DNA from: Desulfovibrio ferrophilus
Lineage (GTDB): Bacteria > Desulfobacterota > Desulfovibrionia > Desulfovibrionales > Desulfovibrionaceae
Length of the DNA stretch: 64,000 nucleotides
Assembly (NCBI RefSeq): GCF_003966735.1
Contig: NZ_AP017378.1
Coordinates: 3,182,905 to 3,246,904 of the forward strand
Direction of reading: 5' to 3'
Below are positions 1 to 64,000 of the stretch, one piece after another (positions within the stretch are counted from its first letter, which is position 1; each line of letters starts with the position of its first letter). The notes under the pieces are model-generated. The model was not told the origin of the DNA. It ran no database searches and was given only the letters and a program-made list of their open reading frames with translations. The position numbers and the translations under genes are program-made.

Positions 1-64
1 CGGGCTTGGTTTGTCACAGTCATTGCAACATACCTTATGCCCGGGGGAAAATCCAAGGTGTATA

Positions 65-2074
65 TTATTCCTTAAACTTCTCCACCAGAGTGGACAGCTT
101 TTCGGACATGGCCGCCACTTCCTGAATGGAGGTGTTGGCCTCGTTGATGCGCGTCGAGATGCTTTGTGAGAGTTCGTTGATTCCGGTGACGTTGATGTTG
201 ATCTCTTCACTGGTCGCGGACTGTTGCTCAGAAGCGGTGGCGATGGAGCGAACCATGTCGGCGATGGAGTCGGATTGTTCCACGATCTCCTTGAGGACTT
301 GGCCAGCAGCTTCTGCCATCTGTTCGGTATGCCCCACACGCTCGCGTGTGTTGGTCATTTCTTCCACGGCTTCCTTGGCGCTGGACTGAATGGCGGTGAT
401 GGCAGAGTCGACTTCCTGGGTCGCGCCCATGGTCTTTTCCGCCAGCTTGCGTACTTCGTCTGCCACCACGGCAAATCCGCGTCCGGCTTCGCCGGCACGT
501 GCGGCTTCGATAGCGGCATTGAGGGCCAGGAGGTTGGTCTGGTCGGCAATGTCGTTGATGACCGCCATGACGGCACCAATGTTTTCGGCCTTGGTTGAGA
601 GATCGTTCAAGGTCTCGGCCAGAGCCTCGGTGGTGCGAGCCATTTCGCGGGTTTCCTCGACCGTGCGTTCGACCTCTTTCCCGCCGCCCTTGGCAACGCT
701 GGAAGCTGCGTCAGAAGCATCAGAAGCCTTGCCCGCATTCTGGGCCACTTCCATGACTGTGGCGTTCATCTCTTCCATGGCCGTAGCCACCTGGGAGGTC
801 TGGCCGGCAGTCTCTGCCATGCCGTTGGTCACTTCATTCATCTGGCGTGAGAGTTCACCCGCAGAGTCGTTCAGGTTGTTGGCGACACCGGCCACTTCAT
901 TGGCAACCTGAAGCAGGTTTTCTCGCTGGGCGCGGATGCGCTCCTTGTCGCGCTCTTCCTGGGTCAGATCGATCATCATGCCAATGGCGCCAACGATATT
1001 GTCTGCGGCGTCCTTGAGTGGCGAGATCTCGTAGTGCAGCGGGAAGGCGACTCCATCACTGCGGGTATATTCCATCTGGCCGTTCTTGCTCTGACCACTG
1101 GCAATGACCTGGTTGGCAACGTCACCGTGTTCGCTGTCCGTGAAGATCGAGGCCAGGGTATGGCCGACGATTTCATCCTCAGACAGGCCAAGGATATTGC
1201 GTAGCGGAGCGTTGATGTAATTGAAACGGCTGTCGTTGTCCGTGACGAACAAGGGGATGATGATGCCTTGCAGGACGCCCTTGTTGTATTCTAATTGGTC
1301 CTGAACCGTCTGGACCATAACCTTGAGGTTGTCGGCCAGATTGGCGAGTTCATCATGTCCAACGACTTCGAATTGTGCGCTGTAGTCGCCCTCGCGGATA
1401 CGGTCACTAATGGCGGCGATGGTCACTATTTTGCTGATGACGATCTTCTTGATGAACAGCCCGAGCAGGAGCAGCAGGAAGATTGCGCCAGCAAAGGAGA
1501 TGATGGCGGTCGTGCGCTCGGAGGCCGCGACCTTGGCCATCTGGGGGCTGATATCCTGGAACAGGACCATGGTTCCCAAAATTTCCTGTGAACTGCCGTG
1601 GCAGTGGTAACATTCCTTGTGGTTGGGAATGGTGTCCACCGCGACGAAAAAGGATTGATCGCCGTGCTTGAGCTGCACGCCTTTGCTCATGTCCTGCTTC
1701 AGACTTTTTTCGAGGCAGGGCAGGAACTCTGGAATATTGCGAACTTCAGCCATGTCCCGGCGCAGCGTGCCTTCGTCCGTGGAGTAGGTGATGTTGCCTT
1801 TGTAGTTTGTCAGATAGACGGTGACGTCTGGATAGTTTTTGGCCACTTTGCGCAGCTGGCCCACCGTGCCTTCGTTGTCTCCGATTGCCATGGGCTCCTC
1901 AATGGCGGAGAGGAGGATGGAGGCCATTTGCGTCGCGGAATGGTTGATGAGTTCAGCGGTGGCAGAGCGATGCTGCTGCGAGTTGGTAAACCCGAGGATC
2001 GCAAAGGTGATCACCGTGATCACGGAGACAGGCAGGATGATTTTGATGCCCAGAGACTTGCGAATGAAATTCAT
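65..2074 (-). CDS. Methyl-accepting chemotaxis protein with a periplasmic c-haem motif
   Basis: Inner-membrane chemoreceptor of 669 residues. TM1 is at about 8-28, followed by a periplasmic domain to about 187 that carries CYHCH (Cys155, Cys158, His159), the covalent haem c attachment motif. TM2 is at 190-210, then HAMP, a PAS domain at about 265-390 and an MCP signalling domain with the conserved hairpin tip ([18 protein letters not shown]). The start at 2074 is chosen because AAAGGGGG lies just upstream; a longer frame would overlap the cytochrome gene. The cytochrome stop is only 15 nt upstream, so the two are probably co-transcribed. Haem-bearing chemoreceptors that sense redox or oxygen are known in Desulfovibrio (DcrA) and Geobacter. 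That this one senses through haem is inference. Confidence 0.93.
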
Positions 2075-2088
2075 GGTTCCCCCTTTCC

Positions 2089-2562
2089 CTAGTGAGCCCC
2101 GCCGTACAGGAGCGGCTTGAAGTTGAACGCCCCGACACGATCGGCGTTGTGACAGGTCTCGCAATCTTCAAGGGCAAGTGTGCCCTTGATCAGGTCGGGG
2201 TCGCCTCCCTCGGCGACATGCTCGGAACCAGGACCGTGACAGACTTCGCAGCCTGCATGGGCCATTTCGGGGGTTTCCTCGAAGCTGACGAACCCACCAG
2301 GTTGCCCATAGCCTGTCGTATGACAGGCGTAGCATTCTTGAAGTTCTTCCTTGGTCAGATCGGAAGCCATGATTTTGATGCTGCGATCTGAGTGGGCTTT
2401 CTTGGCAAACTGTTCAAAGTTTTCGAACTGTTCGTCATGGCATTCGGAACAGGCGTTGGAGCCCACATACGTGGCTTGCCCGGTTTGCGCAGGGCGGGTG
2501 ATCAAGAGAGATAGAGAGACACAAACGGCACAGGCAATGAAGACAACAACCCGGTTTTTCAT
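2089..2562 (-). CDS. Exported tetraheme cytochrome c, c554-like
   Basis: Protein of 157 residues with a Sec signal peptide (basic start, hydrophobic 5-22) and four CX2CH haem sites at Cys38, Cys77, Cys105 and Cys134. The segment [12 protein letters not shown] is typical of the cytochrome c554/octaheme-like 'CxxCHGPG' families. It should be a periplasmic electron carrier or redox subunit. GGGAGGAA sits just before the ATG. The downstream haem chemoreceptor is in the same transcription unit, which suggests that a redox signal passes from this cytochrome to the receptor (inference). The exact family is not certain; the CX2CH count is seen directly. Confidence 0.9.
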
Positions 2563-2868
2563 ACCATTCCTCCCGTTTTAAGGCCATTGTGTACCCTATT
2601 GCGTTAACCGTCAGTTTTGTCAAATAAATTACCGAATCACACCCTGTGTAGTAGGCATAATGTAACAGCTTGTATTCGATGATGATCGAATAAATCGATA
2701 AGATCTCTGTGCTGTGATACGTTTTACGGTTGGTTTCACCTCGTTATTTTATCTAGCCAATATAATGGAATATTTAGAAAGAATAAGAGTCAAGGGGCGA
2801 TAAAATGTAAAAAAGTTATGGATGCTCGTCCAACCCGCTGGAAGCATGAGGTTTCTGCATACATACTA
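2563..2868 (-). promoter_or_regulatory. AT-rich promoter region of the cytochrome-chemoreceptor unit
   Basis: No gene is seen here. It is much richer in A/T than its surroundings. On the minus strand a perfect -35 box TTGACA lies at 2618-2623, with a weak -10 candidate (AATAGG) 17 nt downstream, about 30 nt before the ribosome-binding site. Several short inverted stretches (for example ATTCGATGATGATCGAAT around 2674) could be operator half-sites. The promoter assignment is tentative. Confidence 0.35.
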
Positions 2869-2902
2869 CAAAAAAAGGCCGACCCGGATTTCCGGATCGG
2901 CC
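2869..2902 (-). terminator. Rho-independent terminator of rny
   Basis: GC-rich hairpin with arms GGCCGA and TCGGCC, continued by CCGG pairing. On the minus strand it is followed by seven T. It starts 26 nt after the rny stop. Confidence 0.85.
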
Positions 2903-2927
2903 CTGAGATGCAATGATGGAGCGTTGC

Positions 2928-4487
2928 TTACTTCGCGTACCCAACGGCTCGGCGTTCGCGGATGCAGGTCACGCGAATCTGTCCGGGGTAGGTCATGTTC
3001 TCCTCGATCTTCTGCGAGATATCCTTGCACAGGATATGGGTCTGGTCATCGTCCACTCGCTCTGAATCTACCATGACTCGAATCTCTCGTCCTGCCTGGA
3101 TAGCGTATGCCTTGGCAACGCCTTCGAAACCGGTGGCAATACCTTCCAGTTCCTCCAGACGCTTGACGTAGTTCTCCAGGAGTTCCTTGCGCGCACCGGG
3201 GCGGGCGCCGGAGAGGCTGTCCGCCGCCTGGACGAGAACGGCCAGGATGGTGGTGGGAGGTTGGTCCTCGTGGTGAGCGGCAATGGCGTGGATCATATCC
3301 TTGCCTTCACCGTACTTTTTGGCGAGGTCAGCACCGATCAGAGCGTGAGGGCCTTCGATCTCGTGGTCAACGGCCTTGCCGATGTCGTGCAGAAGTCCCG
3401 CACGCTTGGCTTTTTTCTGGTCGAGGCCCAACTCGGCGGCCATGATACCGCACAGCGAGGACACTTCCAGGGAATGTTGCAGCACGTTCTGCGAGAAGCT
3501 GGTGCGGTACTGGAGTTGGCCCAGCAGGCGGATGATATCCGGGTGAATGCCATGAACACCAGCATCAAAGGTGGCCTGTTCGCCGATCTCCCTGAGCTTG
3601 ACGTCCATTTCCTGCTCGACCTTCTTGACCACGTCCTCAATGCGAGCGGGGTGGATGCGCCCGTCGCTGATCAAACGCTCGAGGGCCATTTTGGCAATCT
3701 GGCGCCGCAGCGGTGAAAATGCCGAAAGGACGACGGTCTCGGGGGTGTCATCAATGATCAGGTCGACACCGGTAGCGGCTTCCAGGGCGCGGATGTTGCG
3801 ACCCTCGCGGCCAATGATGCGGCCCTTCATGTCTTCACTGGGCAGGGTCACGGCAGCGACGGTGTTCTCGGCAACGAAGTCGCCGGAGTAGCGTTGCACC
3901 GCAGAAGCCAGAACTTCTTTGGCCTTGCGGTCCGCAGTTTCCTTGGCTTCCATCTCGATCTGCCGGATCATTTTTGCAGACTCGTGACGGGTCTGGGATT
4001 CGACTTCCGTAAGCAGGCGCTGTTTGGCCTCCTCGGCAGTCAGTCCCGAAATTTCTTCGAGCTTGTGGTTTTGTTCAGCGGTCATCTGGTCAAGTTGCTC
4101 TTCCTTCTCGGTCAAGCTGCGCTCGTGCCGGGACAGACGCTTTTCCAAGGCCACCAGCTCAGAATCCTTCTGGTTGAGCTTGTCGGTCTTGGTCTCCAGC
4201 CGCTCTTCTTTTTCCTGGACCTTGGCTTCGCGTTTTTTAACGTCCTTGTCGCGGTCCTTGTATTCGTCCTGAACTTCCTTTTTCAGGACGAGAATCTCGT
4301 CCTGAGCCTGAAGCATGTATTCCTTGCGTTCAGCTTGAGCGTCCTTCCTGGCTTCTTCGAGAATTCTGTCTGCCAGGTCCTTGGCTCCTTCTACACGTTT
4401 GGATGAAATGTAATTGTGTAAGACATATCCGCCTCCGGCTCCTGCTGCCGCTCCCACTAAGGCGGTGATGATGTATTCTACGCTCAT
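2928..4487 (-). CDS. rny: Ribonuclease Y
   Basis: Membrane-anchored endoribonuclease that starts mRNA decay, 519 residues, the usual length. In order: one N-terminal TM (about 4-24), a long charged coiled coil to about 200, a KH domain containing [15 protein letters not shown], and an HD domain with the metal site [12 protein letters not shown]. The first ATG at 4487 gives the canonical MSVEYI start with GGGAG upstream. It lies downstream of the zapB-zapA-6S RNA segment on the same strand with a long structured leader between. It ends in a strong terminator. Confidence 0.97.
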
Positions 4488-4734
4488 GGCGCACTCCCTT
4501 TATGAACTACGGGCTGCCGCATGCCCGATATGTTGGCGGCGGGCTCCTACGCGAAGAGCGCGCCTGCGGCGTTTCCATAAAACGGAAGCGGGGGTGCAAT
4601 GAAACTGCTGCCCGTATGATCCGGGCTGTTGGGACACCGTCCGGCTCTGGGCGGCGTAGGCATGACTAAGGCGGCGTTTGAGATGTACGGTCGCTATTTC
4701 GATGTACGGTTGTTATTCTTGAACTATATAAATC
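4488..4734 (-). other. Structured leader between 6S RNA and rny
   Basis: About 250 nt without a credible gene. On the minus strand it has a direct repeat (ACCGTACATC twice, near 4684-4712) and then a GC-rich stretch able to form several local hairpins: CCCG/CGGG near 4620, CGTTT/GAAACG near 4575, and CGGGC/GCCCG just before the rny ribosome-binding site. It could be the rny 5' leader or a second small RNA. No known riboswitch class was recognised. Confidence 0.4.
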
Positions 4735-4916
4735 GATCCCCGGGAGGCCGTGTTGTCCGGCCATCTTGAACCTTGCTGTTGCAAGGTGGGCGCCGCTGTG
4801 CCTGCCGTCAGGCTCCCCGCTTGCGCGGGTCTGCACACGGGCCGGCCTAAAAGCAGCTCCCGATTGGTGAATGTTGGCTCAACGATTACCAAACAATCAC
4901 AAACGCCCCAGGGAGA
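4735..4916 (-). ncRNA. ssrS: 6S RNA
   Basis: The segment folds like 6S RNA, the regulator that binds sigma-70 RNA polymerase holoenzyme. A closing stem of nine pairs joins UCCCUGGGG (minus strand, + coordinates 4906-4914) to UCCCGGGGA (4737-4745), giving the typical length of about 180 nt. Inside are a 5' element UUGAGCCAACAUUCACC resembling the E. coli GAGCCGAUAUUUCAUACC block, an apical region with hairpins CCCGC-GCAA-GCGGG and GCCUG-ACGG-CAGGC, and a 3' bubble hairpin CACCUUGC..GCAAGGUUCAAG resembling E. coli CACCUUGAACCAAGGGUUCAAG. It lies directly downstream of zapA, the classical ssrS position. The ends are approximate. Confidence 0.85.
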
Positions 4917-4920
4917 TATG

Positions 4921-5202
4921 TCAAACGCCAGTCGTCAGCGCTTCGGCCTGGTCAATCTTTGCATCCAGGTTGGCCAGTCTTTCCATCAGATCAGCCAGCT
5001 CTTCCTTATTTTGCAAAAGATCATCTGCGAGGCCTAGAGCCAGAAATGTCAGCAGTTTCTCCTTGCTTAACCGTCTTCCGTGTTGCGTCAATTCTTTGTA
5101 GCGGTCTTCCAGGAGCTCTTTGGCTGCCTGGACCCGCTCATGGTCGGCCTGTGCCTTGAAAGATACCTCAAGATCCAGGACAGAGAGGGTGTAGCTTGGC
5201 AT
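4921..5202 (-). CDS. zapA: Cell division protein ZapA
   Basis: Protein of 93 residues with the ZapA pattern: an N-terminal beta strand region (YTLSVLDLEVSF), a helix with AAKELLEDRYKEL, and a C-terminal coiled coil. ZapA bundles FtsZ filaments at the division ring. The start at 5202 has GAGGGG upstream. The zapB-like gene ends 14 nt before it and 6S RNA follows, reproducing the common zapA-ssrS neighbourhood. Confidence 0.88.
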   Translation of the reverse strand: MPSYTLSVLDLEVSFKAQADHERVQAAKELLEDRYKELTQHGRRLSKEKLLTFLALGLADDLLQNKEELADLMERLANLDAKIDQAEALTTGV

Positions 5203-5216
5203 CGACCCCTCTCCAG

Positions 5217-5447
5217 CTAGATTGTCTCATCCTGCAAACGTTGCAGTAGTCCGTCGATCCTGCCGAGGACCTCGTCTTTAGCGCCTCGCTCACGGTCGAG
5301 CTCTTCGCGCAGTCGAGCATTTTCGGCCTTCAGGTCGGACTGTCCGCGTTCGTTTTCATCCCTCAAACGACGGTTGTCGTCTTCAAGAGACCTGATCTTC
5401 AGAAGCATGGACTCGATTTTGGTTTCTAATCTGCTCAGAATTTCCAT
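5217..5447 (-). CDS. zapB: ZapB-like coiled-coil cell division protein
   Basis: Protein of 76 residues, almost wholly heptad coiled coil from residue 3 to 74 and rich in E, R, L and D, which is the size and build of ZapB. In ZapB the coiled coil joins ZapA to other division factors. Position directly before zapA supports the call, since sequence alone does not separate small coiled-coil families well. Confidence 0.7.
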   Translation of the reverse strand: MEILSRLETKIESMLLKIRSLEDDNRRLRDENERGQSDLKAENARLREELDRERGAKDEVLGRIDGLLQRLQDETI

Positions 5448-5488
5448 AAACGAAAATTATCCTGTTCGAACTACGAAATCAAGAGATG

Positions 5489-6877
5489 TTATTTCTTGGG
5501 CCAGGGAAGACTTTTCTGCTTGGAACGGGTGATGGCCAGAGTTTCGGGTTCGACGTTTTTGGTGATTACGCTGCCGGCACCAACCACGGCTCCCTTGCCT
5601 ATGGTTACAGGTGCTACAAGCGCGGTATTACTACCAATAAAAGCTTTTTCACCGATGACTGTGCGGTGCTTGTTCACTCCATCATAGTTGCAGGTGATGG
5701 TCCCTGCACCGATGTTTGCCCCGGCACCGACCTCGGCATCTCCCAGGTAAGTCAGGTGGCTTGCCTTGGCCCCCTGATGCAGAATGGCCTTTTTCATTTC
5801 AACAAAATTACCAACCCTGGCCTGATCTTCGACCACGGCCTGAGGTCTCAAGCGTGCGTATGGCCCGATCTGGCAGTCCCGGTCGACTCGGGCTTCTTCA
5901 AGGTGCGAGAATGGTTTTATGATGCTGCCGGTACCAATGTGTGAATCCTTGATCCAGACATTGGGGCCGATGCTGGCACCAGCGGCCACACTGCAGTCTC
6001 CAATCAACTCGCAGGGGCCAGCCAGTTCACAGCCTGGCTCAAGTATGACCTTGGGGCCGATGATGGCCTGTGCGGGCTGGCGGATGATCACGCCATTGTT
6101 CAGATGGGCGTTGACAATCCGCTGACGGAGCAGGTCTTCGGCTGCAACCAGTTCGGCGGGGCTGTTGACTCCCAGTAGTGACAGGTCCTGCCCGCCGCGT
6201 ACGGCACGGACTTTGAGGCCGCGTTCGACTCCCAGGGCAATCAGATCCGTAATATAAAATTCGCCACTGGCGTTGTCGTCGGACAAGAGTTCCAGCAGAG
6301 GCTTGATGGCTGACATGCGCAAGGCATAGATGCCAGCATTGATTTCGCCGTTTTCAGGTCCATGCAGGATTTCGTCGTAGTCTTTGGCTTCAATGATGGC
6401 AGCAACGGAATCATCAGCGTTTCTGACCACGCGCCCGTATGCACCTGCGTCATTCAGGCTGACGGTCAGGAAAGCGAGGTCAGCCTGATCGGCACGAAAG
6501 GTGTCGACCAGTGCGATCAGGCTGGCTGTTGAAATCAGGGGGGTGTCACCATTGACCACGAGAACGGTCTCCGGGGCCCTTTCTTCAAGCTGTTTCCATG
6601 CCGTTTGCAGGGCATGGCCCGTGCCGAGTTGGCGTGTCTGGAGGATGAATCCTGATTCCCGCTGCGGAAAGGTGTTCTTAACCTGTTCGGAACCATGGCC
6701 GATCACGGTCAGCAAGGTCTCAGGGGGGATAGCGTCCAGTGCGTCATAGACATAGCCGAGCATGGACACATCCAGCAGGGTGTGAAGTACCTTGGGTTTT
6801 TCGGAGCGCATGCGCGTTCCCTTTCCCGCGGCCAGGACAAGTGCAGCCAGCCCTTTTCCGTCAAATGCAGTCGCCAT
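5489..6877 (-). CDS. glmU: Bifunctional GlmU: N-acetylglucosamine-1-P uridyltransferase / glucosamine-1-P acetyltransferase
   Basis: Makes UDP-GlcNAc for peptidoglycan and LPS. The N-terminal pyrophosphorylase domain has LAAGKGTRMRSEKPKVLH and VVNGDTPLI. The C-terminal left-handed beta helix has hexapeptide repeats, the LTYLGDAEVGAGANIGAG segment and the CNYDGVNKH motif of the acetyltransferase site. The ATG at 6877 gives 462 residues, close to the family size. A GTG at 6931 would add 18 residues that do not look like the family. It is a single gene between zapB and the atp operon terminator. Confidence 0.95.
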   Translation of the reverse strand: MATAFDGKGLAALVLAAGKGTRMRSEKPKVLHTLLDVSMLGYVYDALDAIPPETLLTVIGHGSEQVKNTFPQRESGFILQTRQLGTGHALQTAWKQLEERAPETVLVVNGDTPLISTASLIALVDTFRADQADLAFLTVSLNDAGAYGRVVRNADDSVAAIIEAKDYDEILHGPENGEINAGIYALRMSAIKPLLELLSDDNASGEFYITDLIALGVERGLKVRAVRGGQDLSLLGVNSPAELVAAEDLLRQRIVNAHLNNGVIIRQPAQAIIGPKVILEPGCELAGPCELIGDCSVAAGASIGPNVWIKDSHIGTGSIIKPFSHLEEARVDRDCQIGPYARLRPQAVVEDQARVGNFVEMKKAILHQGAKASHLTYLGDAEVGAGANIGAGTITCNYDGVNKHRTVIGEKAFIGSNTALVAPVTIGKGAVVGAGSVITKNVEPETLAITRSKQKSLPWPKK

Positions 6878-6998
6878 GGAATCTACTCGCAGCTTGGGTT
6901 GGCCGTGGCGGGACGTATCGATCCTGCTCACGGCATGGACTCACCGGGAATTACATCGGTGTATGGTCACTTGTCCAGTGCGGAACAAGCCCTTGCAA

Positions 6999-7034
6999 AC
7001 CGAAAGAGGCGGGCCGCAAAAAGCGACCCGCCTC
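6999..7034 (-). terminator. Terminator of the atp operon
   Basis: Hairpin arms GAGGCGGG (7006-7013) and CCCGCCTC (7027-7034) with a 13-nt loop, 28 nt after the atpC stop. On the minus strand it is followed by TTTCGGTTT, a broken T tract, so termination may be partial. Confidence 0.65.
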
Positions 7035-7061
7035 TCAGGGGCAGTAGCGATAGCCTGCGGC

Positions 7062-7487
7062 TTAGTTGCTGCAGGTGCCGGCCGCCTGGGCGCGGTCACG
7101 GCAGGAGATGCGTGCCAGGGAGCGGGCCAAAGCGGCCTGCATGCGAGCACTCTCCATGTTTTCTTGTTGCTGGGCCATCCGTTGCTCGGCACGTTCACGG
7201 GCCTTGCGGGCTCGATCAGCGTCGATCTCGGTAGCCATCTCGGCGACTTCAGCCATGATGGTCACCTTGTTATCGGAGACCTCGGCGAATCCACCGGCGA
7301 CGAAGACGTAGAACGTCTTACCGCCGTCCTTATAGTACAGGTTCCCGACCTGTAAGGCCGTCAGGAACGGGATATGGTTGGGCAGAATACCAAATTCGCC
7401 CTCGTATCCCGGAGCTCCGACGTACTCCACCTCTTCGCTCAGAACGAGGCGATCGGGAGTCACGATTTCAAGTTGCAGCGTAGCCAT
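7062..7487 (-). CDS. atpC: F1 ATP synthase subunit epsilon
   Basis: Protein of 141 residues with the N-terminal beta-sandwich ([40 protein letters not shown]) and a C-terminal helical hairpin rich in A, R, E and Q. It is the rotor subunit that couples gamma to the c-ring and inhibits hydrolysis. Last gene of the operon, 16 nt after atpD. Confidence 0.96.
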
Positions 7488-7503
7488 GTGGGCCTCCTAG
7501 GGC

Positions 7504-8922
<1,419 letters not shown>

Positions 8923-8933
8923 CTACCCCTTCC

Positions 8934-9812
8934 TTATCCTTTCAGCGCTTCTGCGCCGCCGACAATGTCCATGAGTTCGCCAGTGATGGCGGTCTGACGG
9001 GTCTTATTGTAGAGCAGCGTCAGCGATTCAACCATATCATCACAAGCCCGGGTCGCGTTATCCATGGCAGCCATCCGTGCCGCGTGCTCAGACGCGGAAG
9101 TGGAGAGCATGCCGCGATACATCTGGACCTTGATGAAGCGGGGCAGCAGCTCAGCGAGCAGGCCCTCAACATCAGGCTCATAGATGTATTCAGCTCCGCT
9201 GTCGGCTCCTTCAACTTCCGTGGAAGCGTCGGAGGACATGGGCAGCAGAGTCATGGAAACGGCTTCCTGCTTGGCAACACTGATGAATTCACCGAAGATC
9301 AGGGTTACTTCATCGAGGTCACCGGCCAGGTACGCATTGATGACGTCCATGCCGATCTCATTGGCCAGCGAGAAGTCAAAGGCACCCATGGCATCATTCT
9401 TTCCAATGATGATTTCCATGTCCGTCTTCTTGAAGACGGCGTTGCCCTTTTTGCCGATGCAGTAGAATTTGACTTCTTTGCCTTCGGCCTGTTTCTCGGT
9501 GGCGATTTTGTTGGCCAGCTTGATCATGTTCGAGTTGAAGCTGCCGCACAGTCCACGGTCGGAAGTGACCAGAACGATGGCGGAAGTCTTAATCTCGTCA
9601 CGAACTTCGAGCAGGGGATGAGCTCCCCCGTCCGCGCGGCCAGCCAGATCGCCAAGCATCTCATAAAACTTGTCAGCGTAGGGCTTGAATCTTTCGATTT
9701 TACCCTGAGCGCTCCGAAGTTTTGCCGAGGCCACCATATTCATGGCCTTGGTGATCTGCTTGGTCTTCTTGACGCCGTGTATTTTCAGTTCAACATCCTT
9801 CAGCGAAGGCAT
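8934..9812 (-). CDS. atpG: F1 ATP synthase subunit gamma
   Basis: Central stalk subunit, 292 residues. The N terminus (LKDVELKIHGVKKTKQITKAMNMVA) and the C terminus (ATRACDDMVESLTLLYNKTRQ) are the signature helices of the rotor shaft. Residues 190-215 contain a short acidic insert (DASTEVEGADSGAEYIYEPD). The gene lies between atpA and atpD in the standard order. Confidence 0.97.
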   Translation of the reverse strand: MPSLKDVELKIHGVKKTKQITKAMNMVASAKLRSAQGKIERFKPYADKFYEMLGDLAGRADGGAHPLLEVRDEIKTSAIVLVTSDRGLCGSFNSNMIKLANKIATEKQAEGKEVKFYCIGKKGNAVFKKTDMEIIIGKNDAMGAFDFSLANEIGMDVINAYLAGDLDEVTLIFGEFISVAKQEAVSMTLLPMSSDASTEVEGADSGAEYIYEPDVEGLLAELLPRFIKVQMYRGMLSTSASEHAARMAAMDNATRACDDMVESLTLLYNKTRQTAITGELMDIVGGAEALKG

Positions 9813-9835
9813 TGCATTTCCTCCCTCGCGTTAGG

Positions 9836-11344
9836 TTAGGCCTGGAAGGTTTTTTTGAACTCTTCGATGGCGGCCTTCAAGCGACCTTCGACGTCGTCGT
9901 CGATGACCTGCTTTTCCTTGATGTCGTTCAGGACGTCAGCCTTGGAGTTGTGCATGAACTCGAAGAACTCGGCCTCAAAGCGGGCGATGTTCTCCACAGC
10001 TACATCATCCATGAAACCGCGGGTAGCGGCGTACATGGAAGCAACCTGATCCTGAACCGACTGCGGCTTGTACTGGGGCTGCTTGAGCAGTTCCACCAGA
10101 CGAGCGCCGCGATCCAGCTTGGCTTTGGTTCCCTTGTCCAGGTCGGAGCCGAACTGCGCGAAGGCGGCCAACTCACGATACTGGGCCATGTCCAGACGCA
10201 TGGTACCGGCAACCTGCTTCATCGCCTTGATCTGGGCCGCGCCACCAACTCGGGAGACGGACAGACCGACGTTGATTGCGGGACGCACACCAGCGTTGAA
10301 CAGGTTGGGCTCGAGGTACACCTGACCGTCGGTGATGGAGATAACGTTGGTCGGGATGTACGCGGACACGTCACCGGCCTGGGTCTCGATGATGGGCAGT
10401 GCGGTCAGAGAACCGGCACCCAAGGAATCGTTGACCTTGGCGGAACGCTCCAGCAAGCGGGAGTGGAGGTAGAAAACGTCGCCAGGGAAGGCCTCACGTC
10501 CCGGAGGACGACGAAGAAGCAGGGACATCTGGCGGTAGGCAGTAGCCTGCTTGGAGAGATCATCGTAAATGATCAGAGCATGCTTGCCGTTGTCGCGGTA
10601 GAACTCACCGATGGTGGCGCCGGTGTAAGCAGCAATGAACTGCAGGGGCGCGGGCTCGGAAGCGGTAGCGGAGATGATGGTGGTGTACTCCATCGCGCCG
10701 TGCTTCTTCAGAACGTCGGCAACCAGGGCAACAGAAGCTTTCTTCTGGCCGATGGCGACGTAGATGCAGTGCACATCGGAGTCTTTCTGAGCCAGGATGG
10801 CGTCCAGGCAGACAGCGGTCTTACCGGTCTGACGGTCACCAATGATCAGCTCGCGCTGGCCACGACCGATGGGGGTCATGGCGTCAATGGCCTTCAGGCC
10901 AGTGTACATGGATTCATGTACCGACTTACGGGCAATGATGCCCGGGGCCTTCAACTCGACCGGACGCAGGTCCTTGGAGTCAATGGGGCCCAAACCGTCG
11001 ATAGGCTGGCCAAGAGGGTTAATGACACGGCCCTGAACGGCGTCGCCGACGGGCACGGAGAAGATCTTGCCGGTACGTTTGACCGGGTCGCCTTCCTTGA
11101 TGCCGGTGTCATCGCCCAACAGGGCCACACCGACGTTGTCCTCTTCGAGGTTGAGGGCCATGCCCATCAGGCCGCCAGGAAATTCCAGCAGCTCCATGGC
11201 CATGACGTTCTCGACGCCGTGGACACGGGCAATACCGTCACCAACGTAGAGTACGGTGCCGGTCTCGGACATCTCAACCTTGGACTCGTAATTTTGAATC
11301 GAATCCTCAATGATCTTACTGATTTCTTCAGCTTTGATCTGCAT
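9836..11344 (-). CDS. atpA: F1 ATP synthase subunit alpha
   Basis: Regulatory non-catalytic nucleotide-binding subunit, 502 residues, family length. It has the N-terminal [13 protein letters not shown] helix, the P-loop GDRQTGKT, and the [12 protein letters not shown] and PGREAFPGD motifs. It is 3 nt downstream of atpH, so translation is probably coupled. Confidence 0.98.
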
Positions 11345-11347
11345 CGC

Positions 11348-11899
11348 CTACTCACCCCTTTTGATCTGTTCTTTCATCGCGTTCAGCTGTGCCTTGAGAC
11401 TCGCGTCCAAGATCTTGTCCCCAACCTTGAGCACAACGCCACCCAGGATATTGGCATCGGCCGAGAAATCAAGAATCAGCTCCTTGCCGAGCTGATCAGC
11501 AAGCTGTTTCTTCACTTCAATTTGCTTGGCGTCTTCAAGCTCGATGGCTGTGACAAGTTCACCGCGAACGATGCCCTTGGCTTCATCAAGCAAAACGCCA
11601 TAATACGCTTCGATTTCCGGCAGGGCGGACAAACGGTCCTTATCTGCCAGAAGGAAGCAAAAGTTCTTAACAATCGTGGAGGGATTCGTCTGGGAGAGAA
11701 TCTTTTCCACAATGGCCTTTTTCTCCTCGCGGGTGAAGATGGGGTTGCGGAACAACTTCAGCAGTTCCGGAGACTCCATCAGCACTGCGACGAGGGCGGC
11801 CAAATCTTTGCCGTACGCCTGCATTTCGGCGTCACCCGTACCCTGTCCTAAGGAGAACAGTGCGCGGGCGTATCTGCGTGCAACGATATTAGCCGTCAA
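11348..11899 (-). CDS. atpH: F1 ATP synthase subunit delta
   Basis: Peripheral stalk cap, 183 residues, beginning with the typical ANIVARRYARALFSLG and ending in the G-GVVLKVGDKILDASLKAQL motif. The start is a TTG that overlaps the atpF stop (TTGA), a translational-coupling arrangement. No ATG is available in the conserved N terminus, so the TTG start is well supported. Confidence 0.95.
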   Translation of the reverse strand: MTANIVARRYARALFSLGQGTGDAEMQAYGKDLAALVAVLMESPELLKLFRNPIFTREEKKAIVEKILSQTNPSTIVKNFCFLLADKDRLSALPEIEAYYGVLLDEAKGIVRGELVTAIELEDAKQIEVKKQLADQLGKELILDFSADANILGGVVLKVGDKILDASLKAQLNAMKEQIKRGE

Positions 11900-12462
11900 T
11901 TGAGCACCACCTTGGTTAAGTAATCGTTGACCAGCTTGTTATGCTCGTCGGCAGACAGCTTGCCTGCCAGAGCCTTTTCAGCTGCTTCGATGACCAACTC
12001 GGCGACTTCGGCGCGGATTTCCTTCAGAGCGGCATTACGCTCATTGGCAGCGGTCATCAGAGCCTGTTCCTTGATCTTCTCAGCGGAGATCTGGGCATTC
12101 TCGATGATGGACGCCTTGAGGGTCTCACCCTGCCTGGCAAACTCGGCAAGAATCTCTTCCCGCTCGGCTTCGATGTTGGCGATGCTCTTTTCGACATCAG
12201 CCAACTTGCCAGCGGCAGTCTGCTTGCGGTCTTCGAGTTCAGTGAGCTGGGTCTCGATGTTCTTGCGGCGGCCACCAAACGTGTTGGCAATGGCCTTGCC
12301 ACCGAATTTCCAGATAAGCGCGATGAAGATGACGAAGTTGATCACTCGAAAGAGTGTCGTCATCATCGATTCGTGCAGTACTCCACCTTCCGAGGCCAAA
12401 GCCACGGTGGCGGTAGCAAGCACGAACAGCATCGCGGGTAAAAGTCGTTTCAAGACTGTCAA
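11896..12462 (-). CDS. atpF: Fo ATP synthase subunit b
   Basis: Peripheral stalk subunit of 188 residues: a cleavable-looking hydrophobic N terminus, a membrane helix (FRVINFVIFIALIWKFGG), and a long charged amphipathic helix. The start is placed at the TTG at 12462 because AAGGAGG lies 8 nt upstream of it. A longer TTG frame to 12483 would place that Shine-Dalgarno inside the gene. Together with the neighbouring b' gene it forms a b/b' heterodimeric stalk. Confidence 0.92.
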   Translation of the reverse strand: MTVLKRLLPAMLFVLATATVALASEGGVLHESMMTTLFRVINFVIFIALIWKFGGKAIANTFGGRRKNIETQLTELEDRKQTAAGKLADVEKSIANIEAEREEILAEFARQGETLKASIIENAQISAEKIKEQALMTAANERNAALKEIRAEVAELVIEAAEKALAGKLSADEHNKLVNDYLTKVVLN

Positions 12463-12507
12463 CGCGAAACCCTCCTTGTCCAACCGGTTCAGTTCCTAAA
12501 ATATGGC

Positions 12508-12540
12508 AAGGCGAAATCGCTGTGTTGCGGATTTCGCCTT
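12508..12540 (-). promoter_or_regulatory. Hairpin between atpF' and atpF
   Basis: Perfect 10-bp inverted repeat AAGGCGAAAT / ATTTCGCCTT with a 13-nt loop, in the 90-nt gap between the two stalk genes and followed by no T tract. It is probably an mRNA processing or stability element that sets stoichiometry, not a full terminator. Confidence 0.55.
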
Positions 12541-12552
12541 GGACTCAATAAC

Positions 12553-12969
12553 TTAGCCAAGCACCTTGTCGGCAGCTTTGCCGGCCAGCGCATCAACCTG
12601 ACCCTTCAGGCCGTCCATGGCGGTGCGGACTTCGCCTGCAACGGTCTCGCGCTCTGCCTTCAGGGTGGCGCTTGCCTGTTCGCCTGCGGCGGACAGGATG
12701 CCCTTTTCCTGGGCAGTGCCTTCGTCCTTCAGGCCATTGCGCTTCTCGGTCCCGGCAATGCGGGCCTCATCAAGCTGCTTCTGATAGTTCTTCAGCTTGC
12801 CCTCGGCGGAGTTCGTGAAATTTTCTGCCTCATCAACCATCGCGGACATGGCATCGTTGCGTCTGCTGATGATGTCGCGAATAGGGCGGATAAGGAGGAA
12901 GTTCAGAACCACCAGAGTGATGATGAAGTTCAAGAACTGGATAAAGAACGTGCTGTCAAGATCGATCAT
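12553..12969 (-). CDS. atpF': Fo ATP synthase subunit b'
   Basis: Protein of 138 residues with an N-terminal membrane helix (FFIQFLNFIITLVVLNFLLI) followed by RPIRDIISRRN and a charged helix, the layout of short b-type stalk subunits. It is the first gene of the F1Fo block. Subunits a and c are absent from the window, as in Desulfovibrio genomes where atpB-atpE lie elsewhere (established knowledge). Confidence 0.92.
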   Translation of the reverse strand: MIDLDSTFFIQFLNFIITLVVLNFLLIRPIRDIISRRNDAMSAMVDEAENFTNSAEGKLKNYQKQLDEARIAGTEKRNGLKDEGTAQEKGILSAAGEQASATLKAERETVAGEVRTAMDGLKGQVDALAGKAADKVLG

Positions 12970-13012
12970 ACTCGCCCTCTCGGAGGTTGTGAATTATTGA
13001 GCAAAGTCACAC

Positions 13013-13078
13013 GGGCTTTAGCGGATTTAGGCACCCCTGTCAAAGGGTTTTTGCCTGGAGAGTGTCCGTCTAAAGCCC
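13013..13078 (-). promoter_or_regulatory. Long structured element in the atp operon leader
   Basis: Inverted repeat GGGCTTTAG (13013-13021) / CTAAAGCCC (13070-13078), extended inside by CGGA/TCCG, GGCA/TGCC and CCC/GGG pairings, so the whole 66 nt folds as one long interrupted hairpin. It lies in the gap between the bactofilin gene and atpF'. No T tract follows on either strand. It may be an attenuator, a processing site or a leader regulator. Confidence 0.5.
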
Positions 13079-13109
13079 CGTACAACAAGGCTAAATGAAA
13101 GGAAAAACC

Positions 13110-13565
13110 TTATTTCCCGATGGTTGTTACACCAGTTGAAACACCGAGCTTGTTCTTTGTTGAACTATCAGCCTGAGGTGCGCTTGAAACGCCCGGAGAG
13201 GGGGCGCCAGGGGCCTTTGCGGCAGGCTTGGGGCTGCTCTTCGTTCCCATGGTGATCTGCCCTTCCAGGACCGCGCCTTCCTCGATGACCAGCGAGGGGG
13301 TATTCAGGCTGCCAACGATGTTGGCGGTCTTGTGCAGAACAATTTTTTCCTTGGCCAGGACTTCGCCATGCAGCTTGCCGCTGATGATGAGTTGGCCGAC
13401 GCTGACGGTGCCTTCAACATTGGCTTCCTTGCCTACGACAAGTGTGCCCTTGGAGGTCACTTCGCCTTTGAAGTTGCCGTCAATGCGAACCGAGCCCTGA
13501 AAGTCGAGCTTGCCCTGGTAGGTGGTTCCGGTACCGAGAAATGCATTTATCTCGTCACGTGCCAT
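13110..13565 (-). CDS. Bactofilin (polymer-forming cytoskeletal protein)
   Basis: Protein of 151 residues. The core of about 15-108 is a right-handed beta-helix repeat pattern (QGSVRIDGNFKGEV, GTLVVGKEANVEGTV, LHGEVLAKEKIVL) typical of bactofilins, which polymerise without nucleotide and scaffold shape or envelope machines. A proline/alanine/serine-rich tail of about 40 residues follows. It sits between rodA and the atp genes, a frequent arrangement in Desulfovibrio relatives, and fits the shape-determining operon upstream. Confidence 0.9.
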   Translation of the reverse strand: MARDEINAFLGTGTTYQGKLDFQGSVRIDGNFKGEVTSKGTLVVGKEANVEGTVSVGQLIISGKLHGEVLAKEKIVLHKTANIVGSLNTPSLVIEEGAVLEGQITMGTKSSPKPAAKAPGAPSPGVSSAPQADSSTKNKLGVSTGVTTIGK

Positions 13566-13599
13566 TTGATTAACTCCTTAGCTGTTCACGGAGACTCTT

Positions 13600-13626
13600 G
13601 GGGCCTCAGAGGGTCGCCCTGAGCCC
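13600..13626 (-). other. Hairpin between rodA and bactofilin
   Basis: GGGC..TCAG / CTGA..GCCC stem in the 83-nt gap. No T tract follows, so it is more likely an mRNA structure than a terminator. Confidence 0.3.
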
Positions 13627-13648
13627 GTTGGTTCCGGTCTTGGCTGTG

Positions 13649-14764
13649 TCAGGACCGTTTGAATACGAAACGGCGCATGGAGACGTTCATCACGACTCCG
13701 ATGAGACAGAGGTTCACGACCATGGCGCTTCCTCCGTAACTAATGAAGGGCAACGGGATGCCCACCACCGGCATCAGTCCGAGGACCATGCCCATATTAA
13801 TGAGGACCTGCCAGAAAAAATAGAAGAAGACCCCGGCCGCCAGAAAGCTTCCGAAACGGTCCTTGGCCTCTTGGGCTGTGAGAAAAATTTGATACAGAAA
13901 GAGGCAGAAAAGTGAAAGCAAAATTATGCAACCGGCAAAGCCCCATTCCTCGCCAAACACGGCAACGGCAAAGTCCGTGTGCTTCTCGGGGAGGAACCTG
14001 AGCTGGGATTGGGTGCCTGCCAGAAAGCCCTTGCCCCACATGCGACCCGAGCCGATGGCAATCTGTGATTGCAGGATGTGGTAACCGCTGCCAAGAGGGT
14101 CGCTACCGGGGTTCAGGAAGGTCAGGATGCGCTGCTTCTGATAGTCATGCAAAAAGAACCAGGACAAGGGCAACAGCAGTGGTACAGTAATGAACAGGGT
14201 CTTGAGGACCTGGGATTGCAAACCGCGATACAGGATCAGTCCGCCCAGCAGCATCAGCACCGAGAGCCCCGATCCGAGGTCTGGCTGGAGGATGATCAAC
14301 CCGGCCGGGATGCAGCCCACCAGTGTGACTCCGATCAGCCCGATCCAATCCAGTGGGCGCTGGCCCTTGGACAACAGCTTGGCGCCGATGAGCAGCATGC
14401 TGATCTTGGCGGCTTCACTGGGTTGGAAGTTGAAGAACCCCAGATCCAGCCAGCGACGTGCACCGTAGATGGTCTTACCAAACAACGGGACGCAGATGAG
14501 CAGGCCCACGGAAAGCCAGAACAGGGGCCAGGCCAGTGTCTTCAGATGGCGGTAGTCCAGGAAGATGCAGACGAGCATGCCACCCATGCCGATCAGGCCC
14601 CAGGCCAATTGCTTCTGATAGTAGGGGTTGACGGCAACACCGCTTTCAAGGCGGAAGCCACTTGCGGAATAGAGGTTCAAAACTCCCATCCCGAAAATTA
14701 ACAACGTCAGGCCCAGCAGGGCCCAGTTGATGTGCAGCAGTACCCGGCGATCGATGAAGCTCAT
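13649..14764 (-). CDS. rodA: RodA, SEDS peptidoglycan glycosyltransferase
   Basis: Integral membrane protein of 371 residues with about ten TM segments. Family motifs are present, including GARRWLDLGFFNFQPSEAAK, IILQPDLGSGLS and the C-terminal PLPFISYGGSAM. It polymerises lateral-wall glycan with PBP2. Its ATG overlaps the mrdA stop (ATGA), showing coupling. Confidence 0.96.
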   Translation of the reverse strand: MSFIDRRVLLHINWALLGLTLLIFGMGVLNLYSASGFRLESGVAVNPYYQKQLAWGLIGMGGMLVCIFLDYRHLKTLAWPLFWLSVGLLICVPLFGKTIYGARRWLDLGFFNFQPSEAAKISMLLIGAKLLSKGQRPLDWIGLIGVTLVGCIPAGLIILQPDLGSGLSVLMLLGGLILYRGLQSQVLKTLFITVPLLLPLSWFFLHDYQKQRILTFLNPGSDPLGSGYHILQSQIAIGSGRMWGKGFLAGTQSQLRFLPEKHTDFAVAVFGEEWGFAGCIILLSLFCLFLYQIFLTAQEAKDRFGSFLAAGVFFYFFWQVLINMGMVLGLMPVVGIPLPFISYGGSAMVVNLCLIGVVMNVSMRRFVFKRS

Positions 14765-16551
14765 TGCATCTTCTCCGAGAAGAGATAGTCGTAGATGGAT
14801 TTGAGTACCGGACCGGCAGCCGAGCCACCATGTCCGCCGTGCTCCACCATGCAGATGGCGACGTAGGATTTGCCGTCCTTTTCACCAAAGGAGGCCAGCC
14901 AGGCGTGATCGCGCTCCCTGTAGTCCATTTCCTCGGTCTTGCGGCGTTCGTCGCCTTCCTTGAGCTTCAAGCGGACCACCTGTGCCGTACCAGTCTTGCC
15001 GCCCATGCGTACGCCTTTGCGTTTCAGGCGGCGTGCCGTGCCGCTCTGGACGGTTTCGACCATGGCGTCCACGATCATGGTGCGATTCAGCTCACTCATG
15101 GGGAGCTGCCCCTGGACTTCGGGCTCGGCATCGGCCAGAAGCAGGGGCCGGTACAGGGTGCCTCCATTGATCAGGGCGCTGATGAACCGGGCGACCTGGA
15201 TGGGGGTGACCAGATTGAAACCCTGGCCGATGGCCATGTTCAGGTTGTCGCCGCCGACCCATGGTTCGCCAAAGCGCTTGCGCTTCCATTCGGGGGTAGG
15301 CACCAGTCCGGTTTTTTCGTGCGGAAGTGAGATGTTCGTTTTTTGTCCGAATCCGCAGTCTTTGGCAAAAGTACTCATCTTTTCCACTCCGAGCCTGTCG
15401 CCCGCAGCATAAAAATAGACATCACAGGAGTTGACCTGAGCCTTCTGGTAGTCGACCCGGCCATGTCCATGCTTTTTCCAGCAGCGGAAGACTCTGCGTC
15501 CCAGCTTGATCTGTCCACCGCAGTAGACGGTTTCCTTGGGGCTGAAGCCGTCCTCAAGCAAGGCGCCGCCCACCACAAGTTTGTAGATGGAGCCGGGAGG
15601 AAACATGCTCTGGATAACGCGGTTCTGCAACGGATGCATGGGGTCGTCACGCAGCTTGCTCCATTGCTTCTGGGAGAGGCCGGTCACGAACATATTGGCG
15701 TCGTAGGAAGGCTGGCTGACAAAGGCCAATACCTTTCCTGTGGTTGGTTCCATGACGACGATGGCGCCTGCCTGCCCTTCCAACTGTCTTGCCGCATGGG
15801 TTTGCAAACCCAGATCGATAGCCAGATTGATGTGCTCTCCGGCCAGGGGTTCGCGCAGGATTTTTTGTTTCAGGCGACGTCCCGTGGCATCCACTTCCAC
15901 CTGCCTGAGTCCCTTGGCTCCACGCAGGCGGCTTTCCAGGACAAGTTCCAGACCGCCCTTGCCCACGTTGTCACCCAGTGCCAGGCCGGAATCCTTGGAC
16001 AGTTCAACTTCGTTGGCATCGGCCACGTAGCCCAGCACATGGGCCAGCAGATCCCGTTGTTTGTAGTAGCGTTTGGGTCTGACCACGATTTCCAATCCTG
16101 GCCAGAACAGGGCGTTGGCCTCGATGACGGCCACCTGCTCGAAGGGCAATTCAGGGACGAGAATCATGGGTTCGAAGGGCTTCACCAGGCGTTTGTACTT
16201 GTGGAATTTCTCGCGAAGTGCCTCGCGATCGACCCCGGTCCATTCGGTCACCTTGTCCAAGGTGGTCGAGATATCCTTGCAGTCCTCGCGGACCAGGCCA
16301 AGGGCGTAAGCCGGCTCATTGACGGCCACAAGCTTGCCGATGCGGTCACGCACAAGCCCCCGGGGGGCAAACATGGCTTCCTGGCGTAACTGGTTGTCTC
16401 GGGCCTTGGTTTCGAATTCTTCGCCGCGATAGATCTGAAGATACCAGAAGCGCAGGGCAAAGATGCAGAACAGCACCCAAATCAATGCCTGAAGCAGCAG
16501 CAGGCCCGACTTCGGGGGGGCCTGTCCCTCTGGCTCATAATGGGCCGACAT
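14761..16551 (-). CDS. mrdA: Penicillin-binding protein 2 (D,D-transpeptidase)
   Basis: Elongasome transpeptidase, 596 residues. There is one N-terminal TM (about 17-38), a pedestal/dimerisation domain, and a transpeptidase domain with the SXXK nucleophile site in FPPGSIYKLV, SCD in VNSCDVYFY, and KTGTAQ. The start overlaps the end of mreD by 17 nt. It forms one unit with mreBCD and rodA. Confidence 0.96.
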   Translation of the reverse strand: MSAHYEPEGQAPPKSGLLLLQALIWVLFCIFALRFWYLQIYRGEEFETKARDNQLRQEAMFAPRGLVRDRIGKLVAVNEPAYALGLVREDCKDISTTLDKVTEWTGVDREALREKFHKYKRLVKPFEPMILVPELPFEQVAVIEANALFWPGLEIVVRPKRYYKQRDLLAHVLGYVADANEVELSKDSGLALGDNVGKGGLELVLESRLRGAKGLRQVEVDATGRRLKQKILREPLAGEHINLAIDLGLQTHAARQLEGQAGAIVVMEPTTGKVLAFVSQPSYDANMFVTGLSQKQWSKLRDDPMHPLQNRVIQSMFPPGSIYKLVVGGALLEDGFSPKETVYCGGQIKLGRRVFRCWKKHGHGRVDYQKAQVNSCDVYFYAAGDRLGVEKMSTFAKDCGFGQKTNISLPHEKTGLVPTPEWKRKRFGEPWVGGDNLNMAIGQGFNLVTPIQVARFISALINGGTLYRPLLLADAEPEVQGQLPMSELNRTMIVDAMVETVQSGTARRLKRKGVRMGGKTGTAQVVRLKLKEGDERRKTEEMDYRERDHAWLASFGEKDGKSYVAICMVEHGGHGGSAAGPVLKSIYDYLFSEKMQ

Positions 16552-16999
16552 CGGGTACCATGCGCTTGTAGACGTTGTAGGTAATGGCCCAGGCCAAGGG
16601 GAAGATCACGGCCTGATGGACGCCCTCCAGCAGGAGTTGGGCTCTGTTGACTTCCAGAACCTGGAGGTTGGTCATGATCTGGGTGAGCAGGAAGTGCCAG
16701 CTCCCCATGAAGATGCCGATGATGAAGACGAAGATCAGGTTGCGCGACTCGAACAGCCAGCGTCCAACCACAAAGATCAATACGAGCCCGCTGTACCACA
16801 ACAGCAGGTTTCCGAAGGGCAGATTGCCCATGCCTTCCTGCAGGATGATCCAGGCCAGGGTCAGCCAGACGAATTGGGTGATGCGCCGTTGCTGCAGGCA
16901 GACCACCAAAGCGGGGGCAAAGAAGTCCACGCCTGGCAAAAGACGCTGTGCCCAGACGCCAATGACCGTAAAGATCAACCAAAAGACCACGGGATGCAT
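16535..16999 (-). CDS. mreD: MreD-like rod shape-determining membrane protein
   Basis: Protein of 154 residues with about five TM segments and few polar residues. The sequence is weakly conserved, as usual for MreD, and the call rests on size, hydrophobic profile and position between mreC and mrdA. It follows mreC by 9 nt and overlaps mrdA. Confidence 0.8.
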   Translation of the reverse strand: MHPVVFWLIFTVIGVWAQRLLPGVDFFAPALVVCLQQRRITQFVWLTLAWIILQEGMGNLPFGNLLLWYSGLVLIFVVGRWLFESRNLIFVFIIGIFMGSWHFLLTQIMTNLQVLEVNRAQLLLEGVHQAVIFPLAWAITYNVYKRMVPDVGPL

Positions 17000-17008
17000 G
17001 GTGGCCTC

Positions 17009-18932
<1,924 letters not shown>

Positions 18933-18962
18933 TCAACTCATTGATGGGTCAGATGGGTGCGG

Positions 18963-18991
18963 ATTGTCACTGTTTCCACTCGTTCTGTCAA
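18963..18991 (-). promoter_or_regulatory. Sigma-70 promoter of the mreBCD-mrdA-rodA operon
   Basis: Minus strand: -35 TTGACA (18986-18991), 17-nt spacer, -10 GACAAT (18963-18968). It lies about 45 nt before the mreB ATG in the divergent intergenic region. Confidence 0.65.
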
Positions 18992-19067
18992 TTCGCTAAG
19001 TGATACCCGACACAAGCCTTTGGGGCAAGCATCTGCCCGAAACCATTTAAAATCCTAGGATACCGGA

Positions 19068-20027
19068 TTGTTCAGGCATTATTCACTTTCCACCTACTTT
19101 CGCCAACGGTTTGGATGCAAGGTCAGCAAGGTGCCTCTGGATGCGGGCGCAACCTGCCCGAATCGTGATGGAACCCTGTCCAGCCGTGGGTGTTCATTTT
19201 GTAATGAGCATGGCTCGGGAACTGGTTTGTTTGGTCGTGGAGTAGATATGGAAGGGCAATGGGAATCGTGGACTGTTCCTCTGCGTGAAACACGCAGCCC
19301 GTTCCTGGCGTACCTGCAAGCATTCTCAAATACATATTGTTCACCAGGGCAGTTGAAAGATGTTTTGGAGCGGATTGCCATTCTGCCCGATTCCGTGGGA
19401 GTGGCCATCGGTACCCGGCCTGACTGTCTGGATTCCGAGAAACTTGATATTCTGGCTGCCCTTGATGTGCAGGAATTGTGGCTGGACCTGGGGCTGCAGT
19501 CGTCCGACAACGCTATTTTGAAACAGGCCAACAGGGGCCATAGTGCCGAGGATTTCGCTCGTACCGTCGAACAGGCTGCCGGACGGGGGATCAAGGTCTG
19601 TGCGCACCTCATTGCCGGTCTCCCCGGAGATGATGACGATGGTTTTGCAGCCAGCGTGGACTTTGTCAGCGCCTTGCCCATTGCCGGGATTAAATTTCAT
19701 AATCTGTATATATGTAATGGGACGCCCCTTGAGGCTGAATTTCTCCATGGCAACTACAAACCGATGGGTTTTGAGGATTATCTCTGCCTGCTGACTCGGG
19801 TTTTGCCAAGACTTCGTCCCGATGTGGTGGTGCATCGCATGGCTTCTGATCCAGCCTATGGCGAACTTGTGGCTCCAGAGTGGGCCCTGCGCAAGCAGGA
19901 AATCCTGAATCGACTGACCAAGGCCATGCTCGAGGCAGATATCTGGCAGGGCAAGACCGCAGGAGCCGAGTCCGGGATCCCTGCCTGGTACTCTGCCAAG
20001 GCCCCCTTGCCGCCAAGCCTGACCTGA
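19068..20027 (+). CDS. TIGR01212-family radical SAM protein (YhcC-like)
   Basis: Protein of 319 residues. The cluster motif is CPNRDGTLSSRGCSFC, the longer cysteine spacing of this family, followed by a TIM-barrel with GTRPDCL and ELWLDLGLQS. The substrate is not known; the family is often linked to tRNA or ribosome functions, but no specific role can be claimed here. The start is a TTG with AGGA 7 nt upstream; no ATG precedes the conserved YFRQRFG segment. It is divergent from mreB. Confidence 0.88.
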   Translation: MFRHYSLSTYFRQRFGCKVSKVPLDAGATCPNRDGTLSSRGCSFCNEHGSGTGLFGRGVDMEGQWESWTVPLRETRSPFLAYLQAFSNTYCSPGQLKDVLERIAILPDSVGVAIGTRPDCLDSEKLDILAALDVQELWLDLGLQSSDNAILKQANRGHSAEDFARTVEQAAGRGIKVCAHLIAGLPGDDDDGFAASVDFVSALPIAGIKFHNLYICNGTPLEAEFLHGNYKPMGFEDYLCLLTRVLPRLRPDVVVHRMASDPAYGELVAPEWALRKQEILNRLTKAMLEADIWQGKTAGAESGIPAWYSAKAPLPPSLT

Positions 20028-20077
20028 GTCTATATTGTCCCGGTCGCATTTGATGCGGCCCAAGACAAGGAGACCGG

Positions 20078-20560
20078 ATGCGAATTCCCAACATGATTGA
20101 GTTGATCGTTGCCGACCCGCTGGCCCTGGAGCTGGCTTGGGACAACGGGGTGCTGTTGGGCACCAAAATTTTATGGTCCCAGGGACGGATACCCACGGGT
20201 ATGACAGCTGCCGCGAAGATGCTGCGGGACGCCTTGGTACGTTATGTGGCGGGTGACCGTATGGACTGGCCGCGCGTGCCCATGGCCTATCATGAGCAGC
20301 CCGAGTTTACGGCCAAGGTGTTGAAGGCTTTGCAATTGGAGGTCGGTTATGGCCAGACCGTGAGCTATGGCGAACTGGCTGCCATGGCAGGGTCGCCCGG
20401 TGCTGCGCGTGCCGTGGGCCGGATCATGGCCACCAATCCCTGGCCGCTCATCGTGCCCTGTCATCGTGTCGTGGGAAGCGACGGTGCCCTGACCGGCTAC
20501 TCCGCCGAGGGCGGGCTGGATATGAAGAAATATCTGCTGGAATTGGAAGGATCGATGTAG
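20078..20560 (+). CDS. ogt: Methylated-DNA--protein-cysteine methyltransferase
   Basis: DNA repair alkyltransferase of 160 residues that removes O6-alkyl groups from guanine in a suicide reaction. The active-site motif is PCHRVVGSDGALTGY with the acceptor Cys, preceded by the helix-turn-helix VSYGELAAMAGSPGAARAVG with the arginine finger and NPWPLIV. The N-terminal domain is short and divergent. It is 50 nt downstream of the radical SAM gene on the same strand, with GGAG before the ATG. Confidence 0.93.
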   Translation: MRIPNMIELIVADPLALELAWDNGVLLGTKILWSQGRIPTGMTAAAKMLRDALVRYVAGDRMDWPRVPMAYHEQPEFTAKVLKALQLEVGYGQTVSYGELAAMAGSPGAARAVGRIMATNPWPLIVPCHRVVGSDGALTGYSAEGGLDMKKYLLELEGSM

Positions 20561-20607
20561 ACTTTCCTGATAATATAGGTATTTACCTTGTATCGCATTT
20601 ATGATAC

Positions 20608-20636
20608 TTCCTCCCGGATATATTCCTTGGGAGGAA
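20608..20636 (+). promoter_or_regulatory. Hairpin sequestering the ribosome-binding site of the DUF2846 gene
   Basis: TTCCTCCC (20608-20615) is perfectly complementary to GGGAGGAA (20629-20636), which is the Shine-Dalgarno of the gene starting at 20641. The 13-nt loop is A/T rich. As RNA this would close the ribosome-binding site with 8 bp plus a possible G-U extension. Confidence 0.55.
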
Positions 20637-20640
20637 AATT

Positions 20641-21105
20641 ATGAAACTGAGAATTCTGTTTGCATTTATTCTTGCCGTTGCGATTTCCGGGTGTGCGACC
20701 ATGCCCAGAAGTGAGCATTACGTCATCCATGAAGAGCGTCCTGCCGTTGAGTTAAAGGAAGATGCTGGAACCGTGGTTTTCTTTCGCGAAAACAATTTTA
20801 TCGGGGCCGCAGTCAGTTACTACGTGAATGATGACACGGAAAAGATCGGTCTGTTGCGTAAGGGTAGTTATTTCATCTATTACGCGACGCCTGGATTGCA
20901 TACGTTCTGGTCGGAGACCGAAGCCAAGGATGTGATCTCTCTGAATGTGGAAGCCAAGAAGAATTATTTTGTTATCGGCGATGTCGATATGGGCATGTGG
21001 TGCGGACGTCCGGATTTGGAGCAAGCATCCGAAGACATGTTCCTTAAGGTCCAAGATGAGTTGAAGTTTACGACCTTGAGTGAAAAGGGGAAAGCCCACG
21101 AGTAA
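20641..21105 (+). CDS. DUF2846-type lipoprotein
   Basis: Protein of 154 residues with a lipoprotein signal peptide: hydrophobic 3-15 and lipobox ISGC with Cys18. The mature part has the beta-rich GTVVFFRENNFIGAAVSYYV..LRKGSYFIYYATPGLHTFW pattern seen in DUF2846 envelope lipoproteins of unknown function. Its strong Shine-Dalgarno is buried in a hairpin, so expression may be post-transcriptionally controlled. It is followed by a terminator shared with the convergent rhodanese gene. Confidence 0.85.
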   Translation: MKLRILFAFILAVAISGCATMPRSEHYVIHEERPAVELKEDAGTVVFFRENNFIGAAVSYYVNDDTEKIGLLRKGSYFIYYATPGLHTFWSETEAKDVISLNVEAKKNYFVIGDVDMGMWCGRPDLEQASEDMFLKVQDELKFTTLSEKGKAHE

Positions 21106-21128
21106 GGCTTGATCAATTGAAGATCATG

Positions 21129-21160
21129 AGGCGGAGCGTTACGGCGCTTCGCCTTTTTTT
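21129..21160 (+). terminator. Terminator of the DUF2846 gene, inside the convergent rhodanese gene
   Basis: Hairpin GGCGGAGCG / CGCTTCGCC followed by seven T on the plus strand. Its 3' part encodes the last residues and stop of the rhodanese gene on the other strand. Confidence 0.85.
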
Positions 21161-21534
21161 GTGCGCCCGCCGAGCAAGGCATAGGCACTGGAGCCCCAGG
21201 TCAGGTTGGACACGTTCTCATAGCCCGCCTTTTTGAGTTGCCAGGCTGCCACTGGTGAGCGATGCCCTGTCATGCAGATCAGGACGATTTCGGCGTCTTT
21301 GGGGATACCCAGTTCTACAGCCGATGGCGGTGGAAAGGGCACGTTGATGGCGCCTGGAATGTGGAACCACGCATATTCCAAGGGGCTGCGCACATCCAGC
21401 ATCACGGGGGCGGTGTCCAGGGCGATGCGCTTTCTGAGTTCCCAGGGCGGCATCTGGCGGATGCCGAACAGCGGCATGGCAAGGTCCCATAAGGCCCAGA
21501 GGGCGATGATCATAATCAGGATTTTCCAATTCAT
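21139..21534 (-). CDS. Membrane-anchored rhodanese-domain protein
   Basis: Protein of 131 residues from the ATG at 21534 (AAGGA upstream; a longer frame to 21564 lacks one). There is one N-terminal TM (about 4-20), then a rhodanese domain with LDVRSPLEYAWFHIPGAINVPF and the active loop CMTGHRS with catalytic Cys. Such domains move sulfane sulfur. The substrate is unknown. The C-terminal codons are built from the terminator stem of the opposite gene. Confidence 0.88.
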   Translation of the reverse strand: MNWKILIMIIALWALWDLAMPLFGIRQMPPWELRKRIALDTAPVMLDVRSPLEYAWFHIPGAINVPFPPPSAVELGIPKDAEIVLICMTGHRSPVAAWQLKKAGYENVSNLTWGSSAYALLGGRTKKGEAP

Positions 21535-21712
21535 ACGAGTTCCTTGTGAGTAGAGAGTTCTCACCAGTCTATCTCAAAGTCGGCGGGATGGGGAGTAACA
21601 GAGTGGTATGAAAACCACGGCTAGAGATAGTTGCGCCCGAAGCTGTTTTCGAGTAGCTGATTGTGCGCTCAATCAATGAGTGACACACCCACGCACAAGG
21701 AGATCAACAACA

Positions 21713-22264
21713 ATGAACCAGACATACGCCAATCCTGCCCCGTTGGGACTCATGGGTTTCGGGATGACCACCATCCTGCTCAATATTCATAATGCAGGCT
21801 TTTTCCCCATCAGCGCCATGGTGCTGGCCATGGGGCTGTTTTACGGAGGCATTGCCCAGGTCATTGCCGGGATTATGGAATTCAAGAAGGGTAATACCTT
21901 CGGTGTGACGGCCTTTACCTCCTACGGACTGTTCTGGCTGACATTGGTCGCCCTGATCGTCATGCCCAAGATGGGCCTGGCCGAAGCCACTCCGCATGGC
22001 TATATGGGTTGTTACCTGGTGCTGTGGGGTCTGTTCACCCTGTTCATGTTTGTGGGTACCTTGAAGGGTGGCCGCGTGCTCAGATTCATCTTTGCATCGT
22101 TGACCGTGCTCTTTTTCCTGCTGGCGGCACGGGATTTCACCGGCAATGAGACCATCGGCATGATTGCCGGATGGGAAGGGATGCTGTGTGGAGCCTCGGC
22201 CTTTTATCTGGCTATGGCCGAGGTCCTTGAAGAGCAGTTCGGGCGTACTATCCTGCCCATGTAG
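21713..22264 (+). CDS. satP: Acetate/succinate transporter, GPR1/FUN34/YaaH family
   Basis: Protein of 183 residues with six predicted TM segments. The family motif NPAPLGLMGFGMTTILLN at the N terminus is diagnostic. It is a proton-coupled or channel-like carrier of acetate and succinate. The start at 21713 follows AAGGAGA; an in-frame start at 21680 lacks a ribosome-binding site. In an incomplete-oxidising sulfate reducer an acetate exporter or importer is plausible (inference). Confidence 0.93.
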   Translation: MNQTYANPAPLGLMGFGMTTILLNIHNAGFFPISAMVLAMGLFYGGIAQVIAGIMEFKKGNTFGVTAFTSYGLFWLTLVALIVMPKMGLAEATPHGYMGCYLVLWGLFTLFMFVGTLKGGRVLRFIFASLTVLFFLLAARDFTGNETIGMIAGWEGMLCGASAFYLAMAEVLEEQFGRTILPM

Positions 22265-22281
22265 CACTTCAATATCAGGCT

Positions 22282-22306
22282 ACGGGCTCGCGGCGAGCGA
22301 GCCCGT
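22282..22306. terminator. Possible weak terminator hairpin between convergent genes
   Basis: ACGGGCTCG / CGAGCCCGT, a 9-bp stem with a 7-nt loop, 18 nt after the satP-like stop. No clear T tract on either side. Confidence 0.4.
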
Positions 22307-22311
22307 GGCCA

Positions 22312-22608
22312 TTACATTCCCCGTAGTGCCAGCCGGGCGGTTTCCCCGCCGTCCTCGGCAGCTACGGAATCCGAAGAGCCTCCGTCGATATAGGCACGAT
22401 CCCAAAGACTCATGTCCGCATAGAATTCCAGGGCATCGCGCAGGCTCTCGTTGCGCTGTCGGCTGAGCTCGATTTCCTGAAAGAGTATCGGTAGGGCCTC
22501 GATGAGAATCCGCCCGGCGACCTTGTCTCCCTTGGGCAACATGTTCGCCAGGTCCTTGGCGTCTTTTTTGACGTCGTTGAACAATTGTTCCGTGAGATGT
22601 TCTTCCAT
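22312..22608 (-). CDS. Conserved-looking hypothetical protein, 98 residues
   Basis: Not recognised. It is a soluble, mostly helical and acidic protein with no cysteine, no TM and no signal peptide. GGAGGA stands before the ATG at 22608. It lies 21 nt downstream of the CULT-domain gene on the same strand, so the two are probably co-transcribed. Confidence 0.7.
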   Translation of the reverse strand: MEEHLTEQLFNDVKKDAKDLANMLPKGDKVAGRILIEALPILFQEIELSRQRNESLRDALEFYADMSLWDRAYIDGGSSDSVAAEDGGETARLALRGM

Positions 22609-22629
22609 GCGGTCCTCCTGAACAGGGGG

Positions 22630-23091
22630 TCAGTCGCTATTATTGTCTTCTTCAATCAAGTGGGCCAGGATCAGTCCACTGAATCCGTTACCCGAGGGCG
22701 GGCGAAAGCTCCAGCCCATCAGTGCATTACATGAACGGCAGACCTGGATTTGCCATGAATGCCCTGGGAACCAGGTGAACTCCCAGGAAGGGGCTCCTTC
22801 ATGGGAGCATCCCGGAGCTTGAGAAAAGCAGCCCAGTTCGTAGAGGTATCCCGCCGGGTTGGCAAAGACATGACGATGTTTACCGCTGACGTTGATGCGT
22901 GTGTCGTCTGTGGTGATCATTGTCCGGCATCCACGGCACAGAAGTTTGCGCCCTTTGCCTGGTCGATCAGCTTCGCGGTCTGCCTGTTTGGCTTTTTCTG
23001 CCTCATCGGGTTTCTCGCGCAACAGCCATAGCGGAAATACGGGCTGAGGATGCTCAGGCGGACGCTCGGTGCTGGCTGTTGACTGGTTCAT
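22630..23091 (-). CDS. CULT-domain (cereblon-like) zinc protein
   Basis: Protein of 153 residues from the ATG at 23091 (GGAG 6 nt upstream; an ATG at 23115 has no ribosome-binding site). Residues about 50-148 match the CULT domain of cereblon and its bacterial homologues: zinc cysteines in CRGC (52, 55) and CRSC (118, 121), HVFANPAGY, and an aromatic cage from Trp107 (FTWFPG), Trp113, Trp127 and Phe129 (GWSF). In cereblon the corresponding cage binds thalidomide-type imides, uridine and cyclised glutamine ends. The bacterial role is unknown. The first 45 residues are charged and probably disordered. Confidence 0.88.
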   Translation of the reverse strand: MNQSTASTERPPEHPQPVFPLWLLREKPDEAEKAKQADREADRPGKGRKLLCRGCRTMITTDDTRINVSGKHRHVFANPAGYLYELGCFSQAPGCSHEGAPSWEFTWFPGHSWQIQVCRSCNALMGWSFRPPSGNGFSGLILAHLIEEDNNSD

Positions 23092-23131
23092 GAGGTTCTC
23101 CACTTTTGCCACCATACGACAGGCCGGGCCA

Positions 23132-23170
23132 AAACAAAAGAACCCGCCTCACGGCGGGTTCTTTTGTTTG
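23132..23170. terminator. Bidirectional terminator downstream of mqnP
   Basis: Nearly perfect palindrome: AACAAAAGAACCCGCC pairs with GGCGGGTTCTTTTGTT around a 4-nt loop, with A and T tracts on both sides. Confidence 0.85.
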
Positions 23171-23197
23171 AAAAAGGGGTGTCGGGTTCAGTGGACT

Positions 23198-24043
23198 TTA
23201 GAACCAAAGCCCCATGAGCACGCCCAGAAAGAGTGAGACGCCAATCACACCATTGACGGTGAAAAAGGCCATGTTGACCCGGCTCATGTCGTCGGCGGAG
23301 ATCAGGGAATGCTCCCAGATGAGCGCAATGGCCACGGGTGCCCAGACGATCCAGTAGCCCCAGCCCAGACCCGCATTGGCTCCGGCCAGTCCGAAAAAGA
23401 TGGCTGTGCAGATGTGGCAGAAGGTGGACAGGGCCAGTGCCGTGGGGATGCCCAGGTTGGCAGGCATGGAGTTTAGCCCCTGCTCGCGGTCAAATTCGGC
23501 ATCCTGGCAGGCATAGAGGATGTCGAAGCCTGCCACCCAGAAGGTGACACCGAAGAAGAACAGGGCTGCGGTGACCGTGAACTCGGGGGTTACGCCCAGC
23601 CAGGAGGCCACGGGAGCCAGGCCCAGCACCGAGCCCAGCACGAAATGGCAAAGCGGGGTGAAGCGCTTGGTATAGCTGTAGAATGCCCCCACCAGCAGCG
23701 GAATGGGTGAAAGCGCAAGGCACAGCCAGTTTAGACCAGCGCAGGCCAGGATGAAGATCAGGCCCGTGATGAACAGGAAGATCTTGGCATCGCGGGTGGA
23801 GATTTCGCCGGTGACCAGAGGTCGGTCCTTGGTGCGCGGGTTGAGGCTGTCGAATTCAAGATCCGCCAGACGGTTGAAGGTCATAGCGTAGGTTCGAATG
23901 GCCACCATGGCTACGGTGATCAGCACGAAGGGCACCAGCCCGGGCCAGCCGCCCGCAGCCAGCACCATGCCGATGTAGGCAAAGGGCAGGGCGAACACCG
24001 AGTGTTCGATCTTGATCATCCGGCAGAGTGCGCCAAGTTTCAT
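23198..24043 (-). CDS. mqnP: UbiA-family prenyltransferase of menaquinone synthesis
   Basis: Membrane prenyltransferase, 281 residues, about eight TM segments. Both Asp-rich motifs are intact: NRLADLEFDSLNPRT and QDAEFDREQGLNS. In futalosine-pathway organisms this protein prenylates 1,4-dihydroxy-6-naphthoate. mqnB, mqnD and menG occur elsewhere in the window and support MqnP over a UbiA of ubiquinone synthesis. The start at 24043 has GGGAG upstream. Confidence 0.88.
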   Translation of the reverse strand: MKLGALCRMIKIEHSVFALPFAYIGMVLAAGGWPGLVPFVLITVAMVAIRTYAMTFNRLADLEFDSLNPRTKDRPLVTGEISTRDAKIFLFITGLIFILACAGLNWLCLALSPIPLLVGAFYSYTKRFTPLCHFVLGSVLGLAPVASWLGVTPEFTVTAALFFFGVTFWVAGFDILYACQDAEFDREQGLNSMPANLGIPTALALSTFCHICTAIFFGLAGANAGLGWGYWIVWAPVAIALIWEHSLISADDMSRVNMAFFTVNGVIGVSLFLGVLMGLWF

Positions 24044-24190
24044 GATGGGTCTCCCTTTATGGTCCATGACCGGGGGCGTAACTCCGGTCAATTCATCTTT
24101 TTGATTCGCCTCAAGGCTGCTCAAAAGGGTGCGGGTGCATCTTGTCTTGGTCAAAGCGGTTCAAAACGGGTCGGATGCAAGGCATAAGGC

Positions 24191-24237
24191 GGCGTCAGGA
24201 TCGAAGCGTATCATGCAATACGTGAGATTCTGACGCC
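24191..24237. repeat. REP-like imperfect palindrome downstream of tyrS
   Basis: GGCGTCAGGATC pairs with GATTCTGACGCC and an inner CGTAT/ATACG, about 40 nt after the tyrS stop. There is no T tract. The form resembles repetitive extragenic palindromes, but only a genome-wide search can show that it recurs. Confidence 0.4.
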
Positions 24238-24274
24238 GTAGCCGTAACGCAGCAGACGCGCTCTTTTCAGCGGC

Positions 24275-25531
24275 CTAGTCCAGAGTGACAAGCCCCCAGT
24301 GCTTTTTCCCCTTCTTGATCAGCAGCACCTCCCCATGCAGGAAGTCTTCCGGCGTGGGGGTGGTGGTGGGGTCCTTGATTTGTTCCATGTTCACACGCAC
24401 GGCTCCGGCAGCGATGTCCTTGCGGGCCTGGCCTTTGGATTTGACTAGCTCCAGATCCGCGATGATCTGCGGCAGGGGCGGGATGTCGTTGGCCGGGTAC
24501 GAGACGTTGGGGGCGGAATCCAGGGCTGCGCGCAGGGTCTTGGCGTCCACGGTGGTCACATCGCCCGAACCGAACAGCACGGCCACGGCGTTCTGGACTT
24601 TGGCCAATTCCTCGGGGCCGTGGAACAGGGCGGTCATTTCCTCGGCCAGGGCTTTCTGGGCCTCGCGCAGGTGCGGGGCTTCCTCCAGCTGCTTTTCCAG
24701 GGCTTCGATCTCTTCAATGGTCTTGAAGGTGAAGACCTTGAGCAGCTTGACCACATCGCGGTCGTCCACGTTGATCCAGTACTGGTACATGTCCCAGACG
24801 GATGTCAGCTCGGGGTCGAGGTAGATGGCGCCCTTCTCGGACTTGCCGAACTTTGCGCCAGAGGCCGTGGTCAGAAGCGGGAAGGTCACGGCAAAGGCCT
24901 GGCCTTGGGATTTCTTGCGCACCAGCTCGGTACCGGCAGTGATGTTGCCCCACTGGTCGGAACCACCGATCTGCAAGCGGCAGTCGTATTCGCGGTAGAG
25001 ATGGTCGAAATCCATGGCCTGCAGGATCTGGTAGCTGAATTCGGTGAACGAGATGCCCACTTCGTCGCGCTCGATGCGCTGGCGTACGGATTCCTTGGCC
25101 ATCATGCTGTTCACCGTGAAGTTCTTGCCGATATCGCGCAAAAATTCGATCACGCTCATCTCGCGGGTCCAGTCGTAGTTGTTGACGACCTTGGTATCGT
25201 CTCCGAACAGGGCGTGGACCTGGGAGCGGATGTTGGCGATGTTGCCCTCGATGGCGTCGAAGTCAAGAAGCTGGCGTTCCACGTCCTTGCCGGAGGGGTC
25301 GCCGATGCGGCCGGTGGCTCCGCCCATGAGCACGATGGGATCATGCCCGGCGCGTTTGAAGCGCAGGAGCGCGAGCATGGGCACCATGTTGCCGATGTGC
25401 AGGCTCTTGGCCGTGGGGTCGAAGCCGCAGTACAGGGTGCGGCCCGGGGTCTCGAAATGCTTTTTCAGTTCGGCTTCGTCGGTGGCCTGGTAGACCAGGC
25501 CGCGCCATTTGAGTTCGTCGATGATATTCAC
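24275..25531 (-). CDS. tyrS: Tyrosyl-tRNA synthetase
   Basis: Class I aminoacyl-tRNA synthetase, 418 residues. The HIGH motif is HIGN (SLHIGNMVPML), the KMSKS motif is KFGKS, and a C-terminal S4 RNA-binding domain ends the protein. The start is GTG at 25531 with GAGGA upstream; a longer frame exists but is not TyrRS-like. A promoter and a 26-codon reading frame precede the gene, so it may be regulated in its leader. Confidence 0.96.
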   Translation of the reverse strand: MNIIDELKWRGLVYQATDEAELKKHFETPGRTLYCGFDPTAKSLHIGNMVPMLALLRFKRAGHDPIVLMGGATGRIGDPSGKDVERQLLDFDAIEGNIANIRSQVHALFGDDTKVVNNYDWTREMSVIEFLRDIGKNFTVNSMMAKESVRQRIERDEVGISFTEFSYQILQAMDFDHLYREYDCRLQIGGSDQWGNITAGTELVRKKSQGQAFAVTFPLLTTASGAKFGKSEKGAIYLDPELTSVWDMYQYWINVDDRDVVKLLKVFTFKTIEEIEALEKQLEEAPHLREAQKALAEEMTALFHGPEELAKVQNAVAVLFGSGDVTTVDAKTLRAALDSAPNVSYPANDIPPLPQIIADLELVKSKGQARKDIAAGAVRVNMEQIKDPTTTPTPEDFLHGEVLLIKKGKKHWGLVTLD

Positions 25532-25643
25532 GAAAGCTTCCTCTCGTTTGTCGCCCCATGGGGACGGATTATTCGTATGAAATGCAAGGAGTGAAGGGGG
25601 ACACTGATCATGCCCGACGCTGGTCCCGGTAAGGTGCGCCGGG
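25532..25643 (-). other. tyrS leader with small hairpins
   Basis: Between the leader reading frame and tyrS. CCCGG/CCGGG directly after the leader stop (25625-25643) and a tight CCCC/GGGG stem near 25553-25562 could form. No T-box core was recognised. Confidence 0.35.
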
Positions 25644-25724
25644 CTAGCGATACAGGCTTTGCGTGAACAACCGGCTGAGCGCGGTGACACAGTCTTTGGG
25701 GGATAAGGTTCCCGTAGCGATCAT
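25644..25724 (-). CDS. Short leader reading frame upstream of tyrS (26 codons)
   Basis: ATG at 25724 preceded by AAGGAG at 7-nt spacing, 26 codons, stop at 25644. The peptide begins MIATGTLSPKDC and ends SLYR, with a single Tyr codon at position 25. A sigma-70 promoter 37-65 nt upstream would start the transcript about 30 nt before this ATG, so this is the first translated frame of the tyrS message. It may be a leader peptide or a small protein. No homologue is known to me. Confidence 0.5.
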   Translation of the reverse strand: MIATGTLSPKDCVTALSRLFTQSLYR

Positions 25725-25760
25725 GAGATGTCTCCTTGTGCGGCGCGGGGCCGAAGGAGG

Positions 25761-25789
25761 TTTGTAGCTTCCGGCGCGGCGGGAGTCAA
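25761..25789 (-). promoter_or_regulatory. Sigma-70 promoter of tyrS
   Basis: Minus strand: -35 TTGACT (25784-25789), 17-nt spacer, -10 TACAAA (25761-25766). Confidence 0.55.
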
Positions 25790-25938
25790 ATACGCCGGTA
25801 CAGATTTGTGGTGTTCTACAAAGGGAGAACGCCAATGGTGCTCTTTGTGCTGACGTGGCGGTCACGCTGAGCATTCGGGTTGACAACTCGTGTGGTAAAG
25901 AGCAATTGATAATGAAAGTCATTTCAGGGGAAGGTGCC

Positions 25939-26748
25939 ATGAATAACGAGAAGTTACGCGAGACATGGGACGGAATTGCGGAGCACCATGCCGCACGCAA
26001 GAGAAGCAGCTCTCAGGATTTAGTTTCAACGCTTTATGAGAAAAGCTGGTGGAAACATATCGAGCCGCTGCTTGCCCACATTATCGGGGGGCGGATTCTA
26101 GAGGCCGGGTGCGGTGTTGGGCGATGGGTGGACAAATTGGCGCCCATGGGTTTCGAGATGGTGCTTTCGGACTTTTCCCCGAATATGCTGCAAAAGGCTC
26201 GGGAATCCGTGGAAGAGAACGGGCATGCGGACCGCGTGACTTTCGAGGTTGCGGATATTTGTGATCTGGGGTGCCTGGAGAGTGATAGTTTCCACATGGC
26301 AGTGGCCACTGGCGAGCCGGTGACGCTGTGCGGAAATGCTCCGCAGGCCATCAGCGAATTGTGTCGTGTGGTTCGCCCCGGAGGGTATGTGTTGTGCGAT
26401 GCGTCAAATCGATACCGCCAGGCCTACGACTTGTTTCGCGAGGGCTCTTCAGAGTCAGTTCTGCAAGTTCTTGAAACCGGGAAGTATGTGAACAGCAAAG
26501 GGCTGACTGTGCATCTGCTTGGACCGGATGAACTGGCCGCCGTTTTCAAGGAACAAGGCATGGAATTACTCACCGTGGCCGGGATAACCCCCCTGTTTAC
26601 ATTCCCTCCGAGCCAGGAGTTGAAGAATGCCGTGCAGGACCCGGAGGTATATCAGATGTTGGAGGCAGTTGACGAAAAATTTGCGCAGGATTCCGGGCTG
26701 GTCCACCTGAGTAGCCGATTGATTGCCGTTGCCCGCAAGTCCGAGTGA
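25939..26748 (+). CDS. Class I SAM-dependent methyltransferase
   Basis: Protein of 269 residues. The Rossmann SAM-binding motif I is ILEAGCGVGRW, followed by the acidic residue in VLSDFSPNML and motif III-like VVRPGGYVLCDA. The substrate is not predictable; small-molecule methyltransferases of the UbiE/Coq5-like fold look like this. The ATG at 25939 follows GGGGAAGG. In-frame starts further upstream (25912, GTG 25855) have weaker ribosome-binding sites. It is separate from tyrS and ends at a strong terminator. Confidence 0.8.
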   Translation: MNNEKLRETWDGIAEHHAARKRSSSQDLVSTLYEKSWWKHIEPLLAHIIGGRILEAGCGVGRWVDKLAPMGFEMVLSDFSPNMLQKARESVEENGHADRVTFEVADICDLGCLESDSFHMAVATGEPVTLCGNAPQAISELCRVVRPGGYVLCDASNRYRQAYDLFREGSSESVLQVLETGKYVNSKGLTVHLLGPDELAAVFKEQGMELLTVAGITPLFTFPPSQELKNAVQDPEVYQMLEAVDEKFAQDSGLVHLSSRLIAVARKSE

Positions 26749-26782
26749 TGGCGATAGCTTTAGCCCGGATGGGGTCATAATG

Positions 26783-26820
26783 AAAAAAGGGGGAACTTTG
26801 TACAAAGTTCCCCCTTTTTG
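26783..26820. terminator. Bidirectional terminator between the methyltransferase and purL
   Basis: Perfect palindrome GGGGGAACTTTG / CAAAGTTCCCCC with A6 before and T5 after, serving both convergent genes. Confidence 0.92.
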
Positions 26821-26833
26821 TTTCTAGCGATGA

Positions 26834-29800
26834 TTATTCAAAGGTGATGCACTCGTCGCGGCCTGCGGCACCCACGGAGCAGAACTCGCCGCCCGTGCCA
26901 CCGTTCTCCATGCCCGGGCCTTCGGTGCCGAAGGGGGCTTTCCAGGCGCTGGTCAGGGTGTCCACGTGCTCGTTGATGAGCGGTTGGCCGTCCTTCTGCA
27001 CAACCAGATTGCCGTCACCAGTAACTTCGCCGATCAATGCGAAGTGCTGACCCTTGAACGCAGCCTCGAAGGCGTTGCGGTTTTCGGGGCGCACGGTGAC
27101 GAGCAGGCGGCTGTTGGACTCGGAGTACAGCAGGTCGGTGACTTCCATGTCGTCCGGGCAGGTGGGAACCTTGGCCAGATCGATGGCAGCACCCAGGCGT
27201 CCGCCGATGCACATCTCGGCCACGGCCACACCCAGTCCGCCGTCGGACAGGTCGTGGGCAGCGCTGACAAGGCTGTCCTGCATGGTGGCGTGCAATGTGA
27301 TGTAACGTTCACGTGCGGACACGGCGTCCACCTGCGGCACATCGAAGAACGGGGCCTTGAACAGCTCGGACAGTTCACTGCCGCCCATCTCGGGCTTGGT
27401 CAGACCAAGGATGTAGACAAGGTCGCCGGACTGCTTGAAGTCCGAGGTCACGCACTTGTTGACGTCCTCGATGACGCTCATGGCCGAGAACAGCACCGTG
27501 GGCGGAATGGAGATCTTGGTGCCGCCACCGGTGTAGTCGTTCTTCATGGAATCCTTGCCGGAGATGCAGGGCACGCCGAAGGCCTGGCAGTAATGGGCCA
27601 GGGCCTGGTTGGCGCGCACCAGCTGAGCAAGCTTGTAGTGCCCGTCAGGGGTCTTTTCGCTTTGGACCGGATCGCACCAGCAGAAGTTGTCCGTGCCTGC
27701 CATGTGACGCGGGTTGCCACCCGTGGCCACGGCGTTGCGGATGGCTTCGTCAATGGCCGAGGCCATCATCCAGTAGGTATCCAGCTTGGAGAACTTGGGG
27801 CAGATGCCGTGGGAGACCACAATGCCGCGGTCCTTGCCCAACACGGGGCGCAGGGCACCTGCGTCGGCAGGACCGTCGTTCTTCACGCCAGTCAGAGGCT
27901 TGACCGCGCTGCCACCCTGGACCTCGTGGTCGTACTGGCGGACCACATATTCCTTGGAGCAGATGTTCAGGCGGCCCAGCATCTTCTTGAGCAGATCACC
28001 CTGATTGGTGACAAACAGGGGCATGTAGGGCTCTTCGACATCCTGGAGTTCCCAGACGGCCTTGAGTTCCATCTGCGGAACGCCGTCGTGCAGGAAGTCC
28101 ATGGACAGGCAGGCCACAGGCTTGTCGCCGTAGGTGACGTGGAAGTTGCCGGAGTCGGTGAACTCGCCCAGGATGGAGGATTCCACGTCCATTTCCTCGG
28201 ACAGGGCCATGAACTCGGCAAGCTTGTCCTGAGGTACGGCCATGGTCATGCGTTCCTGAGCTTCGGAGAGCAGGATTTCCCAAGGGCGCAGACCGTCGTA
28301 TTTGAGCGGTGCCTTGGAGATATCCAGCTTGCAGCCACCGGAGAACTCGGCCATTTCACCCACGGAGGAAGAAAGGCCACCGGCGCCGTTGTCGGTGATG
28401 GCGTTATACAAGCCCATGTCCCGGGCGCGCATCAGGAAATCATACATTTTGCGCTGGGTGATGGGGTCACCAATCTGGACAGCCGTGGCGGGTGAGCCTT
28501 CGTGCAATTCTTCGGAAGAGAAGGTCGCACCGTGGATGCCGTCCTTGCCGATACGACCACCGCACATGACGATGGCGTCGCCGGGCAGGGCGCTTTTCTC
28601 ATGGCTGGGCTGGCCGTTCAACGTGGCGGGCATCAGGCCGATGGTCCCGCAGAAGACCAGGGGTTTGCCCAGGTACTGCTCGTGAAAGACGATGGAACCG
28701 TTGACCGTGGGGATGCCGGACTTATTGCCGCCATGTTCCACACCCTCGCGCACACCTTCCAGTACGCGGCGGGGATGCAACAGGCGCGGGGGTAGTGCCT
28801 CGGTCCAGAAGGGCGAGGCAAAACAGAAGACATCGGTGTTGCAGACAAGGTTTGCACCCATACCCGTGCCCATGGGGTCACGGTTGACGCCAACGATGCC
28901 AGTCAGGGCTCCGCCGTAAGGGTCCAGAGCCGAAGGGCTGTTGTGGGTCTCGACCTTGATGCACACGGAATAGTCTTCGTCGAACTTGATGACGCCTGCA
29001 TTATCCTTGAACACAGAGAGACAGAAATCGTCTTCGCCACGCTCTTCGCGGATGCGTTTGGTGCTGTCCACGATATAGGTGCCGAATAGACTGTCGATCT
29101 CCGTGCGCTGACCGGTTTCCTTGTTCTCGTAGTCGATTTTGGAACTGAAAATCTTGTGCTTGCAGTGCTCGGACCAGGTCTGGGCCAGAGCCTCCAGCTC
29201 GGCATCGGTGGGGGCGGCGGGCAGACCCATGGCAGCACGGCTCTCGCGCACGGCAGGATCGCGATAATACTCGCGGATCATGCACATTTCCTTGAGTGAC
29301 AGGGCCAGGGTGTTCTCGCGAGAGAAGGCAACCAGCTCATCGTCACTCATGGCTTCCATGTCGATGGTCAGGACCTCGTCAATGGCCTCACCGGTGACCT
29401 GAGCGGCCTTGGCTTCGAAGCCCGGAGTCGCAGCCCACTCGGCAGCGCTCTTGATTTCGTAGCGTTGGATGAGTTCGTTGGCGAGGTAGTCATGGGCAAT
29501 GCGCTGGACTTCCTCGGCACTCAGATCGCCCGAGAGCAGATACTGGGTGGAGGTGAACACGGCCATATGCTCGGCCTCGGTCTTGGACAGGCCCAGAACC
29601 AGAGCGACACTTTCCTTGGCGGTACGACCTTCGTTGTCGGTCACGCCGGGGCGGAAGCCCACTTCTATGATCCAGTCGAAGCCGCTGGCGATGGGCTCCA
29701 GCGAAGCGTCGTGCAGGACCGGATCGTGCAGGGCAGCGGTCTCAAGGATGGTTTTGAATCCGTCGTCGTCCACACCCTGGATGGTGAAGACCTTGACGAT

Positions 29801-29911
29801 TCTGCACTGATCAACCGCCACGCCCAAAGCGTGGCAGGCGCCGCGCGCCACGCGTGCGCCAACGTTGTCTGTGACGTGCTCCTTGAGCCCCAGTTCGATT
29901 CGCCGCAACAT
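26834..29911 (-). CDS. purL: Phosphoribosylformylglycinamidine synthase (PurS-PurL fusion)
   Basis: Purine synthesis step 4, 1025 residues. The N-terminal 180 residues look like PurS-type domains. The remainder is a duplicated AIR-synthase-like ATPase, with the catalytic TWSEHCKHKIF, KVETHNSPSALDPYGGA, GVNRDPMG and GDAIVMCGGRIGKDG segments. No glutaminase domain follows, so a separate PurQ must supply ammonia. AGGAG precedes the ATG. It stands alone between two terminators. Confidence 0.95.
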   Translation of the reverse strand: MLRRIELGLKEHVTDNVGARVARGACHALGVAVDQCRIVKVFTIQGVDDDGFKTILETAALHDPVLHDASLEPIASGFDWIIEVGFRPGVTDNEGRTAKESVALVLGLSKTEAEHMAVFTSTQYLLSGDLSAEEVQRIAHDYLANELIQRYEIKSAAEWAATPGFEAKAAQVTGEAIDEVLTIDMEAMSDDELVAFSRENTLALSLKEMCMIREYYRDPAVRESRAAMGLPAAPTDAELEALAQTWSEHCKHKIFSSKIDYENKETGQRTEIDSLFGTYIVDSTKRIREERGEDDFCLSVFKDNAGVIKFDEDYSVCIKVETHNSPSALDPYGGALTGIVGVNRDPMGTGMGANLVCNTDVFCFASPFWTEALPPRLLHPRRVLEGVREGVEHGGNKSGIPTVNGSIVFHEQYLGKPLVFCGTIGLMPATLNGQPSHEKSALPGDAIVMCGGRIGKDGIHGATFSSEELHEGSPATAVQIGDPITQRKMYDFLMRARDMGLYNAITDNGAGGLSSSVGEMAEFSGGCKLDISKAPLKYDGLRPWEILLSEAQERMTMAVPQDKLAEFMALSEEMDVESSILGEFTDSGNFHVTYGDKPVACLSMDFLHDGVPQMELKAVWELQDVEEPYMPLFVTNQGDLLKKMLGRLNICSKEYVVRQYDHEVQGGSAVKPLTGVKNDGPADAGALRPVLGKDRGIVVSHGICPKFSKLDTYWMMASAIDEAIRNAVATGGNPRHMAGTDNFCWCDPVQSEKTPDGHYKLAQLVRANQALAHYCQAFGVPCISGKDSMKNDYTGGGTKISIPPTVLFSAMSVIEDVNKCVTSDFKQSGDLVYILGLTKPEMGGSELSELFKAPFFDVPQVDAVSARERYITLHATMQDSLVSAAHDLSDGGLGVAVAEMCIGGRLGAAIDLAKVPTCPDDMEVTDLLYSESNSRLLVTVRPENRNAFEAAFKGQHFALIGEVTGDGNLVVQKDGQPLINEHVDTLTSAWKAPFGTEGPGMENGGTGGEFCSVGAAGRDECITFE

Positions 29912-30028
29912 GCTGTCTGACTCCTACAATGGTGGTGTTTGGCGGATGCCGCAAAAAGGAAACGGCGCAGCCGCGCCGGGGGCGACTGTACCGCACAAAA
30001 TTCAAAATACAAAGCCTGTCGGGCTCCG

Positions 30029-30064
30029 AAAAAAAAACCAAGGAATGCCGGGAGGGTGACCGGC
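30029..30064 (-). terminator. Terminator of the HDOD-GGDEF gene
   Basis: GCCGG/CCGGC hairpin followed on the minus strand by a run of nine T, just downstream of the stop at 30072. The stem is short but the T tract is strong. Confidence 0.55.
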
Positions 30065-30071
30065 TGTGCTT

Positions 30072-32576
30072 CTATTCCCCGGCTTCTACAATCTGGTCGC
30101 CCCCGCGTGACTTGGCGGCATACGCCGCATGGTCCGCGCGTTTCAGGAGCATTTCGGGGCTTTCGCCTTCTTCGAGCAATGCCAGCCCCAGGCTGATGCG
30201 TACCTCGCCCTTCAAGTTGTCATCGATGGATTTCTTGATGCGCTGGGCAAGGACCTGCAAACCGCCGTCGCCAACGTCCGTGGCAATGACGGCAAATTCG
30301 TCGCCGCCGTAGCGACAGGGGAAGTCCGTGCCCTGGCGGCCCTTGTCACGGATGGCTTCGGCCACATCCCTGAGAACCTGATCTCCGGCCTGATGTCCAA
30401 GGCGGTCATTGATCTCCTTGAATCCGTCCAGATCGAAAAAGATCAGTCCCATGGGTCGGGAAGTGCGCTGCGATCGGCGGGCTTCACGGTTCAGCAGGGC
30501 ATGGAACTGGTAGTGATTATACAGATCGGTCAGGCCGTCATAGATGGCCTGGCGCTTGAGTTTTTCTTCGAGGCGACGCACGGCGGTCAGGTCGCGCCCG
30601 ACCACGAGGTAGGTCGGGGTGTCGGGACGGTTGCCCCTGAGCAGCGAGATCATCAGCTCCATGGATTTGAAGCTGCCGTCCCTGAGTTGCATGATGACTT
30701 CCACCGCGCCCTCGGTCGAGGCCAACATTGCCGGGGCCCAGGAACCACTGAAGGCGCCTACGGGCTTGGCTATGGTGAACAGATTGCGTCCGATCAGCAG
30801 ATGGGAGAGACGCGGGGATGCAAAGGTGATGCGGCCGCTGGCGTCCACGGTCATGACCAGATCCTGCATGGATTCCACCAGCTGCTCCATGAACTCGCCG
30901 TGCTTGAGGGCCTGTACCTCCAGCTCCGAGACCTCTGTAATGTCTTCGGCCAGGAAAAGGATGCTCGTATCCCCGGCGCCGCCCTCCTTGTGGGCGGAGA
31001 GGTACATGCAGCGGTGGGTGTCCAGTCCCTCATTGTTGGGCAGGCACAGAATCTTGCTGTAGACATCCTTGCTGTCATTGCCCAGGAAGAGTCGCCATTC
31101 GGTGTCTGCACCGATGATGTCCAGCAGAGCCATGCAGTCCAGGATGTCCCGGCCTTTGGGGTTTTCCGGTTTGCCAAGAAATTCGTAGAAGGTGTTGTTG
31201 CACTCCACGATGCGGCCGCGCATGTCCAGCCGGGCCACGCCCACAGGCAATGCGTCCAGGGTGCGGGCCTTGGATTCCATCACGGCATGGCGCAGGCAGT
31301 ACTGTTCGTAGGCCCGTGAAAGGAAGCGGATGTAAAGCGCAAGCTCCTGGAGTGTTTCCTGCGACAAGCCAGCGCAGCGTGCTCGCAATTCGCCCCATTT
31401 TTCGCCTGAGGCAATGAGCAGGAAACGGCTCTTGGTGAGTGTCCAGGGCAGATCGATGTCCAATTCGGCCGTAGCCCGGTCCTCAATGCCACCGTCCTTG
31501 TCCGGGGCGATCAGCGTCCAGGACTCATCCAGGGGCGAGCGCAGGGTCAGCTCCCAATTCTCCACATCAAAATTCCAGCGCAGGTGGCGGGCAATGACGC
31601 GAGCCAGTGATTTGGGGCCACCTGCGACGGTATTGATTTCCATGCTTTGGAAATACAGGTTTTGCATGGCCTGAACCGAGTGCTCGTACAGCCGCTGGAT
31701 GGGATCGGCTTCTGCCAGGTCCAGGATCGCGAGCATAGAGCGGAACCGGTGCAGGCAGGTCAGGCGGAGCTCCTCGATCTCCTCGGAGGAAACGCCAAGC
31801 TTGCGCTTCATGAGGATTTCGAACTGGACGAGCAGGACGGGGTCCCTGTCGCAACCATTGACCAGTTCCGACCATTGCGTGGCCAGAATGACGGCCTGGG
31901 TCATGGGCTGGTAGTTGTCCAGATGCTCTACATCGTGATGATTGGTGATGCATTCGTTGCCCAGGTCAGGAATGCTCCATTCCTCCAGGGCTCGCACCGT
32001 CAGTTCGGGGTGGCTCATGCCCCAGGCTTTGCGCTCGATGTCGAGTTGCTCGGGCTTCAGGCACATCAGTGAATCCTGCCTGAGCAGTTCGGGAACTTCC
32101 TCGGGCGCAGCGCGGCTCATGAGCAGCAGGGAAAGATCCTTGAGCAGGGTGTTGAGATAGGCTTGATCCGTCAACTCCGGGCAGAGTCGCTCTGCGATGA
32201 GTTCGGCTGCAATGGCCGACCAGACCACCAGTCGCCAGTTGGAAAACGCATCCTCGGCGTTTTCCTTGTGATCGGCTTTGCTGTCCTTCACAAAGGACAC
32301 GGACAGGGCGATCTTCAGGATTTCCTTGGTGCCCAGGACAACGGCGGCGCGTTGCAGGGTGATGACTTTCTGGGTCAGACCGTAGAATGGAGAGTTGACC
32401 AGATTCAGGACCGCTGCCGACATCACAGGGTCCATGCCGATGACCTTGGCGATGTCGGAAAAATCGGGATTGGGCTTGACGAGTTCGCGCAAGAGCTGCG
32501 CCATGACAGGGGGGAAGGCCTGTTCCAGTCCCTTTCTCACGGAACGCAGGATTGTCTTTCCGGTGGTGTCTGCCAT
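30072..32576 (-). CDS. HDOD-PAS-GGDEF signalling protein
   Basis: Cytoplasmic protein of 834 residues. Residues about 15-215 form an HDOD domain, a helical signalling module lacking the HD metal dyad. A middle region carries two PAS-like domains at about 430-545 and 555-675, and a C-terminal diguanylate cyclase has RYGGDEFAV (GGDEF 757-761) with the FFDLDGFKEIND metal site. The allosteric RxxD position reads QGTD, so the usual c-di-GMP inhibitory site is degenerate. It follows the polyprenyl synthase gene by 18 nt, placing a c-di-GMP enzyme at the end of a menaquinone operon; the link may be only positional. Confidence 0.92.
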   Translation of the reverse strand: MADTTGKTILRSVRKGLEQAFPPVMAQLLRELVKPNPDFSDIAKVIGMDPVMSAAVLNLVNSPFYGLTQKVITLQRAAVVLGTKEILKIALSVSFVKDSKADHKENAEDAFSNWRLVVWSAIAAELIAERLCPELTDQAYLNTLLKDLSLLLMSRAAPEEVPELLRQDSLMCLKPEQLDIERKAWGMSHPELTVRALEEWSIPDLGNECITNHHDVEHLDNYQPMTQAVILATQWSELVNGCDRDPVLLVQFEILMKRKLGVSSEEIEELRLTCLHRFRSMLAILDLAEADPIQRLYEHSVQAMQNLYFQSMEINTVAGGPKSLARVIARHLRWNFDVENWELTLRSPLDESWTLIAPDKDGGIEDRATAELDIDLPWTLTKSRFLLIASGEKWGELRARCAGLSQETLQELALYIRFLSRAYEQYCLRHAVMESKARTLDALPVGVARLDMRGRIVECNNTFYEFLGKPENPKGRDILDCMALLDIIGADTEWRLFLGNDSKDVYSKILCLPNNEGLDTHRCMYLSAHKEGGAGDTSILFLAEDITEVSELEVQALKHGEFMEQLVESMQDLVMTVDASGRITFASPRLSHLLIGRNLFTIAKPVGAFSGSWAPAMLASTEGAVEVIMQLRDGSFKSMELMISLLRGNRPDTPTYLVVGRDLTAVRRLEEKLKRQAIYDGLTDLYNHYQFHALLNREARRSQRTSRPMGLIFFDLDGFKEINDRLGHQAGDQVLRDVAEAIRDKGRQGTDFPCRYGGDEFAVIATDVGDGGLQVLAQRIKKSIDDNLKGEVRISLGLALLEEGESPEMLLKRADHAAYAAKSRGGDQIVEAGE

Positions 32577-32594
32577 GATGCGTCCTGTACCGGG

Positions 32595-33560
32595 TTATTT
32601 TGCCCGGGAGATCACGAAGTCCAGAATGGAGTCCATGATACTTTTTTCCTGGGTATCGGGGAAGGCGTCCAGCGCCTTGCGAGCCTTGTCTGCATAATGT
32701 TTGGCGGCGTCTCGGGTCGCCTCGGCGTGTCCGCCGTCAACCACTTCACCTGTGATGCGTTGGATATCCTCATCCGTGAAGGAGTCTGCGACAAGCTGAT
32801 CCAGCAGTTCGGTGCGCTCTTTTTCATCGAGGGTCGCCAGGTACGTGATCAGCGGCAGGGTCATCTTGCCTTCTCGCAGGTCACCGCCCGAGGGCTTACC
32901 CATCACATCCGAGGGCGAGACGTAGTCAAGGGCGTCATCCACCAGTTGGAAGGCGATGCCCAAATTCAGGCCATAGGCGTGGGCTGCCTGCTCCATTTCG
33001 GGGCCTTTGCCCGAGAGGATGGCGCCGCATTCAGCAGCGGCCTGGAAAAGATACGCAGTTTTGCCCGTGATGATGTCCATGTAATCATCGCGGGAGAGAT
33101 CGACATTTCGCACATTGGCAATCTCTTTCACCTCACCCGTGGCCGTGAGCATGATGGCCTCGGACAGGACCGAGGTCAGCCGGGGGATGCCGTAGTCTGC
33201 CACCAGGCGATTGGCCAGGGCCAGCAGCACGTCTCCGGCCAGGATGGTGCTGCCCTTGCCAAAGGTCAGGTGCGCGGCTTCCTGGCCGCGCCTCAGCTCG
33301 GCGTCGTCCAGGATATCGTCGTGCAGCAGGGTGGCGGAATGCAGCAGTTCCAGCGAGCAGGCCAGAGGATACAGGTCGGCTTCGGTCTCGAGGGCGTGCG
33401 CGGTGAGCAGGGCCAACAGCGGCCGTAGGCGTTTGCCGCCAGCCCCGAGGACGTGTTTCACCGCGGGCTGCACAACGCCGTCCAGCTTGTTGGCCTCGGC
33501 TTCGAGAAAGGCGTTGATGCGAGGCAGTTCGCCTTCAAGGTATTTCAAGATGTCGTTCAT
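32595..33560 (-). CDS. ispB: Long-chain polyprenyl diphosphate synthase
   Basis: Trans-isoprenyl diphosphate synthase of 321 residues. The first Asp motif is DDILDD (81-86) in HDDILDDAELRRG and the second is DDALD (208-212). GGKRLRPLL binds IPP. Size and motifs fit octaprenyl/heptaprenyl synthases that make the menaquinone tail. It is directly downstream of mqnD and mqnB. Confidence 0.92.
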   Translation of the reverse strand: MNDILKYLEGELPRINAFLEAEANKLDGVVQPAVKHVLGAGGKRLRPLLALLTAHALETEADLYPLACSLELLHSATLLHDDILDDAELRRGQEAAHLTFGKGSTILAGDVLLALANRLVADYGIPRLTSVLSEAIMLTATGEVKEIANVRNVDLSRDDYMDIITGKTAYLFQAAAECGAILSGKGPEMEQAAHAYGLNLGIAFQLVDDALDYVSPSDVMGKPSGGDLREGKMTLPLITYLATLDEKERTELLDQLVADSFTDEDIQRITGEVVDGGHAEATRDAAKHYADKARKALDAFPDTQEKSIMDSILDFVISRAK

Positions 33561-33617
33561 GAGTTTTCGTATCCGGTTTCAACCCGATAAAGCAAGGGAT
33601 TCGCCGTCCTTCGGGTG

Positions 33618-34412
33618 CTACGGGTTTTGCGTGATGGTTCTGAGCCTGTCAAGGGCCAATACGCCCATGGGCCCCATATCGAGGCTCATATCAGTTACAT
33701 AGGCCTTGATATGGGCGTTGAGCGTTGCGTTGTCCAATTCCTGGGCCAGGGCTCGGATGAGTGGCCAGATTGGTGCACTGTCCTTACGGGCCAGTTCCAG
33801 GCTGGCCCGGAGAGTTTGAGCCACGCCCTGACGAAGGGACTCCGGCAGGGAGCGGCGAACGGCGATGACTCCTAGCGGCATGGGAGTGCCCGCACCCTGT
33901 TCGGCCCACCAGGCGCCCAGGTCCAGCCGTAGCTCAAGGCCGTAGCGATCATAGACCAGGGCTGTTTCGTGAATCAGCAGGCCCGCATCCACTTTTCCGT
34001 TGGCGACCGCATCCACGATATTCGAAAAAAGCATGGGCACCGGGCTGAAGTCGTGACCCAGGGCGGCACGGAGCACGGCAAAGGCTGTGGTTTTGAGGCC
34101 AGGTACGGCAATGGTTGCCGGGCGCTGGGGGCCATCAGGGCGAACCACGAGCTTAGGGCCGACTCCGGCTCCGAAGGCCGAGCCGGTCGGCAGAATTTCG
34201 TAGTGTTCTTCCAGTTCCAGAGCTGTGGCCGCACTCATCTTGATCACGTCGAACCGTTGCCTTTCGGCGGCTCGGTTCAATTCCTCGACATCCGCCCAGG
34301 CAAAGCGCGCAGGTCTGCCCGTCCTGTCCGGGGTCAGGCCAAGGATCCATGCCCCGAAGATGAATGTGTCATTGGGACACGGGGAGATGGCGACGGTTAG
34401 TGGTGCATTCAC
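33618..34412 (-). CDS. mqnD: 1,4-dihydroxy-6-naphthoate synthase
   Basis: Futalosine-pathway enzyme, 264 residues, of periplasmic-binding-protein fold. The diagnostic N terminus SPCPNDTFIFGAW separates MqnD from MqnA. LKTTAFAVLR and AGLLIHETALVY are typical. It converts cyclic dehypoxanthine futalosine to dihydroxynaphthoate. mqnB is 84 nt upstream. Confidence 0.93.
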   Translation of the reverse strand: MNAPLTVAISPCPNDTFIFGAWILGLTPDRTGRPARFAWADVEELNRAAERQRFDVIKMSAATALELEEHYEILPTGSAFGAGVGPKLVVRPDGPQRPATIAVPGLKTTAFAVLRAALGHDFSPVPMLFSNIVDAVANGKVDAGLLIHETALVYDRYGLELRLDLGAWWAEQGAGTPMPLGVIAVRRSLPESLRQGVAQTLRASLELARKDSAPIWPLIRALAQELDNATLNAHIKAYVTDMSLDMGPMGVLALDRLRTITQNP

Positions 34413-34496
34413 GATATGTCCTTGATGGAAGGAAAGTTGGGAGCCGGTAATCTACGGGAAGAGGTCATGCCCTGTCCAGAGCGTCCGGCCCTTTGT

Positions 34497-35183
34497 TCAG
34501 GCCTCGAAGAGTTCGGAGATGGCTGTGGCGAGGGTTGCCAGTGCACCAGCCAGATCCCAATGATCCTTGTCGCGGGAACCGACGACATTGGAGATGGACC
34601 GGGCTTCCAGGAATGGGAGATCGGCGTGCAGACATCCCAGTGCCAGGGCAAAGCCTTCCATGTTTTCCATGGCAGGCTGGTAGCGCTGTTGCAGGTTGCG
34701 GGCATGGTTCTCGGTGCCGGTTGCAGCGGATACGGTCAGGCTCGCTCCAAGGGGCCAATCACTGGGCAGATGAAGTCCCATGGCCTGGGCTGCGTTGGTC
34801 GGGGTCAGAGGGATACAGTCATGGATTGGCCCCTGGGGTGTGCTTGCCAGGGGAAATCCGATGCCTTTGGGGTCGATTCCCTGCTCCGTGCGCAGCCCGT
34901 ATTCAGGCCAGGTTTCCGTATTGGCGATGAGCATGGAGCCCAGGGGATGCAGGGCGAGGTCAAAGCTTCCGGCCACCCCCAGGTTCAGGATGCCTGTCGG
35001 GCGTTCCACTCCCAGCATTCGCCCTAGGCACAGGGCCGCATTCACAGGGCCGACTCCGGTCACGGCGACCAGAACAGACTTCCCGGCAATGATCGTCTGC
35101 CGCCAGTGTCCCTGTGCGGGGGCCTCGAAACCGGGCAGGGCGGCGCAGAATTCCTTGGCTGTGGCAAAGAAAAGGGCCAGCAT
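34497..35183 (-). CDS. mqnB: Futalosine hydrolase
   Basis: Nucleoside-phosphorylase-fold hydrolase, 228 residues, that releases hypoxanthine from futalosine. The motifs VAVTGVGPVNAA, LNLGVAGSFD and the purine-ribose site AMENMEGFALA fit MqnB. Its ATG begins 2 nt after the stop codon of the UGA-containing gene upstream, so the two are translationally linked. Confidence 0.93.
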   Translation of the reverse strand: MLALFFATAKEFCAALPGFEAPAQGHWRQTIIAGKSVLVAVTGVGPVNAALCLGRMLGVERPTGILNLGVAGSFDLALHPLGSMLIANTETWPEYGLRTEQGIDPKGIGFPLASTPQGPIHDCIPLTPTNAAQAMGLHLPSDWPLGASLTVSAATGTENHARNLQQRYQPAMENMEGFALALGCLHADLPFLEARSISNVVGSRDKDHWDLAGALATLATAISELFEA

Positions 35184-35185
35184 GG

Positions 35186-35410
35186 CTAGTCCTTGACCAG
35201 AGTCACAAGCAGATGCCCGCAGGGCAACAGCTCTTTGCCGATCTGCGATGCGCCGTGATGCTCGGCAAGGATGTCGATCTTGAACATCGAAGCTCCATCT
35301 ACCTCTGCCTCCAGCTTACCACCCATGGGCAAGTTCTTGAGGTGTGAACTCACCTCGCGGAAACCCAGTCAGCATTCGCGCCAGCAGTTGATGCGGGGGA
35401 TGTCGGACAT
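35186..35410 (-). CDS. Candidate selenoprotein, TusA/SirA-like, with in-frame UGA
   Basis: A 75-codon frame fills the gap between the nucleotide-sugar dehydrogenase and mqnB. ATG at 35410 follows AGGA; codon 14 is TGA (35369-35371); the frame then stays open to TAG at 35186, 2 nt before mqnB. Downstream codons keep the high G/C third position of real genes. The N terminus reads INCWREC-U-LGFREV. Spacing matches the TusA fold as I recall it: catalytic Cys, 16 residues, Gly, x, x, Leu (Cys13, Gly30, Leu33), then a VDG/DD turn and a DI pair. UGA falls where TusA has the Pro of its Cys-Pro pair. A hairpin just after the UGA fits a bacterial SECIS. If UGA is a true stop, only a 13-residue stub or an internal 46-residue start at codon 29 remains. 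Confidence 0.6.
35336..35371 (-). promoter_or_regulatory. SECIS-like hairpin following the in-frame UGA
   Basis: After the UGA come 12 nt, then GAGGUG-AGUUCA-CACCUC (35339-35356). The 6-bp stem has a 6-nt loop whose second base is G, and the loop begins 18 nt after the UGA. A lower GUUUC/GAAC pairing extends it. This fits the general bacterial SECIS description (short apical stem, G among the first two loop bases, loop 16-37 nt from UGA). Confidence 0.5.
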
Positions 35411-35420
35411 ATGTCGATTC

Positions 35421-36740
<1,320 letters not shown>

Positions 36741-36817
36741 GCGTCAATATACTCCTGCTGCCATGCTGATCGTTGCCGGGGGTGGACAGTGTACCACGCA
36801 CCGGGTACGAGGGTCGC

Positions 36818-37015
36818 ATGCAGTTTGATTGGCATTATTTTCTGGCAGCTCTGGGGCTTGCCTTTGTTCTTGAAGGTGTCGCGTATTTTCTTGGGGCCAA
36901 CCAGATGCACGCGATGCTGAAGCTCCTGGCAGAGCGGTCTCCCATGGAACTTCGTCTGCTCGGTGGCGTGGCAATCGTTGCCGGACTGTTTCTGGTCTGG
37001 CTGGCCCGTCTGTAA
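36818..37015 (+). CDS. DUF2065 small membrane protein
   Basis: Protein of 65 residues with two TM segments (about 7-25 and 46-63). The pattern ALGLAFVLEGVAYFLGANQMHAML and LRLLGGVAIVAGLFLVWLAR is the DUF2065 family, often found near hflKC or purA in other bacteria. Function unknown. Start at 36818; a longer in-frame start at 36773 adds a non-conserved extension. Confidence 0.82.
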   Translation: MQFDWHYFLAALGLAFVLEGVAYFLGANQMHAMLKLLAERSPMELRLLGGVAIVAGLFLVWLARL

Positions 37016-37018
37016 TTC

Positions 37019-38236
37019 CTATTTTTTCTTGTCTTTTGCCGCGGATTTCTTGGCGGCAGCCTTCTTTGGCTTTGGCGTAGCCTTTTTTGCCGTGGACTTC
37101 TTCGGGGTTGCCTTGGGCGAAGAAGTCTTGTCTGCCGCGGCTGTCTTTTTCTTGGTTTCCGTCTTGTTCGTCGTTTTTTTGGCTGTTGACGTCTTGGTGG
37201 CAGCCGTCTTTTTTGGGGCAGCCTTTTCCTTTGGCGATTTCTTGGCGGCAGTCTTCTTGGCTGGCGTCTTTTGGGTTGCGACCTTGGCCGGAGCTTTTTT
37301 CTTCTTGGCCTGCTTCACGCTCTGCACCGCTTTGTCCATGGCCTGCAAGCCAGCCTCGAGATTGGCTGCCCGGCGGGTGATGGTCTGTCCGGCCTGCGGG
37401 GCAGGGGCCGCTTCGGTTGCGCTTTTGGCTGCGGCCTTTGGGGTAACAGTCTTTTTGGTTTTGGCCGGAGCGGGTGATGGTTTGGACTTGGGCGGAGCGC
37501 CGACAACGAATGTATCACCCTCGAAGATGCGGCGTTCGGCCACATGGATGTTGACGATACCCGAAAGGATTGCCTCGTGGCTGACGTTGACGAAACCGGC
37601 GTCGCGCAACTCGTCTTCCAGGGCCGTGGCCGTGGGGAAGTCGGCGATGGTGTCGGCCAGATACTGGTAGGCCTGCCTGTCGCCGGAGATGATGCGGCCA
37701 GCCAGGGGCAGCAGCGTATTCAGATAGAAATTGTAGATGCCTTTCCAGATGGGACGGCTGGATGAGCCGAATTCCAGTATGGCCAGGCGGCCACCCGGAG
37801 CAAGAGTACGCAGAATCTCGGCGTAGGCTTCACTTCGGGGACGGATATTGCGGATGCCAAAGGCAATGGTCACTGCATCGACGGATTTGTCAGGCAGAGG
37901 CAGGAGGCGTCCATCGGCCAGCACGGGCTGGACATCGTATTTGAACGATTCGAGCTTGGGCTTGCCCTGTTCCAGCATGGGCAGGGAGAAGTCCATGGCC
38001 AGGATGCGTGCCTCGGGATAGCGGCGTTTGAGCTCGCAGGTGACGTCCATGGTCCCGGCGGCCAGATCCAGAAAGCGTCCTGTGGGGCCAGGGCGTACCG
38101 TCTTGACCAGCTTGCGTCGCCACAGAATGTCCATGCCCAAGCTCAGGAAATGGTTCAGGAAATCGTACCAGCCGGAAATGCGTCCAAACATGCCGGAGAC
38201 TCGCCCGGCCTGTTCTCTGGGGTCGTTTTTCATCAT
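37019..38236 (-). CDS. menG: Demethylmenaquinone methyltransferase with histone-H1-like tail
   Basis: Residues 1-237 are a complete UbiE/MenG C-methyltransferase: GRISGWYDFLNHFLSLGMDILWRR, the SAM site FLDLAAGTMDV, AFGIRNIRPR, and the Pro-Thr-Ala / VSHEAILSGIVNIHVA end. This performs the last step of menaquinone synthesis. Residues 238-284 are a Pro/Ala/Lys linker, 285-310 a short helix, and 311-405 a low-complexity tail in which more than a third of residues are Lys with Ala, Thr and Pro, like the AAKK/TPKK repeats of histone H1 or AlgP. UbiE/MenG proteins normally stop near residue 240. The tail is in the same uninterrupted frame. Confidence 0.93.
   Translation of the reverse strand: MMKNDPREQAGRVSGMFGRISGWYDFLNHFLSLGMDILWRRKLVKTVRPGPTGRFLDLAAGTMDVTCELKRRYPEARILAMDFSLPMLEQGKPKLESFKYDVQPVLADGRLLPLPDKSVDAVTIAFGIRNIRPRSEAYAEILRTLAPGGRLAILEFGSSSRPIWKGIYNFYLNTLLPLAGRIISGDRQAYQYLADTIADFPTATALEDELRDAGFVNVSHEAILSGIVNIHVAERRIFEGDTFVVGAPPKSKPSPAPAKTKKTVTPKAAAKSATEAAPAPQAGQTITRRAANLEAGLQAMDKAVQSVKQAKKKKAPAKVATQKTPAKKTAAKKSPKEKAAPKKTAATKTSTAKKTTNKTETKKKTAAADKTSSPKATPKKSTAKKATPKPKKAAAKKSAAKDKKK
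37022..37306 (-). repeat. Low-complexity lysine-rich coding repeat (menG tail)
   Basis: DNA for residues 311-405 of the menG product: repeated AAG/AAA-GCC-ACC type codons giving AAKK, TPKK and TAKK units. Such repeats can expand or contract by slippage. Confidence 0.8.
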
Positions 38237-38256
38237 TGTTGAGTACTTTGCTGGGG

Positions 38257-38442
38257 TCAGTCGTTTGTAGTGGTGTCGGTGTCCGTCTCGCAGGCAGAAT
38301 CGGTACTGATGGTCGTCAGAACTTCATTATAAATGCTTGAGAAGAATTCAGGAAAATTGCTGGGTGAAATGCGGCCAATCTCAATGAACTTGACCGTGAT
38401 TTCCTTGGCGACCTGCAGCGCATGCTTTTTCATCGTATCCAA
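38257..38442 (-). CDS. Small protein resembling the N-terminal part of MucR/Ros regulators
   Basis: About 61 residues from a TTG at 38442 that has GGAGG 5 nt upstream; an ATG nine bases further in is the alternative, and a TTG at 38469 has no ribosome-binding site. Residues AKEITVKFIEIGRISPSNFPEFFSSIYNEVL recall the helical oligomerisation region of MucR/Ros proteins (EITAxIVxxYVxNNxVPxxxLPxLIxxVH), but the zinc-finger DNA-binding part is missing. The end is a Thr/Asp-rich tail. It precedes menG by 21 nt on the same strand. Confidence 0.5.
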   Translation of the reverse strand: MDTMKKHALQVAKEITVKFIEIGRISPSNFPEFFSSIYNEVLTTISTDSACETDTDTTTND

Positions 38443-38476
38443 GGAAGCCTCCAACTTGTTTGCGTTCAAGGGAAAA

Positions 38477-38528
38477 CCCGCCCGGGGGGAAACGGCCTAG
38501 ACCACCGCGATCTGGCTTGCCGGGCGGG
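38477..38528 (-). terminator. Large-loop terminator-like hairpin upstream of the small MucR-like gene
   Basis: CCCGCCCGG (38477-38485) pairs with CCGGGCGGG (38520-38528) over a 34-nt loop; on the minus strand TTTTCCC follows. It may end an RNA produced from the 200-nt gap or read-through from the acidic-protein gene. Confidence 0.45.
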
Positions 38529-38550
38529 AAAAGGAAAAAACCCGAAAGGC

Positions 38551-38591
38551 CACTCCCATTTTTGGGGCTTGTAGCATGGGCAGGAGTGGGA
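38551..38591. other. Inverted repeat of unknown role
   Basis: CCACTCCCAT pairs with ATGGGcaGGAGTGG over a 16-nt loop, between two other hairpins (38477-38528 and 38616-38645). The cluster could be a small RNA or an unusual 3' region. Confidence 0.35.
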
Positions 38592-38615
38592 GTCGAGCCG
38601 CAGCCTTCAACGATG

Positions 38616-38645
38616 AAGGGCCCATGGCATGTGCCACGGGCCCTT
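38616..38645 (-). terminator. Hairpin downstream of the acidic repeat protein gene
   Basis: AAGGGCCC / GGGCCCTT with an inner GGCA/TGCC pairing, 25 nt after the stop at 38670. Only a weak T tract follows. Confidence 0.5.
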
Positions 38646-38669
38646 GAAATTCAATGGTCGGGAAGAGCG

Positions 38670-39899
38670 TTAGTCGTTGCCGCCAAGCAGGGCTGCGATT
38701 TCTTCGCGAATGACTTTGGCAGCGGCGGCTGCGATTTCCTTGTCCATGTCCGCCATGATTTCGGCTTTGATTTCAGCCTTGAGGGCATCCATATCGATGT
38801 CGGCTGCGGGGGCGGCTGCTTCTGGAGCAGCGCCGGGCATGCGGCCTTCCATTTCGGAAATCATGTCACTCAGGCGACCTTGCAGGTCGTCGGTCACCGT
38901 CCGTTCCACTCGCTCCAGTCGGGCGATCAATTCTTCCAGAGCCTGCTGGGGCAGTACGGCCGGAGGACCGTCCATCACCATTTGAGCTGGTTCTTGCGCT
39001 GGGGCAGGGGTGGGTTCCACCGCAGCCTCTGGAGTCGCGTCAGAGGTGCTGTCTTCATCGTCCAGTCCGAGGTCGTCCAGATCGTCCAATCCATCAATGG
39101 CGGCGTCCAGATCATCCAGACCATCCAGGTCTCCGTCCAGATCCGGGAAGGCGTCTTCTTCGCTGACTGCGGTTTCGCCTTCGGGGTCGCTTGGCTCCTC
39201 GACGATAGCCTGGGCGAAATCCTCGGCGGCGCTATCAGTGGCGGGAGTGTCATCGCCCAGCAGATCATCCAGATCATCCAGATTCAGATCATCGTCGTCT
39301 GCCCCGGCAGCAGGCTCAGCAGCAGTCTCGGGCTCAGGATCATCACCCAAAAGATCGTCGAGATCGTCAAGGTTCAGATCGTCGTCGTCCGCTTCGGGTT
39401 CAGCCGTCGCATCAGAGTCGTCGTCGCCCAAAAGGTCGTCGAGGTCATCGAGATTCAGGTCGTCATCGTTCTCAGCAGCAGGCTCAGCAACAGTCTCGGG
39501 CTCAGGATCATCACCCAGAAGGTCGTCGAGATCGTCAAGGTTCAGATCGTCATCTGCCGAGGTGTCGGTAGCAGCTTCTGTGGCTGGAGCCGCACCTACG
39601 TCGTTACCCAGCAGATCGTCCAGGTCGGACAGATCGCCCAGATCGTCGTCGTCATCGGAGTCGCCATCCAAAGCGTTCAGCTCTTCATCCAGGCTGGAGA
39701 GGTCGATGTCGTCGTCATCGCCGCCTGCGGCGTCGTCACCGGACTCATCTTCGTCTTCGGAGAAGAGTTCCTCGAGTTCCTGCTCGAAACTGATATCCAC
39801 GTCATCGTCGTTGTCCTCACCACCTTCGGTAAGGTCGCCTTTCTTGATGATGTCAGTCAGTTCAAGGATTTCCTCGGTGTTGGCGTCGTCGGGGACCAT
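38670..39899 (-). CDS. Highly acidic Asp-rich repeat protein
   Basis: Protein of 409 residues, no signal peptide or TM. Residues 1-285 are dominated by Asp, Glu, Leu and Ala. Four near-identical units of the form DDDLNLDDLDDLLGDD lie at about 116-131, 146-160, 172-187 and 202-217, with a degenerate copy at 84-100, separated by Pro/Glu/Ala spacers. Residues 318-355 form a coiled coil (LEELIARLERVERTV), followed by an Ala-rich linker and a final helix (365-407). The function is not known. It has extreme negative charge and lies two genes upstream of menG with its strongly positive tail; an ionic partnership is speculation. Confidence 0.85.
   Translation of the reverse strand: MVPDDANTEEILELTDIIKKGDLTEGGEDNDDDVDISFEQELEELFSEDEDESGDDAAGGDDDDIDLSSLDEELNALDGDSDDDDDLGDLSDLDDLLGNDVGAAPATEAATDTSADDDLNLDDLDDLLGDDPEPETVAEPAAENDDDLNLDDLDDLLGDDDSDATAEPEADDDDLNLDDLDDLLGDDPEPETAAEPAAGADDDDLNLDDLDDLLGDDTPATDSAAEDFAQAIVEEPSDPEGETAVSEEDAFPDLDGDLDGLDDLDAAIDGLDDLDDLGLDDEDSTSDATPEAAVEPTPAPAQEPAQMVMDGPPAVLPQQALEELIARLERVERTVTDDLQGRLSDMISEMEGRMPGAAPEAAAPAADIDMDALKAEIKAEIMADMDKEIAAAAAKVIREEIAALLGGND
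39249..39650 (-). repeat. Tandem coding repeats in the acidic protein
   Basis: DNA encoding the five LDDLDDLLG-containing units. Copies keep blocks such as GATCATCACCCA(A/G)AAG(A)TCGTCGAG(A)TC on the plus strand at about 90-nt spacing, suggesting expansion by duplication. Confidence 0.75.
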
Positions 39900-39932
39900 C
39901 GCTCACCTCGGCGGTTGACGTTCTGGGAGAAA

Positions 39933-39960
39933 GAAAAAATGGGGCCGCTTAAGCGGCCCC
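39933..39960 (-). terminator. Terminator of the cytochrome c3 gene
   Basis: Perfect palindrome GGGGCCGCTT / AAGCGGCCCC, followed on the minus strand by ATTTTTT, 15 nt after the stop. Confidence 0.9.
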
Positions 39961-39974
39961 TTGATGCCGTGTGC

Positions 39975-40379
39975 TTACTCAGGATGGCAAGCAGACTTCT
40001 TGCAGCCAGCCAGCTGCTTCTTCAGAGCCTTGTCCTTACCAGCGGTCTTGGCGTGGCAGGAGAGGCAGGAATCAGTGGCTTTGGCCTTCTTGTTGTGCAT
40101 GGCCAGGTAGTAGCTGTGCACGCTCTTGTCTTTCTTGTCGAGATTGTCGTGACAACCGGCGTCAGAACACTTTTTGACAGCAGCAGCGCCGTCCCAGGTG
40201 TGGTGACAGGCCTTACAGTCAGCGCTCGTGTGAGTGGAATGGTTGAAAGCAACGGGCTTCTTGGTGTGAGCCATCTTCAGGCCGTCAGCCGGCGCATCAG
40301 CGGCGTTTACGGCAGGCAGCGCGCAGAAACAAACAAGGGCAGCGCAAACCAGACCCAGGGACAGAAATTTCTTCATCAC
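39975..40379 (-). CDS. cycA: Tetraheme cytochrome c3 (type I)
   Basis: Periplasmic electron carrier between hydrogenases or formate dehydrogenases and membrane complexes. 134 residues with a signal peptide (cut near AVNA-AD) and four haem sites in the classical order: CKACH (CX2CH), CSDAGCH (CX4CH), CLSCH (CX2CH), CKKSACH (CX4CH). Sixth-ligand histidines are available in FNHSTH and VHSYYLAMH. Lys-rich surface, as usual. It has its own promoter and terminator. Confidence 0.97.
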   Translation of the reverse strand: MMKKFLSLGLVCAALVCFCALPAVNAADAPADGLKMAHTKKPVAFNHSTHTSADCKACHHTWDGAAAVKKCSDAGCHDNLDKKDKSVHSYYLAMHNKKAKATDSCLSCHAKTAGKDKALKKQLAGCKKSACHPE

Positions 40380-40424
40380 AGATACTCCTCCTCAAAAGGT
40401 ATTGATAAAGTATTCACATAGGTT

Positions 40425-40453
40425 TCAGTATTGCACGCCGGGCCCCATGTCAA
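40425..40453 (-). promoter_or_regulatory. Sigma-70 promoter of cytochrome c3
   Basis: Minus strand: perfect -35 TTGACA (40448-40453), 17-nt spacer, -10 TACTGA (40425-40430), about 45 nt before the ATG. The rest of the 260-nt gap up to cbiH is A/T-rich with no gene seen. Confidence 0.55.
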
Positions 40454-40641
40454 GATGTCGCCTTGTTTGTCGAACGCTTGAACCATGCCGTTTAGCGAGG
40501 TTTTTTGTTCATTTTTCAGGGCGAATCGGGTGCTGGCATCCAATTCCATGAAAAATCTAGCAAAAAGTGCACCGATTATCTCTTTTGGTGTGCCACGCTA
40601 TGCGACCTTATCATAAAAGATCGTCCATTGTGTAGAAATGC

Positions 40642-41424
40642 TTAAGGGCGACCGTATTTGGCGAGGTAGCCGCGCGGGGTGATCATGTGCCCAGCGCTGA
40701 GGCGGGTGTTGGAATTGCCGATGAAGACGATGGACAGCATGTCCACGCTGGCAGGGTCGAATTCCGAAAGGGCACAGGACGTAACGTCCTGCCCGGGTCT
40801 GAAGGCCTTGCGCACTAGTCCCACGGGAGTCTCGGGACTGCGGTGCTCGGCGATGAGCTCCAGGGCACGTGGCAGTTGCCAGTCGCGGCGTCTTGATTTC
40901 GGGTTGTAGAGCACGATGGCAAAATCTGCGGCAGCGGCATGGGTCACTCTCTGCTCGATGGTTTCCCAGGGAGTCATCAGATCCGAGAGGCTGATGACGG
41001 CGAAGTCATGGGTCAGCGGTGCGCCAAGCAGGGCCGCTCCCGCAGCCAGGGCCGGAATGCCCGGTAGAATGCGCAGCGGGATGTCTTCCAGCAGATTTCT
41101 GGCCTCCAGGGTTTCCAGGACCAGGCCGGCCATGCCGTAGATTCCTGCATCTCCGGAAGAAACCACAACCACATTTGATCCGTCCTGCGCTCGATCCACA
41201 GCGGCGGCTACGCGGTCCATTTCCTTTTTCATGCCCGTGATGATCACTTCCTTGCCCGTGAGCAGGTCGGGATCGATCAGGTCAATATAGGTGCCATAAC
41301 CGACGATGGTTTCGGCCCGCACAAGGGCGTCCAGCGCCTGAGGTGATAGCAATTGTGCATCGCCAGGGCCCAGCCCGATGACGGTCAGGGCACCTGAGCC
41401 ACGGCCACGGTCACTCCGTTGCAT
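40642..41424 (-). CDS. cbiH: Cobalt-factor III / precorrin-3B C17-methyltransferase
   Basis: Tetrapyrrole methylase of 260 residues: VIGLGPGDAQLLSPQALDAL at the N terminus, VVVVSSGDAGIYGMA and LPGIPALAAGAALLGAPL in the core, YNPKSRRRDWQL near the end, all CbiH/CobJ signatures. It methylates C17 and contracts the ring. The oxygen-independent set (cbiG, cbiD, cbiET) argues for CbiH over CobJ. It overlaps cbiG by 40 nt. Confidence 0.94.
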   Translation of the reverse strand: MQRSDRGRGSGALTVIGLGPGDAQLLSPQALDALVRAETIVGYGTYIDLIDPDLLTGKEVIITGMKKEMDRVAAAVDRAQDGSNVVVVSSGDAGIYGMAGLVLETLEARNLLEDIPLRILPGIPALAAGAALLGAPLTHDFAVISLSDLMTPWETIEQRVTHAAAADFAIVLYNPKSRRRDWQLPRALELIAEHRSPETPVGLVRKAFRPGQDVTSCALSEFDPASVDMLSIVFIGNSNTRLSAGHMITPRGYLAKYGRP

Positions 41425-42485
41425 GCGGTCTTCTCCACCAGGAGCGTCTCGGCTCCTGTGCAGTTGAGGGCGGCGGCTTCGGAAACCGAAGGTACGCCCA
41501 TGAGTTGTTGGACCCGTTCGGACGGGTTGGGAACAGGGATGCCGATCAGATCGCCGGGTTCATAGAAGAAGAGCCCTTTGTTAAGGGTTGCAGCTGCTTC
41601 CAGCAGGCCTTCTTCATCCTGCTTGGCCGTAATGGAGGCCAAAGCCAGCACACTGGCCGGTGCCAGTTGGGCCTGACTCAGAACATTGCGGATGCAGTCC
41701 AGAATCGTTTGTGCCGGGGTGCCGCGCTTGCAGCCGATGCCAACGGCCAGGCAGGGAGGATGCAGCAGCAGGCAGTCCTTGCCGGGGGTGATGACCTTGT
41801 GGTCCACCCAGACTCCGGGCAACCCCTCGACCCATGACATTGTGTCGTGCACCGGGCGAAAATGTGCGGTCCAGGGATGTTCTTTGCCGGGCTCGGGGGC
41901 AAGGCGCAGCCAGTTTTGTGGATCAAAGATCTGTACGGTTTCTCCCGAGAGCAGGGCGATGTTTACGGCCTTGACCATGTCGAGATTGGCGATGGCCAGG
42001 CCGCGCTCCTGGGCCAGTACATCCAGGGACGGCAGGTCCTCGGTGTCCGTGGCCGTGGTGACAATGGCTTGCCCGGCAGTTATTTTGGAAATCTCCAGGG
42101 CCAGATTATTGGCCCCGCCCAGATGCCCGGAGACAAGACTGATGACAAAACGTCCGCGCTGGTCCAGAGCCACCACGGCAGGGTCACGGTCCTTGCCTTG
42201 CAATAGCGGAGCGATGCAGCGCACGGCAATGCCCGCTGCTGCCACGAAGACATGACGCGAATATTGTTTGAACTGCGCCCCCACAAAAGGAGGCAGGCTG
42301 TCGAAGCTGTCTCGCTCTCCATAATTTCCACCTGCCAGCCGCTTGGACACGAACAGGTCGCCGTCCAGCTGTTGGGCCAGTACCCGACCCAGCTGTGCCC
42401 CCTGTGGGGTCAGGGCATAGATGGCCGTGGCAGGGTGGCTATTATGAGGAGTTGCGGCTGGTTCGGGCTCAAACATCAGGTTCAT
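41385..42485 (-). CDS. cbiG: Cobalt-precorrin-5A hydrolase
   Basis: Protein of 366 residues that opens the ring lactone and releases acetaldehyde. The N-terminal part has FVAAAGIAVRCIAPLLQGKDRDPAVVALD and VSGHLGGANNLA; the C-terminal CbiG domain has VGIGCKRGTPAQTI. Start ATG 42485, with an alternative Met three codons in. Coupled to cbiH. Confidence 0.94.
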   Translation of the reverse strand: MNLMFEPEPAATPHNSHPATAIYALTPQGAQLGRVLAQQLDGDLFVSKRLAGGNYGERDSFDSLPPFVGAQFKQYSRHVFVAAAGIAVRCIAPLLQGKDRDPAVVALDQRGRFVISLVSGHLGGANNLALEISKITAGQAIVTTATDTEDLPSLDVLAQERGLAIANLDMVKAVNIALLSGETVQIFDPQNWLRLAPEPGKEHPWTAHFRPVHDTMSWVEGLPGVWVDHKVITPGKDCLLLHPPCLAVGIGCKRGTPAQTILDCIRNVLSQAQLAPASVLALASITAKQDEEGLLEAAATLNKGLFFYEPGDLIGIPVPNPSERVQQLMGVPSVSEAAALNCTGAETLLVEKTACNGVTVAVAQVP

Positions 42486-42496
42486 CCTATTGCATT

Positions 42497-42595
42497 CCGC
42501 CCCTGATTCAAGCGCAGTGCGCTGAAGCAGGGGCGGGAATAAGGATTCTCAAGGGAAATATTCCCTTGAGCGGGGAAAGGGGGCAGCGCCCCCTT
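42497..42595 (-). terminator. Cluster of three hairpins between hemL and cbiG
   Basis: On the minus strand after the hemL stop: GGGGGC/GCCCCC (42577-42595) followed by TTT, then CTCAAGGGAA/TTCCCTTGAG (42549-42570), then CCGCCCCTG/CAGGGGCGG with inner AAGCGCA/TGCGCT (42497-42536). The first probably terminates hemL; the others may act on cbiG. Confidence 0.5.
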
Positions 42596-42601
42596 ATTTT
42601 C

Positions 42602-43870
42602 TTACAGTTCCACCTTGCGCACGGCGGAGAGGAACTTGTCGTAGTCCTCTTCGGTGTGGGCGAAGGAGGTGAACGAGCATTCAAAGGCGCTGGGCGCAAG
42701 GTTCACGCCGAATTCGCGCATCTGCGAGTAGTAGCTGGCGTAGCGGTCGCTGTCCGCGGCCTTGGAGCTTTCAAAGTCCGTGACCGGGCCCTCGGTGAAG
42801 AACACGGTGAAGATGGACGCGATGTGGTTGATGGCCGTGGGGATGCCCTTTTCCTGGAAGATGGCGGACAGCTCGTCGGTGAGCTTGGAGGTCCGGGCTT
42901 CCAGGCCCTTGTAGTCAGCAGTCTCCAGCAGTTTCAGGGTCGCCAGCCCGGCGGCCATGGCAACGGGATTACCGGACAGGGTTCCTGCCTGGTAGACGTC
43001 GCCGCAGGGGGCGATGCGCTCCATGATCTCACGGCGCCCGCCGTAGGCACCCACGGGGTAGCCGCCACCGATGATCTTGCCCATGGTGGTCAGGTCCGGG
43101 GTGATACCGAAGCGCTTTTGCGCGCCACCGTAGGACAGGCGGAAGCCGGTGATGACCTCGTCGAAGATCAGCAGAGCGCCGCTGGCCTTGGTAATTTCAC
43201 GCAGCCCTTCGAGGAATCCTTCGGCAGGAAGGACGCAGCCCATGTTGCCCGCCATGGGCTCCACGATGACGGCAGCGATGTCGCCGCCGTGCTCGGCAAA
43301 GAGTTTTTTGACGGCTTCCAGATTATTGTACGGAGCCAACAGGGTGTGGGCCACGGTTTCGGCGGGCACACCAGGGGTCCCGGGGATGGACAGGGTGGCG
43401 ACGCCGGAACCGGCGCTGGCCAGGAAGCTGTCCGCATGTCCGTGGTAGTTGCCCTCGAATTTCAGGACCTTGGAGCGGCCAGTGTAGCCGCGCGCCAGTC
43501 TGAGCGCGCTCATGGTGGCTTCGGTGCCGGAGTTGACCATGCGCACCATGTCCACGGAGGGCACGGCGTCGATGACGGCTTCGGCCATTTCGATCTCGGC
43601 GGCGCAGGGGGCACCAAAGCTGGTGCCGCGCAAGGCTGCTTCCGTGGCGGCCTTATGGATCTCGGGGTGGACGTAGCCCAGGATCATCGGACCCCAGGAC
43701 ATGACGAAGTCCACCAATTCGGGACCATCCACGGTACGCAAACGGGCGCCCTTGGCGCTTTCGATGAATAGCGGGTCGGCTTTCACGGACAGGCACGCAC
43801 GCACGGGGCTGTTGACCCCGCCGGGAATGACCTTCCGGGCACGTTGGAACATCTGTTTTGAATGGATCAT
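42602..43870 (-). CDS. hemL: Glutamate-1-semialdehyde 2,1-aminomutase
   Basis: PLP enzyme of 422 residues making 5-aminolevulinate by the C5 route. N-terminal [15 protein letters not shown], the [11 protein letters not shown] stretch that contacts PLP, and the Schiff-base Lys in [18 protein letters not shown] are intact. AGGAG precedes the ATG. It follows an ahb-type gene by about 10 nt, linking first and late steps of tetrapyrrole synthesis. Confidence 0.97.
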
Positions 43871-43881
43871 TATGATTTCTC

Positions 43882-44358
43882 CTAGAAGTAGACCATGGAG
43901 GTCTTTTTGAGCTCTTTGACGCTTTCCAGAACATCATAATCCGTCAGGCCGGTGGCCTCGGACATCTCCTTGACCACTCGGGCGTGATCGCCGGGGTTCT
44001 GGCCATGGATCATGGTGTAAAGGTTATAGGTCCACTCGGGGGTGGTGAGTCGGATATAGCAGTGTGATATTTCGGAGCGCTGGGCCATGGCTTCGCCGAT
44101 GGCATCAATGTCTTCGCCTTCGGGGATGCGCCAGGCCACCATGGCGTTGTGCGAATACCCGGCCTTTTGATGACGGAGGGTTGCGCCGAATCGTCTGATT
44201 TCCTTGGAGTCCTTCATCTCTCTCAGCAGAGTGAGAACTTCGTCCTCAGTGGTCCCTACCTCGGCGGCGATATCCGCAAAGGGGGTGGCGCTGTCCGGCA
44301 GGGTGCCTTGCACTCGGCGCAGAATCTCGCGCTGTGTATCGCTGAATTGCTTGGCCAT
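43882..44358 (-). CDS. Siroheme decarboxylase subunit (AhbA/AhbB, NirD-like)
   Basis: Lrp/AsnC-like protein of 158 residues. An N-terminal winged helix ([35 protein letters not shown]) is followed by [26 protein letters not shown] and SHCYIR, the signatures of AhbA/AhbB and NirDGH siroheme decarboxylases. In sulfate reducers these turn siroheme into didecarboxysiroheme for the alternative haem pathway. Whether this is A or B cannot be decided here. Start at 44358, where AAGG is 8 nt upstream; an ATG 6 nt earlier is too close to it. Confidence 0.9.
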
Positions 44359-44597
44359 GTTCATATCCTTATGGTTTGACCCGCGCAGGCGGGACTCAAT
44401 TGATAACTGACCCTTGGACGGCTGGCAACAGGCAGAGGATAGGATGATTGCCCTCGGAGCCGTGCGATGGTGCGGGCTGTATAAATTCTTGTGAAGTTGA
44501 AGGATAACGCGGTTGCCAAGGCCCGAAGTCCGAGGGTACACAGTCTCCGGCGGCTGCATCCGCAATCGTTTTTGAATTCGCAAGGAGATCCGAGGAT

Positions 44598-45590
44598 ATG
44601 ATGATAGCGGTGATCGGTGGTGGCGCGTGGGGAACGGCCTTGGCAAATGCCTGGGCGGGCAAAGGAACCGAGACACGCCTTTGGGTTCGTGAATCCGAGG
44701 TGATGGATGCCATCAACCAAGAGCATGAAAACAAAACTTACCTTCCAGGCGTGTCCCTGGATGAGCGCCTGCTGGCGACTACGAACAGAGCCGAGGCCGT
44801 GAGTGAGGCTTCCTTTGTGGTCTTTGTGGTACCCAGCCAGTTTTTCCGCGCGGCATTGGGTGAGTTCAAGCTCCTCTTGCCCGAGCGTCCGGTCATTGTC
44901 TGCGCCAACAAGGGCGTGGAACTTCAGACCCTGGCAACCATGTCCGACATCGTGGCTCAGGAACTGTCGGACATGTCCCCCCGCTTTGCCATGATCTCCG
45001 GTCCGTCCTTTGCCAAGGAGGTCGCCGCCGGGGTTCCCACGGCCGTGGCCTTGGGCTGCGAAGACGCGACTTTGGGCGAAGAGCTGCGTGAGGCCCTGTC
45101 CACTGAGGCTTTTAGGGTTTACTCCAACCCGGACTACCGGGGCGTCGAGTTGGGCGGAGCGCTGAAGAATATCATCGCCATTGCCGTGGGCTGCGCCGAC
45201 GGGCTGGAATTCGGGCACAATGCCCGGGCTGCACTGATCACGCGCGGGCTGGCCGAGATGAGCCGTTTGGGCGTGGCTCTGGGCGCGGACGCCGCCACCT
45301 TCCAGGGGTTGGCGGGTATGGGCGATCTGGTGCTGACCTGCACGGGTGACTTGTCCCGCAACCGGCAGGTGGGGCTGGCTCTGGGGCGTGGTATGACCCT
45401 GGATGATATTTTAAAGGATATGAAGGCAGTGGCCGAGGGTGTGAAGACCACCGAATCCGTGCATCATCTGGCCAAGAAGCTGGGTGTGCCCATGCCTATC
45501 ACCGACCAGCTGTATGCCGTTCTTTATGAGGGCAAGGATCCGCGCGAGGCCGTGCGCGAGCTCATGACCCGCGAGCTGAAGGCCGAATAA
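44598..45590 (+). CDS. gpsA: NAD(P)-dependent glycerol-3-phosphate dehydrogenase
   Basis: Makes sn-glycerol-3-phosphate for phospholipids. 330 residues with the Rossmann motif IAVIGGGAWGTALANAWA, FVVPSQFFR, ISGPSFAKEVAAG, catalytic Lys in LGGALKNIIAIAVG, and GLGDLVLT-like GMGDLVLTCTGDLSRNR. Divergent from the ahb gene across a 240-nt gap that probably holds both promoters. Confidence 0.97.
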   Translation: MMIAVIGGGAWGTALANAWAGKGTETRLWVRESEVMDAINQEHENKTYLPGVSLDERLLATTNRAEAVSEASFVVFVVPSQFFRAALGEFKLLLPERPVIVCANKGVELQTLATMSDIVAQELSDMSPRFAMISGPSFAKEVAAGVPTAVALGCEDATLGEELREALSTEAFRVYSNPDYRGVELGGALKNIIAIAVGCADGLEFGHNARAALITRGLAEMSRLGVALGADAATFQGLAGMGDLVLTCTGDLSRNRQVGLALGRGMTLDDILKDMKAVAEGVKTTESVHHLAKKLGVPMPITDQLYAVLYEGKDPREAVRELMTRELKAE

Positions 45591-45666
45591 CCACAGCTCC
45601 ATTTTCCCCACGCCTTTTTCTGCGCCGTCATGATTTATGGGGGCGCACTGATCTTATGGAAATCAC

Positions 45667-46845
45667 ATGCCCAATCTGGTTCTGATCATTTTGCTGGCGG
45701 CTTTTCCCGCCCTGTCCACGGATATGTATCTGCCAGCCATCCCGACTCTGCAGGACATGTGGGGCATTTCGCTGGCTCAGGCCAATCTGTCGCTGGTTGT
45801 CTTTTTCGTATGCTTCAGCTTCTTCCTGCTGGTGCATGGGCCGCTGTCGGACCGCATCGGGCGCAAGCCCGTGCTGGTGGGCGGAGTGCTGTTGTACATT
45901 GTGGGTAGCTTTGCCTGCGCAGCCTCCGGCTCCATCACTCAGCTTGTGCTGGCTCGCATGGCTCAGGCCACGGGCGCGGCTGCGGCCTCGTTCTTGTCCT
46001 TGGCTCTGACCAAGGATTTGTATGAAGGTCTGGATCGGCAGAAGGTGCTGGCTTTGATCGGTGTCATCGTGCCGCTGTGCCCGATGTTGGCGCCGATGTT
46101 GGGTGGTTGGATGTTGGGCAGCCTGTCCTGGCGCTGGATTTTCATCTGTCAGGGGACCTGTGCGCTGGCGGCATTGTATGGCGGGTTCAGGCTGCGCGAG
46201 CCGGAGTTCGAACGCACCACGGGCGGATTGGGCGCGGTGGTCAGTCGGTACCGGGTGTTGCTTTCCAACCGGCGCTACGTGATCTACACGCTGGTGTTCT
46301 CGATCATGCCTACAGGTTTTTTTGCTTTCATCGGCGGGTCGGCGGACATCTATATCCGGGACTTCGGTCTGGATGCCCAGTCTTATGGTCTGGCCTTCGG
46401 GTTCAATGCCCTGGGCATGATGGCGGGCTCGTTTGCCTGTTCGCGGCTGTGCGTGGGCTTCGAGTCATGGAAAATTCTCAAATTTTCACTGGTGGGGCTT
46501 TTTGTGGGTGGTGCTGGGATCCTGCTCGGCGGGGCGGCGTCACCATGGATTTTTGCGCTGCCCATGTTCGTGGTTTCGTTCTTCATGGGGCTCAGCAGGC
46601 CGTTGGCGAATCACATGACCCTGGAAGAAGTGGACACAGACGTGGGTGCTGCCTCGGCTGTGATGACCTTTGGTCTGTTCATGTTTGCGGCCGTGGCCAT
46701 GGAGGTCGTGTCTCTGGGGCTGATGCCCAAGCCTGAATTTATTGCCGCGCTGACACTTGTGGGTGCCGTGCTGCCCATGGTGACATTGGCTCTGCTGGGG
46801 CGGCATGAGCGCCGCCGGGCACGGCGGGCCGAAGAAAAGGAGTAG
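45667..46845 (+). CDS. MFS drug exporter, Bcr/CflA family
   Basis: Inner-membrane proton antiporter of 392 residues with twelve predicted TM segments. The family motifs ALSTDMYLPAIPTLQ at the N terminus and GPLSDRIGRKPVLVGGVLLY (motif A) identify Bcr/CflA. Substrate unknown. It follows gpsA by 76 nt and ends at a terminator. Confidence 0.93.
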   Translation: MPNLVLIILLAAFPALSTDMYLPAIPTLQDMWGISLAQANLSLVVFFVCFSFFLLVHGPLSDRIGRKPVLVGGVLLYIVGSFACAASGSITQLVLARMAQATGAAAASFLSLALTKDLYEGLDRQKVLALIGVIVPLCPMLAPMLGGWMLGSLSWRWIFICQGTCALAALYGGFRLREPEFERTTGGLGAVVSRYRVLLSNRRYVIYTLVFSIMPTGFFAFIGGSADIYIRDFGLDAQSYGLAFGFNALGMMAGSFACSRLCVGFESWKILKFSLVGLFVGGAGILLGGAASPWIFALPMFVVSFFMGLSRPLANHMTLEEVDTDVGAASAVMTFGLFMFAAVAMEVVSLGLMPKPEFIAALTLVGAVLPMVTLALLGRHERRRARRAEEKE

Positions 46846-46878
46846 AATCGTCTGCTACTCACCGTAGGCAATGCGTTG

Positions 46879-46916
46879 CGGGCCATGACTTCGCAGGAAG
46901 CCGTGGCCCGTTTTTG
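46879..46916 (+). terminator. Terminator of the MFS gene
   Basis: CGGGCCA (46879-46885) pairs with TGGCCCG (46904-46910), followed by TTTTTGTTT. Confidence 0.82.
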
Positions 46917-46968
46917 TTTGAGCTGATTATTGGAGAAGGGAAGGAAGCTTCGAGGGAAAAGGCATGGC

Positions 46969-47637
46969 TTAAATTGCAGGAATGCCTTTGGCCCACCCGC
47001 AGAAGACTCTGAGGGGGGATCCGACCATGATTTCATGCAGTTCACCGATGTCTGTTTTTATTCCGTACAGGTTCAGAAATGTTGCATAGTCGGAGAACCA
47101 TTCGTTGGTTTTGCTGAAGGAATGCACCAACATCACGGCTGCAACGGCGTGGTAGCGGCGGGCGATAATGATGGGGGAAGCTGTTCGGTGAAGCAGTTGG
47201 TATCTGAGACTGTCTGGGAGGTCCCGGTTGAGGCCGAGGGTCTGTTGCAGATAGGCGAGTCTTGTCTGCCTGCCGTTGGAACTCTGCTGTCTCCATTCCC
47301 CTAGTGTTGGACCAAAGGACTCCGAGGCTTTGCCTTCAACCATAATGACCACAAGTCCATTGTCGGTCCGGGCCAATACGAAGAGGTCATTCTGGGATGG
47401 TCTGCTTCCACCCGGGAGAGGCACTTGGAATTCCGGAATGGCGAAAAGGGGTTCTACGTGAGTAAATAGTTGTTCTGCCTTGAGAATCGAGTTGATCTCG
47501 TCGGGGAATCCATTAGCCGTTTCCCATCGCTGGGCCAGTTCCTTCGCAGAATAGCCCGATTTCCATTGTCTTTCTGGGGCGGCTAAAAATCGTTTCCAGT
47601 CGCTGGGACCTGTTGTTGGGATGTGGATATAGCTCAT
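46969..47637 (-). CDS. PD-(D/E)XK-nuclease-like hypothetical protein
   Basis: Protein of 222 residues, no signal or TM. Residues 83-108 read NDLFVLART..GLVVIMVEGKASESFG: Asp84 and Glu101-x-Lys103 on adjacent strands, the arrangement of the PD-(D/E)XK nuclease core. Other parts (PSDWKRFLA at the N terminus, RTASPIIIARRYHAVAAVMLVHSFS in the second half) fit a whole-length family of unknown function (possibly DUF6946). No methylase or other defence gene is adjacent. It lies 22 nt upstream of yjbQ's end on the same strand, yjbQ being the upstream gene. Function not known. Confidence 0.75.
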   Translation of the reverse strand: MSYIHIPTTGPSDWKRFLAAPERQWKSGYSAKELAQRWETANGFPDEINSILKAEQLFTHVEPLFAIPEFQVPLPGGSRPSQNDLFVLARTDNGLVVIMVEGKASESFGPTLGEWRQQSSNGRQTRLAYLQQTLGLNRDLPDSLRYQLLHRTASPIIIARRYHAVAAVMLVHSFSKTNEWFSDYATFLNLYGIKTDIGELHEIMVGSPLRVFCGWAKGIPAI

Positions 47638-47659
47638 GGTTGTCAGGCCTGTATGGTTG

Positions 47660-48058
47660 TTATTGGCTCGACAAGAACTGCGCCCATAGCTTGCGGTTGC
47701 GCGGGCCGTCGAACTCGCAGAAGTAGATTTTCTGCCACGTCCCGAGTTGGATGTTGCCGCCCTCCACAATGACCATCTGATCGCAGCCGAACAGGGATGA
47801 TTTGATGTGTGCGTCGGAGTTGCCTTCGGCGTGGCGGTAGTCGCCGTGGTGCGGGATCAGCGCACGCATATTGACCAAGATGTCGCGCACCACGTCTGGA
47901 TCAGCGCCCTCGTTGATGGTCACCGCGCCGGTGGTGTGCGGGCAGTACAGCAGCAGCGCACCGTCGGACCAGCCGTGGGAATTGACCAGTTTGCGAACCT
48001 CGCTGGTGATATCGACCAGTGCTTCACGGTCATTGGTCTGGACCTGTATGATTTCCAT
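47660..48058 (-). CDS. yjbQ: YjbQ/UPF0047 family protein (secondary thiamine-phosphate synthase type)
   Basis: Protein of 132 residues. The conserved histidine motifs are YCPHTTGAVTINEGADPDV and HHGDYRHAEGNSDAHIKSSLFG, with GTWQKIYFCEFDGPRNRK at the end. Members of this family have weak thiamin-phosphate synthase activity; the physiological role is unsettled. It sits between cbiET and the PD-(D/E)XK-like gene. Confidence 0.93.
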   Translation of the reverse strand: MEIIQVQTNDREALVDITSEVRKLVNSHGWSDGALLLYCPHTTGAVTINEGADPDVVRDILVNMRALIPHHGDYRHAEGNSDAHIKSSLFGCDQMVIVEGGNIQLGTWQKIYFCEFDGPRNRKLWAQFLSSQ

Positions 48059-48094
48059 TCAAATACCCTCGTGAATTCATCGGGACTCGGATTG

Positions 48095-49309
48095 TTAATC
48101 CTTCGGTTTGTCGGCAATGAGCACGAACACCGGGTTCACGCCCGCCAGATGCAGTTGGCCGGCCAGGGGTTTGGTCTCAGCGGCCTGTACAAGGGTCACT
48201 GAAAATTCCCATTCCAGGTTTTCGAAGGTCTTGCGCGCACGGTACAGGGAGTCCAGCAGGATGGCGTTGGCCACCAGCCGCCCGCCGGGTTGCAGGCGTC
48301 GGCAGGCTTCTTCAAGCACCTCGGAGCCTTTGCCCAGTCCGCCACCGATGAAAACGCGGTCCGGGTCCGGCAGGTCGTGCAGGCAGCCCGGCATGGGGCC
48401 ATGCAGCACGTCCACCAGATAGGCTCCGGTGCGTCGGATGTTCTCGCGAATCATGGCCACACGGTCTGCATTCTTTTCCACGGCATAGACCCGCCCCTTG
48501 TGGCAGACGCTGGAGGCCTCGATGCCTACCGAACCGCAACCCGCGCCCAAATCCCAGAGCAGGGAGTCCGGGCGTAGCCTCAAGGCGGCGATACTTGTGG
48601 CGCGTACCGGTCCCTTGGTGATCAGGTTCTTCTCGCGCATGAACAGGTCGTCAGGGATGCCCATGCCCAAGGGGATTTCCGATTCGCAGCAGCGCTCCAG
48701 CAGTACGATGTTGCGCGGGGAAAATGTCTTTTTGCGGGCTTCGTCCAGAGTGAAGCGCCCCACGCGTTCCTTGTCGCTCTCAAGGTCTTCCAATACGTGC
48801 ATGAAATGGGTTTCGCCGCCACGGTCCAGAATGGTCTGGGCCAGGGCCGAGGGGACGGATTTGGCGTCTGTTAGCACAGCGACCCAGTCATTGCTCAATA
48901 GGGCAGAGAACAACGGGCCGTAGTCGTCGCGGCCATGCAAAGACACGGGGATCACATCGTGCCAGGGGATTTTGACCTTGGCGGCGGCGACCTGCAACGA
49001 GGTGACGCCCGGGTAGAAATACAGGTCTTCGGGAGGCAGGTGATTGATCAGCGTGGAGCCGATGCCGTAGAACAACGGGTCTCCGTCGGCCAGGACCACC
49101 ACGACTTTCTTGTTGCTGTGGTCATCGGCGATGCGCTCGATGAGCTGATCCAGGGGTGCTGTGATGGGCACCTTCTCGGCGGGGTGATCCTCGAAAAATC
49201 CGAGTAGTTGGGCTCCGCCATAGAGCACTTGGGCATGCTCCACGATTCCGGCAGAATAGTCGGGCAGGTTGTCAGGGTCCTGGCCTAGGCCGACGACATG
49301 GATAGGCAT
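48095..49309 (-). CDS. cbiET: Cobalt-precorrin-7 C5-methyltransferase / -6B C15-methyltransferase (decarboxylating)
   Basis: Fusion of 404 residues. The N-terminal CbiE tetrapyrrole methylase (about 1-200) has HVVGLGQDPDNL and VVVLADGDPLFYGIGSTL; the C-terminal CbiT (about 215-404) has the SAM site LWDLGAGCGSVGIEAS and VFIGGGLGKG. Start ATG 49309 overlaps the cbiD stop (TAATG). It corresponds to CobL of the aerobic pathway. Confidence 0.94.
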   Translation of the reverse strand: MPIHVVGLGQDPDNLPDYSAGIVEHAQVLYGGAQLLGFFEDHPAEKVPITAPLDQLIERIADDHSNKKVVVVLADGDPLFYGIGSTLINHLPPEDLYFYPGVTSLQVAAAKVKIPWHDVIPVSLHGRDDYGPLFSALLSNDWVAVLTDAKSVPSALAQTILDRGGETHFMHVLEDLESDKERVGRFTLDEARKKTFSPRNIVLLERCCESEIPLGMGIPDDLFMREKNLITKGPVRATSIAALRLRPDSLLWDLGAGCGSVGIEASSVCHKGRVYAVEKNADRVAMIRENIRRTGAYLVDVLHGPMPGCLHDLPDPDRVFIGGGLGKGSEVLEEACRRLQPGGRLVANAILLDSLYRARKTFENLEWEFSVTLVQAAETKPLAGQLHLAGVNPVFVLIADKPKD

Positions 49310-50403
49310 TACTCTTCTCCCGTGAGGTGGGTCAGCGGGGCTCCGTCGAACCCATAGACGCGGTAGCTGATGCGGGGTGTTGCCCCTGCGAAGCCCCGGG
49401 CCACAGTCAGAGCCTTTTTCGCAATGGACCCGACTATAGCATCCTTTGCAGGATCTTCCAAAACGATTTCCAGTACATGCCGCGCGGTGATGGCTTCTTT
49501 GGCCTGGGCGGCACGGTTGGCGTCCAACCCGGCCTTTCTGCACCAGTGGGACAGACGGTCAAAATCGATACGTGTGTCTTTGGCATGGGTGTACTCAAAG
49601 CCCATGGCCATCTTGACCAGCTTGCCAAAATAGCAGCCTACGGTGATTTCGGAGAAGCCGCGCGCCCCGGCTTCGGACAGGGCCAGGGCAAAGAAGTCCG
49701 CGAACTGGATGAAAGCAGTCTCGGGCAGGTTCGGGAGGTCGGCCCGAAGCAGACCTTCGGTGCGTCCGCCCGTGGACAGGCCTATGTGCGTGGTTCCTTG
49801 TGCCAGCGCCACATCCAGAGCCTGCTTGATGGACGCGGCATAGGACTCGTGGCTGAAGGGTTTGACCGTGCCTCGAGTGCCCAGAATGGAAATACCGCCC
49901 ACGATTCCCAGGCGCGGGTTCATGGTCTTTTGCGCGATGGTTTCACCTGCTGGAACCTCCACGGTCACACGCACGCTGCCTTGAAAGTCCTGGGAGGTGA
50001 TGGCTTCTGTTACGGCCGTGGCGATCTGTTTGCGGGGCTCGGGGTTGATGGCCGGTTCACCCGGGGGCACAGGCAGGCCGGGTAGGGTGACGGTGCCGAC
50101 ACCCTTGCCGCCCAGGATTTGTGGAGGCAGGTCGACATCCGGCCGCAGTTCCACCAACACCTCGATGGTATGCCCATGCGTGGCATCAGGATCGTCTCCG
50201 CCATCCTTGATGACCGTTGCGCGAGCTGTGCGCGGGCTTTCGCGGGTGATGTCTGCCACGGGCACGGTCAGTCGTCCGCCAGGGGGCAGGGGGGTGTCCA
50301 TTGTCTTGGCCTGCTGCCCTGTCAGCAGAAAGAGCGTGGCGGCCTTGGCTGCGGCTGCGGCTGCGGTTCCGGTAGTGAAGCCTTCACGCAGCTCAGGACA
50401 CAT
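49309..50403 (-). CDS. cbiD: Cobalt-precorrin-5B C1-methyltransferase
   Basis: Protein of 364 residues; LREGFTTGTAAAAAAKAA near the start, PGGEPAINPEPR-like VPPGEPAINPEPRK, GGISILGTRGTVKPFS and GCYFGKLVKMAMGF are CbiD signatures. CbiD marks the anaerobic, early-cobalt pathway. Start 50403 has GGAG 5 nt upstream and overlaps the cbiA stop by 11 nt; longer in-frame starts would run deeper into cbiA. Confidence 0.93.
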   Translation of the reverse strand: MCPELREGFTTGTAAAAAAKAATLFLLTGQQAKTMDTPLPPGGRLTVPVADITRESPRTARATVIKDGGDDPDATHGHTIEVLVELRPDVDLPPQILGGKGVGTVTLPGLPVPPGEPAINPEPRKQIATAVTEAITSQDFQGSVRVTVEVPAGETIAQKTMNPRLGIVGGISILGTRGTVKPFSHESYAASIKQALDVALAQGTTHIGLSTGGRTEGLLRADLPNLPETAFIQFADFFALALSEAGARGFSEITVGCYFGKLVKMAMGFEYTHAKDTRIDFDRLSHWCRKAGLDANRAAQAKEAITARHVLEIVLEDPAKDAIVGSIAKKALTVARGFAGATPRISYRVYGFDGAPLTHLTGEE

Positions 50404-51829
50404 CGGGACTCCGGGGTAGGGCATCCGGCTCGTCTGTGGGGCCTTGGGCGTTGCGGCTATCCCGGCAGGCCTGAACAAAGGCTGCGGGCACATCAGGATT
50501 GGAGATGAAGTGGGCGTGAACATAGGTGCCCAAGGTTCTGCCCACCGTAAAGCCCTCGCGCAGGTCGGTCCAGCCCTTGCGGTCGCGGACCTTGTACACG
50601 GCCTCGGCTCCGTCTCCCATGTCGGTCAGGGACGAATAATGGAATTCGTGGCCGCGCAGCATGGTCCAGGCCGGACCGAAGGCGGAATCCGCCGTGGTGA
50701 CGGCCTCGCGATAGCCCAGTGCCCGGAAGCGATCGCCCATGGCGGCGTTCATGGGAAAGACTCCGGCCATGGGATGCCTGTGGCCTGTGGCATCGGTGAT
50801 TGACTGCATGAGGGTCATGAACCCGCCGCATTCGGCGTAGACCGGTTTGTTCGACGCGCAAAACGAACGCAGGGCCGAAAGCATTCCCGCGTTGGTAGAG
50901 AGGGTTTCGGCATGAAGCTCGGGATAGCCACCGCCCAGATACAGGCCGTCCAGATCGGCGGGCAGGGCGGTGTCGATGAGCGGTGAAAAAGGAACGAGTT
51001 CTGCTCCGGCCTCGGCAAGCAGGCGCAGATTCTCATGGTAATAGAAACAGAAAGCCCTGTCGCGGGCCACGCCGATGCGCACGTCAGGAGCTTGAGGTGG
51101 TGTGCTTTCGGTCGTGGACTCTTCGGGGAGCGTGAGCGCCGGGTCCGGGGCCAGGGACAGCAGGCGGCCCAGATTGGCTCCATCCTCCATCCAGCGGGCC
51201 AGGCGTCCGCCCATCTCGTCGTCCAGTTTGTGGTCCTCGGCTGTAACCAGCCCCAGATGGCGCGAGGGCAGGGCCAATTTTTCGTTGCGGGCCAGGAAGC
51301 CCAGCGGCAGGATGCCGGGCAGATCGAGCATGGCTTCTTCGATGATGCTTTTATGATTGTCGGAGCCGATGCGGTTGAACAGGACCCCTGCCATGTTCAG
51401 TTCGGGGTCGAATTCGGCGTAGCCCTTGACCATGGCGGCGGCGGAGCGGGCCATGGAGCGGGCATCGACCACCAGCACCACCGGGGCGTCGAGCCATTTG
51501 GCCAACTGCGCGGTGGTGCCCTCCTCGCTGCTGCCGGAAAAACCGTCGAACAGGCCCATGACCCCTTCCACCACGGCCACGTCAGCATCGGCGGCGTAGC
51601 GCGAGAAAACCTCACGCACTCCGGCCTCGCCCATCATCCAGCCATCCAGATTATGGCTGGGGCGGCCTGTGACGGCCTCGTGATGGCCGGGGTCGATGAA
51701 GTCCGGCCCGGCCTTGAAGGCCTGGACCGTGAAGCCACGGCGCACCAGCGCCGCCATGAGCGCCAGACTGGCTGTGGTCTTGCCGCATCCGCTGTGCGTT
51801 CCCGCGATGACGATAGTTCTCGTAGGCAT
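50393..51829 (-). CDS. cbiA: Cobyrinate a,c-diamide synthase
   Basis: Glutamine-dependent amidase of 478 residues. The N-terminal ATP-binding domain has AGTHSGCGKTTASLALMAAL and QAFKAGPDFIDPGHH; the C-terminal class I glutaminase has GGGYPELHAE, the nucleophile Cys in YAECGGFMTL and HEFHYSS. It amidates the a and c side chains of (cob)yrinate. First gene of the cbiA-cbiD-cbiET unit. Confidence 0.95.
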   Translation of the reverse strand: MPTRTIVIAGTHSGCGKTTASLALMAALVRRGFTVQAFKAGPDFIDPGHHEAVTGRPSHNLDGWMMGEAGVREVFSRYAADADVAVVEGVMGLFDGFSGSSEEGTTAQLAKWLDAPVVLVVDARSMARSAAAMVKGYAEFDPELNMAGVLFNRIGSDNHKSIIEEAMLDLPGILPLGFLARNEKLALPSRHLGLVTAEDHKLDDEMGGRLARWMEDGANLGRLLSLAPDPALTLPEESTTESTPPQAPDVRIGVARDRAFCFYYHENLRLLAEAGAELVPFSPLIDTALPADLDGLYLGGGYPELHAETLSTNAGMLSALRSFCASNKPVYAECGGFMTLMQSITDATGHRHPMAGVFPMNAAMGDRFRALGYREAVTTADSAFGPAWTMLRGHEFHYSSLTDMGDGAEAVYKVRDRKGWTDLREGFTVGRTLGTYVHAHFISNPDVPAAFVQACRDSRNAQGPTDEPDALPRSPDVS

Positions 51830-51872
51830 TCCCCAACCTTAGCGAATGCCCACGAGAAAGAGAAGGGGCGGA

Positions 51873-54311
51873 TTAGCCCCTGGCCTTGTAAGCGACGGGG
51901 AAGGTGTGGTTGGTGTACGTCACGTCCAGATCGGCGGGGGCGACTCCGTCCTCCGTATCCTCTGTCCAGGCACCGCTGCCATCGTTTTTGGCCTGGTAAT
52001 ATTTTCTTTCGTCCATATCGAAGGCCAGGCCGATGTCAGCTGGTTTGATGTTGGTGGTGAGCCTGGGTTCGGCATTGGGAGTCTTCAGTGTGTGCACTCC
52101 GCGTACACCTCGCCGGGTCATGTCCATGCTCAGTTCGATGACGTGGGTCATCTCTTCGCCGAATTCGGTGACCAGGGCGACTACGGGGTTGGTGGCGGCA
52201 ATGACCTGAGATACGCCGATAATCCCCAGGTGGTTCTTGTAGATGAAGTCCTTGGGATTGAAGCTGGGGGGCGATACTTCGTAGTCCTTGATGGAGCCGA
52301 TGTGTGGCAGCAGGAGATCAAAGGGGATTCCCGGAGGCGTGAGGTAGCTGTTGACGACTTCGTTGGTTGTATACTGCAGATTTTGTCTCCCGCTGTAGTC
52401 TGTATCGGCCAGAGTCAGGCCACCGGCCTTTACCGCTGCTGGTTTGAAGGTCCAGCACAGACTGGTGTCCGAAGTGATCAGAATTCGGGACTTGGGCGTG
52501 CCCGCCAGCTTCGAGAAGACAAATTCCAGACCCGTGGCGTAGTTCTTGGTCACCACCTCGTTGTGGTAGGCCTTGTGCACGATCATTTTTAATTCGTTGG
52601 CCTGAGGACCAGCACTGGTGGGAGCATTGGCCAGATAGTAGGTTTGTCCCGGCTCGATGATGTGCACCCCGCCAATATAGTCGATGTACTGCGAGTCCGG
52701 GTCGATGATGGTGTTGAATTTACGCATGGTGCCCAGATTGACGTAGACCTGCACCTTCTTTTTGGCATGGCCCGCAGCCTTGAGCACGTCTTCGTTTTTT
52801 TTGGGTGTGATGATCAGGCCATAGTCTGTGATATTGAGTGGAGCGCTGTTTTCGGGCAGGCACATGGCCATGATGGCTATGTCTCGCTGGTCGAGAGCTT
52901 TCCCGTCAAGGTCCTCCAGTTCGATCAAGGGCAGGACGGTGACATCGTTGGTTGCCAGAAGATCATATAAATTATTCCAGTCGTCTTGGAGACTTCCTGG
53001 TGCCGGAGTTGCTCCTTCGGCTGGTTTGAGCGTGCAGAGGAAATCGAACTTTTGATCATCCGAATGGCCGGGGTTGTCTTGTGCATAATCCATATAGGTC
53101 AGTTGCAGGCTGGGCAGGTATGCGCCGAATTCCTTAAGGGTATTCTTGATAGTGGCGTTATGCTGATAGAGCACCGTGAAGATGGATTCCAAATCGGCGG
53201 TGTGGTCGTTGTGTGCGTGGGTCACGACAATGTTGTCGATGTCGTTTACGCGTCCGCCAGCGTCCGCAAAGTTGCGGATGAAACGGAACCCTGGGTCCAC
53301 CACCGTGCCTTTGTTCTGATGCCAGATAAAATAGCCGCCACCTCGATAGACACGTTGCCGATCGGCCTCATCGGGCACGATGGGGGTGAAGGAGTTCCAG
53401 CGCCTGAGAACATAGAACAGGGGGATGTCTTTGGTGTTGTCCCCGGCATTTAGCTGGCTGGGTTTGTTGATGAAGGCCAGCCGCTGGGCATCCGTATCCT
53501 CCATGTTTTTCAGGATATCCAGGTTGGCCACTCGCCAGGTTTTGAAATAGGCAGCGCTGGCTGCCTGCTGGGCCAGGCCAAGGTCCGAGGCGATGACGTC
53601 GATGTTTTGGATGGGCTGTCTCGCACCGATGGTAGAATTCAGATAGGTCATGTAATCGTTGAGCAGGTCGCGGCCATGGTTGAGGTCACCAGGCACAGTG
53701 CCGTCGGCGTTAAGTGTCACCTTGTCCAGGTAGTGGGCCGCGGCACAGGTCCGCATGATGGCATTGGCCATCCAGCTGACCTTGTAGGGGTAACTGATGA
53801 TGCCTGGTTGGGCGAGTAGCGGGTCGAGGTATTTGGCCGCGGTCTTGGCCCAATCGTATTCATTGGGGAAATCCAGTGGATAGCTGGGGACGATCCAGTG
53901 CAGGTCCGCAAAGGCATGGGCCAGGAACAGGATCGAAAAGCATGGTTCTTGGCTATGTGCGGGAATGGCTTCTGCGCAATGCCGGGCACGAAAGGATTGG
54001 TCCTTTTTGCCCAAAGCCGCATAGACCAGCGCGATAAGCCCCAGGCGAAAGGATACGAGCAGTGGTGATGCCCCGTCTATTTCCAGGTTGCGCTTGAGAA
54101 AGTAGAGTTCCTGATAGCGATCGCCCTTGAACATCTTCTTGAGCGCCGAGATGATGTTGCGCATGGCGTCGGCATTGGCCTTGCTGTAGACGGTCGGGTT
54201 GGCCTCTGCCTTGAGGACTTCCAGTTGCTCCCATGGTTTGGAGTCGATCTTGCCAGAGTTGTAGAGCTCCACGGCCTTCCAGCATTCGATGAGAAATCCC
54301 TGGATATCCAT
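51873..54311 (-). CDS. Large orphan protein with a metallo-beta-lactamase fold
   Basis: Protein of 812 residues, no signal peptide or TM. Residues 1-290 are helical and not recognised. The MBL motif HAHNDH lies at 365-370, followed by candidate motif 3 His579/583 (IVHKAYHNE), motif 4 Asp615 (LITSDTS) and motif 5 His670 (LLPHIGS), so a di-metal site is possible. Unusually, about 210 residues separate motif 2 from motif 3. In the C-terminal part NHLGIIGVSQVIAATNPVVALVTEFGEEM resembles the strand-helix end of RNase J/Z-like MBL proteins. No neighbour suggests a pathway. The G/C-poor start and isolated position would fit acquisition by transfer. Function not known. Confidence 0.85.
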   Translation of the reverse strand: MDIQGFLIECWKAVELYNSGKIDSKPWEQLEVLKAEANPTVYSKANADAMRNIISALKKMFKGDRYQELYFLKRNLEIDGASPLLVSFRLGLIALVYAALGKKDQSFRARHCAEAIPAHSQEPCFSILFLAHAFADLHWIVPSYPLDFPNEYDWAKTAAKYLDPLLAQPGIISYPYKVSWMANAIMRTCAAAHYLDKVTLNADGTVPGDLNHGRDLLNDYMTYLNSTIGARQPIQNIDVIASDLGLAQQAASAAYFKTWRVANLDILKNMEDTDAQRLAFINKPSQLNAGDNTKDIPLFYVLRRWNSFTPIVPDEADRQRVYRGGGYFIWHQNKGTVVDPGFRFIRNFADAGGRVNDIDNIVVTHAHNDHTADLESIFTVLYQHNATIKNTLKEFGAYLPSLQLTYMDYAQDNPGHSDDQKFDFLCTLKPAEGATPAPGSLQDDWNNLYDLLATNDVTVLPLIELEDLDGKALDQRDIAIMAMCLPENSAPLNITDYGLIITPKKNEDVLKAAGHAKKKVQVYVNLGTMRKFNTIIDPDSQYIDYIGGVHIIEPGQTYYLANAPTSAGPQANELKMIVHKAYHNEVVTKNYATGLEFVFSKLAGTPKSRILITSDTSLCWTFKPAAVKAGGLTLADTDYSGRQNLQYTTNEVVNSYLTPPGIPFDLLLPHIGSIKDYEVSPPSFNPKDFIYKNHLGIIGVSQVIAATNPVVALVTEFGEEMTHVIELSMDMTRRGVRGVHTLKTPNAEPRLTTNIKPADIGLAFDMDERKYYQAKNDGSGAWTEDTEDGVAPADLDVTYTNHTFPVAYKARG

Positions 54312-54475
54312 ATCTGCCCCCTGCTGCTGATTTGATGTGCAATCTATGTCTGTCTATATAGACGATACGTATCCAGGTGTAAAGTAGAGAGTCCAGAGTG
54401 GCTGATGCTCTGTTTAGTGAGGGATAAGCAGGATAGATGAGTCTATTTTGCTGGCTGTTCTGCCTTTCGACCATA

Positions 54476-54508
54476 AGAAAACCCCGGCGTCCTTACGAAC
54501 ACCGGGGT
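54476..54508 (-). terminator. Terminator of the 54533-55027 gene
   Basis: ACCCCGG (54481-54487) pairs with CCGGGGT (54502-54508), with an inner GT/AC; on the minus strand TTTTC follows. Confidence 0.8.
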
Positions 54509-54532
54509 AGAAAATCATGAGGGTGACGGGGG

Positions 54533-55027
54533 TTACTGCACGCAGCCACAGCCCTTGTCGGCGCCGCTGTCAACGTCGGTCAAGCGCGCCAGATAGTCCT
54601 GCACTTCGTCAGTCTGCTTCCAGGAATTGAACCCTTCCAGCCATTGCTCAAAGGGCATGAATTCTTCGTCCAGAGCAGCTTCGTGGCCCTGCATCCACAG
54701 GCCGAAGAGGTACATCTCCAGTTTCAGGTCCTTGGAGTCCCAGACGTGCCCGACAGTGCCGGTGGGGTACTTGGGTCCGTCGTACAGGGAGGCAATGTGG
54801 GCGCAGGTCTCGGAGCAGGACTTGTTGTAGTCGATGAGCGCCCCGTTGTATCGATCTGCCAAGGCGTACATTTCCTCGTGCTGCTTGCGGATGTCTTCAA
54901 GACGATCCTCAGGGATCTCGATGCGTACGGCTTCTTCGACGGTTTCCTTGACAAAATAGAAACGCAGCCAGTTTTCGAATTTCATGACATCGGCAACATC
55001 GGCAACGGCATTATTGAAATTGGACAT
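54533..55027 (-). CDS. Hypothetical soluble protein, 164 residues
   Basis: Not recognised. Acidic, helical protein with many Trp and Tyr, no signal peptide, and a cysteine-rich end (GCGCVQ) plus two central Cys in SCSETCAH. Start 55027 follows GAGGAG; a frame back to 55108 lacks a ribosome-binding site. It has its own terminator, so it is probably a single-gene unit. A metal- or redox-related role is possible from the cysteine pairs, but this is only inference. Confidence 0.8.
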   Translation of the reverse strand: MSNFNNAVADVADVMKFENWLRFYFVKETVEEAVRIEIPEDRLEDIRKQHEEMYALADRYNGALIDYNKSCSETCAHIASLYDGPKYPTGTVGHVWDSKDLKLEMYLFGLWMQGHEAALDEEFMPFEQWLEGFNSWKQTDEVQDYLARLTDVDSGADKGCGCVQ

Positions 55028-55251
55028 TGTATTGTTACTCCTCGAAGTTCTGCGGGCACTGTGCAGCCGCGGGTGACCACAAGTAGGCATCCTCGGCCAA
55101 TGAGTCAAGTCTTGGGCCTTGCTCCTTGTTGGACAAGGGAAACCCCGGGGGGGCTGAGGTCTTATTCCGGGTTTGCACGCCTGGAAACACGGATGTAGAA
55201 AAGCGCAAGGAATATCAGGCGCGGTCAGGCGCCAGTCATTAGAGTCGTTTC

Positions 55252-56154
55252 ATGACAGAGGGACACATGACCAAACAGACACAGGGAAGCTATCAGGAAC
55301 GCCTGAATCGGGTGCTGGACCATATGGAACGGCATTTGGATGACGATTTGGCCTTGGACGAACTGGCGGCAGTGGCCTGCTTTTCACCATATCATTTCCA
55401 CCGGATCTTCAGTGGGATGGTGGGTGAAGGCGTCAAGGCCCACCTGCGACGGCTCAGGCTGGAGCGTGCAGCCAATCGACTGACATTTACGGAGCTTCCG
55501 GTCACGGATATCGCCCTGAATGCAGGCTACGACAGTCCCGAGGCCTTTTCTCGAGCTTTCAGGAATCTGTTTGAGTTGTCCCCGGTCCGGTATCGGGAGC
55601 TGGCCTTGGCAGGAGGATTGCCTCCGGCTTCGGGACGTTCCAGCGTGGCCCTGTGCCGAGCCTGTGAACTCATTCAGGAGGGAAAATTGACCATGGAAGC
55701 GACTATCAAGGAATTGCCTGAATTGAACGTGGCCTATGTGCGCCATGTGGGGCCGTATGAGATGTGTGAATCGGCCTGGGAGGCCGTGTGCGGTTGGGCA
55801 GCGCCCAAGGGACTGCTGGGACCGAATACGGCCATTGTTGGTTTGTGCCACGATGACCCTGAGATCACGCCGCCCGAGAAGATTCGCTATGATGCCTGTC
55901 TGACGGTTCCCGAAGGGGTACAGGCTGAAGGTTCGGTGGGCGTCAAGACCATCGGAGGCGGGCGGTACGCCGTGACCGTGCACAAGGGCCCCTATGCGAA
56001 CCTGCACGCTACTTATGCCTGGCTGTGTGGCGTCTGGGTGGTGGAGAATGGTCATGAACTGGCCAGTGAACCCTCTCTGGAGTTCTATCTGAACAACCCG
56101 GAGCAAACTCCGCCCGAAGAGCTGAGGACCGAGGTGCATGTGCGTCTGGCCTAG
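55252..56154 (+). CDS. AraC-family regulator with GyrI-like ligand domain
   Basis: Protein of 300 residues. Two helix-turn-helix motifs at about 20-110 (LALDELAAVACFSPYHFHRIFSGMVGEG, VTDIALNAGYDSPEAFSRAFRNLFELSP), then a GyrI/Rob-type domain at about 143-300 (LNVAYVRHVGPYE, AVTVHKGPYANLHATYAWL) that usually binds small hydrophobic or cationic compounds. This build resembles Rob and multidrug-response regulators. A second in-frame ATG at 55267 is a possible start. Confidence 0.93.
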   Translation: MTEGHMTKQTQGSYQERLNRVLDHMERHLDDDLALDELAAVACFSPYHFHRIFSGMVGEGVKAHLRRLRLERAANRLTFTELPVTDIALNAGYDSPEAFSRAFRNLFELSPVRYRELALAGGLPPASGRSSVALCRACELIQEGKLTMEATIKELPELNVAYVRHVGPYEMCESAWEAVCGWAAPKGLLGPNTAIVGLCHDDPEITPPEKIRYDACLTVPEGVQAEGSVGVKTIGGGRYAVTVHKGPYANLHATYAWLCGVWVVENGHELASEPSLEFYLNNPEQTPPEELRTEVHVRLA

Positions 56155-56269
56155 GTCGGTTGATGCCGTTTCAAACGTGTTCGGGCGGGATCGTTCTGCT
56201 TGCGCGACGCGGACGAGCCTCGGCAGAAGAATTGATGCGATGGGTCGCCTTCCGGACGGGGGGCGGCCT

Positions 56270-56788
56270 TTACAGTTTGGGGACGTCGGATTCCTCATGC
56301 CCATAACGAGCCAGCAGCGCATCCAGGTGTTCCTTGATGGCGTGGCAGTCGCCGCCGATGAAGGTGCCCCTGACCCTGATGGAGTTGGGGGCGTTCTTGA
56401 CCGGGCGGCCATCGATGTGGTTCAGGGCTGGTTTGTCATCCTTGAAGAGGATGACCAGGTTCTGGACGCCTTTCTTGTTCCAGGCCGGATGCACACAGAC
56501 CATGCGCGCCACCTCCGGCCAGGGGATGAGGATTTCATGCTTCCAGCAGCCCACGCGGATGCCACGCTCGTCGGCTTTGAGGCAATAGCGGGTCAGAATT
56601 GCGGTTTTCAGCTCCGGCCCGCAGGCCATGAGTATGCCAACGAAAAGAGCGACAAAGATCAAGGCCTCGGTGCCCCATTCCGGGGTGCGGATGATGAGCA
56701 CCAGCAGCGACCCGAGCAGCAGGGCCAAAGCAATGCCATAGGTGGTCATCAAACCTTTGTTCAGGGGCACTTCCACGGTGTCAGTCAT
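56270..56788 (-). CDS. Membrane protein with two TM segments and a PH-like domain (copy 2)
   Basis: Protein of 172 residues: TM at about 16-34 and 40-56, then a beta-rich domain (RYCLKADERGIRVGCWKHEILIPWPEVARMVCVH..LVILFKDDKPALNHIDG) of bacterial PH-like type. Paralogous in layout to the gene just upstream, which it overlaps by 8 nt. Function unknown. Confidence 0.78.
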   Translation of the reverse strand: MTDTVEVPLNKGLMTTYGIALALLLGSLLVLIIRTPEWGTEALIFVALFVGILMACGPELKTAILTRYCLKADERGIRVGCWKHEILIPWPEVARMVCVHPAWNKKGVQNLVILFKDDKPALNHIDGRPVKNAPNSIRVRGTFIGGDCHAIKEHLDALLARYGHEESDVPKL

Positions 56789-57224
56789 GCGTTTGGTCCT
56801 TGAGCCAGATGTCCATGGCTGTCTTGATCGTTTGCGGGGCGGGGCCCAGGTACAGGCCAGCCAGGGTTAGTGTGTCACCATTTCGCAGGGTCAGGATGAG
56901 GTTCTCGTAGCGGCGTTTGGGAGCTTGGGCGGTGGAGCAGGAGGCGATGTCCTTCCATGGCAGCAATTGTGGCTCGCGGGTGGTGTTCACGAGCAGCCCT
57001 TCAGGCCCCATCTCCAAGGCGTAGTCTCGTCCGATGACCAGCACCAGCTTGTTGACGTTGACCAGAAACAGGCTCAGGCAGGCGACCATGGCAGCCACGG
57101 CCCCAGCATTCCATCCTCCCAGCCGCCAGCAGAAGAATCCCAACACGGATAAGGTCAGAACAAAGAGCAGGGTCTGAGTGACCAGTCGTTGCTTGTTCCA
57201 GGGGATGTGTAGAGGCTCGGGCAT
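56781..57224 (-). CDS. Membrane protein with two TM segments and a PH-like domain (copy 1)
   Basis: Protein of 147 residues: TM at about 16-33 and 38-60, then a soluble domain (DYALEMGPEGLLVNTTREPQLLPWKDIASC..NLILTLRNGDTLTLAGLYLG) with the same strand order and the same Pro-Trp-x-(D/E)-(I/V)-A element as its neighbour. It follows bioB by 5 nt, so it is probably expressed with it, though no biotin role is implied. Confidence 0.78.
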   Translation of the reverse strand: MPEPLHIPWNKQRLVTQTLLFVLTLSVLGFFCWRLGGWNAGAVAAMVACLSLFLVNVNKLVLVIGRDYALEMGPEGLLVNTTREPQLLPWKDIASCSTAQAPKRRYENLILTLRNGDTLTLAGLYLGPAPQTIKTAMDIWLKDQTHD

Positions 57225-57229
57225 GGTCG

Positions 57230-58213
57230 CTACTCCGGCTTGAGACCCAGGCGTTTCAGATCGTCCAAATCCGAGGCCGCGGCTTCGCCCCTGGTGGTCA
57301 GATAGTCACCGATCATCAGTCCACTGGCTCCGCAGGTCAGGGCCTCGGCCTTGCGCGAGCCGAAGACCGCCGGGCGCCCCCCACAAATGCGGATATGCTG
57401 TTGTGGCAGGATGAAGCGCAAGAGAGCCACGATGCGGATGGCTTCTTCGGGCAGCATGATGTCGCGTTTCCCGTAGGGAGTGCCGGGAATGGGGGTCAGG
57501 AAATTCACGGGTATGGAGTCCACCCCCAGGCTGCGCAGTTCCAGAGCCAATTCCACGCGGTGGTCCCAGTTCTCGCCCAGGCCGAATAGTCCTCCGCAGC
57601 AGACGTAGAGGTCTGCCTCCATGGCGGCACGGACGGTGGCGACGTCCTCGTCGTAGGCGTGGGTGGTGCAGACCTCGGGGAAAAAGCTGCGCGCGGTCTC
57701 CAGATTGTGATGATAGGCCTGCAGGCCTGCGGCTTTCATGGCCTGGAGTTGCTCGGGGTGCAGAATGCCCACCGAGGCATCGGCGGCCAGGCCCAAGGTT
57801 CTGATGCCGTTGATGGCTTTCAGCAACTGCTCGAAATCGTCGCCAGTCAGCCCCTTGCCGCTGGTGACCACGGCGAATCGGCTGGCTCCGGCCTCGCGCA
57901 TGGCTCGAGCTGCAGCCAGAATTTTGTCCACGTCGATGAAGGGGTATTCATCGCATTGCGTATCGTGGTGCGAGGACTGCGCGCAGAATTTGCAGTTTTC
58001 GGAGCAGCGGCCCGATTTTGCGTTGACGATGGAACACAGGCTCATGACTCCGGGAAAATGGCTTTCCTTGAGGCGCAGGGCGGCTGCGGCCAGTGCGGAA
58101 AGGTCATCCCCCTGGGCAGAACTCACGCGCTTGCCCAGGTCGTAGGCTTCCTGATCACTCAGGGGAGTGCCGCCGAGGATGCGTTCGGCCAGATTCTGGA
58201 AAAATTCACTCAT
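57230..58213 (-). CDS. bioB: Biotin synthase
   Basis: Radical SAM enzyme inserting sulfur into dethiobiotin, 327 residues. The 4Fe-4S motif is CSENCKFCAQS, with the [2Fe-2S] ligand region YHHNLETARSFFPEVCTTH and the C-terminal CGGRPAVFG and GASGLMIGDYLTT. The start at 58213 follows GGAAGGA. It overlaps the upstream Cdd1-like gene by 4 nt. No other bio genes are in the window. Confidence 0.96.
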   Translation of the reverse strand: MSEFFQNLAERILGGTPLSDQEAYDLGKRVSSAQGDDLSALAAAALRLKESHFPGVMSLCSIVNAKSGRCSENCKFCAQSSHHDTQCDEYPFIDVDKILAAARAMREAGASRFAVVTSGKGLTGDDFEQLLKAINGIRTLGLAADASVGILHPEQLQAMKAAGLQAYHHNLETARSFFPEVCTTHAYDEDVATVRAAMEADLYVCCGGLFGLGENWDHRVELALELRSLGVDSIPVNFLTPIPGTPYGKRDIMLPEEAIRIVALLRFILPQQHIRICGGRPAVFGSRKAEALTCGASGLMIGDYLTTRGEAAASDLDDLKRLGLKPE

Positions 58214-58479
58214 GACTGGTCCTTCCAGTTCCACCACTTGAGGCGTGCGGGGTCGTGTTGTGTCTCGCTGGCAAAATAGACAGCGCAGCGGAAGACATAC
58301 AGTACGCAGCGGTCCACGTGACAACCTTCAAGCTCCATCAAGCGATCGTACATGGCTTGGGGGTCCTGATCGGCAAGGGCGCTGACGGAGGTGAATCCCA
58401 GGCGGTAGAGATCTTCGGACAGGCTTGGGCCTACCCCGGGAATGCGTTTCAGGTTGCGGATGGATTCGGTTTTGCTCAT
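58210..58479 (-). CDS. Cdd1-like helix-hairpin-helix protein
   Basis: Protein of 89 residues. Helix-hairpin-helix segment LKRIPGVGPSLSEDLYRLGFTSVSALADQDPQAMYDRL followed by CHVDRCVLYVFRCAVYFA, the pattern of the Cdd1 ('pathogenicity locus') family; a DNA or RNA contact is possible, function unproven. Start 58479 is the ATG before the conserved region. No strong Shine-Dalgarno is seen. Overlap with bioB suggests co-translation. Confidence 0.82.
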   Translation of the reverse strand: MSKTESIRNLKRIPGVGPSLSEDLYRLGFTSVSALADQDPQAMYDRLMELEGCHVDRCVLYVFRCAVYFASETQHDPARLKWWNWKDQS

Positions 58480-58594
58480 GGGGGGGATGTAGCGTGAAGG
58501 CGGTGGAAAGGGAAGGGCTGTGCGTTGCTGCAATCAGGGCTGTGAGCCTGCAATCGCAGTTCGGGAGATATGGTCGTGGCCCGGTCCGGGGCGA

Positions 58595-59554
58595 TCAGTA
58601 CAGGTGGCAGGCCGTGAAGTGCTCGGGACGTACTTCCTTCCACTGTGGGGGCTGGGTCGAGCATGCGGGCATGGCTTCGGGGCAGCGGGGATGGAAGGGA
58701 CACCCTCCGGGCGGGTTGATGGGGCTCGGTGGGTCGCCCTGGACATGCAGTTGGATGCGTTCTCCCTGGGGATCGGGCTTGGGAATGGCTCCCATCAATG
58801 CCTTGGTATAGGGGTGCAAGGGCTCGCGAAACAGATCCTCGGAATTGGCCAGTTCCATCAGTTTGCCCAGGTACATCACCACCACCCTGTCGCTGATGTG
58901 CCCTACCACGGCCAGGTCATGGGAGATGAAGACATAGGTCAGGCCGAGTTTGTTTTGCAGTTCACCCAACAGGTTGACCACCTGGGCCTGGATGGAAACA
59001 TCCAGAGCAGAGACGGGTTCATCGCAGACCACGCAATCCGGATTCAGGGCCAAGGCTCGTGCAATGGCCACACGCTGGCGTTGGCCACCGGAAAATTCAT
59101 GCGGATAGCGCGTGACCTGTTCGGGACGCAGACCGACCCAGGACAGAAGCTCCAAAACTCGCTCTTTGCGCTCGGCGGCGGGCATCCCGTGGATTTTCAG
59201 AGGTTCACCAATGGTGGCTCCGATGTTGCGCCGGGGGTTCAGAGACGAGAATGGATCCTGAAAAACCATCTGGATGTTTTTGGGGTAGCTACGCAGGAAC
59301 TCGCCCGGAGCGTTCCAGATGTCCATGCCTTCCAGGGTGATGGAGCCGGAGGTGGGGCGTTCAAGGCGTAGCAACAGGCGCGCCAAAGTGGATTTTCCAC
59401 AGCCGGATTCACCCACCAGTCCAAGGGTTTCACCACGCATTACATCGAGGTTCACTCCGTCCACGGCGTGGACAACGGCCTTGTCGATGCCCATGACTCC
59501 GCCGGAGACGGGGTAATGCTTCTTGAGGTTACGGATGCTGATGAAGGTCTCTAT
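58595..59554 (-). CDS. oppF: OppF/DppF-type peptide ABC transporter ATPase (probable ATA start)
   Basis: ABC ATPase with Walker [11 protein letters not shown]-loop [13 protein letters not shown], signature [15 protein letters not shown], Walker [12 protein letters not shown], and the oligopeptide C-terminal cysteine motif [14 protein letters not shown]. The first standard start (ATG 59494) would remove the family's N-terminal strand. Upstream in frame the sequence reads [20 protein letters not shown], typical OppF, back to an ATA at 59552-59554 with AGGAG 8 nt before it. No ATG, GTG or TTG occurs in that stretch. The start at ATA is inference; 319 residues result. No permease, OppD or binding-protein gene of this transporter is adjacent. 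Confidence 0.82.
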
Positions 59555-59755
59555 GGCTTTTGCTCCTGTTGATGTCGCTGCTTTGTATAACGCAAGGCGC
59601 GGCCAGGGGAAAGGGGTTGATTCTTGATGATTCGATCCGGTGGCAACCCGGATGGAAGAAATTCATCATTGTGCAAGGGGTCCTTGCAATCATCAGCAGA
59701 CGTCGAGTAGGGTCGCGACTCGTTGTGGGCTATTGCCCTGTATAAGGAGAACCGT

Positions 59756-60514
59756 ATGATTAAAAGATTGGCATGTATCTATTTGTTTTCATTTGTCATA
59801 CTGATGTCTATGGCGGCCGGGGCGCAGGATTTGCACGTCGTGACCGAAGACTATGCTCCTTACAATTATTCGGAAAATGGTGAGATTGTCGGCTTCTCGA
59901 CAGAGGTTCTGCGGGCGATACTGAAGCGAGCCGAGGTTGGCTATCAGATTGAGATGTTGCCTTGGGCGCGAGCCTATCGCATTGCCCAGGGTGCCAAGGG
60001 TGTACTCATCTATTCCATGGCACGAACTCCAGAGCGGGAGAATCAATTCCATTGGGTGGGCCCTCTGGCGCCACGCAGTGTGCATCTGTTTCGTCTGGCG
60101 ACCCGCAGGGATATTGCTCCGAAAACTGATGCCGAGTTGACGGGCTACAGGATGGGGGTTGTCCGGGCGGATGCCACAGAGGCGTTGGCGCTTGGGTGGG
60201 GGTTTGTCCCCGACAAGAATCTGATGGTGGCCAAGGATATTGCTCAGCTGCTGCGATTGCTCGATGCCGGGCGAATCGATGTTGTGCCAGCCAACCCATT
60301 GATGTTTCAGCATGACCTCAAACGCGATGGTCGCAATGCTGCTGACTATCCATCCTGCTATTCAGTGAACTTTGATGATGGATATTATTTAGGTATCAGT
60401 CGAGGCAGCAATCCCCGATTGATAGAGCGGATTCGCAAGGCGTTTGATGCTCTTTCCAAAGAAGGGGTGCTGGACCAGATCCGCAGCCGTTATGAAGGGT
60501 TGATGTTTAAGTAA
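59756..60514 (+). CDS. Periplasmic solute-binding protein, family 3
   Basis: Protein of 252 residues with a signal peptide (cut near AAGA-QD). The mature part is a bacterial family-3 binding domain: LHVVTEDYAPYNYSENGEIVGFSTEVLRAIL, then LPWARAYRIAQ and a C-terminal IRKAFDALSKEGVLDQIRSRYEG. These bind amino acids or similar small ligands. No permease genes adjoin, so it may act alone or with a distant system. Start 59756 follows AAGGAGA. Confidence 0.88.
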   Translation: MIKRLACIYLFSFVILMSMAAGAQDLHVVTEDYAPYNYSENGEIVGFSTEVLRAILKRAEVGYQIEMLPWARAYRIAQGAKGVLIYSMARTPERENQFHWVGPLAPRSVHLFRLATRRDIAPKTDAELTGYRMGVVRADATEALALGWGFVPDKNLMVAKDIAQLLRLLDAGRIDVVPANPLMFQHDLKRDGRNAADYPSCYSVNFDDGYYLGISRGSNPRLIERIRKAFDALSKEGVLDQIRSRYEGLMFK

Positions 60515-60552
60515 CCATTATCCCGTTTTTTTGTTCTTCCCGCCAGCGCAGG

Positions 60553-60942
60553 CTATTGTTCTTTGTTCAGCTCGTGTTCCAGCACAATGATGGGAATGGC
60601 GAAGAGCAGATACGGCAGGAAGTCCAGCCCGATCTGAAAGATGCTGGTGTCCCCAGCCATGGTTGCCACGCCCAGCACATCCCCGAAATTCTTGAGCAAC
60701 ACATAGAATGCACCCATGGTCAACGTGCCCTGGTAAGTCATGCGCCATTGCCCGGGGGCAAAGCGGATGAAGATCCGGCCCCAGGCCAGTTGCAGGCAAC
60801 CCATCAGACACAGGGTGAACAGAACCACCGTGCCGATACTCTTGAGGACGAACAGGGGGTGGCTTGCATAGGCCAGACTCCAGAGATCGGTAAATGAGGT
60901 GGTGAGCCAGAGTACGGCAAGCAGGATGGAATAGGGCTTCAT
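60553..60942 (-). CDS. Small integral membrane protein, 129 residues
   Basis: Not recognised. Four predicted TM segments; the start at 60942 follows AAAGGAC, while a frame back to 61005 lacks a site and runs into the exonuclease end. It is 44 nt downstream of the exonuclease gene on the same strand. Confidence 0.75.
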   Translation of the reverse strand: MKPYSILLAVLWLTTSFTDLWSLAYASHPLFVLKSIGTVVLFTLCLMGCLQLAWGRIFIRFAPGQWRMTYQGTLTMGAFYVLLKNFGDVLGVATMAGDTSIFQIGLDFLPYLLFAIPIIVLEHELNKEQ

Positions 60943-60986
60943 ATAGTGTCCTTTTTTAGTGTTGTAGCATGGATTCCAGCGCTTTA

Positions 60987-61724
60987 CTAAAAGTACCAGC
61001 GCCAACTACGTCCCGCGAGATAGAGATCCCGCAACGTCTTGATGCCACCACTTCGCAGTTTCTTGACAAGAAATAGAAACAGGTAGGCCGTCTGCATGGC
61101 ATCGTACAAGGCATTGTGCTGATTGAACGACGGCAGGCCGTAGCGGTTCGAGAGGTCGTACAATTGGTAGGACACCTGGCCGTCGAACTGGTCGTAGTAA
61201 TTTTCCCATAACTCCTGCTGGTAGATCTGGGACAGACGCATGGTGTCGATGCACGGGGTGGAAAGCTTGCCGCCCAGAATGTCCGTGCCTGCCCGATTCA
61301 GAAAGCTCATATCCAGTCCGATATTGTGCCCCACAATCAATGAGTGGCCGCAGAAATTCATGAACTCCGGGAAGATCGTGCGGAGCCTGGGTGCGTCTTT
61401 GAGCATCTCTGGGGTGATGCGGTGGATCATGGTGGAGAGCTTGGGCAACTCGCCTTTGGGCGCCACCAGAGAGTAGTACGAGTTTGCCGTGATGGAGAGA
61501 TTCTTGATGCGCACCGCGCCGATGGAAACGATCTCGTCGGTGCGGGACGACAGGCCGGTCAACTCGGTGTCCACCACGCAGAATTCGTAATCGGCCAAGG
61601 GGCGATCCTGATCGAAATCACTAAAGTACTCGGCGTTTTCGCGTAGGACTGGATTTTCGGGTGGATGCCGAAACAGACCCAGAGCCCTGTCGATGAACGA
61701 TGGTGTTGTGGCTGCGGCGATCAT
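60987..61724 (-). CDS. DnaQ-like 3'-5' exonuclease
   Basis: Protein of 245 residues. The DEDDh catalytic set is visible: Asp52 and Glu54 (VVDTELTG), Asp138 (GHNIGLDMSFL), His203 and Asp208 (HNALYDAMQTA). Resembles PolC/DnaQ-type proofreading exonucleases. It is directly downstream of the cNMP/CBS/DUF294 gene, a pairing seen in many proteobacteria, so they may act together. Confidence 0.92.
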   Translation of the reverse strand: MIAAATTPSFIDRALGLFRHPPENPVLRENAEYFSDFDQDRPLADYEFCVVDTELTGLSSRTDEIVSIGAVRIKNLSITANSYYSLVAPKGELPKLSTMIHRITPEMLKDAPRLRTIFPEFMNFCGHSLIVGHNIGLDMSFLNRAGTDILGGKLSTPCIDTMRLSQIYQQELWENYYDQFDGQVSYQLYDLSNRYGLPSFNQHNALYDAMQTAYLFLFLVKKLRSGGIKTLRDLYLAGRSWRWYF

Positions 61725-61792
61725 GACTATTTTCCCGTGCTCCCCGTTATTATTGTGTAGGCAGTTCAGGATGGATCGAGAACAAGGCGCAA

Positions 61793-61845
61793 GGAACCAA
61801 CGAGGCCGAAGTGGATTTGGTCATCTCTGCGGAGTTGTTGGTTCC
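61793..61845. repeat. Inverted repeat in the exonuclease-DUF294 gap
   Basis: GGAACCAAC (61793-61801) pairs with GTTGGTTCC (61837-61845), 35 nt apart, without T tract. Possibly a repetitive extragenic palindrome. Confidence 0.4.
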
Positions 61846-61878
61846 GAAGCAACACAGTAATCGACCCATGATAATCTG

Positions 61879-63807
61879 CTACCCGACGTTGAGGCGAAAC
61901 ACGTCCTTGGTGAAGGACTGCAATCCGCCGATGACCCCGAAGGCTTCCTTGAGGGTCTGTTTTTCAAGATCGGACAGGTCGGCCGGATTGACGTGGTTGT
62001 CCGGTTGTTGCCCGTTGTTGATCTGCGTCATCTGGTGCACGAGCCTGAGTTGCATCAGGAATTCATACGCTTCCACTGCTTCCACGATGAGGTCCGGGGC
62101 CACGTGTCCGCGTTCCTTGAGCAGCTCCAGGCGATCCAGGGTGTTGGTCTCAGTGATCTTGTGCTTCAGGGCAAAGAGTCGCCCGAAATCCACAAAGGGC
62201 ACCAGCCCGCTCTTTTTCAGGTCCAGACGGTCTTTGTGTTCGCCGTTTTTCTCAACGATGAATCCTCGGAAAAAAGAGAGTGGGGTCCGGGCGGTCATGC
62301 AATCCTTGGCCAGATAACGCAGGAATACACTTTCTCGTGCGGCGTGCAGAGTCACGTGCTTGCGCAGGGATTGGCCCAGGGAAAGTTGTCCGTAACCGGG
62401 CCGGAAATCGAAAAAGATGGTGGCATTCAGAACTTCTGCCGGCTCGGGGCGCAGGATCATGCGTTCGAAGTAGTCGCGGCAGATGGTGAAGGGCTGCCGC
62501 CATTTGGGGTTGGAGGCCATCATCTCGCCCGGGCACAGGGGATAGCCGCATTGCACCAGGTGCGCGATGGCGGCTTCGGTGAAGCGTGCGAAGTAGTCCT
62601 TGGCTGCTCGTGCTTCGTCCTCGCCCACGGGATCCCGATAGACCAGCGCGTTGTCCTGATCCGTATGGAAGGTCTGTTCCTTGCGGCCTTCGGAACCCAT
62701 CAGGATCCAGCAGAAGGGCACGGGCGGTGGTCCCATTTCGTCCTGAAGCATGTTCAAAAGTTTTTCCAGAATCAGATCGTTCATGACCGTGATCATGCGC
62801 GTGATGTTTCCGGCCTTGGCTCCTTCCTCGATGAGGCTGCCCACGGTGACAGGCACCTTTTGTGAAAGGGGGTACAGTCCCGCGATGTCGCGTACGGTCA
62901 TGATTTCGCGGAACAGGGAGACGGGTGAGCGGCCCTGGATGAGCATGATGTCGTGGGAGGTGATCATGCCCTGTACCTCGCCGTGGCGGGTGACGGCCAA
63001 GTGATGAATCTGAGCGCTCATCATCTTGAGCAAGGCATCGAAGCAGGGCTCGCGATGCGGGACCGTGGCCAAGGGGGAACTCATGATGAATTCCACAGGG
63101 GCGTCGGTGGATTCACCTTCGGCCACGGCGCGCCGAAGGTCCTTGTCCGTGACGATGCCAGTAGCTTCGCCACTGGGGTCAGTCACCAGTAGCGAGCCGA
63201 TGTTCTTGTTGTTCATGATCTGTGCTGCTTCGCGGATGCTGCGACCATTGGCGATCATCATGGGCGCACGCTTGACGATGTCTCCCACGCGTGATGCGAA
63301 CAGATACAGGGGGCTTGTGGCGCAGAGGTCCGCGTGTTGCCTTCTCAGTTCCGAGAAGGCCTTGGCAATATAGCTCTCGGAAAAACTGTGCAGATAATAT
63401 TGGGCAAGAGCCGGATGTGCGGCCACGACCTTGCGGAATAATACCGCTGGAATCTTGAAGCAGAAGGTGTCCTCGATGGTCTCGGCAGACAAACTGGCCG
63501 GTGCGTCGCGGATGGCGCCCAATGCTCCCACGGCCTGGCCTTCGCCCCGGTAGTCGATGGGTTTTTCCTCGCCTTGATCCTGAATGAGGGTCAGCTTGAT
63601 TGCGCCGCTGCGCACCACGAGGACATCCTCGATGATGGTTTCATTCTGGGTCAGCAGGCGGGTGCCCTTGGGGTAGAAGTCGATGGCGCATTCTGAGGCC
63701 AATGCGTTCAGCTCGGCTTCGGGCAGATCTGAAAAAGGAAGCGTCTTTTCCAGAAATGGAACCAGCTCTGCCGCTTGTGCGGTGAAGACGTCGCTGCTGT
63801 TGACCAT
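61879..63807 (-). CDS. cNMP-binding / CBS / DUF294 nucleotidyltransferase-like signalling protein
   Basis: Protein of 642 residues. In order: cyclic-nucleotide-binding domain (about 15-140), two CBS domains (about 175-290), a DUF294 nucleotidyltransferase-like domain with GSEGRKEQTFHTDQDNAL (371-388), and a DUF294 C-terminal helical domain. The GS and TDQD elements keep the usual metal-binding form. The enzymatic activity of the family is unknown. First gene of a unit with the exonuclease. Confidence 0.92.
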   Translation of the reverse strand: MVNSSDVFTAQAAELVPFLEKTLPFSDLPEAELNALASECAIDFYPKGTRLLTQNETIIEDVLVVRSGAIKLTLIQDQGEEKPIDYRGEGQAVGALGAIRDAPASLSAETIEDTFCFKIPAVLFRKVVAAHPALAQYYLHSFSESYIAKAFSELRRQHADLCATSPLYLFASRVGDIVKRAPMMIANGRSIREAAQIMNNKNIGSLLVTDPSGEATGIVTDKDLRRAVAEGESTDAPVEFIMSSPLATVPHREPCFDALLKMMSAQIHHLAVTRHGEVQGMITSHDIMLIQGRSPVSLFREIMTVRDIAGLYPLSQKVPVTVGSLIEEGAKAGNITRMITVMNDLILEKLLNMLQDEMGPPPVPFCWILMGSEGRKEQTFHTDQDNALVYRDPVGEDEARAAKDYFARFTEAAIAHLVQCGYPLCPGEMMASNPKWRQPFTICRDYFERMILRPEPAEVLNATIFFDFRPGYGQLSLGQSLRKHVTLHAARESVFLRYLAKDCMTARTPLSFFRGFIVEKNGEHKDRLDLKKSGLVPFVDFGRLFALKHKITETNTLDRLELLKERGHVAPDLIVEAVEAYEFLMQLRLVHQMTQINNGQQPDNHVNPADLSDLEKQTLKEAFGVIGGLQSFTKDVFRLNVG

Positions 63808-63830
63808 GATTCTCCGCCCGGTTTGTTGTT

Positions 63831-63875
63831 CCAGTACGGGGCGTGTCTTTCACGCCCCGTACTGGTTTTTGTTTG
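63831..63875 (+). terminator. Strong plus-strand terminator with no plus-strand gene before it
   Basis: CCAGTACGGGGCGTG (63831-63845) pairs perfectly with CACGCCCCGTACTGG (63851-63865) around TCTTT, followed by TTTTTGTTTG. It stands 24 nt upstream of the minus-strand gene that starts at 63807. No plus-strand coding gene precedes it. Confidence 0.75.
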
Positions 63876-64000
63876 ACTTTCAGTGGTCTCGCATCGCCAA
63901 TCTTTGGCGGATGATGATTTCTCACAAATGGTATTTAAAGCCTCTGCGAATATTACCTTTAACCGAATGTCGTTCAGAATCCAGGCTGGGTCGGCGCAAG

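Follow-up and report, generated by a model that had tools for sequence, protein, structure and literature searches.

The question raised by this locus is whether an in-frame UGA, located in a short frame between a nucleotide sugar dehydrogenase gene and mqnB, is a stop codon or a codon for selenocysteine (Sec), and what kind of protein the complete frame may encode. In the window (the whole 64,000-nt stretch of DNA analysed), a 75-codon frame runs on the minus strand from 35410 to 35186. It begins with ATG, has UGA as codon 14, specifies 74 residues when this codon is counted as Sec, and ends with TAG. The standard-code annotation cuts the frame at the UGA, which leaves a 13-residue product. 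The features of the locus are as follows:

35186..35410, minus strand: putative TusA-like selenoprotein gene (74 residues, Sec at position 14; TAG stop included)
35369..35371, minus strand: in-frame UGA, codon 14, read as Sec (142 of the 143 copies read have TGA here)
35372..35374, minus strand: Cys13 codon, whose residue is paired, by its spacing and by extrapolation of the alignment, with the TusA Cys that carries sulfur
35384..35386, minus strand: Cys9 codon (first Cys of the CxxxCU motif found in subfamily 1; the copies of subfamily 2 that were read have Tyr, Ser or Phe here)
35339..35356, minus strand: bacterial SECIS-type hairpin GAGGUG-AGUUCA-CACCUC (6 bp, loop of 6 nt, G second in the loop)
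35418..35422, minus strand: putative ribosome-binding site AGGAA, read from the sequence
35421..36740, minus strand: upstream neighbour, nucleotide sugar dehydrogenase (TIGR03026, 381.1 bits)
34497..35183, minus strand: downstream neighbour, mqnB, futalosine hydrolase (TIGR03664, 174.3 bits)

The ATG is placed 10 nt past the dehydrogenase gene, whose stop codon overlaps the AGGAA ribosome-binding site, and 2 nt separate the end of the frame from mqnB. The TGA at codon 14 lies immediately 3′ of the Cys13 codon. Reading of the sequence located the frame, the UGA after Cys, the ribosome-binding site, the fit of the frame to the gap and the hairpin exactly where a preliminary description of this DNA had placed them.

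The first protein search matched 11 of 59 genomes (the window's own genome counted), with one internal TGA per match. A profile built from those relatives detected members in 54 of the 348 genomes of the class, and in each of these members the frame runs on through a single TGA; a wider profile matched 23 of 395 genomes of the phylum, 22 of them new and all with one TGA. The latter constitute a second subfamily, in which the typical motif is DYRGDCU (U, Sec), compared with CWxDCU in subfamily 1. A combined profile, designated A3, matched 18 of 55 genomes in the class of G529, 78 of 242 in the class of G433 and 32 of 85 in the class of G571.

In total, the family was found in 185 of the 1,061 genomes searched, all of a single phylum; in this total repeats are counted once, three Sec-less genomes and one frameshifted copy are included, and G1019, rejected as a chance match beside frames full of stops, is left out. 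At least one copy whose match spans the TGA is listed for 181 of these 185 genomes. The other four are (i) G822, G915 and G932, which have Leu at the Sec column, and (ii) G869, whose copy is frameshifted and has the Cys-UGA pair in another frame. One further candidate, in G1009:C138, was rejected since it is an ordinary TusA, and the window protein, used as a query, gave no match in plasmids.

Several copies have peculiarities of their own. In the class of G433 (G942, G766 and others) there are 2-3 paralogues per genome, which differ on both sides of the Sec, with UWG or UKG on its C-terminal and DCU or HCU on its N-terminal side. G774 (contig C108), like G869, carries a frameshifted copy, and the copy of G784 contains an extra TAA.

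The DNA of 143 copies was read, i.e. the 54 members of the class, the 22 new members of the phylum and 67 further copies. The Sec column is TGA in 54/54, 22/22 and 66/67 of these copies, respectively (142/143 overall), and the residue immediately before it is Cys in 54/54, 22/22 and 66/67, the lone exception being a Thr in G916. TAA occupies the column in one copy, the second of the two in G937 (G937:C24:17464-17664; locus L233). The Cys and the hairpin of this copy are intact, and the other copy, elsewhere in the same genome, is listed with TGA. Trp was found at the column in none of the copies read, and Cys in none of the 143 copies nor in the three full-length members devoid of an internal stop.

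Conservation of the sequence 3′ of the UGA, to which the preliminary description had attached importance, was found in the relatives, where one domain extends on both sides of the codon. The conserved domain starts 5′ of the UGA, which is at odds with homologues all starting after codon 14. In five within-genus sets, the frame downstream of the hairpin has pN/pS values of 0.10-0.57; judged by these ratios, the region 3′ of the hairpin is under protein-level selection.

The genome itself contains the Sec machinery whose presence the earlier description had proposed to verify, namely tRNA-Sec (80.9 bits), SelB (396.6 bits) and selD, the last of which has its own in-frame TGA and thus provides an internal positive control. 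In the class, tRNA-Sec is listed for 52 of the 54 carriers versus 236 of the 294 non-carriers (Fisher p 0.0027, uncorrected for descent). The two carriers for which it is not listed, G109 and G022, are 75% and 67% complete.

A hairpin beginning 12 nt after the UGA and bearing G as the second base of its loop had been described at this locus, and both features are present. The window hairpin has a 6-bp stem and a 6-nt loop, which starts 18 nt after the UGA, and its predicted energy is -9.3 kcal/mol. It lies within every listed constraint of a bacterial SECIS model as given in the available part of a published review (a stem of 4-16 bp, a loop of 3-9 nt with G among its first two bases, a distance of 16-37 nt to the UGA and an MFE <= -7.5; PMC13188914), although when 24-nt windows were folded 8 of 76 members were above the -7.5 kcal/mol limit. 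Taken alone, the window hairpin is unremarkable (z = -1.34; an equal or better fold was obtained with 21 of 200 shuffled sequences), and therefore the case for a SECIS rests on comparison. Rfam gave nothing at gathering scores over positions 35000-35600.

The comparison was made across both subfamilies. In subfamily 1, 49 of 54 members can form a perfect 6-bp stem, in either of two registers that leave a loop of 6 or 4 nt. Among 39 diverse members, the 6-bp hairpin occurs in 34, versus 1.21 expected from synonymous shuffles (relatedness uncorrected); it is also present in 21 of 22 subfamily-2 members and 59 of the 67 further copies, the hairpin being imperfect in 5/54, 1/22 and 8/67 copies, respectively. 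Position 2 of the loop is G in 75/76 and 66/67 copies, and GC, AT, CG and TA pairs interchange at several positions of the stem.

The choice of codons follows the same structure. Where the loop encodes Ser, the codon is AGT in 50 of 52 cases, while long ORFs nearby use AGT for 225 of their 4,189 Ser codons (5.4%; relatedness uncorrected). Codon choice departs from background at each of the positions +5 to +10, which form the hairpin (p=0.0005, the simulation floor; relatedness uncorrected), and shows no departure at +11 to +16. Bias outside the hairpin was detected at +1, +4, +19 and -5 (p 0.0015 or less) and at -3, -2 and +17 (p <0.05). Judged by these comparisons, the hairpin is a covarying, SECIS-type structure, conserved across the family.

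Two other readings of the UGA were considered. If it were an ordinary stop, the gene would encode a 13-residue leader peptide and the remainder would be a separate short gene or noise. This agrees with the standard-code annotation, a GTG start is available downstream of the UGA (at 35353), and some members of genus g340 keep the frame with Leu at the Sec column. Against it, in the aligned members the sequences before and after the UGA belong to a single domain, the column is UGA rather than UAA or UAG in all but one of the copies read, the SECIS-type hairpin covaries and the predicted fold extends across the codon, and we regard termination at codon 14 as extremely improbable. Insertion of Trp or some other standard amino acid at the UGA, whether through suppression or through a changed genetic code, is suggested by the open frame alone and can practically be dismissed, given that the adjoining mqnB terminates with TGA, that tRNA-Sec, SelB and a UGA-containing selD are present beside a conserved SECIS-type hairpin, and that no copy read has Trp at this column.

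On this comparative evidence, it is nearly certain that the window gene encodes a selenoprotein with Sec at UGA codon 14. Decoding of this codon as Sec by SelB and tRNA-Sec, via the downstream hairpin, is likewise strongly supported by the sequences.

The protein had been described beforehand as being of the TusA type, on the basis of its residue spacing. AlphaFold models, built with Cys in place of Sec, were obtained for the window protein (pLDDT 86.9; 39-row alignment) and for the protein of G529 (pLDDT 97.1; 23-row alignment, mostly of subfamily 2). For both models the best match in the PDB was the YeeD part of 8k1r_B (Z 11.4, rmsd 1.9, 73 aligned for the window model; Z 11.3, rmsd 1.6, 70 aligned for the G529 model), and the next TusA-type structures were 3hz7, 1dcj and 3lvj (Z 9.3-10.2). 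Unrelated folds scored close to these (Alba, Z 8.7, with the window model; aTrm11, Z 9.0, with the G529 model), and the Foldseek E-values were weak (best 7.7e-3, none <0.001).

Profile comparison pointed in the same direction. In one-to-one hhalign comparisons with 21 TusA domains of the same order, subfamily 1 reached E 4e-4 at a probability of 35%, and the combined alignment E 1.1e-5 at a probability of 82%. TusA was the Pfam family most often matched by members (5/39 and 6/35), with E 2.1e-6 for the best of them. Two members scored singly against the Pfam TusA model reached 19.9 and 22.2 bits, below its cut-off of 28.6, and the window protein had no match in Pfam, TusA included. Profile A3 also matched the ordinary TusA of G1009 (E 9.3e-4). 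Both subfamilies are modelled as adopting the TusA fold.

The CPxP motif of TusA is absent from the family, nearly all members having C-Sec-x-G or C-Sec-x-A and a Pro in the second place occurring only at locus L135; in the 21 TusA domains of the same order, both CPxP prolines are invariant. The earlier assignment is upheld by the predicted fold, the profile comparison and the weak Pfam hits; with CPxP lacking, the protein is TusA-like and not a TusA.

The proposed location of Sec at the first CPxP proline proved to be the best register. The stretch aligned by hhalign starts at residue 18, and its gapless extension backwards, an extrapolation over five residues, pairs Cys13 with the Cys of TusA and Sec14 with the leading Pro of CPxP. 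The Pfam stretches of two members, whose starts also lie C-terminal to the Cys-Sec pair, lead to the same register, and 17 residues separate Cys13 from the Gly after helix 1, exactly as in the genome's own TusA. A register shifted by one residue, with Sec on the Cys of TusA, is less likely, though compatible with the structural matches, which give ranges only. Considering the predicted fold, the Cys-to-Gly spacing and the extrapolated alignment, Cys13 very probably corresponds to the sulfur-accepting Cys of TusA and Sec14 to the first Pro of CPxP. We consider it highly probable that the product of the window gene is a small selenoprotein belonging to a new family, with a TusA fold and a Cys13-Sec14 pair starting helix 1.

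The term "undescribed", applied earlier to this selenoprotein, agrees with the available sources. Pfam and NCBIfam contain no model of the family, and apart from TusA they gave only stray hits (TrkA_C and other low-scoring ones), mostly to single members. Table 1 of a 2026 review covers 119 families and, in the portion available, contains no entry for TusA or SirA, the related entries being YeeE/YedE and DsrE-like (PMC13188914). No Sec-containing TusA was found in the accessible part of the open-licence literature on selenium and selenoproteins, supplements aside.

No confirmed Cys homologue was found in two scans of contigs of all species, one made with a single protein and the other with an alignment. 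Both scans used Cys for Sec, so that patterns across the Sec position were blind to UGA forms; the alignment scan rested on one subfamily-1 pattern, which matched 76 stretches, none of them confirmed. Selenoproteins without a Cys homologue were described as scarce in the available text of an older study (PMC1914089). The recent deep-Sep pipeline filters on known Sec homologues or Cys-containing homologues; in the accessible sections its authors state that a Cys homologue now seems to exist for every known selenoprotein, and that families lacking one may be lost at their filter (PMC12013277). This would explain, perhaps, why the present family was overlooked.

Loss of Sec can be followed in genus g340. 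The three full-length members devoid of an internal stop (G822, locus L230; G915, L229; G932, L228) have DTL, DIL and DTL at the place of DCU, i.e. both Cys and Sec are lost, with the rest of the frame kept in the Leu forms. In the same genus, G880 (L243) and G891 (L244) have DCU, and G916 (L235) has DT-UGA. The series from DCU through DT-UGA to DTL or DIL suggests, at the level of sequence, a stepwise loss. Since the corresponding TusA position in the best register is Pro, and since the losses lead to Leu with the Cys gone, a case can be made for a Sec that arose without a Cys precursor.

In subfamily 1, the dehydrogenase gene is directly upstream in 33 of 54 loci and mqnB is downstream in 33 of 54, and in 32 of 54 the gene lies between the two. 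To our knowledge, neither the nucleotide sugar dehydrogenase nor mqnB has a role in sulfur or selenium metabolism. A role of the protein in menaquinone synthesis or sugar metabolism was set aside because the neighbours change completely in other lineages.

Other surroundings were found in two lineages. In genus g7, the gene follows rpsA in all 16 carriers; further upstream lie a double-cubane-cluster reductase (NF040772; 16/16) and an acyl-CoA dehydratase activase (TIGR00241; 15/16), and downstream a TauE/SafE permease (PF01925; 15/16), each of the three having been named by a scan of one member. In the class of G571, 24 of the 31 carriers have the gene preceded, on its own strand, by a LysR regulator gene that ends 16-336 nt before the UGA; in G1031 the regulator gene is downstream on the opposite strand, and some other loci of this class end at contig ends. 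All five upstream regulators scanned passed the cut-off of LysR_Sec_metab (NF040786), the NCBIfam model for LysR regulators associated with selenium metabolism. Within the stretch examined, no LysR gene was found in subfamily-1 loci or in the other classes examined.

As far as the available part of a 2015 comparative study shows, the LysR_Se subfamily occurs in SelD-containing organisms, and in one organism a CoA-substrate-specific activase and a 2-hydroxyglutaryl-CoA dehydratase subunit are among the genes linked to YedE, YedF, DUF3343 and LysR (PMC5322559). By virtue of the LysR link in the class of G571 and the reductase and activase link in g7, two lineages place the gene in selenium-type surroundings; the window's lineage does not. 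This context is limited, the LysR link being confined to one class and the reductase and permease link to one genus.

Some further associations were observed. In the class of G571, an ORF for an MBL-fold hydrolase precedes the LysR-selenoprotein pair at four of the loci examined first, L148, L151, L152 and L157 (genomes G630, G683, G611 and G701); the ORF scanned, that of G611, gave only NCBIfam matches below cut-off. A CbiK-type sirohydrochlorin chelatase, a DUF4198 protein and a molybdopterin oxidoreductase recur beside the subfamily-2 gene (L138, L139, L142, L143, L146 and relatives; family f76). The window's genome also carries, apart from the new gene, a cluster of a YeeE/YedE-like permease ORF, a CPxP-containing TusA and a small ORF (G000:C1:1870160-1872009; L001 225-2074), the permease and the small ORF being judged by eye. 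A true YedF (TIGR03527, 196.8 bits) is encoded at G000:C1:1041836-1042471 (L002 1486-2121), beside a pseudouridine synthase-like ORF identified by eye.

Comparison with known systems defines the position of the family. With TusA/SirA (PF01206; E. coli TusA, 3lvj, 1dcj), it shares the predicted beta-alpha-beta-alpha-beta-beta fold, a length of about 75 residues, the Cys at the start of helix 1 and the distance from this Cys to the Gly that follows the helix; it differs in the replacement of CPxP by C-Sec-x-(mostly G/A), in the Pfam scores of the two members scored singly, which lie below the cut-off, and in its neighbours. YeeD/TsuB (8k1r), the thiosulfate-decomposing partner of the YeeE permease, is the best structural match, and in genus g7 the new gene also precedes a gene for a membrane permease. 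YeeD, as described in the available text of PMC11073785, has CPxP where the family has C-Sec; moreover, the permease here is of the TauE/SafE type, it occurs in one genus only, and none lies beside the window's gene.

A tie to selenium metabolism has been reported, in the part of PMC5322559 available, for the TusA-type domain of YedF (TIGR03527, the selD-linked SirA-DsrE protein). Unlike the window protein, which has 74 residues and one domain, YedF has a second, DsrE-like domain and CPxP. No TIGR03527 match was listed for the window protein or the members scanned, and the frame of the window genome's own YedF has no internal stop. The vicinal Cys-Sec is shared with the CU-motif selenoproteins SaoC, SaoL, HgcA, MbdU and KCU-star, as these appear in the accessible part of PMC13188914; the new family is set apart from them by family names, and its NCBIfam hits are stray, single-member ones. 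With regard to the missing Cys form, it resembles GrdA and a Geobacter cytochrome candidate, both once thought to have no Cys homologues. GrdA has since been reported, in the text available, with Cys homologues (PMC12013277), and in the Geobacter candidate a SECIS was not found, according to the corresponding part of PMC1914089, whereas a SECIS-type hairpin is present in the new family.

By analogy with sulfur carriers, we tentatively propose that the protein is a Cys-Sec acceptor of sulfur or selenium with reductive release, active in chalcogen (S/Se) handling. Available descriptions state that the TusA Cys takes sulfur from IscS (PMC2854127) and that the YeeD Cys, joined by a cis Cys-Pro bond at the start of a helix, binds thiosulfate and goes through perthio states with release of sulfide (PMC11073785). 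With this Pro replaced by Sec, a selenolate would stand beside the loaded Cys, of which the simplest reading is a carrier that releases its own cargo. In such a cycle, (i) Cys13 would pick up sulfane sulfur, as TusA and YeeD do, or selenium of the same oxidation state, (ii) the Sec14 selenolate would attack the Cys-bound atom, creating an internal Cys-S-Se-Sec bond, (iii) the bound atom would leave as sulfide or selenide, or be passed on, and (iv) a cellular reductant would reset the Cys-Sec pair. The analysis shows the gene, the conserved UGA, the SECIS-type hairpin, the decoding machinery and the predicted fold; the cargo, the partner and the chemistry are inferred.

It is possible, though rather unlikely, that this TusA-fold selenoprotein is instead a thiol/selenol oxidoreductase, whose pair would cycle to a selenosulfide and reduce disulfides, peroxides or other substrates without any S/Se cargo. 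In other selenoproteins, adjacent Cys and Sec residues form a redox motif, and this counts for an oxidoreductase, as does the double-cubane reductase upstream of the gene in one genus. Most uncharacterised selenoproteins are also thought to be redox proteins (available text of PMC13188914); against such an activity, the predicted fold is that of a sulfur carrier, and a selenium-associated LysR regulator is linked to the gene in one class.

A more specific form of chalcogen handling, which we consider unlikely, is that of a selenium-trafficking selenoprotein. Its Cys13 would bind zero-valent Se (or S) and its Sec14 would release it reductively, so as to supply or detoxify selenide for SelD, under the control of LysR in one lineage; Sec would have replaced Pro, and the protein would never have had a Cys form and would have lost its Sec together with the Cys.

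Binding of a metal or metalloid (mercury, arsenic, copper) by the Cys, Cys and Sec side chains, for detoxification or delivery, is improbable: CxxxCU in subfamily 1 and the metal-related names of several CU-motif selenoproteins (MerB-like SaoL, mercury-methylation HgcA and metal-binding MbdU, in the accessible part of PMC13188914) speak for it, and the replacement of the first Cys by Tyr, Ser or Phe in the subfamily-2 copies read and by Leu in G040 (subfamily 1), together with the absence of a metal-resistance gene among the named neighbours, a small part of all neighbours, speaks against it. Only the Cys-Sec pair is common to both subfamilies, and a CxxxCU metal site as a family-wide feature was set aside since subfamily 2 does not conserve the first Cys.

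The family described here adds a widespread selenoprotein family of a kind apt to be missed by current methods. The proposed Cys-Sec acceptor makes testable the idea that such a pair would equip a sulfur carrier with a reductive release step of its own, and the link to a regulator in one lineage connects the family with the question of cellular selenium delivery.
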